Assembly: GCA_035653615.1 (NCBI GenBank)
Contig: DASRBN010000035.1
Coordinates: 186,001-250,000, forward strand
Length of the DNA: 64,000 nt
DNA from: Ktedonobacteraceae bacterium
GTDB taxonomy: Bacteria; Chloroflexota; Ktedonobacteria; Ktedonobacterales; Ktedonobacteraceae
Direction: 5' to 3'
This document shows, one piece after another, positions 1-64,000 of the stretch. The position numbers were made by a program, and so were the translations under genes. The first letter of the stretch is position 1, and every line of letters begins with the position of its first letter. The notes under the pieces were generated by a model. That model saw only the letters and a program-made list of their open reading frames with translations, was not told the origin of the DNA and searched no databases.

Positions 1-825
1 AATCCGTTGTTCATAGCTTCCAGGTAGTCTTCGAGGGAGTCGAAACGCTCCTTCTGGATGCGCGTCCAGTACCAGAGGTCACAATTATCGGGAATATCGC
101 TCTCCTGATGTATCTCGATGATATGAATGCCGCGCTCGCTGAGACAGTAGTAATCGGGGCGTGTGAGACGCAGTTGGCGCGGAGAGAGCAGGTAGACAGT
201 GTTGTTCTCGAAGAGCGACAGACCGCGAATAAGCGAATGGATCACGCGGCTGTTGAGCGGATCACCGGCAAGCAGGCAAGTTAAGTTATCGAGCCTGCCG
301 AATTTTTCGTAGAGGGTATAGAGATCGAGCAGCGTCTGGGTGGGATGCTCATTGTTACCATCGCCGGCATTAATGACCGGGATGGAAGTGGCAACCCTGG
401 CCGCCTGTTCAGCCGAACCGACGATTCTGTGGCGCAGTACGATGGCGTCAGAGTATGCTTCGAAGGTGCGGATGGTATCTTCGAACGACTCGCCCTTGTT
501 GACGGAAGAGACGGTCTCAGGGTTTTGAATCTCGATGGTCTGACCGCCTAATCGCTTGACGGCTGCCGCAAAGGAGCCGAAGGTGCGGCTGGAAGGTTCA
601 AAGAAGAGCAGAGAAACGAGGATGCCGGCCAGAAGAGATGATGGCTCGTTATTCACGGCAATCTGTTTCATCCGATTTACTAATCTAAAGAGAATGCGCA
701 GGTCATTGGCAGAAAACTGATCGAGAGAAACGATATCTTTGCCCTTAAAATCCCCAGCAATCATCTCGATTGCGCCACTCGCCACGCTGGTTTTGTTTTG
801 CAGGTAAGACGTGATCAGGTTCATA
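1..825 (-). CDS. pyrB: Aspartate carbamoyltransferase, 3' end cut by window edge
   Basis: Catalyses carbamoyl phosphate + aspartate to carbamoyl aspartate, the committed step of pyrimidine synthesis, in the cytoplasm. The 275 visible codons run from ATG at 825 to the window edge in frame. The carbamoyl-phosphate loop reads FFEPSSRTFGSF, and the aspartate/carbamoyl-phosphate site motif NEHPTQTLLDLYTL is intact. Roughly the last 30-40 residues are missing compared with the family length of about 310. A GGAGG lies a few bases before the ATG, which fixes the start. The N-terminus carries about 25 residues ahead of the usual catalytic-chain start. The gene has a long leader (see 1002-1236). Confidence 0.93.
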
Positions 826-1001
826 CTAGCCTCCATAGCTTTCAATAAAACGTGTTTACATCATGTTGTCTCGTCGTCATTTACTCGCTGCCTGCTTCAA
901 GAGCAAGTCCATACCCTTGAGTGTTGTGGCGAGTACCACGAGGGGCGCGATCAATCTGGCCCCTACGACGCGACGTGGTTCAGTTGCCAACCAAAAAGGT
1001 C

Positions 1002-1035
1002 AAAAAAAATTCCCCACCCCTGAATCAACGGGGTG
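1002..1035 (-). terminator. Intrinsic terminator or attenuator in the pyrB leader
   Basis: Read on the minus strand, CACCCC (1015-1020) and GGGGTG (1030-1035) form a 6-bp stem with a 9-nt loop, followed by an uninterrupted run of eight U (1002-1009). It lies about 175 nt before the pyrB start and about 165 nt after a consensus promoter. It is therefore either an attenuator for pyrB or the end of a separate small RNA. No PyrR-binding consensus was recognised in the leader. Confidence 0.6.
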
Positions 1036-1207
1036 AGGAAGAAACACTCTTAACGAAAATGGCACCGGGTCCATCCATGGGATGGAAGAGGCGACATTTC
1101 TGCCGCATCTCGTATTCCGTTGTCTGTACCCTGTGCTTTCTGAACATGACAAAACTCGATCTTTTCCACTCAATGGAACGTCTGGAAACATATCTCAAAT
1201 TGCTAGA

Positions 1208-1236
1208 AGTATACACAGTAATTTTTGAAAAGTCAA
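1208..1236 (-). promoter_or_regulatory. Sigma-70-type promoter upstream of pyrB
   Basis: On the minus strand TTGACT (1231-1236) and TATACT (1208-1213) are separated by exactly 17 bp. Transcription would begin near 1201 and give a leader of about 375 nt before pyrB at 825, interrupted by the terminator at 1002-1035. Confidence 0.65.
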
Positions 1237-1338
1237 GGTTGCTTGAAAAGCCGTTTTTATATTATAATACATCTTATAAATGAATGTTTCTTCAGAAGTC
1301 CCTGAAATGAGAGGAGTTCTCATAGTCTGAAGGGTGGG

Positions 1339-1428
1339 GAGATTCTTCGCTGCGCTCAGAATGACATGGCCCCGGACACATCCATGTGTATCCGGAACCA
1401 TGTCATTCTGAGCGCAGCGAAGAATCTC
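1339..1428. repeat. Dispersed hairpin repeat, family A, copy 1
   Basis: Perfect inverted arms of 31 bp (1339-1369 and 1398-1428) contain the family core ATTCTTCGCTGCGCTCAGAA. The 28-nt interior is itself nearly palindromic (CCGGACACAT / ATGTGTATCCGG). Other copies lie at 14736-14815, 26084-26213 and 38343-38428. It sits in an intergenic gap (826-1515) that otherwise holds only the pyrB leader and promoter. Confidence 0.85.
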
Positions 1429-1515
1429 TGCCCAACTTCCAGGTAATCACCAGCATTTCCTCTCTCCTGAAAATGTCGTTTTCATAATGGGTGGTGTAGC
1501 CCCTACATGACGGTC

Positions 1516-1544
1516 TTGACATTCTCGCTTTCTCCGATTATAAT
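1516..1544 (+). promoter_or_regulatory. Consensus sigma-70 promoter of the TetR regulator gene
   Basis: TTGACA (1516-1521), a 17-bp spacer and TATAAT (1539-1544) match both consensus hexamers exactly. The last two bases of the -10 box lie inside the palindromic operator at 1543-1562, so a bound repressor would block open-complex formation. Confidence 0.8.
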
Positions 1545-1562
1545 CTAACTAAATAGTTAGAT
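1543..1562. promoter_or_regulatory. Palindromic operator of the TetR/MFS pair
   Basis: ATCTAACTAAATAGTTAGAT is a 9+2+9 perfect palindrome overlapping the -10 box. Its 12-bp core AACTAAATAGTT recurs at 2422-2433 in front of the exporter gene. This fits autoregulation by the TetR protein encoded at 1603. Confidence 0.7.
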
Positions 1563-1602
1563 AGGCGTGTTGTTGTTCGTTAGAAAAGGAGATGAGGATA
1601 AG

Positions 1603-2370
1603 ATGTCTGAGTCTGGAGAACCTGGCAGTCGACGAGGACTTGTGCAGGATGCAAGGGGTGTGAGGGAACATTCAGAGTCACACTCACAGGCAGGTCGAAG
1701 AGGACGGACGCATAACGCAGAGGGTGCGCGGGAAGCGATTCTCAATGCAGCGGAAGCAGTCTTTGCGGAACACGGGTTCGACGGCGCGCGGATCGATGCC
1801 ATCGCAGCGGAGTCGGGCTATAACAAAAGCCTGATCTTCCAGTACTTTGGCGATAAGCTCGGGTTGTATACGGAGGTGAACAGGCGTATTGATCGGGAAC
1901 TGAACACGCTTTCAACGGGTGCCGTGGCTCCGCTGCTCGCAGATGAAACGGTTGCCAGCGATCCGCAGCGGTTCAAGGCATTGCTCGAGGCTGTTATCGG
2001 CGTCGTGTTTGATGCTTTTCTCAAACGCCCGCGTGTGATGCGCATTATTCTCTGGGAACAGGCAGAGGGCTGGCAAACGTACAAAAAGATTATGTCACAA
2101 CTGGATACGGAAGACGTTGATGAGCTGAGGGCATTTTTTGCTAAGGCTCGCGACGCTGGACTGCTCCGTTCGGATTTCGATCCTTTCATCCAGATTGTTA
2201 TGGCAGAGGCATTTTGCTGGTCCTATCTGTCCTCTATTCCTCTGTATCAGATGTTCACGGATGAGGACCTGTCTTCTGAGGCGGCGATGGCACGAGGGCG
2301 TGCGTACCTGATTGACTTTATCGTTCATGGGATGATGGCCGATCCGAAGGACAGCGGGGGACTGAGCTAG
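1603..2370 (+). CDS. TetR/AcrR family transcriptional regulator
   Basis: DNA-binding repressor of 255 residues. After a 35-residue polar N-terminal extension comes the TetR helix-turn-helix (IDAIAAESGYNKSLIFQYFGDK), then an all-helical ligand-binding domain of about 150 residues. I place the start at ATG 1603, preceded by AAAGGAGATGAGG, rather than at the in-frame GTG at 1567, which lies upstream of any ribosome-binding site. It precedes an MFS drug exporter on the same strand, and both genes carry the same operator core. The inferred role is repression of itself and the exporter until a drug-like ligand binds. The ligand is unknown. Confidence 0.88.
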   Translation: MSESGEPGSRRGLVQDARGVREHSESHSQAGRRGRTHNAEGAREAILNAAEAVFAEHGFDGARIDAIAAESGYNKSLIFQYFGDKLGLYTEVNRRIDRELNTLSTGAVAPLLADETVASDPQRFKALLEAVIGVVFDAFLKRPRVMRIILWEQAEGWQTYKKIMSQLDTEDVDELRAFFAKARDAGLLRSDFDPFIQIVMAEAFCWSYLSSIPLYQMFTDEDLSSEAAMARGRAYLIDFIVHGMMADPKDSGGLS

Positions 2371-2421
2371 CAGGCTGAACTGGACGATCCTATAGAAGAG
2401 GGAGTTTTCTTGTCTCTTTTT

Positions 2422-2433
2422 AACTAAATAGTT
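2422..2433. promoter_or_regulatory. Second copy of the TetR operator core
   Basis: AACTAAATAGTT (5+2+5 palindrome) is identical to the core of the operator at 1543-1562 and lies 50 bp before the exporter start codon. No convincing promoter hexamers surround it; TTAATA at 2436 is a weak -10 candidate. Confidence 0.6.
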
Positions 2434-2482
2434 GGTTAATAAAACAATCAGTTAGTTTCAGATCAGAAAGGAGATAGTCATC

Positions 2483-4039
2483 ATGACAAATCTCGGAAAT
2501 CGCCGGTGGTGGGCGCTGGGTGCGCTTACGCTGGCTATTCTAGCGGTCGGACTGGACGGCACAATTCTGAGTGTGGCGTTGCCTACACTTGCCGGAGCGC
2601 TGCATGCCTCGGAGTCTGACCTGCAGTGGTTCACTTCTGGATACCTGCTGGTACTCGCAGCGGCGATGCTGCCAGCAGGACTGCTCGGAGACCGCTATGG
2701 GCGTAAGAAGGTGATGCTTACTGCCCTGGCTTTGTTTGGAGCAGGCTCGGCGGCCTGTGCCTACGCACCTTCGGCAGAGGCATTCATTGTAGCGCGTCTG
2801 ATACTTGGAATGGCAGGGGCAGGCATCGTCGTGATGGCGCTATCCGCGCTGACGGTACTTTTTAACGAAGAGGAGCGACCGCGGGCAGTGGGCATCTGGG
2901 CGGCGGCCAACTTCCTGTCGCTGCCCATCGGCCCGATTCTGGGCGGCTGGCTGTTGACGAACTTCTGGTGGGGCTGGGTGTTCCTGATGAACGTGCCGGT
3001 CGCCCTGCTGGGATTGATCGTCGCCCTGATACTCGTTCCGGAATCGCGCGCGCCGGTACGTCCCAAATTGGACCCGGTCGGAATCGTTACCTCGATTGTT
3101 GGGCTGGTTGGTGTGACATATGGTTTGATCCAGGCAGGCCAGAACGGCTGGGGGGATGTCACGGCCCTGGTTCCGATAATCGCGGGTGTAGCGGTTCTGG
3201 TGGCATTCTTCCTCTGGGAAGGTTGGCTTGGGCGCCGTCCAGGTGGTCAGCCGCTAGTAGATCTTGCACTCTTCCGCTCGGCTTCCTTCACCTGGGGTGT
3301 AATTCTGGCGGCCACGGCGGGGCTTGCCATGATCGGTGTGCTGTTCACCATGCCGCAGTACTTCCAGGGCATTATAGGCACAGATGCTATGGGTTCTGGT
3401 ATCAGGCTCTTGCCATTGATCGGTGGGCTTGTCGTGGGGGCTTTGCCGGCTGATCGCGTTGCACGTCTTGTGGGTGCGAAGATTACGGTTGCGCTTGGAT
3501 TCGTATTGCTGGGTGCCGGAATGCTCCTGGGGGCTATGACCGGTGTAGCGTCCGGCGAAGGCTTTATCGCGGTATGGATGGCCCTGGTTGGGGCTGGAAT
3601 GGGGCTGACAATGGCTACAGCGGCCTCTACTGCGCTTTCTGAACTCTCACAGGAGCGCAGCGGGATAGGATCGGCGGTGCTGCAGGCTCTGCAGAAAGTC
3701 GGAGCGCCATTTGGGGCGGCGATCCTGGGGAGCGTCCTCAGTTCCGCTTACCAGGCTCAGTTGAATCTGGCAGGGCTGCCAGCGACGGTCGCCAGTGTGG
3801 TCAAGACGAGCCTGTTCGGTGGGTTGGCGGTAGCTCAGCGGCTCGGCTCAGCAGTGCTGCTTGCATCGGTGCGCACAGCGTTCGTCCATGGGATGGATGT
3901 TTCGCTTGTAGTGGCCGCCGGAATCGCTGCGCTAGGTTTCTTGCTCACACTGATTTTCCTGCCCAACCGGGCCACTGCCAAAGCTGCCCCGGTCGAAGCA
4001 GTGGAGGCTCAGGCAGAGCAAGAGACGGTTTCCAGCTAA
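2483..4039 (+). CDS. MFS multidrug exporter, DHA2 (EmrB/QacA) family, 14 TM
   Basis: Inner-membrane drug/proton antiporter of 518 residues, the usual DHA2 length. The DHA2 motif near TM1 reads LDGTILSVALPTL. The MFS loop 2-3 motif is DRYGRKKVML near residue 75, and the antiporter motif C region (GPILGGWL) follows near residue 155. About fourteen hydrophobic segments are visible, ending in a short charged tail. AAAGGAG lies 10 bases before the ATG. The substrate cannot be read from sequence. The TetR gene 112 bp upstream shares its operator core, so drug-inducible expression is likely. Confidence 0.92.
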   Translation: MTNLGNRRWWALGALTLAILAVGLDGTILSVALPTLAGALHASESDLQWFTSGYLLVLAAAMLPAGLLGDRYGRKKVMLTALALFGAGSAACAYAPSAEAFIVARLILGMAGAGIVVMALSALTVLFNEEERPRAVGIWAAANFLSLPIGPILGGWLLTNFWWGWVFLMNVPVALLGLIVALILVPESRAPVRPKLDPVGIVTSIVGLVGVTYGLIQAGQNGWGDVTALVPIIAGVAVLVAFFLWEGWLGRRPGGQPLVDLALFRSASFTWGVILAATAGLAMIGVLFTMPQYFQGIIGTDAMGSGIRLLPLIGGLVVGALPADRVARLVGAKITVALGFVLLGAGMLLGAMTGVASGEGFIAVWMALVGAGMGLTMATAASTALSELSQERSGIGSAVLQALQKVGAPFGAAILGSVLSSAYQAQLNLAGLPATVASVVKTSLFGGLAVAQRLGSAVLLASVRTAFVHGMDVSLVVAAGIAALGFLLTLIFLPNRATAKAAPVEAVEAQAEQETVSS

Positions 4040-4436
4040 TGGAAATAGGCCGCTTGCGGGGCCTGCGCGGCACCGCAGATCCGGCGAGAGAGAGCCTGGG
4101 ATGAACAGCTATTGGATGTCAGTCTCTACTGGTTTACCGGCACCGGAGCGCCTGCGGCTCACTTCATCTACGATGCCTCGCACGCGCCGGGTCGGCACCT
4201 TCCTGGGATGCCGACCCGGTACCGGTAGGAGAAGAAAGGGGCTTACCTGCAAACTGCCTGTTTCATGCTCCGACGCGGCTACTCCCCCACCATAATCCCT
4301 ACCACAACCATACGTGCTGAGAGCCAGGGCGAGCAAGCTCCCTCACCCACGGGCCACCACACCTCGCGTCCCTGCTGGGTCACCCTATTATTGACAAAAC
4401 TCTACTTGTTATCTCCCTAAAGATATGCTATATTTC
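4040..4436. other. Intergenic region with an 11-bp perfect hairpin
   Basis: No gene could be supported here; short open frames have no ribosome-binding site or recognisable motif. The arms at 4187-4197 and 4209-4219 (CCGGGTCGGCA and its complement) form a perfect stem with an 11-nt loop and no T-run. It may be a factor-independent hairpin or a repeat. A segment near 4335 beginning GAGCAAGCTCCC resembles one near 8092 and may be another degenerate dispersed repeat. TTGACA at 4391 is a possible -35 box for the arsR fusion gene. Confidence 0.5.
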
Positions 4437-4454
4437 TATCAAATGAAATTGATA
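4437..4454. promoter_or_regulatory. ArsR-type operator
   Basis: TATCAA-N6-TTGATA is a perfect inverted repeat 22 bp before the ArsR-ArsC start. It has the ATCAA-N6-TTGAT form known from ArsR-family ars operators. It sits between a TTGACA at 4391 and the ribosome-binding site GGAGG at 4466-4470, as expected for autorepression. Confidence 0.65.
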
Positions 4455-4475
4455 CAATTTTGATTGGAGGATTTT

Positions 4476-5249
4476 ATGGACGTTACGCTTTCGTCTGTCC
4501 AATCACCTGCTATCCTCAAATTGCTGGCACATGATGTGCGCTGGAAAATCCTCACTTTGCTCGCGCGCGGCGATTACTGTGTACAGGAACTGGTACGCTT
4601 TCTGGAACAGCCGCAAAACCTGGTTTCCTACCACCTGCGGCGCATGCACAACCTTGGGATTGTCAAAGAACATCGCAGTACGGCAGATGGGCGCGATATC
4701 TATTACAGCCTGGACCTGGAAAAACTTCAGTCGCTCTACTTCAGCAGTGCTGGAGTTCTGCATCCTGCTCTGGGCAACGCACAAATTTTATCCAGAGAGC
4801 AAATTACCATCTCCGCTTACAAGCCATTACGCATTCTCTTTCTCTGCACGAGTAATAGCGGCCGCTCGCAAATGGCGGAGGGATTGCTGCGCCACATGAG
4901 CCAGGGACGGTTTGAGGTTTTTAGCGCGGGTAGCAATCCCCGCAGCCTTCATCCCTACGCAGTGCGCGTCATGGCAGCTATGGGCATTGACATCAGTCAC
5001 CAGAGGGCAAAACATTTCGATGAATTTCATGGTCAATCTTTCGATTACGTCATCACCCTTTGTGATCGTGTTAAGGAAAAGTGTCCGAGCTTTCCCGGAA
5101 ACCCTGAACCTGTCCATCTCCACTGGAGCCTTCCTGACCCATCCTTGATAGAGGGATCAGAGGACGAAAAATACGCTGTTTTTGAGCAGATTGCGCAACA
5201 ACTGCGAACTCGCATTCGCTACCTGCTGGTACAGATTCTTACTATCTGA
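4476..5249 (+). CDS. ArsR-type regulator fused to arsenate reductase (LMW-PTP type)
   Basis: A 257-residue fusion. Residues 10-95 are an ArsR winged helix (LKLLAHDVRWKILTLL, then LVSYHLRRMHNLGIV). Residues 117-257 are a low-molecular-weight phosphatase/ArsC domain with the P-loop C124-TSNSG-R130-SQMAE, a C-x6-C pair in CDRVKEKC and the acid loop WSLPDPS. ArsC reduces arsenate to arsenite at the P-loop cysteine; the ArsR half should repress until metalloid binds. The start is ATG 4476 behind GGAGG (4466-4470), not the upstream TTG. An ArsR operator precedes it, and chrA follows after 25 bp, probably co-transcribed. No arsenite exporter is adjacent. Confidence 0.9.
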   Translation: MDVTLSSVQSPAILKLLAHDVRWKILTLLARGDYCVQELVRFLEQPQNLVSYHLRRMHNLGIVKEHRSTADGRDIYYSLDLEKLQSLYFSSAGVLHPALGNAQILSREQITISAYKPLRILFLCTSNSGRSQMAEGLLRHMSQGRFEVFSAGSNPRSLHPYAVRVMAAMGIDISHQRAKHFDEFHGQSFDYVITLCDRVKEKCPSFPGNPEPVHLHWSLPDPSLIEGSEDEKYAVFEQIAQQLRTRIRYLLVQILTI

Positions 5250-5274
5250 ATAGCATAGAAAAGCGGGACGGGCT

Positions 5275-6525
5275 ATGAGCGATATCAATCATCCATCTCC
5301 GGTACCTCCAGCAGAAGAGAAACAAGAAAACCACCTGGCAGAAGTCGCCTTGCTTTTTTTGCGCCTGGGGTTTACGGCGTTTGGTGGGCCGGCTGCACAT
5401 ATCGCGATGATGCGCGAGGAGGTTGTTCGGCGACGCAAGTGGATCAGCGATGAACGCTTCGTTGATCTTCTGGGAATCACTAACCTCATACCGGGGCCTA
5501 GCTCTACTGAATTCGCAATTTACCTGGGATATTTACGCGCAGGTTGGCCAGGTCTGGTGATTGGTGGCATATGTTTCATTGGTCCTGCGATGCTGATTGT
5601 GCTGACCCTCGCCTGGGCCTACGTATCCTACGGCTCGCTGCCTCAGGTGGAATGGCTTTTCTATGGCATCAAACCAATTGTTATTGCTATCATTGCCCAG
5701 GTGTTGGTAAGCTTGTGCCGTACTGTACTCAAGGGAGCCTGGTCGGTGATGCTGGGGCTGTTGGTACTGGCATTATACCTACCTGGAACGAATACCATTG
5801 CCTTGCTTTTTGGTGGAGCTTTGCTCTTTGGCATTATTCGTTGGGTTGAACGCTCCTACCAGAGGAGGCATAAATCTGGAAGTGAAATCAGCAATGTTCT
5901 CATGGCTCTTCCTCTCGCTAGTATACAAGAGCTACGGCAGTATATTTCCCTCACCAGAATCAGCGCCGGTTTAGCAGCGGTAGCAACTGTAGCTGTTCCC
6001 TACAGTTTGCCGCTGCTTTTCCTGACATTTCTCAAAATCGGAGCAGTACTTTACGGCAGTGGATATGTTATTCTGGCATTCCTGCGCCCGGAGTTCGTAG
6101 TGAATCTGCACTGGTTGACCGATCGTCAATTGCTTGATGCCGTCTCGATTGGTCAATTTACGCCGGGGCCTGTCTCTACCACAGCAACCTTCATCGGGTT
6201 CATGGTTGGTGGATGGCAAGGGGCGCTGGTTGCTACAGTCGGTATTTTTCTACCCTCCTTCATCTTTATTGCCATTATTCACCCGCTGGCGGCGACATTG
6301 CGTCGTTCTCCGTGGACGAGTACGCTGCTGGATGGTCTCAATATCGCGGCAGTCGCTTTAATGGCAGGCGTCTTATTTCAGTTGGGGCAAAGCGCGCTGA
6401 CCGATGTTGTTACCTGGCTCATTGCGCTGGTTGCGTTTGCTGTGCTCCTGCGTTTCAAGCTCAATTCGGCGTGGTTGATTCTGGCGGGAGCGGCTATCGG
6501 GTTGGTAAGATTCTGGATGTTCTAA
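5275..6525 (+). CDS. chrA: Chromate transporter, CHR family
   Basis: Membrane protein of 416 residues with two homologous CHR halves, the long-chain ChrA form. The first half contains FGGPAAHIAMMREEVVRRR followed by LIPGPSSTE. The second half repeats the signature as FTPGPVSTTATFIG. About ten to twelve hydrophobic segments are visible. The family expels chromate from the cytoplasm and some members act on sulfate-like oxyanions. The gene starts 25 bp after the ArsR-ArsC fusion, so it is probably induced through the same operator, which would tie it to oxyanion stress. Confidence 0.92.
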   Translation: MSDINHPSPVPPAEEKQENHLAEVALLFLRLGFTAFGGPAAHIAMMREEVVRRRKWISDERFVDLLGITNLIPGPSSTEFAIYLGYLRAGWPGLVIGGICFIGPAMLIVLTLAWAYVSYGSLPQVEWLFYGIKPIVIAIIAQVLVSLCRTVLKGAWSVMLGLLVLALYLPGTNTIALLFGGALLFGIIRWVERSYQRRHKSGSEISNVLMALPLASIQELRQYISLTRISAGLAAVATVAVPYSLPLLFLTFLKIGAVLYGSGYVILAFLRPEFVVNLHWLTDRQLLDAVSIGQFTPGPVSTTATFIGFMVGGWQGALVATVGIFLPSFIFIAIIHPLAATLRRSPWTSTLLDGLNIAAVALMAGVLFQLGQSALTDVVTWLIALVAFAVLLRFKLNSAWLILAGAAIGLVRFWMF

Positions 6526-6568
6526 CGCGATCTCAGGATTTATAGTGAACACTTCGTTCCAGTGAGCT

Positions 6569-7059
6569 TCAGACCCATCTTACGCCTTGTAAGCTAAAAT
6601 ATGCTCTCAGTCTCTCAGCATAGACGACCCGCTTTTCGAGTGGAATAAAGTCCCTGATCGCAGAACTCTTGTACAGATTGTCACCTTCATACCTGGGAAA
6701 GACATGCAGGTGATAATGCCAGACCTCTTGCCCTCCCGCTGGCTCGTTATGTTGACGTGTGGAAACGCCATCACATTTATATAAGTTTGGCATACCTCTT
6801 TGAATGCTATGGCTACTTCTCTGGCCATGTCTTGAATCTGGTGAGTGTACTGTGCAGGCAAATCATAGATGTTCTCAAAATGCTCGTTGGGAATGATGAT
6901 GACATTGCCCGGATTATTTGGCCACCACCGGGGAGAGACAAAAGCTGTTACCAATTTGTTCCGATAAATAATATCCTGTTGGCTATTGTATTTGTCTTCA
7001 CCTCCCCGAGCAAGCAAACAGAAAGGGCAGGCATAATCCTCTGGTTCGTGATTAAACAT
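6569..7059 (-). pseudogene. HIT-family hydrolase, broken by a frameshift
   Basis: Two overlapping minus-strand frames together make one HIT protein. The upstream frame (from ATG 7059, behind AGAAAGG) gives the family start with CPFC and NVIIIPNEHFENIYDLP. The downstream frame carries the rest, including the substrate-binding H-x-H-x-H triad (WHYHLHVF). The join lies near 6780-6795, where the minus strand reads ACTTATATAAATG. Removing one TA restores the reading Q-T-Y-K-C-D-G-V, so a 2-base TA expansion is the simplest cause. HIT proteins hydrolyse or transfer nucleotides such as dinucleoside polyphosphates. If the shift is real the HIT triad is lost. Confidence 0.8.
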
Positions 7060-7185
7060 ACTGACCTTTCTAATGATAGGTACTGCCCCTTCACCTTCTT
7101 GTTCTGCTCCTAAAGCAGACAAGGTAGAGTTGCTTCATCTGGGCAGGCGCCTCTATTTTTCAATAAACCGTTGCGGGCGGTGCGA

Positions 7186-7968
7186 TTACTTCGTGCTGAG
7201 CAAGGTTACATCGAAGATCAGGATAGCATTTGGTGGAATGGTAGGAGGCGAACCCTGCGCGCCATAGGCGAGTGATGCCGGGATGAGCAGCCGTCGCGTA
7301 CCACCCACTTTCATACCGATCAGGCCCTCATCCCATCCAGGAATGACCTGGCCTGTACCAATCTGAGTTGTAAAAGCCTGGCCCTTGTTGTCATAGGAAC
7401 TGTCGAACTTTTTGCAGGTGCTGGCAATCCACCCGGTGTATTCGACACTGATGGTGTTCCCCTTTTTAACAGTAGCGCCGGTTCCTTTAACGATATCGAT
7501 ATATTCAAGCCCGCCACTTAACTTGACCGGCGTGCCGACAATATGGGGAGCCGTAGATGGGCCAGCCGTCGGCGTTGCGGTGCCAGAATAAATAGAAGTG
7601 GGGGTTGTACCTGGAGGCGAGACAAAACAGCTTTGGGCCTGGGCAATGGCCGTTGCATCCGCTATAGCGACAGATGTTGCTGTGGCCCTGGCGGAAACTG
7701 CTGTAGCTGTGGCTTTTGTTCTGGCTGTGGTAGTCGCAGTGGCGGCGGCGCTTGCAGCCTGTTGTTGAGACTGGACACGATTATACTGCCAGATGCCTAT
7801 ACTGGCCAGAATAATTATTACTATTGCGATAATCGAGCTTGTCCATATCTGCTGGCGGCGGCGGCGGCGCTGCAGGCGCATTAAGCGCTCCTGCTGGCGC
7901 TGTCCTGGGCGGCGCTGCTTCTGGGAATTATTTTCATTGTTTTTTCGCCCGTTTACGGTTTGTGTCAT
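7186..7968 (-). CDS. FKBP-type peptidyl-prolyl isomerase, membrane-anchored
   Basis: Extracytoplasmic proline isomerase of 260 residues. A basic, glutamine-rich cytoplasmic head (residues 1-40) is followed by one TM helix (about 41-62). An Ala/Thr-rich linker of about 90 residues leads to the FKBP domain (about 150-260). That domain shows VKKGNTISVEYTGW, FDSSYD, VIPGWDEGLIGMKVGG, RRLLIPASLAYG and the end AILIFDVTLL, so the usual fold and active-site pocket are complete. AAGGAG precedes the ATG. It likely folds secreted proteins at the outer face of the membrane. Confidence 0.92.
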   Translation of the reverse strand: MTQTVNGRKNNENNSQKQRRPGQRQQERLMRLQRRRRRQQIWTSSIIAIVIIILASIGIWQYNRVQSQQQAASAAATATTTARTKATATAVSARATATSVAIADATAIAQAQSCFVSPPGTTPTSIYSGTATPTAGPSTAPHIVGTPVKLSGGLEYIDIVKGTGATVKKGNTISVEYTGWIASTCKKFDSSYDNKGQAFTTQIGTGQVIPGWDEGLIGMKVGGTRRLLIPASLAYGAQGSPPTIPPNAILIFDVTLLSTK

Positions 7969-8156
7969 ACGAGAAATCTCTCCTTACAGGTGGGTTTATA
8001 AAATTGCAAGGAGAGAGTACCATTACTTACGGTTTCTGACAAGAGGGCGATTTTATTCAGATTTTTCCAACAATCGGGTGCGAGGGGGCTGAGCAAGCTC
8101 CCCAACCCCCATCCGCCACTTCCCCGCCCCTACTGGTGGAGGACCTTTCATTAATC

Positions 8157-9236
8157 CTAACCCGTGTACCCGCACACGCCTACACGTGGAGAGTTGACGA
8201 CGGGCAGCATTTCACTGAAGGAAAACTCTTCATCATTCTTCTTAGCGCACTTCGCGCTACAATAGGCGTGTTCTTCAATGCCAAAGGAGTAGCCTGGGGC
8301 AACTTTTTTCGCAGGTTTGCCGCAGACGACACACGGCATTTCGGGCGCTTCATTTCTGGCGAGAATTTCGATGTTATCGCTGTCTTCATCCTCGATGAAG
8401 CCTTCGCGTTCAGAGACGACACGCAACGCGAGGTGGGTGGTCGAACCGAAGTCATACTCGTAGGAAAATTTTTGCCCAACCTTGAGCGCCTTCTGCAATT
8501 CAACATCCATATCGGACTCGCGTTCCATCCTATCGAGTATACTACCGAAGAGTGGATTCGTGGTCAGTTGCAGGCTTGTTCTGATAATTGGTACCATGCT
8601 ATCGATCTGCGCTTGCTGTTCGGAAGAGACCGCGGCGCCTGTTTCCTGCTGAATCTGTCTCGCCAATAGTTCTCTTAACTTAGCATCAAATTCTGCCGGC
8701 GGAAGTTCCAGGGGATTGGCCTGAAATTCTTGCGTCAGCATCTCTAAAATCATGCCGGCTATCTCGGTAGGAGACTTATTTTCTAACTCTTGCTGTAACT
8801 CTGGATCAATGAGACCCTCTTCGTCCTCTTCCTCGTAATCCTCTTCGTCTTCGTCCTCTTCCTCATCGCCATCCGCAAAAGGCATGCCCCACATCATATC
8901 TTCAGTGTCGGACGAGTAGGACATATTCCCTACGCGGAACGCGCTGAGATGACCACAACATTCGAGCCAGATATCTCTGAGAAATTGATCGAGGTCGTAA
9001 AACGTATCGTTCGCGGGCAGCTCGAGATGCATCCAGTATTGGGGGTTGTAGTAGCCCTCGACCACAATGTGAAACAGCTTTGTTTTTTGCGCATCTTTAT
9101 GAGCGGCAGCTTTCGTTTCTTCGCCGGCCATAGCCGCTTTCCGCTGTTTGCAATATCTTAGATGCTGGGTCATTTTCGACTTGTCGACTTCGCTTTTGCA
9201 AAAATTGCAGATGCCTTTTGAAATTACCTTTACCAT
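8157..9236 (-). CDS. pRiA4b ORF-3-like protein with terminal zinc motifs
   Basis: 359-residue cytoplasmic protein. It begins with a short zinc-finger-like segment (C-N-F-C plus H and C near residues 11-28). The central part has the pRiA4b ORF-3/IS1096-passenger signature: LFHIVVEGYYNPQYWMHLEL, then FYDLDQFLRDIWL, and later the family motif FSYEYDFGSTTHLALRVV. An Asp/Glu-rich linker of about 30 residues sits in between, with a helical insert after it. The C-terminus has a second cysteine cluster (C-V-V-C ... C-S-A-K-C). GAGGAGG precedes the ATG. The family's biochemical function is unknown. It is found on mobile elements and chromosomes alike, and no transposase lies near this copy. Confidence 0.75.
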   Translation of the reverse strand: MVKVISKGICNFCKSEVDKSKMTQHLRYCKQRKAAMAGEETKAAAHKDAQKTKLFHIVVEGYYNPQYWMHLELPANDTFYDLDQFLRDIWLECCGHLSAFRVGNMSYSSDTEDMMWGMPFADGDEEEDEDEEDYEEEDEEGLIDPELQQELENKSPTEIAGMILEMLTQEFQANPLELPPAEFDAKLRELLARQIQQETGAAVSSEQQAQIDSMVPIIRTSLQLTTNPLFGSILDRMERESDMDVELQKALKVGQKFSYEYDFGSTTHLALRVVSEREGFIEDEDSDNIEILARNEAPEMPCVVCGKPAKKVAPGYSFGIEEHAYCSAKCAKKNDEEFSFSEMLPVVNSPRVGVCGYTG

Positions 9237-9390
9237 GTTTTACCTCCTCAATGGATTCCTCCTATGCATTGTATAACAAAAGTTGTTAGCAGGGAAACCC
9301 GCGGGCGCCGATTGGTGGTGGAACCTGGGGCATCTTTGAAGTACAATAGGTTTAGAGAAGACAACGCTATTCAGGAGGAAGCCAGAAAAT

Positions 9391-10404
9391 ATGACGACAC
9401 ATCCACTCAAATTAGGCTATAAAGCGTCGGCGGAACAATTTGGTCCGCGCGAACTTTTGGAATTTACGACGGAGGCCGAGGATTACGGGTTTGATAGCGT
9501 GTGGATCAGCGATCATTTCCAGCCGTGGCGTTATACGAACGGACACGCGCCTTTCGCGCTTTCGTGGCTGGGGTCGGCGGCGGAACGCACAAAGCGCATC
9601 ATGCTGGGGACGAGCGTTTTGACGCCCACATTTCGCTACCAGCCGGCCATTATTGCTCAGGCGTTTGGTACGCTGGGAGTGATGTATCCGGGCCGCATTA
9701 TCCTGGGCGTGGGTTCGGGAGAGTCGCTGAACGAGGTCGCGGTAACCGCCAGCGAATGGCCTTCGACGAAGGAGCGCCTGGCGCGACTGCGCGAGGCGGT
9801 TGACCTGATTCGCCAGCTGTGGTCGGATGACCTGGTGACATTTGATGGGCAGTATTATCACACGCTGAAGGCGAAGATTTACGACAAGCCTGCCCAGCCG
9901 GTACCTCTCTATATCAGCGCGGGAGGGCCTGTGGCGGCGAAATTCGCGGGGCGCGAAGGAGATGGCTTCATCTGCACATCCGGCAAGGGCGACGAATTGT
10001 ATCGCGATCAACTGTTGCCAGCCCTGGAAGAGGGCGCGAAGGCCGCGGGCCGCGATCCATCGACGATTGAGCGCACCATCGAGGTGAAAGTCTCGTTCGA
10101 TACCGACAAGGAACGTGCGATGGCGGATACGCGTATCTGGGCTGCATTGGCATTGCCAGCTGATGAAAAAGTGAATATTCACGATCCACGGGAGATGGAG
10201 AAAAAGGCGGAAACGGTCGCGGACCAGGCCCATCGGCGCTGGCTGGTATCCTCTGATCCAGAGGAACACGTGGAGCAGGTGGGACATTATATTGAACTGG
10301 GTTTCACGCACCTGATCTTCCACGCGCCGGGCGACGACCAGTCACGGTTTCTGAAGTTATACGCGCAGGAGATTCTGCCGAGGCTGCGCAAACGCTGGGG
10401 TTAA
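9391..10404 (+). CDS. fgd: F420-dependent glucose-6-phosphate dehydrogenase
   Basis: Oxidises glucose-6-phosphate to 6-phosphogluconolactone while reducing coenzyme F420, supplying F420H2. The 337 residues match the Fgd1 pattern closely throughout: LKLGYKASAEQFGPREL, SDHFQPWR, GHAPFALSW, LGTSVLTPTFRYQPA, GVGSGESLNE, AGGPVAAKFAGREGDGF and ICTSGKG. These motifs carry the conserved F420-pocket and phosphate-binding residues of the luciferase-like fold (Asp, His and Trp in SDHFQPW). AGGAGG lies 12 bases before the ATG. The PIG-L deacetylase starts 34 bp downstream and is probably co-transcribed. Confidence 0.93.
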   Translation: MTTHPLKLGYKASAEQFGPRELLEFTTEAEDYGFDSVWISDHFQPWRYTNGHAPFALSWLGSAAERTKRIMLGTSVLTPTFRYQPAIIAQAFGTLGVMYPGRIILGVGSGESLNEVAVTASEWPSTKERLARLREAVDLIRQLWSDDLVTFDGQYYHTLKAKIYDKPAQPVPLYISAGGPVAAKFAGREGDGFICTSGKGDELYRDQLLPALEEGAKAAGRDPSTIERTIEVKVSFDTDKERAMADTRIWAALALPADEKVNIHDPREMEKKAETVADQAHRRWLVSSDPEEHVEQVGHYIELGFTHLIFHAPGDDQSRFLKLYAQEILPRLRKRWG

Positions 10405-10438
10405 TAGAAAATAGAAAATTTAAGGAGTATATTTTAGG

Positions 10439-11152
10439 ATGAGTCAACAAGAGCAAGAGCAGGTTACGCGAGCGATGGCGGTGTTTGCGCATCCCGACGA
10501 TGCCGAGTTTGGGTGCGGGGGAACAATCGCGAAGTGGATAAGCGAGGGCATTGAGTTTACCTATGTGGTGGCGACCGATGGCAGCAAGGGGTCTTCGGAC
10601 CCTGAAATGAGTCCTGACCGGTTGATTGCGATGCGGCGCGAGGAACAGCGGCGAGCTGCCGATGTGCTGGGCGTCAAAGATATTGTCTTTCTGGACAATC
10701 CGGATGGCTACTTGCAACATACGCTTGAATTGCGCAAGGCAATCGCGAGGGCTATTCGCCAGTACCGGCCACAGCGCCTGATCACCATGACGCCCTACCG
10801 TTCTTTCTCGATCAACTCATCGATTAATCATCCAGATCACCTGGCGGTTGGAGACGCCACACTCGCCGCTGTTTATCCGACCGCGCGTGATCGCCTGACC
10901 TTTCCTGAATTGATGGCAGAAGGGCTGGAACCGTGGGTGGTCCGCGAGGTGTATGTGATGGGTACGGATGCGCCAGATACCTGGATCGATATTGCGCAGA
11001 CGCTGGAGAAGAAGATAGAGGCATTGCTGCAACATACCAGCCAGATACGTTCGCCGCAGTCACTTGAGCGGGTACGAAATCGCGCCAGTGAGACGGCGCA
11101 GGGGCATGATATGGAGTATGCCGAATGCTTCAAGAGGTTTGTTTTGGGGTAG
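10439..11152 (+). CDS. PIG-L (LmbE) family N-acetylglucosamine-type deacetylase
   Basis: Zinc-dependent deacetylase of 237 residues. The metal and catalytic motif AHPDDAEFGCGG is at residues 17-28 and the second ligand motif NHPDHLAVGDA is about residue 130. MshB, BshB and LmbE share this fold and remove acetyl from GlcNAc-type sugars during thiol or lincosamide synthesis. Which substrate is used here cannot be read from sequence. It follows fgd by 34 bp behind AAGGAG. A strong 21-bp hairpin ends the unit. Confidence 0.88.
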   Translation: MSQQEQEQVTRAMAVFAHPDDAEFGCGGTIAKWISEGIEFTYVVATDGSKGSSDPEMSPDRLIAMRREEQRRAADVLGVKDIVFLDNPDGYLQHTLELRKAIARAIRQYRPQRLITMTPYRSFSINSSINHPDHLAVGDATLAAVYPTARDRLTFPELMAEGLEPWVVREVYVMGTDAPDTWIDIAQTLEKKIEALLQHTSQIRSPQSLERVRNRASETAQGHDMEYAECFKRFVLG

Positions 11153-11163
11153 ATGGAGAATAT

Positions 11164-11217
11164 TATGCGCCAGGGCTATCCAAAAGACCGGGGGAGTTTG
11201 GATAGCCCTGGCGCATA
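11164..11217. terminator. Bidirectional hairpin between convergent genes
   Basis: Perfect 21-bp arms (11164-11184 and 11197-11217) with a 12-nt loop lie between the ends of the deacetylase gene and the convergent FprA-like gene. There is no long T-run on either side, but position and stem length suit a shared terminator. Confidence 0.75.
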
Positions 11218-11228
11218 GTATTGCTTAA

Positions 11229-12629
11229 TTAGCCTCTGCCCTGGTGAATAACTTCCAGCATTTCCTGTACTGTTGCGACTTTGATGCGAGGGCATCCGAG
11301 CTTTGAGCCGCAGGCAACCTCGTACTGGTCGAGAATTTTCCAATCCTGGTAGGTTACATAGTCGATGCCGCGCTCGCGCAAAAAGGCTTCAATCCTTGAT
11401 GGGTCGCGAAACTCATCGTTAATTCCTTCGAGCTTGGACAGGTCCTGGAGCATAGATTCGACGGTGGCAGCCGAGTCGGGCTTGTTGTTGCCGATCAGGC
11501 CGGTAGGGCCGCGCTTGGCCCAGCCGACGACGTATTCGCCCGGTACCACTTCACCGGAGCTGGGCTGGACGACGCGCCCGGCAATGTTGTTGATGGTCGA
11601 GGTCGCGGTATCGAATGGCACGCCTTCAATTGGCAGACTGCGATAGCCAATCGAGCGCAATATGAGGCCGGCTTCGATGATTTCATAGTTGCCGGTTCCT
11701 TTTGCACGCAGAGCGCCGTTAGCATCGACGACAAGCTCATTTTGTTCGATTTTGAGCGCCTTGATACGCCCATTCTCGCCAATTATTTCAACCGGCGAGG
11801 CCAGGAAGCGCAGGGTAATGCGGCGAGGCGCGGTATGCTCTGCGCGAGTAGCATACTCATGCAAGACTTCCACATTGGCTCTCGCGGTGCGATCCTCTTC
11901 TATAACAGCCTGGCTTGCCGGGTCGAGTTCGATGTTTTTGGGGTCGACGATTACGTCTACGCCTTCCAGCTTGCCCAGTTCCTTGATCTCAGGAGTTGAA
12001 AATGATGCCTGCGCTGCTCCACGACGTCCCAATACCACTACTTCGCGAATCTTACTCTCGCGCAGTTTTTCAAGGGCGTAACGGGCAATGTCAGTTTTTT
12101 CCAGCACTTGCGGGGATAAGACGAGGATGCGCGTTACGTCCATCGCCACGTTGCCATTGCCGACGACAACCGCTCGCTCGCATGAGAGGTCAATGGGCAG
12201 GTCGCGATAATCAGGATGCCCATTGTACCAGCCAACGAAAGAGGTAGCGGGATAGCTGTTGGGCAGATCTTCGCCGGGGATGCCCATGCGGCGGTCGGCC
12301 TGGGCACCAATGGCATAAATGATCTGGTCGTAGAATTGCTTGAGCTCTTTGTGATGGATATCAACGCCATAAGTGACATTGCCGAAGAAACGCACACGGG
12401 GGTCAGCCAGCAGTTTATCAAATACGCGGATTACGGCTTTGATGGACTGGTGATCTGGTGCAACGCCATCGCGAACCAGCCCGAAAGGAGTGGGGAAGCG
12501 ATTGAAGATATCAATCGTCAATGCGATATCACGTTTCTTGAGCAACGATTCGGCGGCGTAAAAACCGGCCGGTCCCGAACCAATGATAGCAACGCGTAGT
12601 GGTCGCGCTGGAGTAGCAATTTGTTCCAT
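11229..12629 (-). CDS. Ferredoxin/adrenodoxin-type NADPH reductase (FprA-like)
   Basis: Flavoprotein of 466 residues that passes electrons between NADPH and a ferredoxin. The FAD-binding dinucleotide motif VAIIGSGPAGFYAAESL is at residues 13-29, followed by the family signatures FNRFPTPFGLVRDGVAPDH and IYAIGAQADRRMGIPGEDL. The NADPH motif VVVGNGNVAMDVTRIL lies near residue 160. The C-terminal FAD contact reads GWAKRGPTGLIGNNKPDSA. AGGAG precedes the ATG. Two related palindromes (12755-12770 and 12825-12845) lie upstream and may control it. No ferredoxin gene is adjacent. Confidence 0.9.
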   Translation of the reverse strand: MEQIATPARPLRVAIIGSGPAGFYAAESLLKKRDIALTIDIFNRFPTPFGLVRDGVAPDHQSIKAVIRVFDKLLADPRVRFFGNVTYGVDIHHKELKQFYDQIIYAIGAQADRRMGIPGEDLPNSYPATSFVGWYNGHPDYRDLPIDLSCERAVVVGNGNVAMDVTRILVLSPQVLEKTDIARYALEKLRESKIREVVVLGRRGAAQASFSTPEIKELGKLEGVDVIVDPKNIELDPASQAVIEEDRTARANVEVLHEYATRAEHTAPRRITLRFLASPVEIIGENGRIKALKIEQNELVVDANGALRAKGTGNYEIIEAGLILRSIGYRSLPIEGVPFDTATSTINNIAGRVVQPSSGEVVPGEYVVGWAKRGPTGLIGNNKPDSAATVESMLQDLSKLEGINDEFRDPSRIEAFLRERGIDYVTYQDWKILDQYEVACGSKLGCPRIKVATVQEMLEVIHQGRG

Positions 12630-12754
12630 TTATTTCTCCTAATGCAGTTTTTATTTTATATCAGGCAACCTTTATGGTGCCGCTATAGGTAGCAAGTGAA
12701 GCTCCTGGCTCAATATAGCCTTGAGTTCCATGGTTTGAGCTTTTAGGGCTGATG

Positions 12755-12845
12755 ATATGTTCAAACATATTATAAATGACCAGGACAGGCACCAGGCATT
12801 GTCCCTACAGCGCTTTTCAGGCTGGTGATATGTTCAACATATCAC
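12755..12845. promoter_or_regulatory. Pair of related palindromes upstream of the FprA-like gene
   Basis: Site 1 (12755-12770) is ATATGTT-CA-AACATAT. Site 2 (12825-12845) is a perfect 10+1+10 palindrome with arms GTGATATGTT and AACATATCAC. Both share the half-site GATATGTT and lie 125-215 bp before the start of the minus-strand reductase gene. They look like two binding sites of one dimeric regulator. A copy of a small repeat ending GTCCCTACAGC lies between them. Confidence 0.5.
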
Positions 12846-12906
12846 AGATTAATCATAAAAGAAATAGTTCTGCTCTCAATTTGCACACAGGCATGGCGCC
12901 AGTTGG

Positions 12907-14217
12907 CTACCTTACTTTGACGCGCAGCAGGCTGGGCACGAGAGCGACAATGGCGACAGTAGCCACGATGCAGGCGACTCCTCCACTGATGACTGAAAAT
13001 TCAGGGGTGAAAAATCCGGCCACCAGGCCGGATTCAACCTGCCCCAGCATCGGCCCGCCGATGACGAACATGGCATTGACCGCGCTGATACGCCCGCGTA
13101 ACTCATCGGGGGTCGTCAGTTGAACGACCAGGGCGCGCAGGATCATGCTGACCATATCGGCAGCTCCTGCTCCGGCCAGGAACAGCACGCCGAGCCAGAG
13201 GGGGCCGGGATGAATACCAAATGCAGTGATGAAGATACCCCAAACAACAACAGCCAGCGCCACTCCTAAGCCCTGACGCGGGATGCGGCCGATGAAACCC
13301 GAGAATGGGACAAGCGCAACCGCGCCAATAGAGGTGGCTCCCAGCAGGATGCCAAGGCCCTGGGGACCTACGTGCAGGATATTACTCGCGTAGATGGGCA
13401 ACAGGGCGCGTGGCGAGCCGAAGAAGGTGGCGCATAAATCCAGCGAGAGGACGGCCAGGATGACCGGGTGGGCACGCAGGAACGTTATGCCCTCTACAAG
13501 CGCGCCTATTCCAGGGCGAGTGCGTTTTTCGAGCGGGATGCGGGGCACGACCATCAGTAATAATGATCCCATGACGACAAAATAGGAAACGACATCGAAC
13601 CAGTAGGTATTGGCGACTCCGAGCCAGGCAATGGTGAAACCGCCAGCGGTTGGGCCGATGATAAAGGTCAATTGCATCATGGCGGAGTTGAGCGACATAG
13701 CATCGGGCATCTGCTCACGCGTTACCAGGCTGGGTATGATTGCCTGGCGAGTTGGGAATTCAAAAGCGGAAACGCTGGCAGCGAGTAGCACGACGGCATA
13801 AATGATGGCGATGTTTATGACGTTGAATATGGTGCAGAGAGCGAGTATTGCCGAGGTGGATGCCAGGGAAATTTCCACGATCAAGAGCATTTTACGCCTG
13901 TCGAATACGTCGGCGAATACGCCACCTACTAACGAAAAGATCAGGCGAGGGATGGCCTGCACCAATCCAATCAGGCCGAGGGCGATCGCGGAATGGGTTA
14001 AGAGAAATACCTGCCAGGAAACAGCGACGACCTGCATTTGCGTTCCGGTCGAGGAGATCAACTGACCCCAGAATAAGAGCGCATAGTTACGATTGCGCAG
14101 GACACCCCATGGGCCAAGGTGTCGTCTAGTGGGAGTTGTTGTATGAGTGGATGTGGTTGCGGGTGTGGTTTCAGAAGGCGGGACGGAGAGAATATGCTTT
14201 TGTGGTTCGATTTTCAT
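12907..14217 (-). CDS. MFS exporter, DHA3 (EntS/macrolide-efflux-like) family, 12 TM
   Basis: Membrane transporter of 436 residues with a 40-residue polar N-terminal tail and about twelve hydrophobic segments. The start of TM1 has FWGQLISSTGTQMQVVAVSW and the cytoplasmic loop 2-3 has GGVFADVFDRRKMLL, both typical of the DHA3 group that includes enterobactin and macrolide exporters. The substrate is unknown. It lies 64 bp after a ThiS-like gene on the same strand and may share its transcript. Confidence 0.87.
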   Translation of the reverse strand: MKIEPQKHILSVPPSETTPATTSTHTTTPTRRHLGPWGVLRNRNYALLFWGQLISSTGTQMQVVAVSWQVFLLTHSAIALGLIGLVQAIPRLIFSLVGGVFADVFDRRKMLLIVEISLASTSAILALCTIFNVINIAIIYAVVLLAASVSAFEFPTRQAIIPSLVTREQMPDAMSLNSAMMQLTFIIGPTAGGFTIAWLGVANTYWFDVVSYFVVMGSLLLMVVPRIPLEKRTRPGIGALVEGITFLRAHPVILAVLSLDLCATFFGSPRALLPIYASNILHVGPQGLGILLGATSIGAVALVPFSGFIGRIPRQGLGVALAVVVWGIFITAFGIHPGPLWLGVLFLAGAGAADMVSMILRALVVQLTTPDELRGRISAVNAMFVIGGPMLGQVESGLVAGFFTPEFSVISGGVACIVATVAIVALVPSLLRVKVR

Positions 14218-14281
14218 CTGGTCACTTTCAATGGCACTTAACGAAGGTTGCCGGTACTTTCAGAAGTATATCATATTTCGA

Positions 14282-14572
14282 TCAATTCTTTCCGTTGGTA
14301 GGAAGCACAATGATCTCTTGTCCTGGTTTGAGCGCTATTTCCAGCCTATCCAGGCTTGTTATGAGTTGATTGTTTACAAACATTCTGACATGATCGCGCA
14401 GCCGGCCTTGCTCTACACAGAGATATTCCCAGACGCGCGGATACTGCTCGGCCAGTTCTTCCATAAGCTGCTCGATGGTGTCCGCCTGGAAGGTAAGCTG
14501 GCTCTTACCGTCGCTATAGAGGCCTAGTGTTGAGGGCAGGCGCAAGATAACCATTGCTTTTCCGTTGCTCAT
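14282..14572 (-). CDS. MoaD/ThiS-like ubiquitin-fold protein without a C-terminal diglycine
   Basis: 96-residue beta-grasp protein. TIEQLMEELAEQYPRVWEYL, the segment RDHVRMFVNNQLITSLDRLEIAL and KPGQEIIVLPTNGKN follow the MoaD/ThiS fold order, including the Val-Asn-Asn turn. Real sulfur carriers end in GG, which is adenylylated and thiocarboxylated; this protein ends N-G-K-N. It therefore cannot work by the standard route unless processed unexpectedly. It precedes an MFS gene by 64 bp. The function is unknown. The fold assignment is fairly safe. Confidence 0.75.
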   Translation of the reverse strand: MSNGKAMVILRLPSTLGLYSDGKSQLTFQADTIEQLMEELAEQYPRVWEYLCVEQGRLRDHVRMFVNNQLITSLDRLEIALKPGQEIIVLPTNGKN

Positions 14573-14735
14573 AACTCTCTACTTTGTGGAGTATCAGGCT
14601 CAATCACCTCAATGGATGATACACTTTTTTACCCACCTACATTTACGTATAGAACATTATCAATTTCCCGTACAGAGTATACTCCCCTGTACTCATTATA
14701 CGCAAGAGTAATTCCCTGGTGACTACCATAAATGG

Positions 14736-14815
14736 GCCAGGGATTCTTCGCTGCGCTCAGCATGACACGCATGGTGTCATGCGTGTCATGCTGAGCGCAG
14801 CGAAGAATCCCTGGC
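14736..14815. repeat. Dispersed hairpin repeat, family A, copy 2 (perfect 37-bp stem)
   Basis: Arms 14736-14772 and 14779-14815 are fully complementary over 37 bp with a 6-nt loop. The outer arms carry the family core ATTCTTCGCTGCGCTCAG; the inner arm ACACGCAT is specific to this copy. Its right arm forms the last codons and stop of the ABC ATPase gene at 14786-16201. The rest of the gap 14573-14785 shows no gene. Confidence 0.9.
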
Positions 14816-16201
14816 AATTTCTATGACTTCTCCAAGCGAGTCGACTACTCTGGCCCCTGCTTGCAGCATCTCACGAACCAGCTTCACCCCTTCCCCATTG
14901 GTATAGTCGCGCGTGGCTATTCCGGTACGCTGTAACAGCCTGTCACTGATGGTTTGAGGTTCTTCTGTGGCAAGCTGGGAAGCAGTTGAGCCGGGAGCAA
15001 ACAATAAGACGGCTACCCCTCGTTTCGCGGCTGAAGCGGCCTCTTGCAACAACACAAGATTGCCCGGGCCAATCGGCATGGGACAGAGGATCAGCAATGA
15101 AGCGCGCGTCAGGCTTGCACGCACTTGCTCTAAAGCGGCGATTGAGATAGGTGCATATGGTTGTTCTGTGATTACTTCACCGGCAAGGCGTAGCGCAAGA
15201 GCGTGATCGCTATCGCCAATATTGAGGGCCCCCGCAGTGAATGGGATATGGGCATCGGCGAGGGCGCGCATCAGCAATTCGCCGGACCCGCCACCGGCCA
15301 TGAGATGTATCCGCGGTCGGGCTGGTTTCTTTTGTTCTATGACCCGCGTTTCTTCGCCAGGAGGCAGGACGCTCAGATGTGTCGCTCCGCGCAATATCCC
15401 GACCTGCACATTGACGCCATACACACGGTACAGCAGTTGTGGCTCCAGTACTTTCGCCGGGCTGTCATCCGCTACGATACCGCGCTGGAATAGGAGCAGG
15501 CGCGGGAAATAGCGGGCCGCCAGGTTGAGATCATGCATGGCGGCAATGACGGTCACACCCAGGTGGCGATTCAATTGCCGCGCCAGATCCAGGATTTCGA
15601 TCTGATATTTTATGTCAAGATGCGAGGTGGGCTCATCGAGGAGCAACAGTGAGGGCTGCTGGGCGAGCGCCATAGCTATTGCGACCCGCTGGCGCTCGCC
15701 CCCGCTCAATTCATTGAAGATACGCCCGGCAAGAGCAGAGATTTCTGTGGATTGCATGGCATGCTGTATGATGTTGATATCTTGCTTGTTTCTGGTACCC
15801 AGGAGGCCGGTAAATGGAGTGCGCCCCAGGCTTACCATCTCCTCTACAGTAAAGGCGAATGGGATGTGTAATTCCTGGGGAACGACCGCGATGCGACGGG
15901 CGATGCCACGTCGTCCCCACGCTTGCAGGTCGCGCCCTTCCAATAGTATCTTGCCCTGCTGGGGACGCAAAACTCCACTTATCAGGCGCAACAGGGTAGT
16001 TTTGCCGGAGCCATTTGGTCCCAGCAGACCGACCATTTCGCCTGCATCCACGCGCATATGAATATCGTAGAGCAGCGGGTGATTGTCATAGCCGAAGGAG
16101 ATGCCGTCGATTTCCAGAAGAGGAGTCATGGATTGCGAACTACCTGGTTGCTTCCCGGCTTCAGGCGTATTGAGCTGCGCTACTACATTGTATTTTTTCA
16201 C
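14786..16201 (-). CDS. ABC importer ATPase (BtuD/FecE type) with a C-terminal extra domain
   Basis: 471 residues, about 200 longer than a normal BtuD/FecE. Residues 25-265 are the ATPase: Walker A GPNGSGKT (61-68), Q-loop VVPQEL, signature ELSGGERQRVAIAMAL, Walker B SLLLLDEPTSHLD and a switch His in MHDLNLA. Residues about 290-471 form a Rossmann-like extension (MAGGGSGELLMRAL). The GTG start overlaps the permease stop by 4 bases, implying translational coupling. With the permease and a probable cobalamin riboswitch upstream, B12 or corrinoid import is the best guess. The last eight codons and stop come from a family A repeat. Confidence 0.88.
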   Translation of the reverse strand: MKKYNVVAQLNTPEAGKQPGSSQSMTPLLEIDGISFGYDNHPLLYDIHMRVDAGEMVGLLGPNGSGKTTLLRLISGVLRPQQGKILLEGRDLQAWGRRGIARRIAVVPQELHIPFAFTVEEMVSLGRTPFTGLLGTRNKQDINIIQHAMQSTEISALAGRIFNELSGGERQRVAIAMALAQQPSLLLLDEPTSHLDIKYQIEILDLARQLNRHLGVTVIAAMHDLNLAARYFPRLLLFQRGIVADDSPAKVLEPQLLYRVYGVNVQVGILRGATHLSVLPPGEETRVIEQKKPARPRIHLMAGGGSGELLMRALADAHIPFTAGALNIGDSDHALALRLAGEVITEQPYAPISIAALEQVRASLTRASLLILCPMPIGPGNLVLLQEAASAAKRGVAVLLFAPGSTASQLATEEPQTISDRLLQRTGIATRDYTNGEGVKLVREMLQAGARVVDSLGEVIEIARDSSLRSA

Positions 16202-17304
16202 CAGCGGTACTCCCTCTTGTTATTTCGCAAAAGTAGCAGGAAGAATGGGGCACCAACGAGCGCGGTGAAGATACCGACGGGCAGTACAGAAGGCGCGATG
16301 ATGACTCGTGCCAGCAAGTCGGCCAGGGTGAGAAAGATGGCCCCCCCGAGCGCAGAGGCAGGCAGCAGCAGGCGATGGCGGGGACCTAATAGCATACGCA
16401 TGGCATGGGGAGTTACCAGCCCAACAAAGCCGATTAGCCCGCTGATCGAGACGGCAGCGGCAGTCAAAAGCGAACCTACGATGATGATGATGAGTTTGGA
16501 GCGTTCTACGTGCAGGCCAAGGTTGGCGGCGCTTTCCTCGCCCAGTCCGAAGGCATCCAGCACGTTCGCGAGCAATAGCGAACAGAGTATGCCGGCAATA
16601 ATGATGGCGCCAACGATCAAGACCGGTGACCAGCTATAGACGGCGATGCCGCCTGAGAGCCAGTTGAATAAGGCTTGAATGCCAAACGCCGCATGCGGGC
16701 TGAGTTCTAGAATCAGCGTTTGAAATGCGACCAGCACCGCGTTTATAACGACGCCAGCCAGCAGCAATGTGACAACCGGCGTATAGCTGCCGACGCGAGC
16801 GATGGTATACACGAGCAGAACAGTGAACATTGCGCCAACGAATGCAAGCAAGGGAGTCAGAGGAAAGAAGGAGCCGAAAACGGTATCGAGCGGCAATACA
16901 AAGGCGATGGCAGCACCAAGAGCAGCGCCAGACGAGGTGCCGATCAAGAATGGATCGGCCAGGGGATTGCGCAGCATACCCTGGAAGAGAACGCCTGCCA
17001 CACCCAGCGCGGCTCCGACGAGCGCGGCTCCGAATACTCCCGGCATGCGTACCTGCCACACGATCACGCCCGTTGGGTACCATGGCTGCGCGAAATGGAA
17101 CAGTTGCGTGCCGTTCAGCAGCACTTCGATGATGGTACCGAGAGGAATGGGTGTTGAGCCGAAACTTATGCCTAGCAGGATGACGAAAAGCAAGATGGCG
17201 CTCAAGAGCAAGAGGAGCAATGGGGCAGGTAGCGCTCTCACGCCTCCTTGCAGTTGCTTCAGTTGAGGTTTGGGTGCCGCTATCTGGTTAATTCTCCGAG
17301 ACAT
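16198..17304 (-). CDS. ABC importer permease, FecCD/BtuC family
   Basis: Integral membrane permease of 368 residues with about ten TM segments. BtuC/FecCD signatures are visible: QVRMPGVFGAALVGAALGVAGVLFQGMLRNPLADPFLIGTSSGAALGA (given as position about 105-150) and GLIGFVGLVTPHAMRMLLGPRHRLLLP near the end. I choose ATG 17304 (MSRRINQ) because the open frame upstream to 17586 is non-coding in character and overlaps the riboswitch. The ATPase gene overlaps its stop. No substrate-binding protein is in the window. Confidence 0.9.
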   Translation of the reverse strand: MSRRINQIAAPKPQLKQLQGGVRALPAPLLLLLLSAILLFVILLGISFGSTPIPLGTIIEVLLNGTQLFHFAQPWYPTGVIVWQVRMPGVFGAALVGAALGVAGVLFQGMLRNPLADPFLIGTSSGAALGAAIAFVLPLDTVFGSFFPLTPLLAFVGAMFTVLLVYTIARVGSYTPVVTLLLAGVVINAVLVAFQTLILELSPHAAFGIQALFNWLSGGIAVYSWSPVLIVGAIIIAGILCSLLLANVLDAFGLGEESAANLGLHVERSKLIIIIVGSLLTAAAVSISGLIGFVGLVTPHAMRMLLGPRHRLLLPASALGGAIFLTLADLLARVIIAPSVLPVGIFTALVGAPFFLLLLRNNKREYRW

Positions 17305-17317
17305 GATGACGTCCGTT

Positions 17318-17463
17318 GTCGACTCGCGTAGGCTGGAGGTGGGGTCAACCGGAGACGGATGCTGGCGATAGCGCGACTGCGTCGGAATTGCACCGACCTC
17401 CCTATTCTGCCTGTATATCGACACAGGCCACCCGGTGACCATTGGCAAGATAATAGTTGCCTG
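17318..17463 (-). ncRNA. Probable cobalamin riboswitch
   Basis: In the leader of the BtuC-type permease, the minus strand reads GGGAG, then GTCGGTGCAATTCCGACGC (17379-17398), then AGTCGCGC. This closely resembles the cobalamin core (GGGAA, CCGGTGAAAATCCGGC, GCGGTCCCGCC). A further stem GCCTGTGT/ATACAGGC lies upstream, as in the P3/P4 arms. The 3' B12-box (AGTCGAC segment, about 17325) is diverged. Binding of cobalamin would switch off the importer. Confidence 0.58.
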
Positions 17464-17673
17464 CAAGCAGTATACGCAGAGATGCGAGGCGATGTCAAAT
17501 ATGTTCGCTGGAAAACTGACCTTCCGTACAGTTGACAGGAAAGGCAACGAGGACGATACTACAGGACAGATATGGTTGCTGCTCAAAAAGGATGCAATAA
17601 ATTGCGCCTCTGCCTTGTTTCAGTTTTTATGATACAGCAATTCGCAATTTTCTATTGAGGGACTATCTTTTAG

Positions 17674-18306
17674 ATGGCTATTGAAAAGGATTTTTTCCGG
17701 CAGGTGATGGGTCAGTTTGCGACGGGCGTCACGGTCGCAACCACCTGTGAGCATGGTCGTGCCGCGGGCTTGACGGTGAATTCGTTCACCTCGGTATCGC
17801 TTGACCCACCGCTGGTCTTAATCTGCGTCGATTTGCGCAGCAATGTCTTGCCCCATTTTCGTGAAAGTGGCGTTTTCGCGGTGAATATTCTCACCAATCG
17901 ACAGGAAGCGCTCTCACGCTGCTTTGCCACCATGTCTGAAGAACGTTATGAGAACTTTTGTCACGCCAGCTATCACGTGGCCGCGACAGGTGCCCCTATC
18001 ATCGACGGTGTGCTGGCATTCATCGACGCGCGCATCATCGCGGAGTATCCTGGCGGAGATCACGCTATCTTTCTAGGGCAGGTGGAAGCGATGGGCACCG
18101 ATGGCGAGGTCGTATTTGCCACTGAACCTGGCAAGCGGAGTTCTACATTAACCGAATATTTGCCAAAGGGGAGCAGTGAAATAGATATCCTGGAGGCTAA
18201 AAAAGCTCGCATGCCCCTGGCCTATTATCGCGGGCAGTACCGTCACCTCTCAAGGGATTATCAACGACCTAGCCTGGCGGCCTATTATGACGAAGATTTC
18301 GAATGA
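17674..18306 (+). CDS. Flavin reductase-like FMN-binding split-barrel protein
   Basis: 210-residue flavoprotein of the HpaC/flavin-reductase-like family, which uses NAD(P)H to reduce FMN or FAD for a partner monooxygenase. The start FFRQVMGQFATGVTVATT, then GLTVNSFTSVSLDPPLVLICVD and FAVNILTNRQEALSRCFA are typical, with the flavin-binding N-S-F-T-S-V-S-L-D-P-P segment intact. DHAIFLGQVEAM gives the conserved His-Ala-Ile-Phe-Leu-Gly strand. A 45-residue tail extends past the barrel. No partner oxygenase is adjacent. The next gene overlaps its end by 20 bp. Confidence 0.88.
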   Translation: MAIEKDFFRQVMGQFATGVTVATTCEHGRAAGLTVNSFTSVSLDPPLVLICVDLRSNVLPHFRESGVFAVNILTNRQEALSRCFATMSEERYENFCHASYHVAATGAPIIDGVLAFIDARIIAEYPGGDHAIFLGQVEAMGTDGEVVFATEPGKRSSTLTEYLPKGSSEIDILEAKKARMPLAYYRGQYRHLSRDYQRPSLAAYYDEDFE

Positions 18307-18922
18307 CGAGCAGGGAGTAAAGCGGGCAGAGGCTATCGGCGCATTGCAGGAGCGCATTCGTGCCTGCAGGCTCTGCCAGGAGCGTGGCTATATTCGCGAG
18401 GCCCATCCTATTGTCAGTGGGCGAGCAAGCGACCGTATTCTGGTGATTGGACAGGCGCCCGGCCATCGTTCTATTGCCAAAGACCTTCCATTCAGCGGGC
18501 CGGGAGGCCGCATTTTGCAGAAATGGCTTGAGCAAGCGGGCTTTCCGCCCGGCTACCTGCACGATCACACATATCTCAGTTCGCTCACGCGCTGCGACCC
18601 CGGACGTAACCCGCGCGGCAATGGAGACCGCCGTCCTTCCCCACAAGAAGTCGCCCTCTGCCGGCCATTTCTGGATGCGGAATTAGAGCTGCTACACCCA
18701 AAGGTTGTGTTGCTCGTAGGAACAATGGCTATCGAGACATTTTTCGGTAAAGGACGGCTGGAAGACATCATCGGCACGTTCAAGGAACGAGATGGAATGC
18801 TATTCTTGCCGCTGCCTCATCCTTCCGGCGTAAGCAGGTGGCTAAATGAGCCGGAACATATGGAATTGTTGAGGAAAGCCTTGCGGATTCTGGCCGAGTG
18901 GCGGGTAAAGTATGAGCTATGA
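18287..18922 (+). CDS. Uracil-DNA glycosylase family protein, Fe-S type (family 4/5-like)
   Basis: DNA-repair glycosylase of 211 residues that removes uracil from DNA. Motif A is GQAPGHRS (about residue 52) in place of the usual GEAPG. The C-terminal His motif is PLPHPSGVSRWLN. A CxxC near residue 27 plus two later cysteines (LTRC, ALC) could ligate the [4Fe-4S] cluster found in families 4 and 5. The ATG overlaps the flavin reductase end by 20 bp, so the two are probably co-translated. Which family it belongs to is uncertain. Confidence 0.82.
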   Translation: MTKISNDEQGVKRAEAIGALQERIRACRLCQERGYIREAHPIVSGRASDRILVIGQAPGHRSIAKDLPFSGPGGRILQKWLEQAGFPPGYLHDHTYLSSLTRCDPGRNPRGNGDRRPSPQEVALCRPFLDAELELLHPKVVLLVGTMAIETFFGKGRLEDIIGTFKERDGMLFLPLPHPSGVSRWLNEPEHMELLRKALRILAEWRVKYEL

Positions 18923-19026
18923 GGCATGAACTCTACATGATAATCTACGGCCGCATTTGGGTTTCATATTCTGGCACCGCGGGAAAATTTGTAGGCAATG
19001 GGTATAGAGTCATTAACCTTGATCGA

Positions 19027-19068
19027 GAAACACATCAGTTAGCTTTACCGGGTTAACTGGTGTGTTTC
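19027..19068. terminator. Hairpin at the convergent ends of the UDG and SufU genes
   Basis: Arms GAAACACATCAGTTA (19027-19041) and TAACTGGTGTGTTTC (19054-19068) pair over 15 positions with one G-U. It overlaps the last codons of sufU. There is no T-run, so termination is inferred only from position. Confidence 0.5.
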
Positions 19069-19463
19069 GTTTCTTTGGCCTTTTCGTGCATGCGATACTC
19101 ATGTACGCCTTTTTTCAGGGTGCCGAGCGCCAGAGTTGCGCAGGTTGGGCGGGTCATGACGAGTTCGCGGCCAAGTTGCTCTATGAGGTCCTCAAAGCTC
19201 ATATTTTCGACTTCTTCCGCGGTCATGCCCTGTGTGAGTTCGGTTACGTAGGATGCGGCGGCGCTGCTGATGGTGCAGCCTTCGCCCTCCCAGTTGACGG
19301 CTTCGAGCTTGCCATTCTTGTCGAAGCGAGCATGCATGGTGATGATATCGGCACACCCGGGATTGCCACCGGTGAGGCTTACATCGGCGTGCTCCAGCGG
19401 CCCGTAATTACGCGGGTTTTCATAGTGATCTACTAAAAATTCGATAGCTTCTTGCCGGTCCAT
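19053..19463 (-). CDS. sufU: Fe-S cluster assembly scaffold, SufU/IscU type
   Basis: 136-residue scaffold or zinc-dependent sulfur acceptor for cluster assembly. Ligand cysteines appear in GGNPGCADIITM, EGEGCTISSAAASYV and MTRPTCATLALGTLKKG, the three-Cys pattern of SufU, with Asp after the first Cys. The start is ATG 19463 behind GGAGGG. The in-frame extension to 19526 lacks a ribosome-binding site. The usual sufBCDS genes are not adjacent. A sulfurtransferase gene lies upstream on the same strand. Confidence 0.9.
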   Translation of the reverse strand: MDRQEAIEFLVDHYENPRNYGPLEHADVSLTGGNPGCADIITMHARFDKNGKLEAVNWEGEGCTISSAAASYVTELTQGMTAEEVENMSFEDLIEQLGRELVMTRPTCATLALGTLKKGVHEYRMHEKAKETKHTS

Positions 19464-19562
19464 ACTAATTTTTCCCTCCGGGGACTTGATGAGTTGTATT
19501 GGGTATAATGATGTATCTTCACCCATACATTTTGACCAATGTATCGATATATGAAACGACGA

Positions 19563-19608
19563 GGCCGATCAATCGGCCCCTACGGCACGGGGTCGATTCA
19601 TCGGCCGC
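19563..19608. repeat. Dispersed repeat, family B, copy 1
   Basis: GGCCGATCAATCGGCCCC-TACGGCAC-GGGGTCGATTCATCGGCC is an imperfect inverted repeat related to those at 30578-30623 and 48261-48329. It lies between sufU and the sulfurtransferase. Confidence 0.65.
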
Positions 19609-19656
19609 TTGCTGGACTGTGTTGTGAAAGTTCATCATCGGCTCCGACGGGATTCA

Positions 19657-20541
19657 TTACGGTTTCTCGATGGGGGCGCGTACAAGGTTGCCCCATTCTG
19701 TCCAGGAGCCGTCATAATTACGGACACGTGGATAGCCGAGTAGACGAGTCAGAACGAACCAGGTATGCGCGGAACGCTCGCCAATACGACAATAAGAGAC
19801 GACATCATTTTCGGGTTTGATATCCTTACCGCCGTAGATCTGGCGCAGTTCCTCCGCTGACTTGAAGGTGCCGTCAGAATTGGCGGCGGTGGCCCAGGGT
19901 ATGTTTTTGGCAGTGGGAATATGACCGCCGCGCTGCGCTCCTTCCTGCGGATAGTTCACCATGTGCAGTAGTTCGCCGGTATATTCCTGTGGGGAGCGTA
20001 CGTCGATCAGACGACGATTGGGGTCATGCAATCCCATCATGACATCGTCGCGGAAAGCACGTATTGATTCATCCACGGGCTGCGCATGATAGGTAGCGGG
20101 TGCGTAATGTGGCACTTCCTTGCTGAACGGGCGACCCTCTGCCTCCCACTTGGAGCGACCACCGTTCATGATCTTCATGTTTTTGTGACCATACATGGTG
20201 AAAAGCCAGTATGAATAGGTGGCGTACCAGTTGTTGCGATCACCATAGAGAATGATTGTCGTATCGTTGCTGATGCCCCAGCGGCTCATCAGCTTCTCGA
20301 AACCCTGCTGGTCGATGAAATCACGGCTGACCGGGTCCTGCACATCGACATGCCAGTCGAGTTTGACGGCACCTGGAATATGGCCTAATTCGTAGAGCAA
20401 TACGTCTTCATCGGCCTCGATCAGGCGGATATTGGGATCATTAAGGTGTTCTGCCACCCAACCTGTTTCTACCAGGGCCTCTGGATGAGCGTAGCCGGAT
20501 GTAGAATTCGCGCTCGATAGAGCTGCTTGTGTTTCTGCCAT
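19657..20541 (-). CDS. Thiosulfate-type sulfurtransferase, two rhodanese domains
   Basis: 294-residue tandem rhodanese. The N-terminal inactive domain contains [21 protein letters not shown], and the C-terminal domain carries the active loop C-R-I-G-E-R-S near residue 245. The R in position 2 and charged loop favour thiosulfate over 3-mercaptopyruvate (which has CGSGVT). The family end DGSWTEWG is present. The start is ATG 20541 with GGGAGGT eight bases before; the longer frame to 20667 runs into non-coding sequence. It probably supplies persulfide sulfur. SufU, 190 bp downstream, is a plausible partner. Confidence 0.9.
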
Positions 20542-20734
20542 ACTAATGACCTCCCTAAATACAATTGCCCTTGACGTTTTCGGGTTTAGCGGCTCCCGGG
20601 CGCCCACAAGGGGAGCGGCAGGAGCCAGGCGCTTTCCTGAACCCGTTGAGGGATTGAAACTGCACAAATGCGATTACCAACCTATATTCTACCTCACAGG
20701 TCGGAATTAGGCAAGCGCAAGGGAAAGTCAGGTC

Positions 20735-20800
20735 AGAGCAAGCATATGGCCCTATCCTGAATGCGCAGGCGTATCCAGGATAGGGCCATATGCTTGCTCT
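20735..20800. terminator. 25-bp perfect hairpin after the EXORDIUM/PQQ gene
   Basis: Arms 20735-20759 and 20776-20800 are perfectly complementary over 25 bp with a 16-nt loop. It lies 18 bases beyond the stop of the minus-strand gene at 20818, in the position of a terminator, though without a T-run. Confidence 0.7.
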
Positions 20801-20817
20801 GGCGAGATTTCTGCTGC

Positions 20818-22800
20818 TTAGTTTCCTAAAATCCTGAGATGGACAAAAGGTGTTGTATAGACACTACCACCCAGCTGAGTGCGCCAGGAAAGCGTTCCGG
20901 CGGTGGTATTGATCGCATAGACATAGGAGTCTTCTGAGCCAACATAAAGCAGGCTATTGGCTACTTGTGGAGATGAGAAGACTCTTCCGCCGGTCTGGTA
21001 GCGCCAGAGCAGCGAGCCGCTACTGGCATTGAGCGCATAGACAAAGTCATCGTTCGAGCCGAAGTAGATAACTCCATTGACGACGGACGGCGAGGAATAG
21101 ATGGAATCGCCCGTCGTATAGCGCCAGATGAGCGAACCATCAGCGGCGTTGAACGCGTACATGGAATTATCTCCCGAGCCGATGTAGACGATGCCGTCGC
21201 TCACTGCCGCCGAAGAATAGATAGCTCCGTTCGTCTGGTAACTCCAGAGCAGCGAGCCGGTGCTGGCATCGAGCGCGTAGAGGGTATGGTTGGTCGAGCC
21301 GACGTATACCACGCCATTTACGACGGTCGGGGCTGTAGAATAGACGTAGGTCTTTGTCTGGAAGCGCCACAACACAGAGCCATCGCCGGCGTTGAGCGCG
21401 TAGAGATAGCCATCACCTTCGCCGATGTAAATGATGTCATTGACAACGGTGGGTGAGGAGGCGGCGCCATATTGAAAACGATGCTTCCACAATAGCGAAC
21501 CGTTACCGGCATTGAGCGCGTAGAGAGAGCTGGAGGCGACATAGACGACGCCATCCTGGACAACCGGCGAGGAGGTAACAAGCTGGTTGTCAGTTTTATA
21601 GCGCCAGGCCAGTTTACCATTCAACTCGTGAACTGCATTCACATAGCCATCATCAGAGCCGAAGTAGACGACGCCGTTGGCCAGCGTGGGCGATGACCCT
21701 TGAATGCGAGGCGTTGCGTAGCACCAGCGCGTATAACCATCGTTCGTATTGAGATTACACAGGTCACCATTGTAGGTTGTCACCAGGACGGTTCCCAGCT
21801 GTCCTCGCAGGACGCATTGCCCGAAAACGTTGCTCCATTCTCGCTGCACAATGTAGAAATGGTTCTGCCAATCCACATTCGCCGTATTGTGGTTCAGGTG
21901 GATGTTGTCGAAATTCCAGGCGCAAATATCGCCTATCTCTTCGCCGTCAGCGTTATACCAGGCATTGAGCTGTGGATCGGTTACTGCTTCCATTTGCTCA
22001 TGGCTGGTGATATTAATGGCGCTGTCGGAATCGAGGCTGCCATTAGGCGCATAGGGAACGCCACAGGCCGCGAGGTCGGTGCCCGCGTATGGAATGTTGG
22101 CATAAATGACGGTTTGACCATCGACAGCGAAAGCGGAATGATAGGCGCAGTAATCGGTGAAGGCGCACGATTTCGAGCTAGCGTCGAGGCAGGAACCTTC
22201 TTTGCGCGCCGTGTAGACGAAGAAGATATGGTTCAGGCCCGCGCTCCAACCATTGACATCCATAGCGCGGACTACTTCGGCCTGAATCTGGGCATCGTTG
22301 AGGCAATTGGCAGGCATTGCCATATAGCTGCAGCCGGAGGGAGGATAGGGCGAGGTATCAACCCAGGCTGCGCCAAAGGCCGAACTGTTGACGATATGAC
22401 CCGAATCATCGTAGTACTGGGTATTGTTATCATAGAGTTCGGTGCCACCAACGTCATTGAAATAGCCCATCAATAGCCTGTTGTAGCGATTGCTTACGCG
22501 CGCGGGTGTGCCATCCTGCAATGTTGGCGGTTCCCAGAAAATCGCGTAGGTGATGGTTTGTCGCATAACCGGCCCGCCATGATATTGCACCGGAGGAGGA
22601 GCCGCGGTATCACCCTGCTTTGCTCCATGTATTTTCATCAAATGAGGAGCTGTTGTTGCCTGAATATTAGTGTGGCCCGATGGCGCGGCACCGGCGGGCC
22701 AGAGATGGGCAAAACCGGTCACTACTAGAGCCAGCATCACCAGCAAAATACCGACCGGAGCCAATACCTTAGAGATAGACAAATTTTTCACTGTAGACAT
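20818..22800 (-). CDS. Secreted EXORDIUM-like domain fused to a PQQ-type beta-propeller
   Basis: 660 residues. An N-terminal TM/signal segment (about 11-36) exports the protein. Residues 60-330 resemble the phosphate-induced/EXORDIUM domain: YHGGPVM, then the metal-site-like SHEQMEAVTDPQLNAW, with GEEIGDICAW following. Residues 340-655 are about seven PQQ-like blades of roughly 40 residues, each of the type VYALNASSGSLLWRYQTGG. Export and ligand or carbohydrate binding at the cell surface are likely. HExxxAVTDP suggests but does not prove a metalloenzyme. Many cysteines in the first domain point to disulfides. Confidence 0.82.
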   Translation of the reverse strand: MSTVKNLSISKVLAPVGILLVMLALVVTGFAHLWPAGAAPSGHTNIQATTAPHLMKIHGAKQGDTAAPPPVQYHGGPVMRQTITYAIFWEPPTLQDGTPARVSNRYNRLLMGYFNDVGGTELYDNNTQYYDDSGHIVNSSAFGAAWVDTSPYPPSGCSYMAMPANCLNDAQIQAEVVRAMDVNGWSAGLNHIFFVYTARKEGSCLDASSKSCAFTDYCAYHSAFAVDGQTVIYANIPYAGTDLAACGVPYAPNGSLDSDSAINITSHEQMEAVTDPQLNAWYNADGEEIGDICAWNFDNIHLNHNTANVDWQNHFYIVQREWSNVFGQCVLRGQLGTVLVTTYNGDLCNLNTNDGYTRWCYATPRIQGSSPTLANGVVYFGSDDGYVNAVHELNGKLAWRYKTDNQLVTSSPVVQDGVVYVASSSLYALNAGNGSLLWKHRFQYGAASSPTVVNDIIYIGEGDGYLYALNAGDGSVLWRFQTKTYVYSTAPTVVNGVVYVGSTNHTLYALDASTGSLLWSYQTNGAIYSSAAVSDGIVYIGSGDNSMYAFNAADGSLIWRYTTGDSIYSSPSVVNGVIYFGSNDDFVYALNASSGSLLWRYQTGGRVFSSPQVANSLLYVGSEDSYVYAINTTAGTLSWRTQLGGSVYTTPFVHLRILGN

Positions 22801-23213
22801 TTCTCCTTTAATTCACTTACCACATTACCCCCGCCTGCTCGATAAGTATGGTTATTCGTGCAGGACGATGCGCGAGGAGTGACCTCCTCACGGAAAGACA
22901 AGAATAGTCACCCGGATACGTTGTTTTCGGGTCCTATCCTGCTCTCTGCACATGAGTATACGAATAATGAGCTTATATGTCAATTGAAGTTTATGTATAT
23001 ATAGAAAGATTGAGCAGGATAAATATGCATAGATGAATATAAGGAGAAGATGATGTGAGAGCAGTTCAACATGCGTTGACTCTTCAATCGTCAGGTCTGG
23101 CACAGCTGAGCAGAGGGGCAGGGCATCCCCTCTGCCCCAGCTCCACAAGAGCCACATAGGCTTGTCGAATGTACGTGGCTCTGATGGCTCTGGCATGGCC
23201 TATCGCTCCTTAT
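22801..23213. other. Intergenic region with two hairpins near 23.1 kb
   Basis: No gene is seen. GCAGAGGGG/CCCCTCTGC pair at 23110-23118 and 23127-23135. AGAGCCAC/GTGGCTCT pair at 23148-23155 and 23175-23182. The latter is 30-60 bases past the stop of the minus-strand gene at 23214 and may be its terminator. The AT-rich stretch 22960-23050 is the likely promoter zone of the secreted protein gene. Confidence 0.5.
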
Positions 23214-23834
23214 TTACCACCATGGGCCGCGCCGGTACCAGTAACGACCGCCACGACGATAACCGGGCCGAAGTGCCAGGCGGAACAGGCCCAGGCTAAA
23301 GATGAAGAACGCCATTAGCAGCATAAAGAGCAGCAGGCCCCCGATTGTTGCCAGGAATAGCCCCGCTACGATCAGAATCGGCTTAATTAGCAGGAACAAT
23401 AGTAGCACGAGGAAGATCGCCCTGAACGGGCTGCGCCTTCGCACACGGCTATAGCCTGCATTTTGAGCATAAGGCGGCACACCTCGCCCGTATCCCCCGC
23501 CATAATAGGAGTTGTAGGGACGAAATCCTTGTTCGTATGCATCATCTTCAGAAGCGAATTGCTGCCGCTGGCCGGCGTTGCTCGAGAATTGCTGGTCGCC
23601 GGCGTTTGTTTCGTATGTTCCGCGATTTTCGTTTGGTATATTATCTTGCGCCCGGTAGCCAGGCGAGATGGCTGAATCAAGATAGCTTGAGGGCGGCTCA
23701 TCCTTGGGTACGCCTTCATTCTGCGGATTGCGCCGACGGTAATATGACTTCCGCGCAGCATACAGGTCATCTTCGCGGTCTCCCGCTTCCTCTCCATAGG
23801 ACTCCGGCTCAGGGACAAATTCTTGCTGACTCAT
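23214..23834 (-). CDS. Hypothetical membrane protein with Arg/Trp-rich tail
   Basis: Not recognised. 206 residues from ATG 23834 behind AAGGAG. Residues 1-110 are polar and acidic, probably disordered, with a Tyr/Gly-rich patch (YYGGGYGRGVPPYAQ). A basic RRRSPFR precedes one or two long hydrophobic segments (about 135-185). The tail is Arg/Tyr/Trp-rich (RRGGRYWYRRGPWW). It looks like an envelope protein anchored near its C-terminus. Nothing around it suggests a role. Confidence 0.7.
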   Translation of the reverse strand: MSQQEFVPEPESYGEEAGDREDDLYAARKSYYRRRNPQNEGVPKDEPPSSYLDSAISPGYRAQDNIPNENRGTYETNAGDQQFSSNAGQRQQFASEDDAYEQGFRPYNSYYGGGYGRGVPPYAQNAGYSRVRRRSPFRAIFLVLLLFLLIKPILIVAGLFLATIGGLLLFMLLMAFFIFSLGLFRLALRPGYRRGGRYWYRRGPWW

Positions 23835-23940
23835 CGTGTTTATCTCCTTGACCCGTTTTCCCAGACACCCTGGGACAACCAACAGGTCTTCTACCAGTAA
23901 TTACGTACCGGAGATATGGGGGTTACAAGCTCAGAAACAG

Positions 23941-25437
23941 CTAACGATGAGAAGGTCGCAAGGCGGCCACAATCATGGCTATGACGCTCAATGCAAAGGA
24001 TACCAGAAACGCTGTGTGAACGCCATGCAGGAACGTATTGAGCGCGGCTGGGAACTGGCTCATGCCGCCTCCATAGATGAAAACCTGCATCATTGCCGCC
24101 ATAGGCACGGCACTCAGGGCAAGCGGGAAGACAATGGCGATACTGAGCATCTGGCCGGTATTATTGAGCATGCTGAGAATGCCAGCTGCGGCCCCTCGCA
24201 TCTGGGCTCCCACGGAACTCATGATGGCGTTGGTGTTGGGTGAGACGAAGAAGCCGGAACCACCGCCCATGAGGGCCATGAAGATCGACAACAACCAGTA
24301 CGGCGTTGACGGTCCGACGGTAGATAACCCCAACAAGCCCAGGGAAGAAACGCCCAGGCCCAGCGGCGTCAGCACGCGCGAGCCTACATGATCCGATAAT
24401 CTGCCACTCAATGGGCCAACGATCATAAAAGCCGCACCAAATGGGGTCAACATGAGGCCGGCTCTCAGCGGGTCCTGTCCGTAAGGCCCTTGCAGGAAGA
24501 AGATGAGCAGGAACAGTACGGCACCACGAGCAATGCCATTAAGCAGGCCGCTCAGGTTCGCGAACAAGAAGAGACGCTCGCGGAAGAGGCGCAATTGTAC
24601 CAGTGGCTCCTTAATGCGTGGTTCAATAACGGCAAAGAGGAACAGCCCGACAATACCTATAGTGAGAATGGAGTAGGTCAGGGTCTGGCTCAGCAGCGGG
24701 AAGGCCAGCAGGCTCAGTGCCAGCAGGGTTCCGGTCAGGCCGATGGTAAGTGTAATAGCGCCTATGAAGTCGATGTGCTGGCGCCTGGCAAGGCGCACGG
24801 GCTCGCGCAGTCTCCAGAAACCCCAAATTGCTCCAAAGACAGCAAGCGGCACATTGAACAGGAAGACCCAGCGCCACGATAACTCGGTCAGCAAGCCACC
24901 AACAATCGGGCCGACCAGGAATCCTGCCGCGCCCGCAATCTGGTTGACACCGAGTCCCAGACCAACCTGCCCCTTGCGAAATGCATCGGTAACAATTGCT
25001 GTGCTGTTGGTTATCATCAGCGCCCCACCAACGCCCTGGATCACACGTCCCACTATCAGATCGCCACCATGAAACTGTGGCTGCGCGAGCCCGGATACCA
25101 GCGAACCAAGCGCGAACATGAGAAAGCCGCTATTATAGAGGCGTTTGCGTCCCCAGATATCCGCTAACCGTCCAATCACCGGAGTTAAGACCGTGGTAAT
25201 CAGCAAGTAGCCGATCAGTACCCACATGATAGTTAGAAACGAGGTCTGAAGTTCCGTTAAAATATTGGGCAATGCGATCAACAAGGCTGAACCTTGAATA
25301 GAGGCGAGCAAGGCTCCAACTGTTGTGACTGAAAGAGCCGTCCATTGATAGCCATCGCGATGGGGAATGGCTTCCTCGACAACGCCCTCTTGATTCGCGG
25401 TCACAGAAGTATCCGCGGATGAACGTGAAAAACTCAT
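23941..25437 (-). CDS. MFS multidrug exporter, DHA2 family, 14 TM
   Basis: 498-residue membrane antiporter with about fourteen hydrophobic segments. TM1 has LLASIQGSALLIALPNILTEL, a variant of the DHA2 LDxTIVNVALP signature lacking its Asp. Loop 2-3 reads GRLADIWGRKRLYNSGF. Motif C is seen as GFLVGPIVGGLL. The MarR gene lies 28 bp upstream on the same strand, so the exporter is probably under MarR control. The substrate is unknown. Confidence 0.9.
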   Translation of the reverse strand: MSFSRSSADTSVTANQEGVVEEAIPHRDGYQWTALSVTTVGALLASIQGSALLIALPNILTELQTSFLTIMWVLIGYLLITTVLTPVIGRLADIWGRKRLYNSGFLMFALGSLVSGLAQPQFHGGDLIVGRVIQGVGGALMITNSTAIVTDAFRKGQVGLGLGVNQIAGAAGFLVGPIVGGLLTELSWRWVFLFNVPLAVFGAIWGFWRLREPVRLARRQHIDFIGAITLTIGLTGTLLALSLLAFPLLSQTLTYSILTIGIVGLFLFAVIEPRIKEPLVQLRLFRERLFLFANLSGLLNGIARGAVLFLLIFFLQGPYGQDPLRAGLMLTPFGAAFMIVGPLSGRLSDHVGSRVLTPLGLGVSSLGLLGLSTVGPSTPYWLLSIFMALMGGGSGFFVSPNTNAIMSSVGAQMRGAAAGILSMLNNTGQMLSIAIVFPLALSAVPMAAMMQVFIYGGGMSQFPAALNTFLHGVHTAFLVSFALSVIAMIVAALRPSHR

Positions 25438-25465
25438 AATTATCCTTTCATGGAATTGAAGGTAT

Positions 25466-25948
25466 TTATACTTCGATTAAGTGATATAGCGCAGGTAGGG
25501 CCGCCATAATGCTGGCCCGTTCATCGTGACTGAGCTGCTCCAGGCGCTTTTTCAGCGAGGCGAGCTTCGCTTCATGAACCACACGCACGGCCTGGCACCC
25601 GGCCTCGGTTGGTCGAACCCAGACCGTGCGCCAGTCAGCATCATCACGGCTGCGTTCGATATATCCCTGGGCAAGCAGGCGTTTGACCATCGCCGTAGCT
25701 GTCGATGGGGCCACGGCGAGATGGTCCGCGAGTTGTTGCATGGTACAGCGTTTGTGTTCGGCCAGTACACTCAACACACTTAATTGTCCCGGCGTGGCAC
25801 GCAATGCAATCACATCGCGCCAACTGGGGTCAGCCCCGGGTGAGTCTTCGAGCGGTAAGTCGGCTCCAAGACGGCGTAGCAGTCCGGGTACGATATCCAG
25901 GAGCGCTTCCGCCATATCGATGTCGTTTTGCACGGCTTTTCTTGTCAT
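25466..25948 (-). CDS. MarR family transcriptional regulator
   Basis: 160-residue winged-helix dimer. The recognition helix region reads MQQLADHLAVAPSTATAMVKRLLAQGYIERSRDDADWRTVWVRPTEAG as a continuous wing (residues about 70-115), the standard MarR block. The start is ATG 25948 behind GGGAGGTAGGA, not the longer frame to 26011. It is followed within 28 bp by a DHA2 exporter, the classic repressor-pump pair. A 13-bp palindrome at 26016-26028 is a plausible autoregulatory site. Confidence 0.9.
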   Translation of the reverse strand: MTRKAVQNDIDMAEALLDIVPGLLRRLGADLPLEDSPGADPSWRDVIALRATPGQLSVLSVLAEHKRCTMQQLADHLAVAPSTATAMVKRLLAQGYIERSRDDADWRTVWVRPTEAGCQAVRVVHEAKLASLKKRLEQLSHDERASIMAALPALYHLIEV

Positions 25949-26015
25949 ACTTCCTACCTCCCTGGCGCACACATAAACGCCAATATTTTCCCCCTTTTGA
26001 CTGATGAACACTTCG

Positions 26016-26028
26016 ATTGTCTAACAAT
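26016..26028. promoter_or_regulatory. Candidate MarR operator
   Basis: ATTGTCTAACAAT is a 5+3+5 perfect palindrome 68 bp before the marR start, in AT-rich sequence that should contain the promoter. MarR proteins often bind short TTGC/TTGT inverted repeats. Confidence 0.45.
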
Positions 26029-26083
26029 ATGATAAACTAAGTACATACAAGACGTCAATGATGAAATTTTCTGGCGATTCTTT

Positions 26084-26213
26084 AGAAGAAGGCAGGCTGA
26101 GATTCTTCGCTGCGCTCAGAATGACAGGCTTAAGAAGAAGGCAGGCTGAGATTCTTCGCTGCGCTCAGAATGACATGCCTTCGACATGCCTGGGTATGTT
26201 GAAGGCATGTCAT
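26084..26213. repeat. Dispersed repeat family A, copy 3: tandem half-elements plus short hairpin
   Basis: Two direct copies, 49 bp apart (from 26084 and from 26133), each carry the core ATTCTTCGCTGCGCTCAGAA in the same orientation. The second runs into ATGACATGCCTTC (26170-26182), inverted at 26201-26213. Unlike copies 1, 2 and 4, the long arm is not inverted. It lies upstream of the ABC exporter gene. Confidence 0.8.
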
Positions 26214-26247
26214 AGTGAAATTTAATACATGAACGAGGAATACTATC

Positions 26248-28089
26248 ATGGCATTTAGTGGTCGTTTTGGAGCAATGGGTCCATTGTGGCATCAACAACG
26301 GACGTTAGGATATCTGTCTGAAGGCAAACCGGATACTCGGCGCACGCTCGGCAAGGTCTGGCAATACCTGCGGGTCTATCGTGGGAAACTCGTGTTGGGG
26401 ACGCTGGTCATGATTTTAGGGGTCGGAACAGGATTGGTTCCCCCGCTGCTGATCCGGGAGCTGATCGATACGGCCATACCACACCATCAATTCGCTCTTG
26501 TTCTGCTGCTTGGAGGCGGCATGATTCTTTTTCCTATTGGTAATGCCCTGCTGGGGCTGGGTCAGAACTATCTGAGCATAACGATTGCCCAGGGGATGAT
26601 TGCGGACCTGCGAGCGAAGCTTTACCGACATACACAATTGCTGGGATTGGACTTCTTCACCTGGACGCGCGCCGGCCAAATTCATACACGCTTTCTGAAT
26701 GATGCCGGGGGACTGCAAAACGTTCTCACCCAGTCCTTTATCGGTACGCTTGGCAATCTGATCACCCTGGTCGGGACGCTGGCGGTTATGGTGAGCATCA
26801 ACTGGCAACTGACTCTCGTTACGATAGTTGCCCTGCCATCCTTTGCGTTTCCGATCCTGTATTTTGGGAAACGGCGTTATACGGCGATGGAACGCGCTCA
26901 GGAGGCGCTCGGTGAGCTCTCGGTGATGTTGGAGGAGACGCTGAGCCTTTCTGGAGCCATCGTCGTGAAAAGCTTCGGCACGGAGGAACGCGAGGCCAAA
27001 CATTTTGATGAGATCAACGCTCACGTGCGTCACGAGCAAGTAGCGCAATTGCTGGAGGGGCAATGGCTGCTGGTGGTCGTGCAGAGCCTTACGGCGCTTG
27101 GCCCAGCTCTGCTCTACACGTATGGGGCCTATCTCGTGATTACGCACCAGGTTGCTTTGGGCACGATTGTCGCATTTGCCGCATACCTGGCGCAGCTTTA
27201 CGCCCCGGCATCCTCATTAGCGGGGGCCAACGCGACTTTGCTTGGCGGGTTGGCACTATTCGACCGTGTCTTCCAGTTCCTTGAGATTCCCATCACTGTG
27301 CCAGAACCGGTGAAGCCAGAACCTCTGCCGCCTCTACCAACCGAGGGGATCGTCTTTGATAATGTCTCTTTCTCTTATCCAGGCAAAGCAGGCAACAAAG
27401 AAGTGCTCCACGATATATCGTTCACGGCTCCGCTTGGGAAGCTCACCGCGTTGGTTGGACCCAGTGGAGCAGGCAAATCTACCATCCTCTCGCTGGCTGC
27501 GCGTTTTTACGACCCAACGCACGGCTCAGTCCGGCTTGATGGCATTCCGCTTGCGCAGATCGCGCAGCACAATTTACGACATCGCCTGGCGCTGGTGACA
27601 CAGGAACTCTTCCTCTTCCATGCCACGCTACGTGAGAATATCTGCTATGGCGCACCTGAGGCATCCGATGCGGAGGTGGAAACCGTGGTGGAGGCTGCAC
27701 AGTTGCAGGACCTGATCAACCGCCTGCCGGAAGGGCTGGATACGATAGTTGGCGAGCGCGGCTACCGGCTTTCGGGAGGTGAGAAGCAGCGCGTAGCCAT
27801 TGCACGCGCGCTGCTGTGCCAGGCTCCCTATCTCTTGCTCGATGAGGCTACCAGTTCGCTGGATTCGCAGGTGGAAAGGCGCATTCAGGCCGCGCTGGAA
27901 AAGCTGATCGAGGGTAGGACGGTAATCGCTATCGCGCACCGGCTTTCGACAATACAACGTGCTGATCAGATTCTTGTGGTGCAACAGGGCCAGATCGTCG
28001 AGCGAGGCACGCACGAGATGCTGCTACAGCAGTCCGGGTTGTATCAGGCATTATACGAGGCACAGTTCGCGGCGCAGCTAGAGGAGTAG
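26248..28089 (+). CDS. ABC exporter half-transporter (MsbA/multidrug type)
   Basis: 613 residues: an N-terminal cytoplasmic head, six TM helices (about 45-330) and an ATPase domain (about 365-600). Walker A is GPSGAGKST, Q-loop VTQELF, signature LSGGEKQRVAIARALL, Walker B YLLLDEATSSLD and the switch is IAHRLSTIQ. It should act as a homodimer exporting lipid, drug or peptide. GAGGAAT precedes the ATG at 26248. It has no obvious partner; the family A repeat occupies the promoter side. Confidence 0.92.
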   Translation: MAFSGRFGAMGPLWHQQRTLGYLSEGKPDTRRTLGKVWQYLRVYRGKLVLGTLVMILGVGTGLVPPLLIRELIDTAIPHHQFALVLLLGGGMILFPIGNALLGLGQNYLSITIAQGMIADLRAKLYRHTQLLGLDFFTWTRAGQIHTRFLNDAGGLQNVLTQSFIGTLGNLITLVGTLAVMVSINWQLTLVTIVALPSFAFPILYFGKRRYTAMERAQEALGELSVMLEETLSLSGAIVVKSFGTEEREAKHFDEINAHVRHEQVAQLLEGQWLLVVVQSLTALGPALLYTYGAYLVITHQVALGTIVAFAAYLAQLYAPASSLAGANATLLGGLALFDRVFQFLEIPITVPEPVKPEPLPPLPTEGIVFDNVSFSYPGKAGNKEVLHDISFTAPLGKLTALVGPSGAGKSTILSLAARFYDPTHGSVRLDGIPLAQIAQHNLRHRLALVTQELFLFHATLRENICYGAPEASDAEVETVVEAAQLQDLINRLPEGLDTIVGERGYRLSGGEKQRVAIARALLCQAPYLLLDEATSSLDSQVERRIQAALEKLIEGRTVIAIAHRLSTIQRADQILVVQQGQIVERGTHEMLLQQSGLYQALYEAQFAAQLEE

Positions 28090-28172
28090 ACTGGAACCGC
28101 TAATAATCTATGTGCGTGTAAATATCATATACTGTGCTAAAACGAAGAGAGAGATAGGGGCAAAAGAGTATT

Positions 28173-28904
28173 ATGGCTACACGCAATCCTGCCGATTATG
28201 GTTATCCTTCCTCCGATGTGACGGCACTTGCTGCCAAGGCTCTAGAGGTCACAAATCGCCTGACGGCATTTTATGGGGAGGTTCCGTTCTCCAGCAAGGA
28301 TCCCATGAGCATGCTGGTCGATATCCTTTTGTCTCACCGCACGCGCGACGAGCAGACCGCCGCTGCCTACGATAACCTGCTGAAGCGTTTTGGCTCGTGG
28401 GAGGCGGTACGCGATGCGCCGATGGAAGAGGTACAGGACACGATTGCCAATGTCAACTTTCCCGAGGTGAAAGCGCCACGCATCCAGACGATCATGCGCC
28501 AGATTACTGAGGAGTGCGGTGAACTGAAGCTCGATTTCCTCTGCAACTTGCCGGTGGAGGAGGCCGCGGCATGGTTGAATCGCTTCGAGGGTGTCGGGCC
28601 AAAGACTGCCGCCTGCGTGTTACTGTTCAGTTGCCGGTTGCCTATCCTGCCTGTTGATGTGCATGTGCATCGCGTCTCGGGACGTCTTGGGCTGATTGGG
28701 AAAAAGGTGACGGCCGATAATGCACATGCATTGTTGCAGGCCCTGTTGCCACAGGATTCTAGAACAATCTATAACTTTCACAAGGCCCTGCTGCGGCATG
28801 GGCAACGTATCTGTGTGTATGAGCATCCTCGGTGCAGCAAATGTCCGATTACAGATTTGTGCGATTACTATAAAACGGTGGTTGAACCGTATAAGAAAAA
28901 GTGA
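28173..28904 (+). CDS. Endonuclease III-like DNA glycosylase
   Basis: 243-residue HhH-GPD glycosylase/AP lyase for oxidised pyrimidines. The hairpin is LNRFEGVGPKTAACVLLFS with the lyase Lys, followed by the catalytic Asp in LPVDVHVHRVSGRLGL. The [4Fe-4S] ligands C-x6-C-x2-C-x5-C (CVYEHPRCSKCPITDLC) are intact. Compared with E. coli Nth the N-terminus is about 20 residues longer. It starts 83 bp after the ABC exporter. Confidence 0.92.
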   Translation: MATRNPADYGYPSSDVTALAAKALEVTNRLTAFYGEVPFSSKDPMSMLVDILLSHRTRDEQTAAAYDNLLKRFGSWEAVRDAPMEEVQDTIANVNFPEVKAPRIQTIMRQITEECGELKLDFLCNLPVEEAAAWLNRFEGVGPKTAACVLLFSCRLPILPVDVHVHRVSGRLGLIGKKVTADNAHALLQALLPQDSRTIYNFHKALLRHGQRICVYEHPRCSKCPITDLCDYYKTVVEPYKKK

Positions 28905-28998
28905 GCTTTGCCAACCGAATCGGGTCATCATCTCTCTTCATCTCGCCGCCCTGTCCCTACAGCATTCCCGATTCGATCGGCAAATTTCATCAGTGTCT

Positions 28999-29484
28999 CT
29001 ATATCTTTTTCAGGAGTTCTTCAAGCCGGTCATAGCTATCCTTGAGGCCTGATTCCATGTCACTTTGCAGCATGCCATCGCGGTCGGCGACCGATTGGAA
29101 AACGGTTTGAGTTGTGAGCCTGGTTCGCCCTCCTGGCAATGGCTCAAGTTTCATTGTCTCCAGCGTCACATGGCCTGCTTCCGGTAACCCTTCGAACTCA
29201 AAGGTATCAATAATGCGCTCAGGCGCAAGGACTTCGTGATACACGCCATGGAACCCATATTCGTGTCCTTCTGCGTCTCGATTGATAAAGCGCCATTGGC
29301 CCCCGGGTCTCACATCCATCCTGTCAACTTCGGTTGAAAGGTATCTCGGCCCCCACCATTGCGGGATCAGCTGTGGATCGGTGACGGCTTTAAAAACGAG
29401 TTCGCGCGGAGCATCGAATTCGCGGGTGATCGTTATTTCCTGCTTCCCTGGCTCCGCGGCAATTGTCGTTGTGTTTTTTGACAT
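28999..29484 (-). CDS. SRPBCC/AHSA1-like domain protein
   Basis: 161-residue START-like ligand-binding protein of the activator-of-Hsp90-ATPase type. The opening [31 protein letters not shown] is a standard family motif, followed by [25 protein letters not shown]. These are commonly encoded beside ArsR-type regulators, as here. The start is ATG 29484 with GGAG 11 bases before. It follows the DUF1579-like gene by 7 bp. No ligand is known. Confidence 0.88.
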
Positions 29485-29491
29485 GTGTTTT

Positions 29492-29953
29492 TCATCTCCT
29501 CGTATATATGACGTTAAAGTCGTGCTCCCACGTTGTGCCATCCAGTGATTTCTCCCAGGAGGCGGTCACGGTATTGTGATCCTCGCTGAACTTGCCCTCA
29601 AAGCGCTGCGAGAAGCCCGGTGCCTCTCGCCATATCTTCCAAACGCCTTCCGTAAAACTCATCTGATAGACCCTCGAAACCCCGCGATCATCATAGTAGA
29701 GTACAGTGTATTCTGGGGTCGATTCGTCTCGGCTGATGAGCCACATGGCAACGGGCGGACGCGGCGGTTTGTCGCCCATACGCATCAGCAGAAAAGCTCC
29801 ATCCTGCATCCACTCAAAAGAGATCGATCCTTTTACTGTGTCGGATGGGCGAGGAAGAAAAGATGTATTGAACAGTTCCATTTCCCAATCACCAACCAGT
29901 ATCTCAAGTTGTTTGAGTGCAGGGTTTTGGTTGGGTGAATTCGCTGTTGCCAT
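29492..29953 (-). CDS. DUF1579-like lipocalin-fold protein
   Basis: 153 residues. [17 protein letters not shown] at the start, [18 protein letters not shown] and a C-terminal strand set ending [11 protein letters not shown] fit the DUF1579/heme-binding-like beta-barrel family. No catalytic residues are known. It is the first intact gene after the ArsR regulator, and the SRPBCC gene follows 7 bp later. Confidence 0.75.
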
Positions 29954-29965
29954 ATTTCTCTTTCC

Positions 29966-30028
29966 TTATCTCTCAACTACAAAGAAGCCATCAAAGGTCA
30001 TCGCCATGTAGAGAATGAATTTTCTCAT
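29966..30028 (-). pseudogene. N-terminal remnant of a dihydrofolate reductase/RibD-like protein
   Basis: Twenty codons between the ArsR and DUF1579 genes read MRKFILYMAMTFDGFF, then stop. This resembles the first strand of the DHFR/RibD-C family (consensus M-R-K-x-x-x-x-M-x-x-S-L-D-G-F). Such proteins often sit beside ArsR/SRPBCC genes. The rest of the gene is absent, so it looks like a deletion remnant. The match is short. Confidence 0.4.
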
Positions 30029-30056
30029 CGTATCTTTCTCTTGTTTGCTCATCACC

Positions 30057-30395
30057 TTACCTGCTTTCATGCTCGTCCTTCACGAGCTTCTGTTTCTCAC
30101 GTTCGAGTACCTGATCCAGGGCAGCAAAACGCTCTTCCCACCTCTGCTTTGTTTGCTGAACCCATGTTTCAAATTGGGACAGTGTGTCTGGATTGAGGCG
30201 GTACAGATGCTTTTGTGCGTGTTTTTCCATCTCCACCAGGTGTGCCTCACGCAAGATTCTGAGGTGTTGTGAGATCGCCTGTGGAGTGGTAGGGAATTGC
30301 TCGTAGATGGCAGTGGCAGTTAATTCACCACTGCTGGCGAGCAGTTCTAAAATGTGTCTTCTTGTAGGATCTGCAAGTGCAACAAACATATCCAT
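30057..30395 (-). CDS. ArsR-family winged-helix regulator, probably leaderless
   Basis: 112 residues. FVALADPTRRHILELLASSGELTATAIYEQF (residues 4-34) and QAISQHLRILREAHLVEM (about 40-57) form the ArsR helix-turn-helix; no metal-binding cysteines are present. The C-terminus is helical. I choose ATG 30395 because the promoter's -10 box ends seven bases before it, leaving no room for a leader or ribosome-binding site. It lies upstream of the DUF1579 and SRPBCC genes, the usual partners of this subgroup. Confidence 0.88.
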   Translation of the reverse strand: MDMFVALADPTRRHILELLASSGELTATAIYEQFPTTPQAISQHLRILREAHLVEMEKHAQKHLYRLNPDTLSQFETWVQQTKQRWEERFAALDQVLEREKQKLVKDEHESR

Positions 30396-30401
30396 GTCAT
30401 T

Positions 30402-30430
30402 ATTATAAAGCATTTTCTTTATTAAGTCAA
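30402..30430 (-). promoter_or_regulatory. Near-consensus promoter giving a leaderless mRNA
   Basis: On the minus strand TTGACT (30425-30430), a 17-bp spacer and TATAAT (30402-30407). The expected start site falls on the A of the ATG at 30395. Confidence 0.72.
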
Positions 30431-30577
30431 TGCTTAACAAGGCAATTATACCCCTGGGGCATTTGAGCTGGTTAGAAGGCTGTCCTGACTGGGGCAGGAA
30501 AAGAAGTTCTGGTGAAATAATTGGGTTGTTCCAGAGGCCAATAATGAATTTTCACAAGGTATTTCAGCAGGGAAGGC

Positions 30578-30623
30578 GGGCCGATGAATCGGCCCCTACG
30601 GCAGAGCCGTGGGGCCGATTGGT
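30578..30623. repeat. Dispersed repeat, family B, copy 2
   Basis: GGGCCGATGAATCGGCCCC-TACGGCAGAGCCGT-GGGGCCGATT is an inverted repeat with an inner GGC/GCC stem. It lies in the gap 30441-30653, which holds no gene, next to the convergent end of the PRC-barrel-like gene. Confidence 0.7.
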
Positions 30624-30653
30624 CAGTTTATTGGAGGGAAGACAGGACATTTT

Positions 30654-31424
30654 CTAATCTGGATTAGTGGCCCGTGGTGGGATGGGCTTATCGGTGGCAT
30701 ACACACCCTCGGTCACGTATTCCTGTGGAGTAGGCATGACTTCCTGGTGATGATAGGAGCCGCTGGCGTCGGTGTTGATGCCGGGCCATCTTCTGCCGTA
30801 GTTGTAATGGCCGGTTTCCGCCGGTGAAAGGGGCCTGCGAGCGAATTGCGCCGCGCCTCTTACAACGGGGATACCAGGTTCCGGCGCTTCCTCGTAAAGG
30901 TCGTCAGGGACGCTGTTGAGTCCCTGCCTCAGCAGATCAGCTTCGCTCATCGTCAGGTAGATGGTATTGTTCTTTATCTCATCTTTGGCGGCACTCTGGG
31001 GCACATAATATGGGGTCGAAAAAACGCTGCGCTCAACCAGAATATATTTAGGGAAGCGCGCCTGCACTTTGCCCAGGAAATTTCCCTGTGAGTCCACCAC
31101 GTTTTGACCGATCTTGAACTTCCAGGGGTCAAATTTCTTGCGAATAGCGATGTACGTCTCTTTCAATGGAGCCATGGGATCTTCCAGCCCCCAGCCCAGA
31201 ATGCAGATCAGGATGCCAACGAGTGCAACAACAGATATCCAGTATGAAATGAGAAACCCGGCTATTGCCACAAGGATGCAAACGCTAAGATAAACAGGCC
31301 AGTAGCTTGGGTTCGGCAAGTGAACGTGCGGTTCCGCCCCTTCTACTTCGACTTCCTGTTCTACCGGCTTGTATACACCAGACTCATGTAACGTGGAACT
31401 GGTGCTTTGAGGAGAAGTATCCAT
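30654..31424 (-). CDS. Membrane protein with two TM helices and a PRC-barrel-like domain
   Basis: 256 residues from ATG 31424 (GAGGAAAGAGAG upstream). An N-terminal polar stretch is followed by HLPNPSYWPVYLSVCIL and a second hydrophobic segment ending ILGWGLEDPM (about 55-105), reminiscent of small cytochrome-oxidase accessory subunits. Residues about 120-200 (KIGQNVVDSQGNFLGKVQ, then YYVPQSA and NTIYLTMSEADL) look like a PRC-barrel. The tail is Pro-rich. No oxidase genes are near, so function is open. Confidence 0.65.
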   Translation of the reverse strand: MDTSPQSTSSTLHESGVYKPVEQEVEVEGAEPHVHLPNPSYWPVYLSVCILVAIAGFLISYWISVVALVGILICILGWGLEDPMAPLKETYIAIRKKFDPWKFKIGQNVVDSQGNFLGKVQARFPKYILVERSVFSTPYYVPQSAAKDEIKNNTIYLTMSEADLLRQGLNSVPDDLYEEAPEPGIPVVRGAAQFARRPLSPAETGHYNYGRRWPGINTDASGSYHHQEVMPTPQEYVTEGVYATDKPIPPRATNPD

Positions 31425-31539
31425 AAGTTCTCTCTTTCCTCTAAGGTCCAGGTCAGATTTGATGTTCGACATACGAAGTCAAACTTCATTTTGTCGTTAC
31501 TACAAGCATATCAAATAAGTGCGCGGCTTGCAAGCCTTA

Positions 31540-33273
31540 TCATGACCCTGATTCACTAACATTCCACGTGCCTGCGTCTCCAACAGAGGGGTCGCACTGA
31601 CCTTTTGAGTTGAGGCTACAATAATCTCCTTTGAGGCTGCTATCCTGTTGCACCCAGCCCCAGAAATACAGCGGAGCGTTTCCATGGTAAGACTGGACGG
31701 TGAACTGGATGTATTTGTTGGTATTGACCGAACCGGTGAAATTGCCACTACCCACCAGGGGAGGGTTGACGGTGAAATAGCCGGTGATGCTTGCCTGGCC
31801 TATTTTTTGTTGGATATATAAAGTCATGCCAGTGGTGATGTTTTCGGTCTGATCAAAAATGGTACCGGTGTAGTTCCCGGCTACGTTCGGATAGGGAACG
31901 GGCGTCGGCGAAGGAGTTGGACGCGGGGTCGGAGATGGCGAGGGTTGCGGCGTTTTCGTGGATGGGGGAGTAGGTCTCATCGTAGGGATAGGGGGAGGAA
32001 CGATTGTAACGATAATTGTGGGCTGGATTACGGGACGAGATGTGGGCGTAGCTTTGACCTTTGTATGTGGTGAGGGTGAAGCCATGTGGGTTGGATAGGC
32101 TGTGATGGTAGGCGAAGCGATTATAGTGGTGATGGTCGAGCTGGCTTGCGTTGTTGGCGCGAAAGAACGCGCCTTCTGGCCGTTTGTTGCATAAGAGAAG
32201 AAGCCGACCGCCGCGGCAAGGATGATGAGCAGTACTGCCGGAACGAGCAGCAGTAGACGAGTGAGTCGCTTCCGCTTTTGTTTATGGATGGTGATGGTCG
32301 AAGGAAGAGGCGTCACAACTGGCCTGCGGGGGATAAGGGTTCCCATTTGAGATAATGAGGATGACTTCATAATGACAGGCGCAGTCAATTGTCTCCATGT
32401 TGGATGAGCATTTAAAGCCTGCCACAATTCTTCGACGCTGGCGAAGCGATCATTGCTATTTATGGATAAGGCGCGGATAATGGCCTGCTCAATATGTTGT
32501 GGGATGGAGGGAACAAATTTACGTGGAGGCTCAAGAGGGTCAACCTGGCCTGAGCCTATGGCCGTCATGCGATAGAGAGCATCGGTGGGAACCTTACCTG
32601 TCAAGAGGACATAGAGAGTGGCACCAAGTCCATAAATATCGGTACGGATGCTGGTTCCTCTGCTGTATTGCTCCGGGGCTGCGTAGCCGGGCGAGCAGCT
32701 GCGGACAGCAGTGGTCGTCGCGTCTTTATCGAACTCCTTCGCGATGCCGAAGTCCACCAGCACGGTCTCCTCGCCCGTAGCGGGAAGAATAATATTGGAT
32801 GGTTTGATATCGCGATGCAGAATTGGAGGATTTTGACCATGCAAGTAGGTGATGGCATCCATGATGGGAGCAAGTAGGGTGAGCACCTGGGGTAGAGAGA
32901 AGCGTTTTTCCGGCTGTTGCAGGCGCAACTTTTCAAGATTTTCGCCCTCGATATAGTCCATGAGCATATAGGCTCTATGATGCTCCTCGTCTTCAAAGAC
33001 GCGGTAGACGCGTGGAAAGGCGCGATGATCGAGACGTTTAAGTAGTTCGCTCTCAAAAATGAAGCGTTTGCGGTCTTTTTTGTTGGGATCAATGACCTCT
33101 TTGAGCGCGTACAGATTGCCCTTGACCCGTAAATCCCTGACGAGGTAGACCGCCCCAAAACCACCCTGACCTAGCAGGTCTTCAACAACATAGCGATCTC
33201 GCAAAATACTCCCTGCCGGAAGCGTAGTTTGCAATTCTTGCAACAGACACCTCAAATCTAAATACAAATACAC
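31540..33273 (-). CDS. Transmembrane Ser/Thr protein kinase (PknB type)
   Basis: 577 residues. The cytoplasmic kinase domain (about 28-290) is complete: Gly loop LGQGGFGAV, Lys58 in YALKEV, HRDIKPSN, DFGIAK and APEQ. A basic segment KRKRLTRLLLLVPAVLLIILAA forms the single TM helix (about 335-358). Outside lies a Thr/Ser/Pro-rich linker and a C-terminal beta-rich domain of about 110 residues with GNYTGTIFDQT and GSGNFTGSVN, likely a sensor. No PASTA repeats. No phosphatase or FHA gene is adjacent. Confidence 0.92.
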   Translation of the reverse strand: MYLYLDLRCLLQELQTTLPAGSILRDRYVVEDLLGQGGFGAVYLVRDLRVKGNLYALKEVIDPNKKDRKRFIFESELLKRLDHRAFPRVYRVFEDEEHHRAYMLMDYIEGENLEKLRLQQPEKRFSLPQVLTLLAPIMDAITYLHGQNPPILHRDIKPSNIILPATGEETVLVDFGIAKEFDKDATTTAVRSCSPGYAAPEQYSRGTSIRTDIYGLGATLYVLLTGKVPTDALYRMTAIGSGQVDPLEPPRKFVPSIPQHIEQAIIRALSINSNDRFASVEELWQALNAHPTWRQLTAPVIMKSSSLSQMGTLIPRRPVVTPLPSTITIHKQKRKRLTRLLLLVPAVLLIILAAAVGFFSYATNGQKARSFAPTTQASSTITTIIASPTITAYPTHMASPSPHTKVKATPTSRPVIQPTIIVTIVPPPIPTMRPTPPSTKTPQPSPSPTPRPTPSPTPVPYPNVAGNYTGTIFDQTENITTGMTLYIQQKIGQASITGYFTVNPPLVGSGNFTGSVNTNKYIQFTVQSYHGNAPLYFWGWVQQDSSLKGDYCSLNSKGQCDPSVGDAGTWNVSESGS

Positions 33274-33459
33274 GACAAGCCACCTGGGTTATGCAAGAAA
33301 GCGCGTGGAAGAAATCCTGGCCTGAAAAATACTTTCCAGGCACAAAAATTTGGCCGGATTTCCGTCCCCTTTCCATTAAACGTGTATTTATTTAGTTTTC
33401 GGCAAGAGATAGATGACATTGTTGGAGACGGGAGAGAGAGGAAATAAATAAGGGGAGGG

Positions 33460-33885
33460 TTAAATTACTTCAACCTTCCCCTCGATTACCGAATCGTCAT
33501 CCTGCACCCAGAAAACGCGAACATAGGGTGGCTCAGGATAGAAACGATGGGAGAAAATGACGTAGAACAGTTTGTTGCGTTTGGCCCAATCTTTATCGCG
33601 CCGGGATGGATAGGCCTCGGATTTGGGATGGGAATGATAATAGATCATTTCACCATCATACTCGTCGATATCCTCGAAGATACGCAGCAGGTCGGCCTCG
33701 CCGATAATGGAGAAATCATCGGGATGTTCGGCGGCATTCGCGGTGGGATAGTGCCGGACGACCTGACCGTCTTTAGTACCAAGCGCGCCGCAGGCCTCGT
33801 TGGGATAGCCCGCGACAATATGCGCCACCATTTCATCGTAGATCGCTCGCGGAATACGAACGATAAAACCTTCTTTAACTTCCAT
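33460..33885 (-). CDS. mec: JAMM/MPN+ metalloprotease acting on the CysO sulfur carrier
   Basis: 141 residues. The JAMM zinc site is intact: Glu30, then H84-S-H86-P through S94-x2-D97 (HSHPKSEAYPSRRD). In mycobacteria Mec cleaves cysteine from the CysO-cysteine adduct. It begins 3 bp after the cysM stop, so the two are translationally linked. Since CysO here ends in two residues beyond GG, this enzyme may also trim the precursor. The unit order is moeZ-like, cysO, cysM, mec. Confidence 0.9.
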   Translation of the reverse strand: MEVKEGFIVRIPRAIYDEMVAHIVAGYPNEACGALGTKDGQVVRHYPTANAAEHPDDFSIIGEADLLRIFEDIDEYDGEMIYYHSHPKSEAYPSRRDKDWAKRNKLFYVIFSHRFYPEPPYVRVFWVQDDDSVIEGKVEVI

Positions 33886-33888
33886 AAC

Positions 33889-34821
33889 CTACCATAATAA
33901 TTTCGCTTCCAGATCGTCCTCAAGTTGATCCAGGTCACGCGTCCACAGGTCTTCGCTGAGGTATTTCCAACCGCCATCGGCGAGGATGACGACGATTTTA
34001 CCCTGCTCCATGCTGTTAGCGACGCGCAGCGCAGCGTGCAGGGCGGCCCCGCATGATGGGCCGGCGAAGATACCTTCTTGATCTTTCAACTGGCGGGTGC
34101 GGCGTACAGCGTCTGAGCTGGTTACCAGAATTTTGGCGTCGAGCAGCGATTGATCGAGTACGGGCGGCACAAAACCATCTTCCAGGCTGCGCAATCCCTG
34201 TACGCCATCGCCTTGCAATGGCTCAGCCGCGACGACCTTGATAGCAGGATTATATTCTTTCAGGCGACGAGCATTGCCGGTAAGGGTGCCACCGGTACCG
34301 AGACCGGCCACAAAGACATCGAGGTCCGGCAGATCACGAATGATTTCAACCGCCGTGCCCTCGTAATGAGCGCCGGGGTTGGCATCGTTGCCATACTGGT
34401 AGAGCATTACGTAGCGATCATCGCGGGCCAATTCCTGTGCCAGGCGTACCGCGCCATTGCTGCCCAACGAGCCATCGGAATAAATGATCTTCGCGCCGTA
34501 GAGTTCGAGCATCTGGCGGCGCTCCTGCGTCACGTTGTCCGGCATGACTGCTGTAAAACCATAGCCCTTGACGCGAGCAATCATGGCCAGCGCGATGCCG
34601 GTATTGCCACTGGTTGGCTCCAGCAAGATGGAACCGGGGGTAAGTTTGCCACTCGCCTCGGCCTCTTCGATCATTTTTTTGGCGATGCGGTCCTTGATAC
34701 TGCCGGTGGGATTCGCGCCCTCAAGTTTGGCAAAAAGTTGTACTCCGGGGCGTGGGCTGAAGCTTTTTAGCTCAACAAGCGGCGTATTTCCAATCGTATC
34801 TAGTATATTGCTGTAGAGCAT
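33889..34821 (-). CDS. cysM: CysO-dependent cysteine synthase (CysM type)
   Basis: 310-residue PLP enzyme. PLP Lys in NPTGSIKDRIAKKMIEEAE, phosphate-binding EPTSGNTGIALAMIA and the GLGTGGTLTG loop are present. The C-terminal segment EGIFAGPSCGAALHAAL and the end LADGGWKYLSEDLW match the mycobacterial CysM that adds CysO-thiocarboxylate sulfur to O-phosphoserine, including an arginine-bearing D-A-V-R-R-T-R block. ATG 34821 is preceded by GAGGGGG. Location between cysO and mec supports the assignment over a plain CysK. Confidence 0.92.
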   Translation of the reverse strand: MLYSNILDTIGNTPLVELKSFSPRPGVQLFAKLEGANPTGSIKDRIAKKMIEEAEASGKLTPGSILLEPTSGNTGIALAMIARVKGYGFTAVMPDNVTQERRQMLELYGAKIIYSDGSLGSNGAVRLAQELARDDRYVMLYQYGNDANPGAHYEGTAVEIIRDLPDLDVFVAGLGTGGTLTGNARRLKEYNPAIKVVAAEPLQGDGVQGLRSLEDGFVPPVLDQSLLDAKILVTSSDAVRRTRQLKDQEGIFAGPSCGAALHAALRVANSMEQGKIVVILADGGWKYLSEDLWTRDLDQLEDDLEAKLLW

Positions 34822-34868
34822 ATTTTTGTTCCCCCTCTTTTTGAAACTGGCACCCAATCGAACGCGGA

Positions 34869-34944
34869 CGACCACAAGGGTTGCCCCTACGACATCCCAC
34901 CACGGGCGGGCGACCACAAAGGTGCGCCTCTACGACATCCCACC
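34869..34944. repeat. Dispersed repeat, family C, two tandem copies
   Basis: CGACCACAAGGGTTGCCCCT and following bases (34869-34901) recur with few changes at 34911-34944, both ending TACGACATCCCACC. The second copy covers the last four codons and stop of cysO. A related CCCCTACGACG string occurs near 960. Confidence 0.8.
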
Positions 34945-35208
34945 TGCCATGGCGGGCAACAGGATAACTGTGTCATTCGGACCAACGGAAGTCTCTAATC
35001 CGCCCTGCAAAAAGCGTACATCCTGGTCATTGACATAGATATTAATATAGCGGCTCAGCTGGTCTTCCGGCTGAATCTGTTCTTTCAACGCGGGAAAGCG
35101 CCTGTATAGATCGTTCAAAACTTCGGTGAGAGTGTTTCCCTCAGCGCTTACCTGCTTCGACCCACCTACAGAGGCGCGCAGGACGGGCGCAAGACGAACG
35201 GTTGCCAT
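34930..35208 (-). CDS. cysO: Sulfur-carrier protein CysO, with Met-Ser after the diglycine
   Basis: 92-residue ubiquitin-fold protein. VSAEGNTLTEVLNDLYRRFP, then the near-diagnostic INIYVNDQDVRFLQGGLET and DTVILLPAMAGG match CysO. The known carrier ends in GG, on which a thiocarboxylate is built. Here two more residues, Met-Ser, follow before TAG, so the C-terminus must be trimmed before activation or the protein is inactive. The extra codons lie inside a family C repeat. The gene follows the moeZ-like gene by 80 bp and precedes cysM by 108 bp. Confidence 0.92.
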   Translation of the reverse strand: MATVRLAPVLRASVGGSKQVSAEGNTLTEVLNDLYRRFPALKEQIQPEDQLSRYINIYVNDQDVRFLQGGLETSVGPNDTVILLPAMAGGMS

Positions 35209-35288
35209 GCTTATCTCCTTTTATCCATCTATCGAAAATGTAAGGGTGCAGGCATTGCACCCTTACTCATTTACTTACTATCTTTCGA

Positions 35289-36479
35289 TTACCTTGCCGG
35301 AACCGCGCAGACATCGGCGTATGTCGGCAGGTCTTCTGGGTGCGCATGCTCGCCGCAGGCTGGACAATTGGGGTCGCGGAAGAGGCGCAGTTCGCTGAAC
35401 TCGCCGGCCAGCGCGTCGTAGGTCATCAGGCGACCGACCAGGGGATCACCGATACCAAGCAGCAGTTTGATGGTCTCGGTTGCCTGCAGCAGGCCGATAA
35501 TGCCGGGAAGCACTCCCAGGACGCCTGCCTCCGCGCAACTGGGGGCCAGCGCGGGAGGCGGCGGCTCGGGGTAGAGACAGCGATAGCAAGGTCCCTCATA
35601 TGGTTTGAAAACGGTCAATTGACCTTCGAAGCGGAACACGCTGCCATGCACAACCGGCTTATTGGCAATGATCGCTGCATCATTGAGCAAATAGCGGGTC
35701 GGGAAATTGTCGGTGCCATCGATGACTACATCATAATCGGCGATGATGCGGGCTACATTGGTCTCGTCGAGGCGTTCAATGTAGGTGATGATCTTTACAT
35801 CGGGGTTCAACGCTTCTATGGTTTCACGCGCGGACTCGGCCTTATACTGTCCTACACGTTTGGTGTTGTGGATTATTTGTCGCTGCAGGTTGCTCTCTTC
35901 TACCACGTCGTCGTCGATAATGCCAATTGTACCGACTCCGGCTGCAGCCAGGTAATAGGCCGCGGGGGAACCAAGACCACCGGCGCCGAGCAAGAGGACC
36001 TTCGAATCAAGCAGTTTGAACTGGCCCTGCTCGCCGACTTCGGGGATCAGCAGATGACGGCTATAGCGTTTGGCCTGGGCTTCGGTCATTGTGCGAGGCT
36101 GCACGAATGGAAAACCGCTGGCCTTCCACTGCCCAAAGCCGCCCGACATGGAGATGGCGTTGTCGTAGCCCATCTGCTTCAGCGTGGCACCGGCCATGAG
36201 CGAGCGCACGCCGCCCGCACAATAGAGCACGACCGTCTTTGACTTATCGGGAACAGCTTCTTCGATCTGTAGTTCGAGATAGCCGCGCGGTACATGAATG
36301 GCGCCGGGGATATGCCCCTCGTTCCATTCAATCTTCTCACGCACGTCTACGAGAACAATTTCCTGGTCGTCCGGCGCAGCGTCTTGCTGCTGGCCCAGGT
36401 ACTCACGCACCTGAGCTGGAGTCCACTCCGGCACTTGTTTGCGAGCTTGCCGCATAATTTCGCGGGATGCCTCACCCAT
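35289..36479 (-). CDS. MoeZ-like E1 enzyme with the rhodanese domain at the N-terminus
   Basis: 396 residues. Residues 15-115 are a rhodanese with active loop C-A-G-G-V-R (in VLYCAGGVRS). Residues about 135-385 are a ThiF/MoeB adenylyltransferase: GLGSPAAYYLAAAGVG nucleotide loop, DDDVVEESNLQRQI, DGTDNFPTRY, and Zn pairs CYRC and CPAC. It should adenylate the CysO diglycine and transfer sulfur from its persulfide. MoeZ and MOCS3 have the opposite order (E1 then rhodanese). It is the first gene of the cysteine unit, with a palindrome 27 bp upstream. Confidence 0.9.
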   Translation of the reverse strand: MGEASREIMRQARKQVPEWTPAQVREYLGQQQDAAPDDQEIVLVDVREKIEWNEGHIPGAIHVPRGYLELQIEEAVPDKSKTVVLYCAGGVRSLMAGATLKQMGYDNAISMSGGFGQWKASGFPFVQPRTMTEAQAKRYSRHLLIPEVGEQGQFKLLDSKVLLLGAGGLGSPAAYYLAAAGVGTIGIIDDDVVEESNLQRQIIHNTKRVGQYKAESARETIEALNPDVKIITYIERLDETNVARIIADYDVVIDGTDNFPTRYLLNDAAIIANKPVVHGSVFRFEGQLTVFKPYEGPCYRCLYPEPPPPALAPSCAEAGVLGVLPGIIGLLQATETIKLLLGIGDPLVGRLMTYDALAGEFSELRLFRDPNCPACGEHAHPEDLPTYADVCAVPAR

Positions 36480-36505
36480 ATCAAGTCACCTCTCAATGCA
36501 GTGAT

Positions 36506-36524
36506 GTTGACTAAATTAATCAAC
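36506..36524. promoter_or_regulatory. Palindrome in front of the cysteine-synthesis unit
   Basis: GTTGACTAAATTAATCAAC pairs at eight of nine positions around its centre and lies 27 bp before the start of the moeZ-like gene. It may be an operator for sulfur control, for example by an Rrf2-type regulator. The regulator is not identified. Confidence 0.4.
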
Positions 36525-36740
36525 TTACTCTTATTTAGCTCTAAACAAAGATTACCAGCACATTTGTTGTTTGTCAAGGATTGCTGTGTTTTGGTTGGAG
36601 CTAATAAATTGTCAGCATATTCAAAGGAGATAACAGGGGGAGAGGGACAAATATTCCCATGTTGCCGCTAGCTCTAGCATGGCCGGGAATAAATCATTAT
36701 TCTCACGATTAATAGTTTACTTTTGTTATCAAAACAATCC

Positions 36741-36775
36741 TAAGTATTTATACTTAATATGCCAGTATTAATACT
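36741..36775. promoter_or_regulatory. Two related palindromes two helical turns apart
   Basis: TAAGTAT-TT-ATACTTA (36741-36756) and AGTATTAATACT (36764-36775) share the AGTAT half-site. Their centres are 21 bp apart, so dimers would bind the same face of the helix. They lie about 100 bp before the PIG-V-like gene. The remainder of the gap 36525-36866 is AT-rich with no gene seen. Confidence 0.5.
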
Positions 36776-36866
36776 TATTGTAACAATTATGTGTTACAGG
36801 CAAATAGATAAGCCGTTCCTTACAAGTAAGATATGAGAGCACAGACAGGAATCAGGGGGTAAGTAC

Positions 36867-38192
36867 ATGATTGCGCAAGAACAGGCAAAAGATAGTTATC
36901 AACGAGCGACTTCGATCAGTCATCATGACGGCCTGAAAACCTCTACCTGGCAGGAAGCGCTACTTCCTTATTTTGGGACGCGCATTGTACTCGTTTTTGT
37001 AGGGTTATTGGCCGATTTCTATATTTTGCCTTTGCTCAAAGTTGGATCATATATATCGCCCGTTGCGCAGAACACGCATTTTCCTGACGCGCTCTGGTTG
37101 ATGTGGAATCACTTTGATGCAGGCTTCTACGTAGGTATCGCTCAGGATGGCTACTGGCCCGCCAGTACATTGCACCAGATGTCGGACTGGATATTTCTAC
37201 CACTTTTTCCCATGCTCATGCGACCGCTAGGGCTTCTTTTCGGCGGAAATCTCGCGGCTTTTAATGTAGCAGGCATTGTGGTCTCGAATGCTGCCGGGTT
37301 GGTAGCAGTACTATACCTGTTCCTGCTTGTGCGCCACGAATTTGACTCACATACGGCCTCACGCACCGTGTTCTACCTGGCGCTCTTTCCCACCAGCTTC
37401 TATCTCTCAGCAATTTATCCAGAGTCACTTTTCCTGGCCTGTGCTGTGGCTTGCATCTACTACGCGCGCCTGCATCGCTGGTGGTTAGCGGGTATTTGCG
37501 GCGCATTAGCTTCACTTGCACGCATTCAGGGATTTCTGCTGATTGTGCCGGTTGCATGGGAATACTGGCAGGTATTGAGCGACTTTTACTCTCCTCTACC
37601 TGATATGGCCGGAATGACATTTTCGCAAAAAGCACATGCCTGGTTACACTCGCGCTGCCTGGGTCTGGCCCTGGCCTCAGAATCGCTGCGCAACTGGTTT
37701 AATGCGCTGGCTATTGTTCTTATTCCTTTTGGCATGATACCTTTTTTAATTTACTCGTATATCCAAACAGGGGATTTTCTGGCGACCATTCATAATCATC
37801 ACGAATGGGGGAGGCAATTTGAACTTCCCTGGCAGGTGCTTGCCCATGCGCTGCGACATCCACAGGCTCCCAATCCAATGAACTGGAATTTCTGGCTGCT
37901 CAATATCATAGTAATCTTTGTTTTTCTTGGCTTTTGTCTCTGGTCATTGCGTAGATTACCGGTGATTTATAGCCTCTATACGCTTGTGATGGTCATCATG
38001 CCGCTTTCGACTGCGAGCATCAACAGCATCAGCCGCTACTATCTTGTAGTGTTTCCTGCGTTCATGCTGCTCGCCTTATGGAGCAATACTGGTAAGCATC
38101 CGGCGCGTCATTCCCTGGTGGTCGCGCTTTTCGCGCCACTGCTGGCGGTATTTATGATCTTTTTTGTGCTGGGCTTGCCACTCATTGCGTGA
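36867..38192 (+). CDS. PIG-V-like mannosyltransferase (GT-C membrane glycosyltransferase)
   Basis: 441-residue polytopic protein with a 35-residue polar head and about ten TM helices. The first outer loop carries WNHFDAGFYVGIAQDGY, the acidic motif of PIG-V type enzymes, and FLPLFPMLMRPLG follows. Then come YLALFPTSFYLSAIYPESLFLA and SLARIQGFLL, also family hallmarks. It probably transfers mannose from a polyprenyl carrier on the outer face of the membrane. No operon partners are present. Confidence 0.85.
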   Translation: MIAQEQAKDSYQRATSISHHDGLKTSTWQEALLPYFGTRIVLVFVGLLADFYILPLLKVGSYISPVAQNTHFPDALWLMWNHFDAGFYVGIAQDGYWPASTLHQMSDWIFLPLFPMLMRPLGLLFGGNLAAFNVAGIVVSNAAGLVAVLYLFLLVRHEFDSHTASRTVFYLALFPTSFYLSAIYPESLFLACAVACIYYARLHRWWLAGICGALASLARIQGFLLIVPVAWEYWQVLSDFYSPLPDMAGMTFSQKAHAWLHSRCLGLALASESLRNWFNALAIVLIPFGMIPFLIYSYIQTGDFLATIHNHHEWGRQFELPWQVLAHALRHPQAPNPMNWNFWLLNIIVIFVFLGFCLWSLRRLPVIYSLYTLVMVIMPLSTASINSISRYYLVVFPAFMLLALWSNTGKHPARHSLVVALFAPLLAVFMIFFVLGLPLIA

Positions 38193-38342
38193 GGAAATTA
38201 TAGTCACCTCAGAACTGAGCGGGGTCTGATTCCAATCCGAGACAGTATGGTCCATTAGCCACTTTTGTTGTCACCAATTTCTAGTGATTACTCAGAAGCC
38301 CCACTCCGGGATGAGGTGAACCCACGTTGTCTGAGGAGCGCG

Positions 38343-38428
38343 AGATGCTTCGCTGCACTCAGCATGACAGGCCCCGGAGACAGTCAGATGTCTCCGGGGC
38401 CTGTCATGCTGAGTGCAGCGAAGCATCT
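38343..38428. repeat. Dispersed hairpin repeat, family A, copy 4 (perfect 40-bp stem)
   Basis: Arms 38343-38382 and 38389-38428 pair perfectly over 40 bp with a 6-nt loop. The core here is ATGCTTCGCTGCACTCAGCA, differing from other copies, with both arms carrying the matching change. The inner arm GGCCCCGGAGACA is specific to this copy. The rest of the gap 38193-38532 holds no gene. Confidence 0.92.
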
Positions 38429-38532
38429 CTACTCGACTTCCAGGCAATCACCGGCAATTTATATTGCAAATTTTGGCATGGCCTGATAAGCTGACTTGAA
38501 AGGTGCAGAATTTTAGCAGGGAAGGACAGGCT

Positions 38533-39711
38533 ATGACCGAGACAGCAGATATCATAATCATCGGTGGTGGTGTAATGGGAACCAGTATTGCCTATCACCT
38601 GGCAAAGTCAGGGGAACGACGGGTGACGCTGTTAGAAAGGCAGGCGATTTGTAACGGCACGACCGGGCGTTCCGGGGCCATCGTGAGGCAGCATTACTCC
38701 AATGATTTTACGATTCGTATGGCGAAGGAAAGCCTGGCAGTTTTCCAGCATTTTGATGAGGTGGTGGGAGGAGATGCGGGCTTCCTTACTACCGGTATGG
38801 TTGTGCTGGCGGATGAACAGGGCGTGCAGGCGCTACAGGCCAATGTGCAGATGCAGCAGGAGCAGGGTGTGAATACTATGCTGCTTGAGCCGGAGGAGAT
38901 CAGCGAGATGGCAGCGGGTTATAGCAGCAAAGGAGTGGCCCTGGCATGTTACGAGCCTGAAACCGGCGTCGCAGACCCAATGGCTACGACATCGTGCTTT
39001 GCCTCCCGCGCGCGCGACTATGGCGCTGTTATACGCGAGGGAGAGCCTGTAACGGGTATCCTTACAGAGCATGGCCGCGTGCAGGGAGTGCGCACGACGC
39101 AGGGCGAAGTGTACGCGCCGGTAGTGGTGCTGGCGGCGAATGTCTGGAGCGTTGCCCTGGCAAAGACGATTGGCATTGATCTACCGATTATCGCAACGCG
39201 CCACCCGATGGTCGCGCTGCGCCGTCCCAATGATTTTGGCGGGCGACAGGTCCTGCACGCGGTGGGTCTCGACCTGACACGCGATATTTACCTGCGTCCC
39301 GATATTGGGGGTATAACGCTGGTTGGTTCAACTGAGAATGTTTTTACGTCGAGCGATCCCGACAATTATGCGCAGGGGCTGGCAGAAGAAGAGATCGCCT
39401 ATTTTCGCGCCCAGGGAGCCGGAAGCATTCCTGCCCTTGCGCGCGCGGTCCCTCGCGGTGGATGGGCCGGTATTTACGACGATACGCCCGATTTCCATCC
39501 CATTCTGGACCGCCTTCCAGCATACGAAGGATTGTATTGCGCTGCCGGATTCAGCGGGCACGGTTTCAAATTATCTCCGGTCGTTGGACAATGGATGGCT
39601 CAATATATTCTGACCGGTGAGAAACCGAAGGATATGGTACACTTTGCCTTTGACCGATTTACGCGGGGAATGGAGATTAGCCCGCGTTATCCATCAGGGG
39701 TGCTGGGGTAA
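38533..39711 (+). CDS. FAD-dependent amine oxidase (sarcosine oxidase beta/DadA-like)
   Basis: 392-residue flavoprotein of the DAO family. The FAD motif IIIIGGGVMGTSIAYHLAKSG is at the N-terminus, followed by LERQAICNGTTGRSGAIVRQHYSN. The C-terminal FAD contact GLYCAAGFSGHGFKLSPVVGQWMAQYI is complete. It oxidises a secondary amine or amino acid with O2 or another acceptor; the exact substrate is unclear. ATG 38533 follows AGGGAAGGA. Confidence 0.87.
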   Translation: MTETADIIIIGGGVMGTSIAYHLAKSGERRVTLLERQAICNGTTGRSGAIVRQHYSNDFTIRMAKESLAVFQHFDEVVGGDAGFLTTGMVVLADEQGVQALQANVQMQQEQGVNTMLLEPEEISEMAAGYSSKGVALACYEPETGVADPMATTSCFASRARDYGAVIREGEPVTGILTEHGRVQGVRTTQGEVYAPVVVLAANVWSVALAKTIGIDLPIIATRHPMVALRRPNDFGGRQVLHAVGLDLTRDIYLRPDIGGITLVGSTENVFTSSDPDNYAQGLAEEEIAYFRAQGAGSIPALARAVPRGGWAGIYDDTPDFHPILDRLPAYEGLYCAAGFSGHGFKLSPVVGQWMAQYILTGEKPKDMVHFAFDRFTRGMEISPRYPSGVLG

Positions 39712-39913
39712 ATTCATTTACGCGGCGCTCCTGATCACTTTGCCGCTTCGAGGAATGGGATAGTTTTTGTTTCAACCAGGAAGCAAGGAATGCATGTTGC
39801 CAGGTTTTTGTTGCTAATAGCGTAATCCGATTGGATTGCAGGCTAGAAACATTGGTTGCAAACAAGGGATGCCTTGCGTGGGTATCCGCTATTTTCTTAA
39901 AAGGAGAACTAAC

Positions 39914-40486
39914 ATGCGTTCAGATATCGTCCCCGGTGCTCGCTTCCCCGATTATGAGTTGACCGATCATGCCAGAAACCGGCGCAAGTTGAGCGAGCTA
40001 CAGGGCAACGATCCCATGATTCTCATCCTCTCGCGGGGGCACTACTGTCCCAAGGACGCCCAACAGCATCTTGAGCTTGCCGCTTTTTATCCAAAAATCG
40101 CCGTTGCCTACACGCAAATCGTTACCATCGCGACCGACAACATTCTCGAGTTGAATGAGTTCCGTTCTGCCGTGGGCGCTCAGTGGACATTTCTCTCGGA
40201 TTCTGGACGCAAAATTCAGCAGGACCTGGATATCCAGGAGTACACCGATCCGTTCCACAATCCTATGATCCCTCACACCTTCATACTGGAGCCAGGGCTG
40301 GTCATTTACAAGATTTATAATGGTTACTGGTTTTGGGGACGGCCCTCAACACAGGACCTGTGGCAGGATTTGCGCGAAGTCACACGCAAGATCCGGCCCG
40401 ATTGGGATCTGTCGAAGCCCGGCCTGCGCGAGAATTGGGAGGGCGATAAGACGATGCACTATCCATACAAGCAGGCGAAGAGTTGA
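39914..40486 (+). CDS. Redoxin-domain protein (AhpC/TSA-like)
   Basis: 190 residues in a thioredoxin fold. VPGARFPDYELTDH at the start and ILSRGHYCPKDAQQHLELAAFY give a single Cys in the peroxiredoxin position, without the usual P-x3-T/S-x2-C. TFILEPGLVIYKIYNGYWFWGRPS is the conserved C-terminal strand. It may be a one-Cys peroxidase or a non-enzymatic redoxin. AAGGAGAACTAAC precedes ATG 39914, which fixes the start over the longer frame. Confidence 0.82.
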   Translation: MRSDIVPGARFPDYELTDHARNRRKLSELQGNDPMILILSRGHYCPKDAQQHLELAAFYPKIAVAYTQIVTIATDNILELNEFRSAVGAQWTFLSDSGRKIQQDLDIQEYTDPFHNPMIPHTFILEPGLVIYKIYNGYWFWGRPSTQDLWQDLREVTRKIRPDWDLSKPGLRENWEGDKTMHYPYKQAKS

Positions 40487-40525
40487 GGCAGGGATGCAAG
40501 CGCCCCGCCTCCGTGATATGTGAAA

Positions 40526-41593
40526 TTACAGCAGACCATCTTCGCGCATTTGTGAGAGCGCTCTGAATGCTGCTCGCGACGTGCCTACTCTAAAAGCTAC
40601 GTCGTGCATATGTTGCACGACGGGTTCCAGGTAAGGCCTCAGTTTAGGATGGCGGTAGCTCTGGTTGCGCAGGACATAGGAGGCCGTCTCTACCAACCAG
40701 GGAGTCATATCGGCCGTTTCGAGCATTTTCAGCACTGCCTCTACGCTTGGTATGCCAAAGCTGGCAAGGGCTTTGGCGGCCATCCAGGCCACAGCATGAT
40801 CTGGATCGCGCATGGCATCTACCAGCACCGGCACGGCGCGTCGGTCGCCTATCTCCCCTAGTGTGCGTATGCATTGCCAGCGCACCCAGGGAGAACTGCT
40901 TTTGCTTCTTTCGATCAGTGCCGGGACCGCGACGCGGCCAAGTTTGACCAGGGAGGAGAAAATCTGGCTGCCGAGTTGCTCATCGGCGCCCTGCAATGCA
41001 TCAAGCAAGGGCTGCACCGCCGAGGCATCGCCAATGCGTCCCAGCGCCTTCGCAGCCTGCAGGCGGACAGCGGGAACAGGGTCATGTAATGCCTCGATTA
41101 CAATTGGAGTAGCTTCGGGCGAGCCAAAGATGCCCAGGATATGTATAGCGGCCTCGCGCATGGCCGGACGCTTATCACGCGCGCCGGCAAAAAGAACCTG
41201 CTCCGCTCGCGCCGGCTCCATGCCCGAACCAGGCAAAAAGAGCGTGCGCAGGCGTGTGCGAGCATGTGGAGTGCGTATTGCTCTCGGCACGACAAAAGGT
41301 TTCCCCGCCCATGTGCCCAGGGCGATAAATTCGAGCAGGTTCTGGGCCAGGCGATCATCCTCACAAGATGAGACGGCCAGTACTGCCCGCGGGTCATCTT
41401 CCATGATCCAGTGCATGAGTCGCCATGCAGCTCCGCGCCTTCCGGCAGCAGCGTCGCGCGCCAGTATCTGCGGCGGAGTGATACCTACTGGCGGCTCGAC
41501 ATCAGCCTGTACTGGATTCACCGGAGCGGTACCATAATTGGTTGCGGCATTTGTTCGAGAAGTTTGAGAGGAAGAATCTGAAGTTGACATCAT
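40526..41593 (-). CDS. HEAT-repeat protein
   Basis: 355 residues. After a 40-residue polar head, about seven helical repeats run from residue 55 to 330, several of the form AVRLQAAKALGRIGDASAVQPLLDAL and WVRWQCIRTLGEIGDRRAVPVLVDAM (30-33 residues apart, positions about 180-275). It resembles PBS-lyase HEAT proteins that act as scaffolds. No catalytic part. AAGGAG precedes the ATG. Confidence 0.85.
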   Translation of the reverse strand: MMSTSDSSSQTSRTNAATNYGTAPVNPVQADVEPPVGITPPQILARDAAAGRRGAAWRLMHWIMEDDPRAVLAVSSCEDDRLAQNLLEFIALGTWAGKPFVVPRAIRTPHARTRLRTLFLPGSGMEPARAEQVLFAGARDKRPAMREAAIHILGIFGSPEATPIVIEALHDPVPAVRLQAAKALGRIGDASAVQPLLDALQGADEQLGSQIFSSLVKLGRVAVPALIERSKSSSPWVRWQCIRTLGEIGDRRAVPVLVDAMRDPDHAVAWMAAKALASFGIPSVEAVLKMLETADMTPWLVETASYVLRNQSYRHPKLRPYLEPVVQHMHDVAFRVGTSRAAFRALSQMREDGLL

Positions 41594-41793
41594 TTACGCT
41601 CCTTTTGAGGGTCAGAGATTGCGTTTTTGTACAAGGAGAGACGTTGAACGCAATCAGTGGCCATTAGTGTTTTAAATATGCAACCAGGACACTACGGAGA
41701 CCGCCACAAGAGCTACGCGTGATGTGGTGGAAAGTCTATTCATATTATAACACGCCCATTAGTACCAGACAGGTTTCGCCAGATCACGCTAAA

Positions 41794-41822
41794 AAGCCTT
41801 CCTCAAATGTTGAGGAAGGCTT
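41794..41822 (-). terminator. Terminator of the molybdenum hydroxylase gene
   Basis: AAGCCTTCCTCAA and its complement form a perfect 13-bp stem with a 3-nt loop (41807-41809). On the minus strand it is followed by TTTT. It lies 30 bases past the stop at 41853. Confidence 0.8.
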
Positions 41823-41852
41823 CGTTTCAGGCTTTTTTTCAAACCACCATTT

Positions 41853-44177
41853 TCAATGCAGAGCAGAGTATAGACGCTCTGGTGTTATAGGCAACTGCGT
41901 CATGCGAATGCCGACGGCATCGTAGATCGCGTTGGCGATTGCCGCGCCCACGGGCACTACGGGAGGCTCTCCAACGCCTTTGGCGCCGAAAGGACCGAGG
42001 GTAGAAGGGATCTCGATCATGATGGTTTCGAAGTGTGGCATGTCCTGGATATGAGGCAGCGCGTAATCCATCAAGGTGGAGGTGAGCAACTGGCCGTTTT
42101 CATCGTAAACCATCCCCTCTAGAAGCGCCCAGCCGATGCCCTGCATGACACCGCCGAAGATTTGTCCCTCGACTTCTGCCGGGTTGATGGCAAGTCCGAC
42201 ATCCTGGGCCACCAGGTAATCCAATACACGCACATGCCCGGTTTCGGGGTCAACGGCGACGCGCGCCACATGGGCTCCGAACATGGGTGAACTATGTCGA
42301 ATTGCTGAGCGACCGCGCCCATAGATAGGCTCATATTTGCCCGCGAACTGCATGGATGCCGAGGCAATATCCTTCAGGGCAACACTTTTGCCCGGCGAAC
42401 CACGCACCACTACTTTGTCGCCCTCGATTTCGAGGTCGGTAGAAGCGGCCTCCAGCATATCGGCGGCGATTGTCAGTATCTGATTGCGGGCATCCTGCGC
42501 TGCCGCCAGGACTGCCGGACCTACGGAATAGGTCGTTTTGCTGCCCCCGGTTCCACCGGTGAAAGGCATAGTATCGGTATTACCATGTGCCACGTTTACT
42601 GTGTCGACCGGCATACCCAGTCCCTGTGCGGCAATGAGCGCCAGCGAGGTATCGGAGCCGGTGAGGTCTACCGTGCCTACAACGACCGTAACGGTGCCAT
42701 CGGACTCCAGGCGGCAAGCAGCTGCGCTTGGTTGTGTGCCACCGGGCCAGCCGCCAACCGCTATACCCGTCCCGACCTTCCATCCCTGTAAGTCTGGGGG
42801 TGGATTTTTCTGTTCGGCACGCTTTGCCCATAAAGGATGCTCCTGCACCTTCTCTATGCTTTCGAGTAAGCCGATACGCGGCCAGTGTGGGCTACTCTTA
42901 TCAAGCGTGGGATCGCCTTCTTTCAACCCATTTTTCAGGCGAAAAGCAACCGGGTCCACCTGCAATTGTTCACATAGCTCATCAACCGCCGATTCGAGGG
43001 CATAAGTGGCCTGCGGTGCGGTAGGGGCACGATAGGCGCCGACACCAACTTTATTGGTCAGCACTTCGTAGCAGCGAATATCCAGGTTGGGACAGCGGTA
43101 GGTGCTGCCAAGGATGTAGCCACCCAGTCCGGCTCCGGCTCCCGCGTAGGCGCCGGTATCGAAAATGACTTTTGCCTGCATAGCGACCAGGGTTCCATCG
43201 CGTTTCGCGCCGAGTTTGATGGTGATGATCGATTGAGGGGCAGGATTGCCGGCCAGCAGGTCCTCCGAGCGCGTATAGACGAGGCGCACCGGACGGTGAG
43301 CGGCAAAAGCAGCGGCGGCGGCGAGCGGCTCAACCAGGCCAAATTTGCCGCCAAATGCGCCGCCTATAGGCACGGACTCGACTCGTATCTGGCGTTCAGG
43401 AACATTGAGCGCTTCGGATACGTCCGAGCGTACGCTAAACATGCCCTGTGAACTGGCCCAAATCGTCATCTGCTGGCCGGTAGTACTGGGAACGACGGTG
43501 ATCGACTGCGGCTCAATGTATGATTGGTGAACAAAGCTCGTCCTATAGGTGCGTTCCACCACTACCTCAGCCTCGTTCCATGCGGCCTCTATATTTCCCT
43601 CATGATAGTGAGCCTTATCGCTGACATTCTGTGAGAGTTCTTCGTCCGTATCGGCTACCTCGTCCTCGGTAACAGAGGCATGAGCGCCGCCACCTGCAAT
43701 TTCAGACGTGGTATCGTTTTCTTGCAGGCGCGCGCGAGGAGCGCCTGGCTGCATAGCGGCGATGGGATCCATGACGACGGGCAGCTGCTCGTAATCGACA
43801 TCGACAGCGGCAGCTCCATCCTCGGCTGCCGCCTCGGTCTCCGCCAGCACGATGGCAACCGGGTGGCCACACCAGAAGACCTCTTTTTGCGCCAGGGGGG
43901 ATTGAGAGCGCGAACCGCTGTTGCGATGGGCCATGCCCAGTGTCTCGCTGGTATATACGGCCACTACACCCGGAATAGCCTCCGCAGCGGAGGTGTTGAT
44001 ATTGACGATCCGTGCATGGGCATATGGGCTGAGTACAAGCCGTGCGTGCAGCAGTCCGGCTACCGGCATATCACCGGCGTAACGCGTAAGGCCTCGAACT
44101 TTATCGGCTGCATCCTTGCGCCGCGTGCGCTTACCGACCGCGGAACTCTGGCCAGTTGTGTCAATTGTTTGTGCCAT
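41853..44177 (-). CDS. Xanthine dehydrogenase-family molybdopterin-binding subunit, orphan
   Basis: 774 residues, full length for the large subunit of xanthine dehydrogenase/CO dehydrogenase-type molybdenum hydroxylases. GKRTRRKDAADKVRGLTRYAGDM starts it, QSYIEPQ and GGAFGGKFG mark the Mo-pterin site, YRAPTAPQATYALES follows, and the catalytic Glu lies in GPFGAKGVGEPPVVPVG near the end. The small [2Fe-2S] and FAD subunits are not next to it, so partners must be elsewhere. Start ATG 44177 (MAQTI) or 44195. Confidence 0.88.
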   Translation of the reverse strand: MAQTIDTTGQSSAVGKRTRRKDAADKVRGLTRYAGDMPVAGLLHARLVLSPYAHARIVNINTSAAEAIPGVVAVYTSETLGMAHRNSGSRSQSPLAQKEVFWCGHPVAIVLAETEAAAEDGAAAVDVDYEQLPVVMDPIAAMQPGAPRARLQENDTTSEIAGGGAHASVTEDEVADTDEELSQNVSDKAHYHEGNIEAAWNEAEVVVERTYRTSFVHQSYIEPQSITVVPSTTGQQMTIWASSQGMFSVRSDVSEALNVPERQIRVESVPIGGAFGGKFGLVEPLAAAAAFAAHRPVRLVYTRSEDLLAGNPAPQSIITIKLGAKRDGTLVAMQAKVIFDTGAYAGAGAGLGGYILGSTYRCPNLDIRCYEVLTNKVGVGAYRAPTAPQATYALESAVDELCEQLQVDPVAFRLKNGLKEGDPTLDKSSPHWPRIGLLESIEKVQEHPLWAKRAEQKNPPPDLQGWKVGTGIAVGGWPGGTQPSAAACRLESDGTVTVVVGTVDLTGSDTSLALIAAQGLGMPVDTVNVAHGNTDTMPFTGGTGGSKTTYSVGPAVLAAAQDARNQILTIAADMLEAASTDLEIEGDKVVVRGSPGKSVALKDIASASMQFAGKYEPIYGRGRSAIRHSSPMFGAHVARVAVDPETGHVRVLDYLVAQDVGLAINPAEVEGQIFGGVMQGIGWALLEGMVYDENGQLLTSTLMDYALPHIQDMPHFETIMIEIPSTLGPFGAKGVGEPPVVPVGAAIANAIYDAVGIRMTQLPITPERLYSALH

Positions 44178-44362
44178 AAAATAATGCTCCAACATGTCTT
44201 ACTAGTGAAAGTTCATGGTGCTGGGAACCACAGGCACCACTGAAAGTGTAGCACATATTCAGCCTGGATGTCAGGAACAGAAAAATAAGCCCGGGCAGAG
44301 GAACTTTTCCTTTGCCCGGACTCAAGACTAGAGCGGGATTTTATAGAGCAGGGTGATAAGCG

Positions 44363-45754
44363 CTACTTGAACGGTTTCGTCACATTGCGGATATGGCCCT
44401 TTTTGACATACTGGGTGCTCGCCCCAATATCGGTTTGAGATGTGCCATGGCATGTCTTGTTGCCGCTCAGGATCGGATTGGTTCCAGCGACATCGATCTG
44501 CGACAGGTAGGGCGGAGGGCTTACAGGCGTGTAGCCGATGCCGCAAATCTGATTCTTCTGCATCTTGTCGGCGTATCCTTCTTCTGAGATACCAGCCTGG
44601 TAACCTCCAGGATAGCCAAACAGATTATATCCCGATACGTTGTTTACGGCATCATCCGAGATACGATTGCCGGTGGCGAGATCGCTGGTCGGGGTAATCG
44701 GCAGCGAGCAGAAACCGAGCTGGTTGTTTGTTTCGTTGAGGTTAGAGAAAGCAATCCCGAGATCGTTACCCTGCAAGGTATTGTTCTGAACTTTCACGCC
44801 GGTGGTCAGCGGTGTGGATGTTCCTTCATAGCAGGAGCCGCCATACACGAGAACCCCGGTAGAGGACGCTCCACCCTGGCCGGTGTAAGAGTTTCCAGAG
44901 ATCGTATTTTTGGATACGGTACCCGTTGCGCCGCGCGAGACCTGAATACCATTCTGGGCGATGTCAGGCGTCGGCCCAAAGCCGGTGATCGTGCTGCTTG
45001 TTATGGTAGCCTTTGATCCTGTACCATCGACGGTAATACCGTTTTTCTGATAGTTGGATATGGAGGTAGTGCTAATGGTAGCCGTACCGACGAAGTTCTC
45101 CTGGACATCACCGTTAAAGTCCGAGGTTGGCCAGTATTCACGACCGACCTGGACGCCGACACCGAACTGGCAACCATACAGGCCGGGGTTCATATCCTCG
45201 ATATTATTGACCTGGTCACCGCTGAGGGTGGCCGCGCCATTATCGATTACCAACACACCGAATTCGTTGTTTGCGCAACTACCATTGCCCAGCGGGCCGC
45301 TGATGATCAGACCTTTGATATTGACATTGGCAGTTGAACCCCAGATGAACACGATGGCCTGTGGCACGAACAAGTTATCCTGGCTAAACTGCGGCGGCAG
45401 GCGCGAAGGATCGGTCTGAGGGAAAGGATTCGGTGCTTGAATACCCGCGCCGGGGTCTCCGGTCAGCGTAATAGCCTTCGTGATAATCACCTGTTCGATA
45501 AAGGGGGTCGTACCACAGAGGTAGACGGTAGCACCCGGGTTGGCAGCATCGACAGCTGTCTGAACGGAAGTGAATCCCGGCGATTGACAGCTAGAATTGT
45601 CTCCAATAAATGAACCGACGTAGAGCGTGGGCTGGGGTGATGCGTGCGCACCGTTGGGTACTCTGAAAGCCAGAATGCCCGCGAACAATAGCACTACTAC
45701 AGCGACCGGCCCTACGAAGAACCAGACGTTCCGCATACGGAAATAACGTGACAT
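44363..45754 (-). CDS. Secreted right-handed beta-helix repeat protein
   Basis: 463 residues from ATG 45754 (GGAGGATTTTC upstream). A signal anchor WFFVGPVAVVVLLFAGILAF (about 9-28) is followed by PTLYVGSF and SVQTAVDAANPGATVYLCG, the opening of pectate-lyase-like helices. NosD-type turns then recur: ITSSTITGFGPTPDIAQNGIQVSRG, TVSKNTISGNSYTG and VKVQNNTLQGNDLGIAF (positions about 240-340). It is probably an extracellular polysaccharide-binding or lyase-like protein. No catalytic residues were identified. Confidence 0.83.
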   Translation of the reverse strand: MSRYFRMRNVWFFVGPVAVVVLLFAGILAFRVPNGAHASPQPTLYVGSFIGDNSSCQSPGFTSVQTAVDAANPGATVYLCGTTPFIEQVIITKAITLTGDPGAGIQAPNPFPQTDPSRLPPQFSQDNLFVPQAIVFIWGSTANVNIKGLIISGPLGNGSCANNEFGVLVIDNGAATLSGDQVNNIEDMNPGLYGCQFGVGVQVGREYWPTSDFNGDVQENFVGTATISTTSISNYQKNGITVDGTGSKATITSSTITGFGPTPDIAQNGIQVSRGATGTVSKNTISGNSYTGQGGASSTGVLVYGGSCYEGTSTPLTTGVKVQNNTLQGNDLGIAFSNLNETNNQLGFCSLPITPTSDLATGNRISDDAVNNVSGYNLFGYPGGYQAGISEEGYADKMQKNQICGIGYTPVSPPPYLSQIDVAGTNPILSGNKTCHGTSQTDIGASTQYVKKGHIRNVTKPFK

Positions 45755-47494
<1,740 letters not shown>

Positions 47495-47534
47495 ATAACA
47501 AGACTCAACCAGCATCACATTATAGGATGGCTAT

Positions 47535-48020
47535 ATGAAGAACGAAACACCTGACATGTATGATCGATTACAGTTCTTGCAGCAATACAAGCATGTGGCT
47601 ATCGTCGGCATTTCCGCCGACCAGTATCGTCCGAGCCATTTTGTCGCCATCTACTTGCAGGCCGAAGGCTATGATATCGTCCTCGTCAACCCTAACTATG
47701 CCGGGCAAACTATCCTGGGCAAGCGAGTCTACGCCACGCTGACGGAGGCGAAAGAGGCTGGGGAAACGATTGAGATGGTGGATGTTTTCCGTAAGGCGGA
47801 GGATGTGCCACCTGTCGCGGACGAGGCTATCGCGATAGGTGCGAAGGTGTTATGGCTGCAACTTGGCATTCGCAACGAGGAGGCAGCGCAGAAAGCCCGC
47901 GCTGCCGGATTGATCGTGGTGCAGGATCGCTGTATGAAGATCGAACACGCGCGTTTTTTCGGAGGGCTGCACACGGTAGGGCTGAATACGGGTGTGGTCT
48001 TATCGAAGAAGCTGGTTTGA
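47535..48020 (+). CDS. CoA-binding protein, YccU type
   Basis: 161 residues forming one Rossmann CoA-binding domain. KHVAIVGISADQYRPSHFVAIYLQAEGYDIVLVNPNY, then KRVYATLTEA, VDVFRKAEDVPPVADEAIAIGAKVLWLQLGI and VVQDRCMKIEHARF are family signatures. The function is unclear; these are small acyl-CoA or CoA-binding regulators. It is probably co-transcribed with metY. A deaminase fragment starts 7 bp after its stop. Confidence 0.9.
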   Translation: MKNETPDMYDRLQFLQQYKHVAIVGISADQYRPSHFVAIYLQAEGYDIVLVNPNYAGQTILGKRVYATLTEAKEAGETIEMVDVFRKAEDVPPVADEAIAIGAKVLWLQLGIRNEEAAQKARAAGLIVVQDRCMKIEHARFFGGLHTVGLNTGVVLSKKLV

Positions 48021-48027
48021 AAGGTGA

Positions 48028-48270
48028 ACGCTTGAACCTTGCCTGATGTGCATTCTGGCAATTTCGTTTGTTGGCATCAGGCGCGTGGTCTATTCGGCCC
48101 TGTGCGAGGATGCAAACGAAGAGGAGATGATGGTGCGCGGCGTCACCTGCCGGACGATCAACGATCTCTTGACGCGTGGTCCTCTTGAGCTTGTGCCAGG
48201 GGTGAGATGCGATGAGGGTAGGGAGCTGCTTGCGCGAATGGGGAAATTGAGAACGGGAGCGGGCCGATGA
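48028..48270 (+). pseudogene. C-terminal remnant of a nucleoside/tRNA-adenosine deaminase
   Basis: The frame opens at 48028 immediately after a TGA with Thr-Leu-Glu-Pro-Cys-Leu-Met-Cys, the second zinc motif (PCxMC) of cytidine/guanine/TadA deaminases. IRRVVYSALCEDANEEEMMVRG and a leucine-rich C-terminus ending LLARM follow. The N-terminal half with the HAE zinc motif is missing; the neighbouring CoA-binding gene occupies that space. An internal ATG at 48046 has no ribosome-binding site. It appears to be a 5'-truncated gene. Confidence 0.7.
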
Positions 48271-48329
48271 ATCGGCGCTGGGCACGATGAATCGGCCCCT
48301 ACGGCAGAGCCGTGGGGGCCGATTCATCT
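48261..48329. repeat. Dispersed repeat, family B, copy 3
   Basis: GGCCGATGAATCGGC is followed by a second unit GATGAATCGGCCCC-TACGGCAGAGCCGT-GGGGGCCGATTCATC. The inner arms form a 14-bp inverted repeat matching copy 2 at 30578-30623. Confidence 0.75.
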
Positions 48330-48372
48330 ATCTATTGCCGGATGAATTTGGTAAAGTTCGTCATTAGCATGG

Positions 48373-49260
48373 TTAGCCGTTAAAATATGGCGTGACGGCG
48401 GTTATAAAGTATTCGAGTGTAGCAATATTCGGGATGCGAAACATGAAATGGGTGACGCCAAGCTCGCAAAATTGCTGTAGTTCGCGCGTGGCCTGGGCCG
48501 CATTGCCGGCGACGTAATGCTTTTGCGGATGGCGTATGACTTGCGAGGGGTCTTCGGATACACTCAAAGTGGCCAGGTAGGTCAAACGAATTTCCGCCAT
48601 GTTGCGCCCTACGGCTTCGCAGTGCTTTTTCAGGATAGCCAGCTTGCGCGCGTATTCTTCTACGGGGACGGAATTGTAGTTCCACCAATCGGCGTAACGT
48701 GCTACGATGGCAAGCGTATGCCGTTCGCCGCCACCACCGATCAACAAGGGGATCGCGGGCGATGGCTGCGGCTCGCACCAGGCGTTAGCAATGCGATAGT
48801 GCTTGCCGGTATACGTAGCAGCCTGAGAAGTCCACATGGCACGCAGGATAATCGCGGCCTCTTCCAATTCCTCCAGGCGCGTCCTGGTGCCTGGAAACGG
48901 ATAGCCATAGGCGATGTATTCATCTTCTTTCCAGCCCGCGCCCAGGCCGATTATGAGTCTTCCACCCGTGAGAAATTGCAGGTTAGCCGCCATCTTTGCC
49001 AGCAGCGCCGGATTGCGATAGGACTGGTCGAGGACGAGGGTTCCGAAGTGGAACTCGGGATACTGGGCGGCCAGAAAACTGAGGGTGCTGAAACATTCGA
49101 GCTGGCCGGTTTGCCCATTTTGCAGGTGGTCTTCAAGCCAGACTGTTGTGAAGCCGGCTTTCATGGCCTCGATACACTGCCGGTTATAGGCCATGACCTC
49201 ATCCAGCGTCTCGCCGGGATTAGATGGCCTGAGCATCAGTCCAAAATCGATGGGTGGCAT
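48373..49260 (-). CDS. LLM-class (luciferase-like) F420-dependent oxidoreductase
   Basis: 295-residue TIM-barrel flavin/F420 oxidoreductase. FGLMLRPSNPGETLDEVM, then FTTVWLEDHL and FGTLVLDQSYRNPALLAKMAANLQFLTGGRLIIGLGAGWKEDEY (about residues 75-118) and PLLIGGGGERHTLAIVARYADWWN are family landmarks. Cofactor F420 is inferred from subgroup and the presence of fgd, not proven. ATG 49260 follows AAGGAGGAG. Substrate unknown. Confidence 0.85.
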   Translation of the reverse strand: MPPIDFGLMLRPSNPGETLDEVMAYNRQCIEAMKAGFTTVWLEDHLQNGQTGQLECFSTLSFLAAQYPEFHFGTLVLDQSYRNPALLAKMAANLQFLTGGRLIIGLGAGWKEDEYIAYGYPFPGTRTRLEELEEAAIILRAMWTSQAATYTGKHYRIANAWCEPQPSPAIPLLIGGGGERHTLAIVARYADWWNYNSVPVEEYARKLAILKKHCEAVGRNMAEIRLTYLATLSVSEDPSQVIRHPQKHYVAGNAAQATRELQQFCELGVTHFMFRIPNIATLEYFITAVTPYFNG

Positions 49261-49292
49261 AGCGTCGTCTCCTCCTTCGCGGTTATCGAGTC

Positions 49293-50321
49293 TTATGGAC
49301 CGGTAGGTGCAGGAGGCCAGGGATAGCCGGCTGAGGAATAGATGGCTTCTATTGTGGCAAGGTTCTCTAGAGACTCTTCCAGGTTGAGCGAGGGCGCGGT
49401 GCCAGAGCGCACGCAAGCTCCGAAGTGTTCGACCTCCAGGCGATACTGATCGACGGCGGAGACACGCTGGTGGATTGTTTGCCCTTCCAGAGCGAGGATG
49501 ACTTCGGTCTCCGCGTTGCCAGGCGTGAATGGGGTGGGAATAATAATTGTTCCCGTATCGCCGATGATTTCAGAGCGCTGACGTGAGGGCAGTTCAAAAC
49601 TGGAGTCGATCAGGCCAAAGCATCCATTGCCAAAATCGAGGACAGCATTGGCCGAGAGTTCCACTTCGCTGTCATCCTGCAGGTAGACGCGAGCGGCCAC
49701 GGCTACCGGCGGATGACCATAGACTGCGCGACAGAAATTGATAGGGTAGCAGCCGACATCCATGAGCGAGCCGCCGGCGAGCGCAGCCTGCAAACGGATA
49801 TCCTGTCTGCGGGGGGGATGCAATATATTGAAAGAAAACGAGGAATGGACGAGTTTGACCTCCCCGATGCGCCCCGCCTGTACCTGCTCAAGCGCCCAGA
49901 TGGTCTGTGGATGGAAACGATACATGAAGGCCTCCATCAGGAGAACTCCGTTAGCGCGCGCGGCCTCAATCATTGCCGCTCCCTGGTCCGCGGTGACGGC
50001 CAGGGGCTTCTCGCACAGGACATGTTTTTTGGCTTCTAATGCTCGTATCGTCCATTCCGCGTGCAGGCTATTGGGCAAGGGGTTATAGATGGCCTCGATT
50101 TCGGGGTCTTCGAGCAGGCTTTCGTACTCGCCGTAAATGCGCACATCGGGCAGGTGGGCCATCAATTCTCGCGCCCGCTGCGGATTACGACTGGCGAGCG
50201 CGAGCAGCATTTCGCTTTGTGAGGCCATAATGGCGGGTATCACATACTTGATCGCAATATTCGCGGCACTGAGTACGCCCCAACGGACAGGCGTCGTGGA
50301 AGCAAGTATATTTGGCTGCAT
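49293..50321 (-). CDS. Gfo/Idh/MocA family NAD(P)-dependent oxidoreductase
   Basis: 342 residues. VRWGVLSAANIAIKYVIPAI is the Rossmann start; NPLPNSLHAEWTIRALEAKKHVLCEKPLAVT carries the catalytic Lys of the EKP motif, and MEAFMYRFHPQT follows, as in trans-dihydrodiol/xylose dehydrogenase relatives. ATG 50321 is preceded by GGAAGGAG; the longer frame to 50408 is unlikely. It lies 33 bp upstream of the LLM oxidoreductase on the same strand and is probably in the same operon. Confidence 0.88.
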   Translation of the reverse strand: MQPNILASTTPVRWGVLSAANIAIKYVIPAIMASQSEMLLALASRNPQRARELMAHLPDVRIYGEYESLLEDPEIEAIYNPLPNSLHAEWTIRALEAKKHVLCEKPLAVTADQGAAMIEAARANGVLLMEAFMYRFHPQTIWALEQVQAGRIGEVKLVHSSFSFNILHPPRRQDIRLQAALAGGSLMDVGCYPINFCRAVYGHPPVAVAARVYLQDDSEVELSANAVLDFGNGCFGLIDSSFELPSRQRSEIIGDTGTIIIPTPFTPGNAETEVILALEGQTIHQRVSAVDQYRLEVEHFGACVRSGTAPSLNLEESLENLATIEAIYSSAGYPWPPAPTGP

Positions 50322-50508
50322 ACGGACTCCTTCCCTTTTCAGAATCTCAGACCTGACTTCACCGGCAAGTGTAGCCATGAAGAGCCGGCACGCAGGGAGA
50401 AGATACACCCTGTAGTAATGCTACCACAAAGGTGGCCTTGAAAAGTAGGGTAGGATAGGATAGGGTTCAAACGTGCAAAGGTGTCCAAAACATGTTACAA
50501 TGCCAGCT

Positions 50509-51622
50509 ATGAGTGAACTTACCAATCAAATCGAACGCCTGCAAGGGCGCGTCCATGAAACTATGGTGCGTCTTTGACCTGGCAACAAAGAAAGAACAAA
50601 TTCAGGACCTGGAAGCAGAGAGCATGGCCGAGGATTTCTGGGCCGATAATCGCAAGGCCCAGGGCCAGATGCAGCAATTGAACGCGCTGCGCGAGGAGGT
50701 TTCGACCTGGGAAGCCATCGATGAGCAACTGAATGACCTGCATGGATTAGCCGAATTGCTTGAGGAGGAGCCAGATGAAGGCATGCAGGCAGAGGTTGCG
50801 CAGTCACTGGCGGATATCGAGCAGGAGGTTGAGAAGCTGCAATTCGCGTTGATGCTCAACGGCGAACATGATACACGCGACGCGATCATGAGTATTCACG
50901 CGGGCAGCGGCGGCGTGGATGCGCAGGATTGGGCCGAGATGCTGCTACGTATGTACCTGCGCTGGGCCGAGGGTCACAAATTCCGCACTGAAATCTACGA
51001 ATATAATGAGGGTGAGGAAGCGGGTGTGAAGAGCGTTACCATTGAAATTCGCGGGCGCTACGCCTACGGCTACCTGCGCTCGGAGATTGGTACGCATCGA
51101 TTGATACGTCTTTCGCCTTTCGATGCCGCGCACCGCCGCCATACCTCATTTGCCAAAGTCGAAGTCATGCCCGATATCGAGGACACCATTGAAATTACCA
51201 TTCGACCCGAAGATATCGAGGTGGATACCTACCGCTCGACAGGAGCCGGCGGACAGCATGTGAACAAGACGGATTCCGCGGTACGTATCCGGCATATTCC
51301 TACGGGCATCGTCGTGACCTGTCAGAACGAACGCTCGCAAATTCAGAACCGTGAAGTGGCGATGCGCATTTTGAGGGCGCGCCTGTACGAACGCGAGGTG
51401 AAGAAGCGCGAAGAGGAGGCGGCCAAACTCAAAGGTGAATTTGTACAGGCCGATTTCGGGACGCAGATTCGCACCGTCACCGTCCACCCATACAATATCG
51501 TCAAAGACCATCGCACCAATTACGAGACGAGCGATACCGAGGGCTACTTGAACGGCGACGTTGACCCGTTCATCTATGCTTACCTGCAAGCAAAGGCAGG
51601 GGGGGTCGAACTGGAGGTATAG
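50509..51622 (+). CDS. prfB: Peptide chain release factor 2 with programmed +1 frameshift
   Basis: Releases the peptide at UGA and UAA. Frame 1 runs 22 codons from ATG 50509 to TGA at 50575-50577; translation continues in the +1 frame from 50576 to 51622 (join 50509..50574, 50576..51622), giving about 370 residues. RF2 signatures: stop-reading S-P-F in IRLSPFDAAHRRHTS, catalytic G-G-Q in STGAGGQHVNKTDSAVR, and a helical N-terminus. A -10-like TACAAT (50496-50501) lies eight bases before the ATG, so the mRNA may be leaderless. Confidence 0.93.
50564..50578 (+). promoter_or_regulatory. RF2 autoregulatory frameshift site
   Basis: GGTG-CGT-CTT-TGA-C: slippery CTT-TGA-C identical to the classical RF2 site, with a weak Shine-Dalgarno-like GGTG placed three bases before CTT, as the stronger AGGGGG is in E. 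coli. Low RF2 stalls at UGA and favours the shift. Confidence 0.9.
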
Positions 51623-51630
51623 GAGACACA

Positions 51631-51680
51631 AAAAATGCAGCGTTGAATAACGCCACAGGGCTGTTCACCGCTGCATTTTT
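51631..51680. terminator. Bidirectional terminator between prfB and the sigma factor gene
   Basis: AAAAATGCAGCG (51631-51642) and CGCTGCATTTTT (51669-51680) give a 12-bp stem with A/T tracts, so it works on either strand for the two convergent genes. The loop is 26 nt. Confidence 0.8.
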
Positions 51681-51700
51681 GTATCTTGAACACTGCTCAA

Positions 51701-52738
51701 TCAAGCATGGACGTACTCGCGCAATCCCGCATCGACGTAGCGGTCGGGATAGCGCAGTTTGCGCAGGGCTTTGACCTCAATCTGGCGAATACGCTCGCGG
51801 GTGAGTTTGAATTCCACGCTGACCTCGTCGAGTGTGTGCGTCTTGCCGTCTTGCAAGCCATAGCGCATGGAGATGATCGTGCGCTCGCGGGGGTCGAGGA
51901 CATCCATGGCCTGCTCGATGCTGTTGCGCAAGAGCTGGTAGGATACCTGATCCGCGGCGCTGCCGGTATTGGTATCTTCCAGAGTATCGGCGAGGTGGTA
52001 TTGCTCATCCTCGGCTACAGGGGCATCGAGGGAAACTGGCTGGTCGCAGACGCTCAATAATTCGATGACGCGATCTTTTGGCAATCCTAGCTCAGCGGCC
52101 AGTTGCTCCGGCAGCGGCTCGATGCCATATTCCTGGTACAAACGGCGCGCGACACGTTTGATCTTATAAATAATCTCTACGACATGCACGGGAATATGGA
52201 TAGTGCGTGAATGCTCGGCGATGGCACGGCTGATAGCCTGGCGAATCCACCAGGTGGCATAGGTGCTGAAACGGTAACCGCGCCGGTAGTCGAACTTCTC
52301 CGCGGCCCGCATCAGTCCAATGTTGCCCTCCTGGACGATGTCCAGCAGGGGAAGACCCTGGTTTGAATAGCGCTTGGCAATACTGACGACGAGGCGGAGA
52401 TTTGCTTCGATTAAGCTGTGCAGGGCGGATTGATCACCATGCGCGATGCGTTCGGCCAGCATCAACTCTTGCTCGGCGTTTAACAAGGGATAGGTTCCGA
52501 TTTCTTTGAGGTATTGTTTTACCGCGTCATCAGTAATACCACGCGCATCCTCTTCTTCGTCAATGTCAAAAGCCTCTTCTCGCTCATCAAAGAAATCATC
52601 CTGCAGGTCAGGCTCGCGGTATGCCTCAACCACTGCGCAGGCGCTATTTTTTCTCGTGGGGCTTTTTCTCATGGGCATGGTAGGAACTTCGTTACGTATA
52701 CGATTGGCGCTGTACGGCCTTGATAGATTTGCGACCAT
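51701..52738 (-). CDS. RNA polymerase sigma-70 factor, primary/SigA-like
   Basis: 345 residues. Region 1.2 ([28 protein letters not shown]), region 2 ([66 protein letters not shown]; about 105-170), region 3 and region 4 ([11 protein letters not shown] ... [28 protein letters not shown]) are complete. The 75-residue acidic N-terminus is short for SigA and lacks an extended region 1.1, so it could be the principal sigma or a close paralogue. Start uncertain (52738 or 52676). Confidence 0.9.
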
Positions 52739-53079
52739 TGTCAGTACTCTCTTTCAGCTGTTCAAACACGACAAAATATGAGGTTGGGGACTTCCTTGTA
52801 TTGGGGGAGGAAGTCGTAAATTGTTCAGATATGCTCTCCTACACTGCTTTAGTGCAATATTTGTGCCAAAGAGCGTAAGCGGCGATTTGTATCAAAGTTG
52901 ATCAATGCAATTCATCGTGTTCAGGTATATCTTTATCGGCGCGCTGGCTTTCTTCTGAAGGGGTACGATGGGCAGAAAAATCTGCTTCGATGGGATGGGA
53001 GCGTGTGAAAAATGAACAGATTTCCATGTATGGGGAAAATTACACAGTTGGCCTATGTATCCATGTATTTAAATAGAAC

Positions 53080-53108
53080 TTGACGGAAGTTGTGACACCT
53101 GCTATGCT
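53080..53108 (+). promoter_or_regulatory. Promoter 1 upstream of the zinc-ribbon gene
   Basis: TTGACG (53080-53085), 17-bp spacer, TATGCT (53103-53108). Confidence 0.55.
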
Positions 53109-53221
53109 AGCACTAGAAGCAGACGTACATTGTCAAAATGCTGAAAAGCAGCTTTCTAGCGAAGAGAGAGTATCTTATCTGGGCAATACACAAGTAAGAT
53201 GAAGAATTCTTCACAAGAATG

Positions 53222-53250
53222 CTGACAGAAGTAAGAAAGTATGGTATGAT
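53222..53250 (+). promoter_or_regulatory. Promoter 2 upstream of the zinc-ribbon gene
   Basis: CTGACA (53222-53227), 17-bp spacer, TATGAT (53245-53250). Confidence 0.5.
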
Positions 53251-53402
53251 AGCGGTGGTATGGATGATGTATGACTGCTGTGGGGACGCGGATGCCGAGG
53301 CGGAGGCTCCCCCTCGGCTTACTTCTTCGCCAGGCATCGTTCAGTTTTACTAGTGAGGTTGGCGAATTGTACCCTTCAGCGAGTAAGGAAGGAGGCGATT
53401 TC

Positions 53403-53618
53403 GTGGAAAACGCATTTCCCCGGTGTCGCAAATGTGGTGAAGGTGATCTGGTTCCGCTTTCGGATTTCGGTAGCCAGGGAGCTTCCATTGAGTACAAGGC
53501 CTGGGTTTGCACCAACCCGTCGTGCCTGTACAATATCAAGATCCGTAACGGCGATATCATCATTAATGAACCCATCAGTGATGGGTCACTTCACTCGTAT
53601 CGCGGCAGCCGCACGTAA
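53403..53618 (+). CDS. Small zinc-ribbon protein
   Basis: 71 residues from GTG 53403, chosen because GGAGG (53391-53395) sits seven bases before it. The sequence has C-R-K-C near residue 9 and C-T-N-P-S-C near residue 36, a treble-clef/zinc-ribbon spacing, with Phe/Tyr/Trp residues between. It resembles small Zn-binding proteins of unknown role. Two promoters and a terminator bracket it, so it is a stand-alone gene ahead of ftsY. Confidence 0.75.
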   Translation: MENAFPRCRKCGEGDLVPLSDFGSQGASIEYKAWVCTNPSCLYNIKIRNGDIIINEPISDGSLHSYRGSRT

Positions 53619-53652
53619 TTATTGAGGTGCCGCGGTCAGTGAATGTGAGTTG

Positions 53653-53687
53653 AAAGGCAAAAGGCAAAACCTTTTCCTTTTGCCTTT
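53653..53687 (+). terminator. Intrinsic terminator after the zinc-ribbon gene
   Basis: AAAGGCAAAAGG (53653-53664) and CCTTTTGCCTTT (53676-53687) form a perfect 12-bp stem, followed by TCTTTTT. Confidence 0.82.
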
Positions 53688-53723
53688 TCTTTTTATCTAC
53701 AGCGAAGAGGAGTCATTGCTGAC

Positions 53724-54782
53724 GTGCTCAATCGATTTTTTGGGCGACAACAAAAGCAGCAACAGGAAGAACAGCAACAGCAGCAACGGGAAGAACAGCC
53801 GCAACAGCAACAAGCACTCCAAAACCAACCAACAGCTGCTCCAGAGCGCGCAGGTGGGGACTCCACGTCTGAACAAAATCTTAATCCTTTTAAAAACAGC
53901 TTAAGCCGGACACGTAGACTTTTTGGCCGGGTTAGTGAATCTTTCCGTCAAAATGATATTACGGACGATCTGTGGGATGAGTTGGAGGAGGCGTTGATTA
54001 GTGCGGACGTTGGACCCAGTACGACGATGTGGCTGATGAACCGATTGCGCCAGCGAGCGACGGAAGAACAGATGCACACAGCCAACCAGGTACAGCACGC
54101 ACTGCGTCAGGAACTCGTCAAGTTGCTTGGGAAGCCTGCTCCGCTGTATTTTGCCAAACAATCCCCCCTTACTGTGATCCTGGTTATCGGCGTGAATGGC
54201 TCAGGTAAGACAACCAGCATAGCCAAGATGGCCTACCAGCTCACAAGAGAGGGGCATAAAGTAATCCTGGCGGCGGCAGATACTTTTCGTGCCGCGGCTA
54301 TCGACCAGCTCAAAGTGTGGGGTGAGCGGGTCAATGTGCCGGTAATCAGCCAGAGCCCGGGGTCGGATCCAGGCGCGGTAGTTTATGATGCAATCCAGGC
54401 GGCAGGAACACGCGGCAGCGATGTGTTGATCGTGGATACTGCCGGGCGTTTGCATACGAAGTATAACCTGATGGAAGAGTTGAAGAAGATCAACAAGGTT
54501 ATACAGAAACTGCTACCGGATGGCCCTCACGAGCTTTTGATGGTCATTGACGCAACTACGGGCCAGAACGCGCTGTTGGCGGCCCGCAAATTCGCGGAAG
54601 ATATCGGTTTGACGGGAGTGATCATTACCAAATTAGATAGTACCGCCAAGGGTGGCTTTGCATTTGCCGTCGCCGACGACCTGGGGGTACCGATTAAGTT
54701 TGTCGGTACGGGAGAAAAAGTCGGGGATTTAGCTCCTTTTGATCCACAGAGTTTTGTGGCGGCGCTTTTCGCGCAAGACTGA
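53724..54782 (+). CDS. ftsY: Signal recognition particle receptor FtsY
   Basis: 352-residue SRP-family GTPase that docks SRP-ribosome complexes at the membrane. A short Gln-rich N-terminus (residues 8-40) replaces the acidic A domain. The N domain follows, then G1 [10 protein letters not shown], the insertion motif [16 protein letters not shown]3 DTAGRLH, G4 [10 protein letters not shown] and the end [20 protein letters not shown]. The GTG start at 53724 has GAGGAG about 11 bases upstream. accD begins 15 bp after the stop, so it is likely cotranscribed. Confidence 0.94.
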
Positions 54783-54797
54783 CGAGGAGGGAACCAC

Positions 54798-55769
54798 ATG
54801 GTCAAGGAAGCTGCCATTCCACCTACCGGGCAATCCTCTACCGGAAAGGATGAGAGACCGGGCGCGCCCGCGGGTAACCTGGTGGTGAAATGCCCCAAGT
54901 GCCGCGAAATCTTGCTGGCGCGCGAGTGGGAGAAGAACTTGAAAGTGTGCTCTCGGTGCAACTTTCATTTCAAGCTGTCAGCATTCGAGCGTATTGAACT
55001 GCTGGTAGACCCGGGCAGCTTTGTCGAAACAGACGGTGATATGGTTTCTGTTGACCCCCTCAAATTCGTCACCCGCACCAAAGATGAGGTGCAGTTCTAC
55101 GCGAAAAAGCTCGAAGAAGAGCGTCAGAAGGTGGGCCTGAATGAGGCAGTGGTGAGTGGCTATGCTACTATCGAGGCGCTGCCGCTTGCGCTTGCCGTGA
55201 TGGATTTTCGTTTTATCGGCGGCAGTATGGGTTCCGTAGTTGGCGAGAAGATTACGCGCGCGATAGAACTGGGCATCGAGAAAAACATAGCGGTACTGAT
55301 CTGCTCCGCGTCGGGAGGCGCCCGTATGCAAGAGGGTCTTTATTCGCTGATGCAGATGGCCAAAGCATCTGCGGCGCTGGCAAAACTGGGCGAGGCGAAA
55401 CTGCCATACTTCAGCTTGCTTACGGACCCTACGACGGGCGGCGTGACGGCCAGCTTCGCGATGCTGGGCGACGTGACGATTGCCGAGCCCGGGGCGCTGA
55501 TCTGTTTCGCCGGTCCGCGCGTCATCGAGCAAAACATGCATATGAAGCTGCCTGAGGGGGCAGTCACCTCAGAATTTGTTCTCCAGCACGGCATGATCGA
55601 TGCGATAGTACACAGGCGCGACCTGCGGTCAACGTTTGCTCGCCTCTTACGCTTATATACACCCAATGCAGCTCGCCAGGCTGAAAATCTTCTACCCACT
55701 ACTATAAAAATGGAGCCGAATTCAGCAGATAGAAGAGGGGAAAGCGATGGCCTACGACCTGGAATTTGA
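54798..55769 (+). CDS. accD: Acetyl-CoA carboxylase carboxyltransferase subunit beta
   Basis: 323 residues. With AccA it transfers carboxyl from biotin to acetyl-CoA to make malonyl-CoA. The N-terminal zinc ribbon C-P-K-C ... C-S-R-C lies at about residues 33-55. The crotonase-fold core shows VMDFRFIGGSMGSVVGEKI, CSASGGARMQEGLYSLMQMAK and LTDPTTGGVTASFAMLGD. GAGGAGG precedes the ATG. The accA start overlaps its end by 23 bp. Confidence 0.95.
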   Translation: MVKEAAIPPTGQSSTGKDERPGAPAGNLVVKCPKCREILLAREWEKNLKVCSRCNFHFKLSAFERIELLVDPGSFVETDGDMVSVDPLKFVTRTKDEVQFYAKKLEEERQKVGLNEAVVSGYATIEALPLALAVMDFRFIGGSMGSVVGEKITRAIELGIEKNIAVLICSASGGARMQEGLYSLMQMAKASAALAKLGEAKLPYFSLLTDPTTGGVTASFAMLGDVTIAEPGALICFAGPRVIEQNMHMKLPEGAVTSEFVLQHGMIDAIVHRRDLRSTFARLLRLYTPNAARQAENLLPTTIKMEPNSADRRGESDGLRPGI

Positions 55770-56706
55770 GAAGCCGCTTGCCGAGCTCGAGAGAAAGATC
55801 ACGAGTTTGCAGCGCAAGGGCGACCACCTGAAGCCGAACGAGCACCGGCAGTTGCAGGAGGCTGAACGCGAACTACGCCATCGCACGGAGGAGATTTACC
55901 GCAATCTCACTGCCTGGGAGACGGTGCAGGTGGCCCGTCACAAGGACCGCCCACATGCCCTGGATTATATTCATCTGATGTGCGAGGACTTCTTCGAACT
56001 GCATGGTGACCGCGCGTTCAACGACGATCATGCCATTGTGGCAGGCACCGCGAAACTGGATGGCGAGACGGTGATGCTGGTCTGTCATCAAAAGGGTCGC
56101 GATATAAAAGAGAATCAGTTTCGTAACTTCGGCATGCCACACCCCGAGGGGTATCGTAAAGCGGGTCGATTGATGCTACAGGCAGAAAAATTCGGTTTTC
56201 CGATTATTTGCCTGATCGATACGCCGGCAGCATTTCCCGGTCTGGAGGATGAGGAGCGCGGGCAGGCAGAGGCCATCGCTTCGAATCTGTATTTGATGGC
56301 GCGCCTGCGTGTTCCCTCGATTGGTGTTGTAACCGGTGAGGGCGGTAGCGGAGGCGCCCTTGCCATTAGCGTGACCGACCGCCTGCTGATGCTGGAATAT
56401 GCGGTCTACAGCGTTGCGCCACCCGAATCGGCGGCGTCAATACTCTGGCGCGACAAGGTCTACGCGCCCCAGGCAGCGGAGGCTATGCGAGTCAGCGCCC
56501 GCGAACTGAAGGAAATTCACCTGGTAGATGAGTTGATTCCTGAGCCGCTGGGTGGTGCGCATCACAATCACCAGCTCACGGCGGATAACCTGAAGGCGGC
56601 CCTGCTGAAAAATCTGGCCGAGTTGAAAAAGATTCCCATCGATGATCTGCTGGAGATGCGCTATCAAAAGTACCGGTTGATTGGGGAGTACGGTAGGGTG
56701 TCGTGA
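55747..56706 (+). CDS. accA: Acetyl-CoA carboxylase carboxyltransferase subunit alpha
   Basis: 319 residues, the normal AccA length. The N-terminal helical part FEKPLAELERKI is followed by RPHALDYIHLMCEDFFELHGDRAFNDD, then GRDIKENQFRNFGMPHPEGYRKA, LIDTPAAFPGLEDEERGQAEAIA and GEGGSGGALAISVTDRLLMLEYAVYSVAPPESAASILWRD. All catalytic oxyanion segments are intact. Overlap with accD by 23 bp implies coupled, equimolar synthesis. The biotin carboxylase and BCCP genes are not in the window. Confidence 0.95.
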   Translation: MAYDLEFEKPLAELERKITSLQRKGDHLKPNEHRQLQEAERELRHRTEEIYRNLTAWETVQVARHKDRPHALDYIHLMCEDFFELHGDRAFNDDHAIVAGTAKLDGETVMLVCHQKGRDIKENQFRNFGMPHPEGYRKAGRLMLQAEKFGFPIICLIDTPAAFPGLEDEERGQAEAIASNLYLMARLRVPSIGVVTGEGGSGGALAISVTDRLLMLEYAVYSVAPPESAASILWRDKVYAPQAAEAMRVSARELKEIHLVDELIPEPLGGAHHNHQLTADNLKAALLKNLAELKKIPIDDLLEMRYQKYRLIGEYGRVS

Positions 56707-56787
56707 GATGATGAAGATTTCAAAATAAAGCCAAAAATGATATTGACTTTGGGCTTTTGATGCGTTATCATACAGCCTGTCCGACTG

Positions 56788-56870
56788 GCCGGCGTGGCGG
56801 AACGGTATACGCGCTTGTCTCAAAAACAAGTCCCCTTACGGGGTTGAGGGTTCGAATCCCTCCACCGGCA
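56788..56870 (+). tRNA. tRNA-Leu (anticodon CAA)
   Basis: Class II tRNA of 83 nt. Anticodon stem CTTGT/ACAAG with loop CTCAAAA (anticodon CAA, reads UUG), a long variable arm TCCCCTTACGGGG, T-arm GAGGG-TTCGAAT-CCCTC and an acceptor stem ending CACCGGC plus discriminator A. Position 6 is C opposite A67, one mismatch. The genome continues CTA, so CCA must be added by enzyme. Its last 14 nt are the start of a 128-bp direct repeat bounding a small island. Confidence 0.93.
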
Positions 56871-56984
56871 CTACCTCATCTATTGCTGTCTCCCAACATC
56901 TTCCAGCCCCTCTAGAAGCCAATCGAATTTCCACTACCATCCACCGAAATCCAGGCTTGTCTACCGGTTTTGCTGTCAAATGCT
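56857..56984. repeat. Left 128-bp direct repeat (attL-like) at the tRNA-Leu 3' end
   Basis: Begins inside the tRNA-Leu T-arm and runs 114 bp beyond the gene. It is repeated at 59465-59592 with only two mismatches (CC versus TG in the stretch before CTCTAGAAG). Confidence 0.9.
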
Positions 56985-57063
56985 ACAAAATGAACCAGGT
57001 GTAGGTGCGCTTCCAAGGCCTGTTATAAAGACAAACCAGGCTCACTCATATTTTTTGCTGATC

Positions 57064-57228
57064 ATGACACACCTCCAGGACCAGATTATCGGCCTCCAGA
57101 GCCAGGCCATCGACCTGGATGGAAATATGAAAAGACTTCAGACTGAGATGCAGGAAACACGAGAAGAGATTGCCGATTTGAAATTTATCGCTCAGCAAAT
57201 TCTAGCACGGTTACCCGCAGAACCATAG
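57064..57228 (+). CDS. Small coiled-coil protein
   Basis: 54 residues from ATG 57064. Heptad-like pattern IIGLQSQAIDLDGNMKRLQ then LQTEMQETREEIADLKFIA suggests one long coiled coil. No good ribosome-binding site is seen. It resembles the short coiled-coil regulatory tails found next to phage or island genes. Lies within the tRNA-Leu island. May be non-coding. Confidence 0.42.
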   Translation: MTHLQDQIIGLQSQAIDLDGNMKRLQTEMQETREEIADLKFIAQQILARLPAEP

Positions 57229-57352
57229 TCTTGTTAATTCCGTTGTTTCTTCCAACTATCCGCCATCTATCCGCCATTCCCTATGAGAAGCCAGTGACTT
57301 ATGCTAAAATGAAGAGCACTTCAGATGATGAGAAGAATGTAAAGAGGCTGCT

Positions 57353-57403
57353 ATGGTGAAACTAACTGAGATGGAACTGAAGAAGCTGAGTACCTTCCTG
57401 TAG
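57353..57403 (+). pseudogene. Truncated duplicate of the AlbA_2 gene start
   Basis: Reads MVKLTEMELKKLSTFL and stops; the intact gene at 57805 begins MGKLSETELKALIKGG. The 50 bp upstream are also similar (ATCCGCCATT, CTTATGCTAAAAT) to the segment before 57805. An upstream duplication with decay is the simplest explanation. Confidence 0.6.
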
Positions 57404-57686
57404 TACAGCATTATTGGGAATAGATGGTGGAAGTGGCGAAAGGGTATGGTGGATAGTAATTAAGGAGAACATATCCGCCATCCTTGAAAAAGAGCACACA
57501 ATGCCTGAAGGTCAGGCAAAATTATCATCATGGTTTCAAGTGGCCACTGGAAGCCCTTAATGTATGCTTTTCAGAGCTGTCATTTGCGCCATCTATCCGC
57601 CATTTTCCCTGAGGGATTCCTTAGTTGTGTCGCAAAAGTCGCTTGCTATCGCTGTTCAAGTAACAAGCTCATCGATATTTAGACCC

Positions 57687-57731
57687 TTTCAGACATTTCT
57701 TCAGACATTTCTTCAGACATTTCTTCGGACA
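57687..57731 (+). repeat. 12-bp tandem repeat
   Basis: About three and a half units of TTTCTTCAGACA, the last with one change. It lies between the fossil 5' end and the AlbA_2 gene. Confidence 0.8.
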
Positions 57732-57804
57732 TCCTCTAGGAGAAACCCGCTGCTTATGCTAAAATTGGACTGTCTTAAACAATGACAGAGTTAATGGAGA
57801 TAGT

Positions 57805-59295
57805 ATGGGTAAGCTGAGCGAGACAGAACTGAAGGCACTTATTAAAGGTGGAGAGACAAATACGGTCGAGCTGAAATTAGCTGCACCGCGAGCAGTTGAT
57901 TTAGCAGAGAGGCTCTGTGGAATGGCTAATGCGAGAGGTGGAATCGTGATTATTGGGGTTGAAGACTCTACCCATAAGGTGGTGGGAGTGCCTGATGAAC
58001 GTATTGGAGAAACAATGGATGTCGTTCTACGGGCTGCCAGGCAGGTGATCAAGCCAGAACTCGTGCTAGACCCACCCGAGCCAGAAGTCTATGTGCTCGC
58101 CGGGAAAAGGCTGCTCGTTGTTACCATACCGCCAACAGATGGTCCAGTGTATCAAGCCGGGGGCATTTTTTGGGTACGGCAGGGAACCCAAACCAGAGCA
58201 TTAACTATGACAGAATTATCAGAAATGATCTACGATCGAGGTCTACGTGATTGGGAGCTTGAACCTACGTACAACGCAACAATGGAAGATATCGATTTGG
58301 AAAAGGTGAGAGCTTTCATTGCACGTCGTTCAGCCTCCGCTCGGCAGTCGGGTCGTTTCAAGAATATCGATCGGTCACTGATTGGTATGCGGTGCGCAAT
58401 AGAGGTGAGCAGCGGGACAATCGTTCCTACGAATGCTGGCATACTCTTCTTCGGACATAGTCCGCAGGACCATATCCCTCAAAGTGAGGTGGTATGTGTG
58501 TTGTTTCGAGAAACGGTTGGAGCCAGCCGGTATGCTGACCGTAAAATCGTGACGGGAACGCTCCAGGATTTGGTAGATGGCACCGAGGCGTTTCTTAATC
58601 GGTACATCGCTGTAGGAGCGCGTGTTGAAGGCTGGAAGCGGATTGACATCCCTGAGTATTCCATTGAGGTGTTACGTGAGGCTGTCATTAATGCGGTAGT
58701 ACATCGGGATTATAGCAGGCGCGGTGAAAGAGTTCGCGTCTTTTATTATCCTGATCGGGTCGAGGTGCATAGTCCCGGTTTATTACTGCCTGGAATCACC
58801 GTTGAGCAGATGCAGCGCGGTGAGGTGCAATCCAAGCTCCGTAATCCTGTACTTGCGGGTTTATTGAGCGATATTCCTGGATACATAGAGCAAATTGGCA
58901 GCGGTGTCAGATTTATGTTAGATGAAACGAAGCGGATGGAACTTCCTGCTCCGCAATTTCGAGAGATGAGTGAGTTTATTGTGACATTCCAGAAAGCGCC
59001 AGCTTTACGTACTCCAGAGCCGCCATTGCAGCATCAAGGAGGAACACTTTGGGAAGAGCATGAGGATTCCTTTCCCGAGGTAGTGGTGCAGGATCGCCGT
59101 GCTGAGCAGGTGGAAAAGAGATTGATACAGGCATTGCATTATGTCCAGGAACATGGGTTTATCACGAATGGGATCTACAGGCAATTGACGGGTGTAACTG
59201 ATAGAACAGCTCATAGGGATTTGGAAAAGTTGGTAGAACGAGGAAGGTTAAAAGGCACTGGCCAGCGAGCAGCACGCCGCTACGTGCTAGCGTAG
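57805..59295 (+). CDS. AlbA_2 (Schlafen AlbA-like) ATP-binding protein with C-terminal winged helix
   Basis: 496 residues. The N-terminal AlbA_2 domain (about 8-130) shows ALIKGGETNTVELKLA, MANARGGIVIIGVED and IPPTDGPVYQAGGIFWVRQGTQTRAL. The middle (about 200-395) resembles the GHKL-like HATPase_c_4 part: VLREAVINAVVHRDYSRRGERVRVFYYPDRVEVHSPG, then LLPGITVEQM. The C-terminal 65 residues look like a winged helix (GVTDRTAHRDLEKLVERGRLKGTG). These proteins are often regulators or defence-associated. It is the only full-size gene of the tRNA-Leu island. Confidence 0.85.
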   Translation: MGKLSETELKALIKGGETNTVELKLAAPRAVDLAERLCGMANARGGIVIIGVEDSTHKVVGVPDERIGETMDVVLRAARQVIKPELVLDPPEPEVYVLAGKRLLVVTIPPTDGPVYQAGGIFWVRQGTQTRALTMTELSEMIYDRGLRDWELEPTYNATMEDIDLEKVRAFIARRSASARQSGRFKNIDRSLIGMRCAIEVSSGTIVPTNAGILFFGHSPQDHIPQSEVVCVLFRETVGASRYADRKIVTGTLQDLVDGTEAFLNRYIAVGARVEGWKRIDIPEYSIEVLREAVINAVVHRDYSRRGERVRVFYYPDRVEVHSPGLLLPGITVEQMQRGEVQSKLRNPVLAGLLSDIPGYIEQIGSGVRFMLDETKRMELPAPQFREMSEFIVTFQKAPALRTPEPPLQHQGGTLWEEHEDSFPEVVVQDRRAEQVEKRLIQALHYVQEHGFITNGIYRQLTGVTDRTAHRDLEKLVERGRLKGTGQRAARRYVLA

Positions 59296-59387
59296 TGGCA
59301 CTAGACGAGGGAAGGCGGCACAGTAAGTTGTCAGAACCTTACGACAATTCTTACGGCAACGGCAACGACTCTCTATGAACAAAGGCA

Positions 59388-59464
59388 TCCAAAAACGGAC
59401 GCGGGCCGGGGAAAGCGAGCACGGGGCGGGCCGGGAAAGACGGGGGCGGACGGCCCGGGCCGCT
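59388..59464. other. Very GC-rich block against the right island repeat
   Basis: About 77 bp that are almost all G/C (runs such as GCGGGCCGGGGAAAG, GGGGCGGGCCGGGAAAGACG, GGCCCGGGCC) stop exactly where the right 128-bp repeat begins. Nothing else in the window is like it. It could be the island end, a low-complexity insertion or an assembly error. Confidence 0.6.
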
Positions 59465-59592
59465 TCCCTCCACCGGCACTACCTCATCTATTGCTGTCTC
59501 CCAACATCTTCCAGCTGCTCTAGAAGCCAATCGAATTTCCACTACCATCCACCGAAATCCAGGCTTGTCTACCGGTTTTGCTGTCAAATGCT
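59465..59592. repeat. Right 128-bp direct repeat (attR-like)
   Basis: Copy of 56857-56984 with two mismatches, starting with the last 14 nt of tRNA-Leu (TCCCTCCACCGGCA). On the minus strand its inner part supplies the last codons of the broken CPBP gene. Confidence 0.9.
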
Positions 59593-60204
59593 GCAATCTG
59601 CCCAGGACGCAGGAGAACCAGGGCAATGGAAAAATAGATCAGGCAGAGAAGCATATTGAGCGTATGGGCAGCAATTGATGGAGCAGATAAAACGGATGCT
59701 GGATACATATCCTGATAGATCACTCCGATAACATCGAGGCCGGCGTGGAGCAGTACGTATTCGCAGCGACGCCAGGAGAACGCCCGCGCCCAGAGCTAAA
59801 ATGACCTGGTCAGCAGTATAGCCCCAGGAGGCACCGCTGAGTAGATGGGTCAGATGAACGCCTGCAAAACAGAAGGTAGAAAAGAGTACTGCTGGCCAGA
59901 TACCTTTAGGAAGCAGGCAGCGCATGATCACACCACGAAACATTCCTTCCTCAGCAAATCCGACCAACAATGAAAGGGTAATGCCAGTAACCAGCAGCAA
60001 GGTTGGCGCTCTAGTGATACCTCGCAAGGACAGTAATGTTGGTCCGACAATGAATAGAAGTGGCAGCAGACAGAGTAAGATTCCTTGCCCATTTACACCA
60101 CGCGTAAAGCCTGTTTCAGACCACCACCTTAATAACGCGATAGGCAATACAACAATTAATGCTATCAGCGTTTCGCGCACTGTGTCATAGAGCAACAAAG
60201 GCAT
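59520..60204 (-). pseudogene. CPBP-family intramembrane protease, frameshifted
   Basis: From ATG 60204 the frame gives a polytopic protein with the CPBP motifs GFAEEGMFRGVIMRCLLP (the E-E-x3-R motif) and FSTFCFAGVHLTHL, then ADQVILALGAGVLLASLRIRT. Here, near 59755-59775, the frame breaks. The continuation HAGLDVIGVIYQDMYP and TM segment LLCLIYFSIALVLL lie in another minus frame ending at 59520. The last 24 codons run into the right island repeat. The start overlaps the MerR gene end by 40 bp. If the frameshift is real, the membrane end is lost. Confidence 0.72.
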
Positions 60205-60959
60205 AATTGGATACTCTCCAGGAGGGAGTCTCTGGCGAGAAGCTCTCCACAAAACTCCTGCACATAGCGATGGAAGCAGGCCAGGGCTTCGATGCACTTC
60301 CAGCTTGTCAACGTCAGTTCCTCGCGCCTCTTCTCTACCGCCACAATTGCCTGTTCTGGCCGGCCTGCCGCCATCTCGTCCAGGACAGACCGAATGACGG
60401 AGAAGTTGTAGCCGGCCTCTCTGAGGAGAACCACTAGGCGCAGGCGCCGCATCTGTTGCTCGTCGTAGAGGCGATAGTGGCTGCTCCGGTCGCGCAACGG
60501 ATGCAAAAGGCCCTGCTGCTCCCAGAAATGCAGGGCTGAGACGCGCACACCAACCTGTCTGGCCGCCTCTCCCACCCGCAACGATTGAGGAGGGCGGCCA
60601 CTTTGCCGGGGCTCGGGTTGCGCGGCCAGGGCATGCAGGGCGCTGAGCGTCTGCTCGCATTCCCGGCGCTTGCTGGCAAGCTCGGCATGGCGCGAGTCGA
60701 TCAGTGCAAGTGCAGCTGAAAGGTCATCCTGATGAAGGGCCTGCATGATCTTCGGCACGCGCGGCCAGCCATAGCCACCAATCAGGGCACGAGCGGTCTT
60801 GAGCGCGGCAAGATGGCGCCGGGTGTAGAGACGGTAGCCGCTCTTGCTCCGTGAAGCTGCCGGCAACAGGCCCAGGCTCTCATAGTTGCGCACCTGCTGA
60901 ACGCTGATGCCTGCAGCTCTGGCCAGATCAATAGGACGCAAAGCATGACGAAGTTCCAT
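60165..60959 (-). CDS. MerR-family regulator with two DNA-binding domains in tandem
   Basis: 264 residues. Residues 7-75 form a full MerR winged helix (IDLARAAGISVQQVRNYESLGLLPAASRSKSGYRLYTRRH). After a helical linker rich in Ala and Arg, residues 127-195 form a second one (VGEAARQVGVRVSALHFWEQQGLLHPLRDRSSHYRLYDEQQ). Normal MerR proteins have one plus a dimerisation helix and effector domain. No typical metal-binding cysteine cluster; four cysteines near the end (CLCC, QC) overlap the CPBP start. A candidate operator lies 23 bp upstream. Confidence 0.87.
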   Translation of the reverse strand: MELRHALRPIDLARAAGISVQQVRNYESLGLLPAASRSKSGYRLYTRRHLAALKTARALIGGYGWPRVPKIMQALHQDDLSAALALIDSRHAELASKRRECEQTLSALHALAAQPEPRQSGRPPQSLRVGEAARQVGVRVSALHFWEQQGLLHPLRDRSSHYRLYDEQQMRRLRLVVLLREAGYNFSVIRSVLDEMAAGRPEQAIVAVEKRREELTLTSWKCIEALACFHRYVQEFCGELLARDSLLESIQLCLCCSMTQCAKR

Positions 60960-60981
60960 GTAAAACTCTCAAGAACGTTAT

Positions 60982-61008
60982 AGAGACTTCTCTTCCATAC
61001 ATGTCTCT
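60982..61008. promoter_or_regulatory. Candidate MerR operator
   Basis: AGAGAC (60982-60987) and GTCTCT (61003-61008) are inverted about a 15-bp interval, with TATA on both outer sides. It lies 23-49 bp before the MerR gene start, where MerR proteins bind between -35 and -10. Confidence 0.4.
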
Positions 61009-61206
61009 TTATACCACATGGCATAAGAATATTCCGCTTGCTAACCCTCCAATATTGCATCTGTGTTGTAGATTAGGCATGTGATCCAGAAAAAGCCCGG
61101 CCAGGCTGGATCGGAGATGTATGACGAATTTTAACAAAATAGTCCGGAGGAGGAGAAGATTTCTCATTGGATAAATGGTACAGTGAAAACAATGAAAGGT
61201 AGTCTC

Positions 61207-62505
61207 ATGACAAACACAGCAGAAGTATATTCGACACTTGACGGCTGGATAGCGCACGAGATGATTCGATGCTCGCTCGATTCTCGCCCGGACTTCAACG
61301 CCGCCGTTGATACGGTGGTCGACTCACCTGGCGATGAGGTGGCATTGCTTGGCTTTGGAGAGGCACTCCATGGAGGGGAAGAGTTGCTTGTCCTGCGCAA
61401 CCAGGTCTTCCAACGCCTTGTCGAAGCCCATGGCTATAGCGCCATTGCCGTTGAGAGCAGTTTTCCTCGGGGGTCTGTCACCAACGACTACGTGCTTGGA
61501 CGCGGTCCGGCATCCTATGAGGCAGTGCAGGAGACTGGATGGAGCCACGGGTTCGGAACATTCGAAGCGAATCGCGAGCTGATCGAGTGGATGAGACGCT
61601 ACAATGCTAATCCAGCTCACCCGACAAAACTCCAGTTCTATGGATTTGATAGCCCGACCGATATCATTGCAGATAGTCCCCGCCAGACTCTGTATGTCGC
61701 GCTTGATTACCTCAGTTCAGTTGATGAGGTCCTCGGCCAGGAGTATCGCCAGCGTATCGATCCGCTGCTCGGAGAGGACGCTGCCTGGGAGAATCCGGCT
61801 GCCGCGTTTGACCCGACGCAAGCGATCGGTCGATCACCGGAGGCAACCGCATTGCGGATCGAGACCGAGGAGCTAATTGCAGAACTGCGCGTGCGCCATC
61901 CCGAACTGGTCGCCAAAAGCGATGGGAGCCGCTATCGAGAAGCTATGCACTATGCTGTGGTGGCACGACAGCTCTTACACTATCATGCGGCGTTAGCGCA
62001 AGCGTCGGAGAAACGCCAGGAGAGACTGTTCAATACACGCGACGCTATGATGGCAGAGAATCTGGAATATATCGTCTCCCGCGAACAGGGGCGAGGCAAG
62101 GTCCTGGTTTTTGCCCACAATAGCCATCTCAAGCGTGGAAAGATGCAATGGCACTGGGGGAATGAGACGATGAACTTGTGGCCCGTTGGATCTCATCTAC
62201 ATGAACGGTTCGGTCGCCGCTATGCCGTCATCGGCTCAGCCATAGGCGAATCAGTAGCCAATGGGATAGGCCAGCCGGAAGCCGGGACGCTTGAGGCACG
62301 GTTCACAGCCGCTCCTGGGCCGGTGCGGTTCATTCCCACCCATCAAGGGCAAGGGCTTCCTGCCGAGGAAATGGCGACACTGCCGATTCGCTCTGGCAGT
62401 CAAAAGAACAGGAGCTATGAACCACTCAACACCCAAAGCTTCACCGATTTCGATTGGTTCGCTGTCCTGGATACAACGACCTACAATGGGTGGGGCCATT
62501 TCTAG
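61207..62505 (+). CDS. Erythromycin esterase-family protein
   Basis: 432 residues from ATG 61207 (AAAGG upstream). LLGFGEALHGGEELLVLRNQVFQRLVEAHGYSAIAVESSF near residues 50-90 carries the GExxHG...E motif of EreA/EreB-type enzymes, VLVFAHNSHL (about 300) the second catalytic His. EreA/B hydrolyse the macrolide lactone ring; many homologues act on other substrates. The length and motif order fit the family well. It is a stand-alone gene between the MerR unit and the NRPS. Confidence 0.85.
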   Translation: MTNTAEVYSTLDGWIAHEMIRCSLDSRPDFNAAVDTVVDSPGDEVALLGFGEALHGGEELLVLRNQVFQRLVEAHGYSAIAVESSFPRGSVTNDYVLGRGPASYEAVQETGWSHGFGTFEANRELIEWMRRYNANPAHPTKLQFYGFDSPTDIIADSPRQTLYVALDYLSSVDEVLGQEYRQRIDPLLGEDAAWENPAAAFDPTQAIGRSPEATALRIETEELIAELRVRHPELVAKSDGSRYREAMHYAVVARQLLHYHAALAQASEKRQERLFNTRDAMMAENLEYIVSREQGRGKVLVFAHNSHLKRGKMQWHWGNETMNLWPVGSHLHERFGRRYAVIGSAIGESVANGIGQPEAGTLEARFTAAPGPVRFIPTHQGQGLPAEEMATLPIRSGSQKNRSYEPLNTQSFTDFDWFAVLDTTTYNGWGHF

Positions 62506-62965
62506 ACTTGAGTTTGTCTCGTTGCACAACCCGGTAGATTTTGGAATCATGTTTCAGATCTATCATTCAGGAAAAACCATCATATATCAAATATAAGTAT
62601 GATTACCTGTTGTCATCCAGTAGGTAATTATACTTATTTAAAGAAGCTATCTGGTTTGTGCTTCTAAAATCCTTTACTTTTGAGCTATAATGAGGTACGC
62701 TAGATTATTGATAGGTTCTAGTTTTCTCAAGCCCTTTTCTGCTTCTGGGGAGGAGCTGATAAAGAAGCTGTTTTTGATTTCTTCTATCACGACAAGCCCC
62801 TCGTCGTGACGAAGACAACTCTTGCCTTTCTCGATTTGAGGTAAGCCTCACTGTTATGGATGCCTGCTGTATAGCTATGTGGTCTTTGCTCGGGGCATCC
62901 TGAGGTTCCTACAACGCTTCTATATCGCCTGGAATGATGAACTCTGGTTAAGAGGAGGTCATAAG
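62506..62965. other. Intergenic region: hairpin and promoter before the NRPS gene
   Basis: No intact gene. A 16-bp inverted repeat with one mismatch lies at 62593-62608 and 62622-62637 (13-nt loop), perhaps terminating the esterase gene. TATAAT at 62686-62691 is a perfect -10 box with a poor -35, giving a leader of about 270 nt that holds a short hairpin (CACGAC/GTCGTG near 62790-62808). Confidence 0.5.
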
Positions 62966-64000
62966 ATGCTAACGACTGAGAACCCTGATACCATTCATCC
63001 GCAGAGGGAAAGCGGCAGTAATGCGGGGAGCCTGCCGATGGCCACCTTGCAACCAGTTCCAAGGGAAGGCCCATTGCCACTTTCCTTTGCACAGCAACGG
63101 TTCTGGTTGCTCGATCAACTGGAACCCGGTAGCATCACCTATCTTTTGCCCCTGGCCATACGCCTCTCTGGCCCTCTGGATATGGAAGCCTTACAACGTA
63201 GTCTGCAAGCTATTGTGCAACGCCATGAAACGCTGCGTACCTCCATCCTTACGATGAATGGTGAACCCCGGCAGATCATTGCCCCCAGCTTAGATTTGCC
63301 AGTACCCCTGGTCGATTTGTCACAAATGGCACCCTCTGAGCGCGAAGTCCAGACCCAGCAGCTCATGCTACAAGAGTTAGAGAAGCCTATTGACCTGGCC
63401 AGCAAGCAGCTTTTACGCGCCACCCTGCTGCGCTTGAATCCCAACGAACACATCCTGTTGCTTACTTTCCATTCCATCATCTGTGATAGCTGGTCCATGG
63501 GCGTCTTCATGCATGAATTGACCTCCTTCTACCAGGCTTTCATCCAGCAACAGCCCTTGTCTTTGCCTCCTCTGAGCATCCAATACGCCGACTTCGCCTT
63601 CTGGCAACGCCAGTGGTTGCAGGGTGAGGTTCTTGACACGCAACTCGCCTACTGGCGAGAGCAATTGCGGGACCTCCCTGATCCTTTACGCTTACCCACC
63701 GATTATCCTCGCCCAGATGTTCAACGCTTTCGGGGAGGACGCTACGTCTTCCAACTGCCTGAGCCGCTCAAGCTGGCTGTACGGGCATTGAGCCAGCGCG
63801 AGGACGTTACCCTGTTCATGACCTTGCTAGCGGCTTTCCAACTGCTGCTGGTCCGTTATAGCGGTGAGAATGATATTGTGGTTGGTAGCCTCATCCCCAA
63901 TCGCACTCGTGCCGAAATTGAGCCGCTTATCGGCTGCTTTGTCAACACGCTGGTCTTACGCACACGTTTGAGCGGCGAACCTACAGTACGGGAGTTATTG
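62966..64000 (+). CDS. Nonribosomal peptide synthetase, N-terminal condensation domain (3' end cut)
   Basis: 345 visible codons from ATG 62966 (GAGGAGG upstream) to the window edge. LPLSFAQQRFWLLDQLEPGS is core motif C1, RHETLRTSI is C2. Core C3 reads H169-S-I-I-C-D174-S175 instead of HHxxxDG. YADFAFWQRQWLQG is C4 and IGCFVNTLVLRTRL C5. The protein starts with the C domain after a 37-residue head, so it extends an upstream donor or an acyl starter. Adenylation and carrier domains must lie beyond 64000. Confidence 0.9.
   Translation, partial: MLTTENPDTIHPQRESGSNAGSLPMATLQPVPREGPLPLSFAQQRFWLLDQLEPGSITYLLPLAIRLSGPLDMEALQRSLQAIVQRHETLRTSILTMNGEPRQIIAPSLDLPVPLVDLSQMAPSEREVQTQQLMLQELEKPIDLASKQLLRATLLRLNPNEHILLLTFHSIICDSWSMGVFMHELTSFYQAFIQQQPLSLPPLSIQYADFAFWQRQWLQGEVLDTQLAYWREQLRDLPDPLRLPTDYPRPDVQRFRGGRYVFQLPEPLKLAVRALSQREDVTLFMTLLAAFQLLLVRYSGENDIVVGSLIPNRTRAEIEPLIGCFVNTLVLRTRLSGEPTVRELL

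What the first reader, a model, noticed from the sequence alone, without database searches (positions are those of the whole stretch)
34869..34944. A dispersed repeat encodes the functional end of cysO
The tandem family C repeats share TACGACATCCCACC. In the second copy this reads, on the minus strand, GGT-GGG-ATG-TCG-TAG, so the repeat itself codes Gly-Gly-Met-Ser-stop. The essential diglycine of the carrier appears to be supplied by a mobile-type repeat, which is a striking example of repeat capture.
Basis: seen in the sequence. Interest (0 to 1): 0.5.

Follow-up and report, generated by a model that had tools for sequence, protein, structure and literature searches.

The report
REP repeat supplies cysO's stop codon
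A short mobile-type hairpin repeat sits at the very end of a sulfur-carrier gene in a Ktedonobacteria-like bacterium and gives it its stop codon, but the essential Gly-Gly tail appears to be older than the repeat; such stop-codon donation is already described for this class of repeat, so this is a tidy but ordinary example.

Summary
In detail: TACGACATCCCACC occurs twice (34888-34901, 34931-34944) in a 43-bp tandem, and on the minus strand the copy at cysO reads GGT GGG ATG TCG TAG. The exact 14-mer occurs nowhere else in the held 6.6-Mb genome. The dispersed element is a 25-bp hairpin, GTAGGGGCGACCCTTGTGGTCGCCC (20 places with up to 3 mismatches; none for the reversed control); its conservation starts at GTAG and does not include the Gly-Gly codons. 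It has the anatomy of a GTAG-class REP (repetitive extragenic palindrome). The 29 best-matching cysO loci of relatives all keep PAMAGG plus a short variable tail with no repeat there; 20 of those 29 genomes have no copy of the repeat. So Gly-Gly is ancestral. What the repeat supplies is the stop codon, the TAG inside GTAG. Eleven bases of cysO tail were then, most simply, copied with the REP in a local tandem duplication, so the 'capture' runs from gene into repeat. Stop-codon donation by GTAG REPs is already in print (PMC3733652). Four other Pfam-recognised genes of this genome end on a REP's TAG. In one relative a RAYT-type transposase gene is flanked by this repeat. Low interest.

The parts
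34930..35208 (-). cysO-like sulfur carrier, 92 aa, C-terminus PAMAGG-MS (capped diglycine)
   Evidence: ORF; PF02597 ThiS 48.1 bits, cut-off 22.5
34908..34933 (-). REP copy proximal to cysO (GTAGAGGCGCACCTTTGTGGTCGCCC; one inserted base relative to the consensus); its TAG (34930-34932) is the cysO stop codon
34866..34890 (-). REP copy distal to cysO (GTAGGGGCAACCCTTGTGGTCGTCC, 2 mismatches to the 25-bp consensus)
   Evidence: G000:C35:220866-220890
34906..34944 (-). tandem unit A: 11 bases of cysO tail plus REP
   Evidence: pairwise alignment of the two units; TRF
34864..34901 (-). tandem unit B: copy of the 11 bases of cysO tail (here not coding for CysO) plus REP
33889..34821 (-). cysM-like cysteine synthase; the ATG at 34821 (MLYSNILDTIG) matches the start in relatives; the longer mechanical ORF to 34917 reads through the distal REP unit and is probably spurious
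   Evidence: (scanned as 33889-34809)
33460..33885 (-). JAMM/JAB metalloprotease (Mec-like), candidate for removing the residues after Gly-Gly
   Evidence: PF14464 Prok-JAB 61.2 bits, cut-off 25
35289..36479 (-). rhodanese-MoeB/MoeZ-like activating enzyme, upstream gene of the apparent operon
   Evidence: PF00899 and PF00581; NF006444 569.5 bits, cut-off 449

Best explanation
A GTAG-class REP element (25 bp; unpaired GTAG plus an 8-bp-stem hairpin) became fixed at the 3' end of an already complete cysO gene. Its GTAG overlaps the reading frame so that its TAG is now the stop codon, leaving the carrier with a two-residue cap, Met-Ser, after the ancestral Gly-Gly. Then the last 11 bases of cysO before GTAG together with the REP were duplicated in tandem, giving the 43-bp pair between cysO and cysM. 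Shown: the sequence anatomy, the orthologue comparison, the family of copies, and a RAYT-type gene flanked by the same repeat in one relative. Inferred: that a RAYT moved the element, the order of insertion and duplication, and JAMM processing here.
For: The core occurs at 20 places in the own genome with up to 3 mismatches, 0 for the reversed control. Among 18 copies (L046 and L043 left out) the commonest base is at 0.72-1.0 over positions 0-24 and at no more than 0.5 in the flanks. The consensus folds as GTAG plus an 8-bp stem and 5-nt loop, z -5.4. 29 of 29 unnamed relatives' loci and 16 of 16 named Ktedonobacteria loci (overlapping sets) have PAMAGG plus a tail and no REP within 200 bases downstream. 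The exact 14-mer is unique to this tandem. REP TAGs end ORFs of at least 85 codons in 7 of 21 copies, against 34 of 742 control GTAG sites (Fisher p 5e-5); besides cysO four of these are Pfam-recognised proteins. G013:C13 has a RAYT-type gene with this core on both sides. Stop-codon donation by GTAG REPs is stated in PMC3733652 section 15.
Against: No RAYT was found in the own genome (estimated 95% complete): its one Y1 transposase is IS200-type beside tnpB and reaches only 26.6 bits with the RAYT model, cut-off 80. The order of events rests on parsimony: the relatives searched held no second genome of the same genus, so no single-REP or empty site close by was seen. Both window copies are diverged: the proximal one has an inserted base and folds weakly (z -2.0), and the distal one's minimum-energy DNA fold is not the REP hairpin (z -0.5). 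G029 has 217 copies and no hit to the RAYT model; most RAYT-like places scanned in relatives have no core nearby. Some distant homologues have tails after Gly-Gly and no JAMM found in the stretch held.
Confidence: 0.88

Rival explanations
1. One reading: a mobile repeat unit that includes GGTGGGATGTCGTAG inserted at the end of cysO and supplied the essential diglycine.
For: The same 15 bases are identical in both tandem copies.
Against: The exact 14-mer exists only here; flanks before GTAG are unrelated in the other copies; all orthologue loci read have Gly-Gly without the repeat, 20 of 29 of them in genomes with no copy.
Confidence: 0.02
2. Two independent REP insertions side by side (a REP dimer), not one insertion followed by duplication.
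For: REPs often occur as dimers, mostly 20-100 bp apart (PMC3733652 section 5; it adds that head-tail dimers, the type seen here, are absent or rare in most genomes); another head-to-tail pair with a 45-bp period exists at G000:C33:88680-88749.
Against: The 11 bases before each GTAG are identical, 11 of 11, and they are cysO coding sequence; chance identity is about 4^-11 (my arithmetic).
Confidence: 0.06
3. The pair is a maintained RNA element between cysO and cysM (hairpins that set mRNA stability or differential expression), so it is kept for function.
For: Both units form hairpins in the predicted RNA fold; a role of REPs in mRNA stabilisation is hypothesised in PMC3733652 (abstract).
Against: The intercistronic RNA folds no better than shuffles (z 0.43); both copies are diverged from consensus; none of the 29 relatives' loci read has a REP here.
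Confidence: 0.1

Closest known systems
GTAG-class REP elements (Di Nocera, De Gregorio and Rocco 2013, PMC3733652; abstract, passages and sections 5, 15, 16 read)
   Same: 20-40 bp palindrome with unpaired GTAG at one end, dispersed, often near 3' ends of genes; the paper states that GTAG termini often provide a TAG stop codon to flanking ORFs, and that clusters can be reiterated in tandem with flanking DNA.
   Different: I could not compare the consensus with the paper's 24 families, because figures are not held; the paper names Chloroflexi among hosts, and its main text does not mention Ktedonobacter.
REPtron / RAYT (TnpAREP)
   Same: In relative G013 a gene that scores best with the RAYT model is flanked by this same repeat.
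   Different: No RAYT found in the window's own genome.
Capped sulfur-carrier proteins with a JAMM protease (PtmS2 with MV after GG, PtmS1; QbsD; PMC6006322, passages seen)
   Same: Gly-Gly followed by a short cap (here Met-Ser), with a JAMM gene in the same apparent operon.
   Different: Here the end of the cap and the stop are formed with a REP; processing is not tested.

Membership tests
GTAG-class REP | 20-40 bp palindrome able to form a hairpin | tested here: met
   25-bp consensus: 8-bp stem, 5-nt loop, -10.5 kcal/mol as DNA, z -5.4. The window's own copies are worse: proximal z -2.0, distal z -0.5 with another fold
GTAG-class REP | unpaired GTAG at one end | tested here: met
   GTAG in 18 of 20 copies shown; the others read ATAG and GTAT
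GTAG-class REP | dispersed multi-copy family | tested here: met
   20 places in the own genome; 13 of 47 genomes carry it, up to 217 places
GTAG-class REP | RAYT gene flanked by the same REP (REPtron) | tested here: inconclusive
   Not met in the own genome. In G013:C13 a RAYT-type gene (64.2 bits against 26.3 for IS200, but below the RAYT model's cut-off of 80) has cores on both sides
GTAG-class REP | mobilisation by TnpAREP | not testable with these tools
   needs in vitro cleavage or in vivo transposition
CysO/ThiS/MoaD sulfur carrier | ubiquitin-like ThiS-family sequence with Gly-Gly near the C-terminus | tested here: met
   PF02597, 48.1 bits over cut-off 22.5; PAMAGG. NCBIfam's best models (SAMP1, moaD_arch, Urm1_like) are below their cut-offs
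CysO/CysM/Mec pathway | operon with cysteine synthase, JAMM protease and MoeZ-type activator | tested here: met
   JAMM found in 15 of 16 named and 26 of 29 unnamed relatives' loci
CysO/CysM/Mec pathway | thiocarboxylate transfer to make cysteine, release by JAMM | not testable with these tools
   needs biochemistry

The most novel reading that the evidence does not exclude
Capped ubiquitin-like sulfur carriers with an operon JAMM protease are permissive landing sites for mobile DNA: because the protease removes whatever follows Gly-Gly, a REP can rewrite the end of the reading frame and supply its stop codon without cost, so caps drift freely between lineages.
Probability: 0.3. Interest if true: 0.35.

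Novelty: new member of a known kind. Interest (0 to 1): 0.16.

Why it matters
It corrects a claim of repeat-supplied essential residues to a modest, well-precedented one: a REP giving a gene its stop codon. It gives a clean case in Ktedonobacteria, a 25-bp REP family found in 13 of 47 genomes searched in and around the order, with a candidate REPtron in a relative. It also shows how a local duplication can make host coding sequence look like part of a mobile repeat. If caps after Gly-Gly are removed by the JAMM protease, that would explain why such an insertion is tolerated.

Tried and rejected
Rejected: that the 14-mer TACGACATCCCACC is itself a dispersed repeat (2 exact places; the 28 at 2 mismatches are at control level). 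Rejected: that the own-genome Y1 transposase is the mover of this family (IS200 model 140.2 bits against 27 for RAYT, next to tnpB; no core copy at up to 6 mismatches in that 7-kb stretch). Not supported: an unusually stable intercistronic RNA (z 0.43). RAYT-like places in relatives mostly have no core nearby: of 20 places scanned, cores at up to 3 mismatches were in the stretches of G013:C13 (4 copies), G034:C62 (1 copy, 3 mismatches) and G019:C700 (1 copy, 3 mismatches, GTAG replaced by GGAG); 5-mismatch matches were at G013:C13, G019:C700 and G015:C251. In that script the gene's position was mis-set for L147 and L152 (short contig ends), which affects only its hairpin listing, not the core search. 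A strict tie between caps and JAMM is not shown: among the other homologues L070-L084 some have tails but no JAMM found in the stretch held, some end in Gly-Gly exactly, and L074, L075 and L076 gave no usable C-terminus. One search read the tails of 15 minus-strand loci in the wrong orientation; one search replaced those rows. Literature: passages of PMC1949818 gave nothing used; passages of PMC8266576 say GTAG is needed for cleavage by the E. coli TnpAREP; the search for QbsE, QbsD, CysO and JAMM listed 5 papers, of which I opened one, PMC6006322; the first search on CysO and JAMM was used as a listing only, apart from PMC1949818.

Full report
Observation. The minus-strand ORF 34930-35208 (92 aa) ends ...LLPAMAGGMS and matches Pfam ThiS at 48.1 bits. 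It lies between a rhodanese-MoeB gene (35289-36479) and a cysM-like gene (33889-34821) followed by a JAMM protease gene (33460-33885), all on the minus strand. TACGACATCCCACC occurs exactly at 34888-34901 and 34931-34944, inside a 43-bp tandem called by TRF. The reading GGT GGG ATG TCG TAG is correct.

Where it comes from. The best cysO relatives in the named collection are Ktedonobacteria (16 loci, 71-83% identity), and the genomes listed as 'same family' include contigs of the same lengths as those named records, so the host is very probably a Ktedonobacteria member; this is an inference.

What is dispersed. In the held genome (6,586,252 bases, 44 contigs) the exact 14-mer exists only at these two places. 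With up to 2 mismatches there are 30 matches against 26 for the reversed pattern, so the rest are at control level. Another stretch of the same tandem is dispersed: GCGACCACAAGGGTCGCCCCTAC has 20 places at up to 3 mismatches and none for the reversed control, and the 25-bp form GTAGGGGCGACCCTTGTGGTCGCCC also has 20. These searches count substitutions only, so the proximal window copy, with an inserted base, is not among the 20. I aligned the 20 copies in GTAG orientation and counted bases on 18 of them (dropped: L046, the window's own distal copy, and L043, neighbour of L042). The commonest base reaches 0.72-1.0 at every position from 0 (G of GTAG) to 24, and 0.28-0.5 in the 25 positions before and the 23 after. 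The element therefore begins at GTAG. The bases GGTGGGATGTC in front of it are not part of it.

What it is. The consensus folds, as single-stranded DNA, into an unpaired GTAG followed by an 8-bp stem with a 5-nt loop (-10.5 kcal/mol, z -5.4). The two window copies are diverged: the proximal one (folded without the first G) still forms a hairpin, z -2.0; the distal one prefers another fold, z -0.5. GTAG is present in 18 of 20 copies. This is the anatomy of a GTAG-class REP as described in PMC3733652 (abstract, passages and sections 5, 15 and 16 read). The core is found in 13 of 47 genomes searched (own plus 46 relatives), up to 217 places in one of them (G029), with no match for the reversed control in any of the 47.

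Mover. In the own genome the only Y1 transposase found is IS200-type beside tnpB, and the RAYT model reaches 26.6 bits against a cut-off of 80. In relative G013, a gene at C13:80406-80786 scores 64.2 bits with the RAYT model (below its cut-off of 80) and 26.3 with IS200. In the 3.6-kb stretch around it lie four cores at up to 3 mismatches, one on one side and three on the other, plus two at 5 mismatches. G013 has 68 such places in about 5.9 Mb, so about 0.04 would be expected in 3.6 kb (my arithmetic). G034:C62 has one 3-mismatch copy near another RAYT-type gene, G019:C700 one with GGAG in place of GTAG, and 17 of the 20 RAYT-like places scanned had no core at up to 3 mismatches, the second one of G013 among them. 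That a RAYT moved the window's copies is therefore an inference.

Diglycine is ancestral. In the named collection, 16 of 16 Ktedonobacteria loci (L054-L069) have PAMAGG followed by 1-6 residues, and none has the core within 200 bases downstream at up to 6 mismatches. In unnamed relatives, 54 of 61 genomes (own included) had a match and loci were taken for the 30 best places, own included. The 29 others (L086-L114) all have PAMAGG plus a tail (R, GQE, SQE, CQQN, SR, F, RGLVTK, DHH, Q, QG, AS or ES), and none has a core within 200 bases downstream at up to 7 mismatches. The two sets overlap, and the weaker matches were not read. Of those 29 genomes, 20 have no copy of the repeat at up to 3 mismatches and 9 have 1 to 68. 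Gly-Gly therefore does not come from the repeat.

What the repeat did supply. The cysO stop codon is the TAG inside the proximal REP's GTAG (34930-34933). In the same genome REP TAGs end ORFs of at least 85 codons in 7 of 21 copies (the 20 plus the proximal one), against 18 of 396 GTAG sites in the window and 16 of 346 in 28 other loci of this genome (Fisher p 5e-5). At 100 codons it is 5 of 21 (p 7e-4) and at 150 codons 4 of 21 (p 1e-3), where cysO itself, 92 aa, no longer counts. The control sites include the window's own REPs, and sites in the first 900 bases of a sequence were left out. The 85-codon threshold was chosen so that cysO counts. Of the six ORFs other than cysO at that threshold, four match Pfam: a CheA-like protein, a chemotaxis receptor, an HU-type protein and the NADH dehydrogenase 30-kDa subunit; two match nothing. 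Such donation is already in print: PMC3733652 says that GTAG termini often provide the TAG stop codon to flanking ORFs (section 15).

Tandem. The two units share GGTGGGATGTC, the REP and GC (39 and 38 bases with one gap and four mismatches). The first 11 bases are cysO coding sequence. The simplest order is REP arrival at the end of cysO, then a tandem duplication of 11 bases of tail plus REP. PMC3733652 describes REP clusters reiterated in tandem along with flanking DNA (section 5). The order is inference.

Why it may be harmless. Capped sulfur carriers typically need a protease to expose Gly-Gly: PMC6006322 (passages seen) describes PtmS2 with MV after GG, a clustered JAMM protease gene, and QbsD as precedent. 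The window's operon has a JAMM gene, as do 15 of 16 named Ktedonobacteria loci (in the other the contig ends after 625 bases) and 26 of 29 unnamed loci (one is that same contig end; two show none in the 1.5 kb held on each side). Against a strict rule, some distant homologues have tails and no JAMM found nearby, and some end in Gly-Gly exactly. That the Met-Ser cap is removed here is inference. A regulatory RNA role is not supported by folding (z 0.43).

Verdict. The sequence reading is right, the claimed repeat capture of the diglycine is not. It is a GTAG REP that donates a stop codon, an instance of a published phenomenon. In the held library no paper had both Ktedonobacter and 'repetitive extragenic palindromic', and only PMC3733652 held REP, RAYT, Chloroflexi and stop codon together; these are the only searches behind any statement that this host group's REPs are little described.

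Noticed in passing
window 34821-34917 (-): The mechanical cysM ORF extends in frame through the distal REP unit to a GTG at 34917 (342 aa); relatives start at the ATG equivalent to 34821, so automatic annotation could wrongly include REP sequence in CysM.
   Followed up: partly
L035 and L053 (G000:C37:298677 and 294035): A CheA-like gene and a chemotaxis receptor gene, whose REPs lie about 4.6 kb apart, both end on a REP's TAG.
   Followed up: partly
L042 (G000:C33:88680-88749): A second head-to-tail REP pair with a 45-bp period and a different spacer in the same genome.
   Followed up: no
L162 (G013:C13:78800-82400): Candidate REPtron: RAYT-type gene with several cores of the same REP family on both sides.
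   Followed up: partly
G029 (whole genome): 217 copies of the core in a 3.3-Mb genome of the same order but no match to the RAYT model, so the mover is missing, unassembled or of another kind.
   Followed up: no
window 26080-26175: A 49-bp tandem repeat (97% matches) containing GATTCTTCGCTGCGCTCAGAATGACAGG, not like the REP by eye; not examined.
   Followed up: no
L002 and L003 (G000:C21:16329-16595, G000:C35:200294-200548): Two further ThiS-like homologues in the same genome: one ends VAGGQPGTH (capped Gly-Gly), the other ends LPTNGKN with no Gly-Gly.
   Followed up: no
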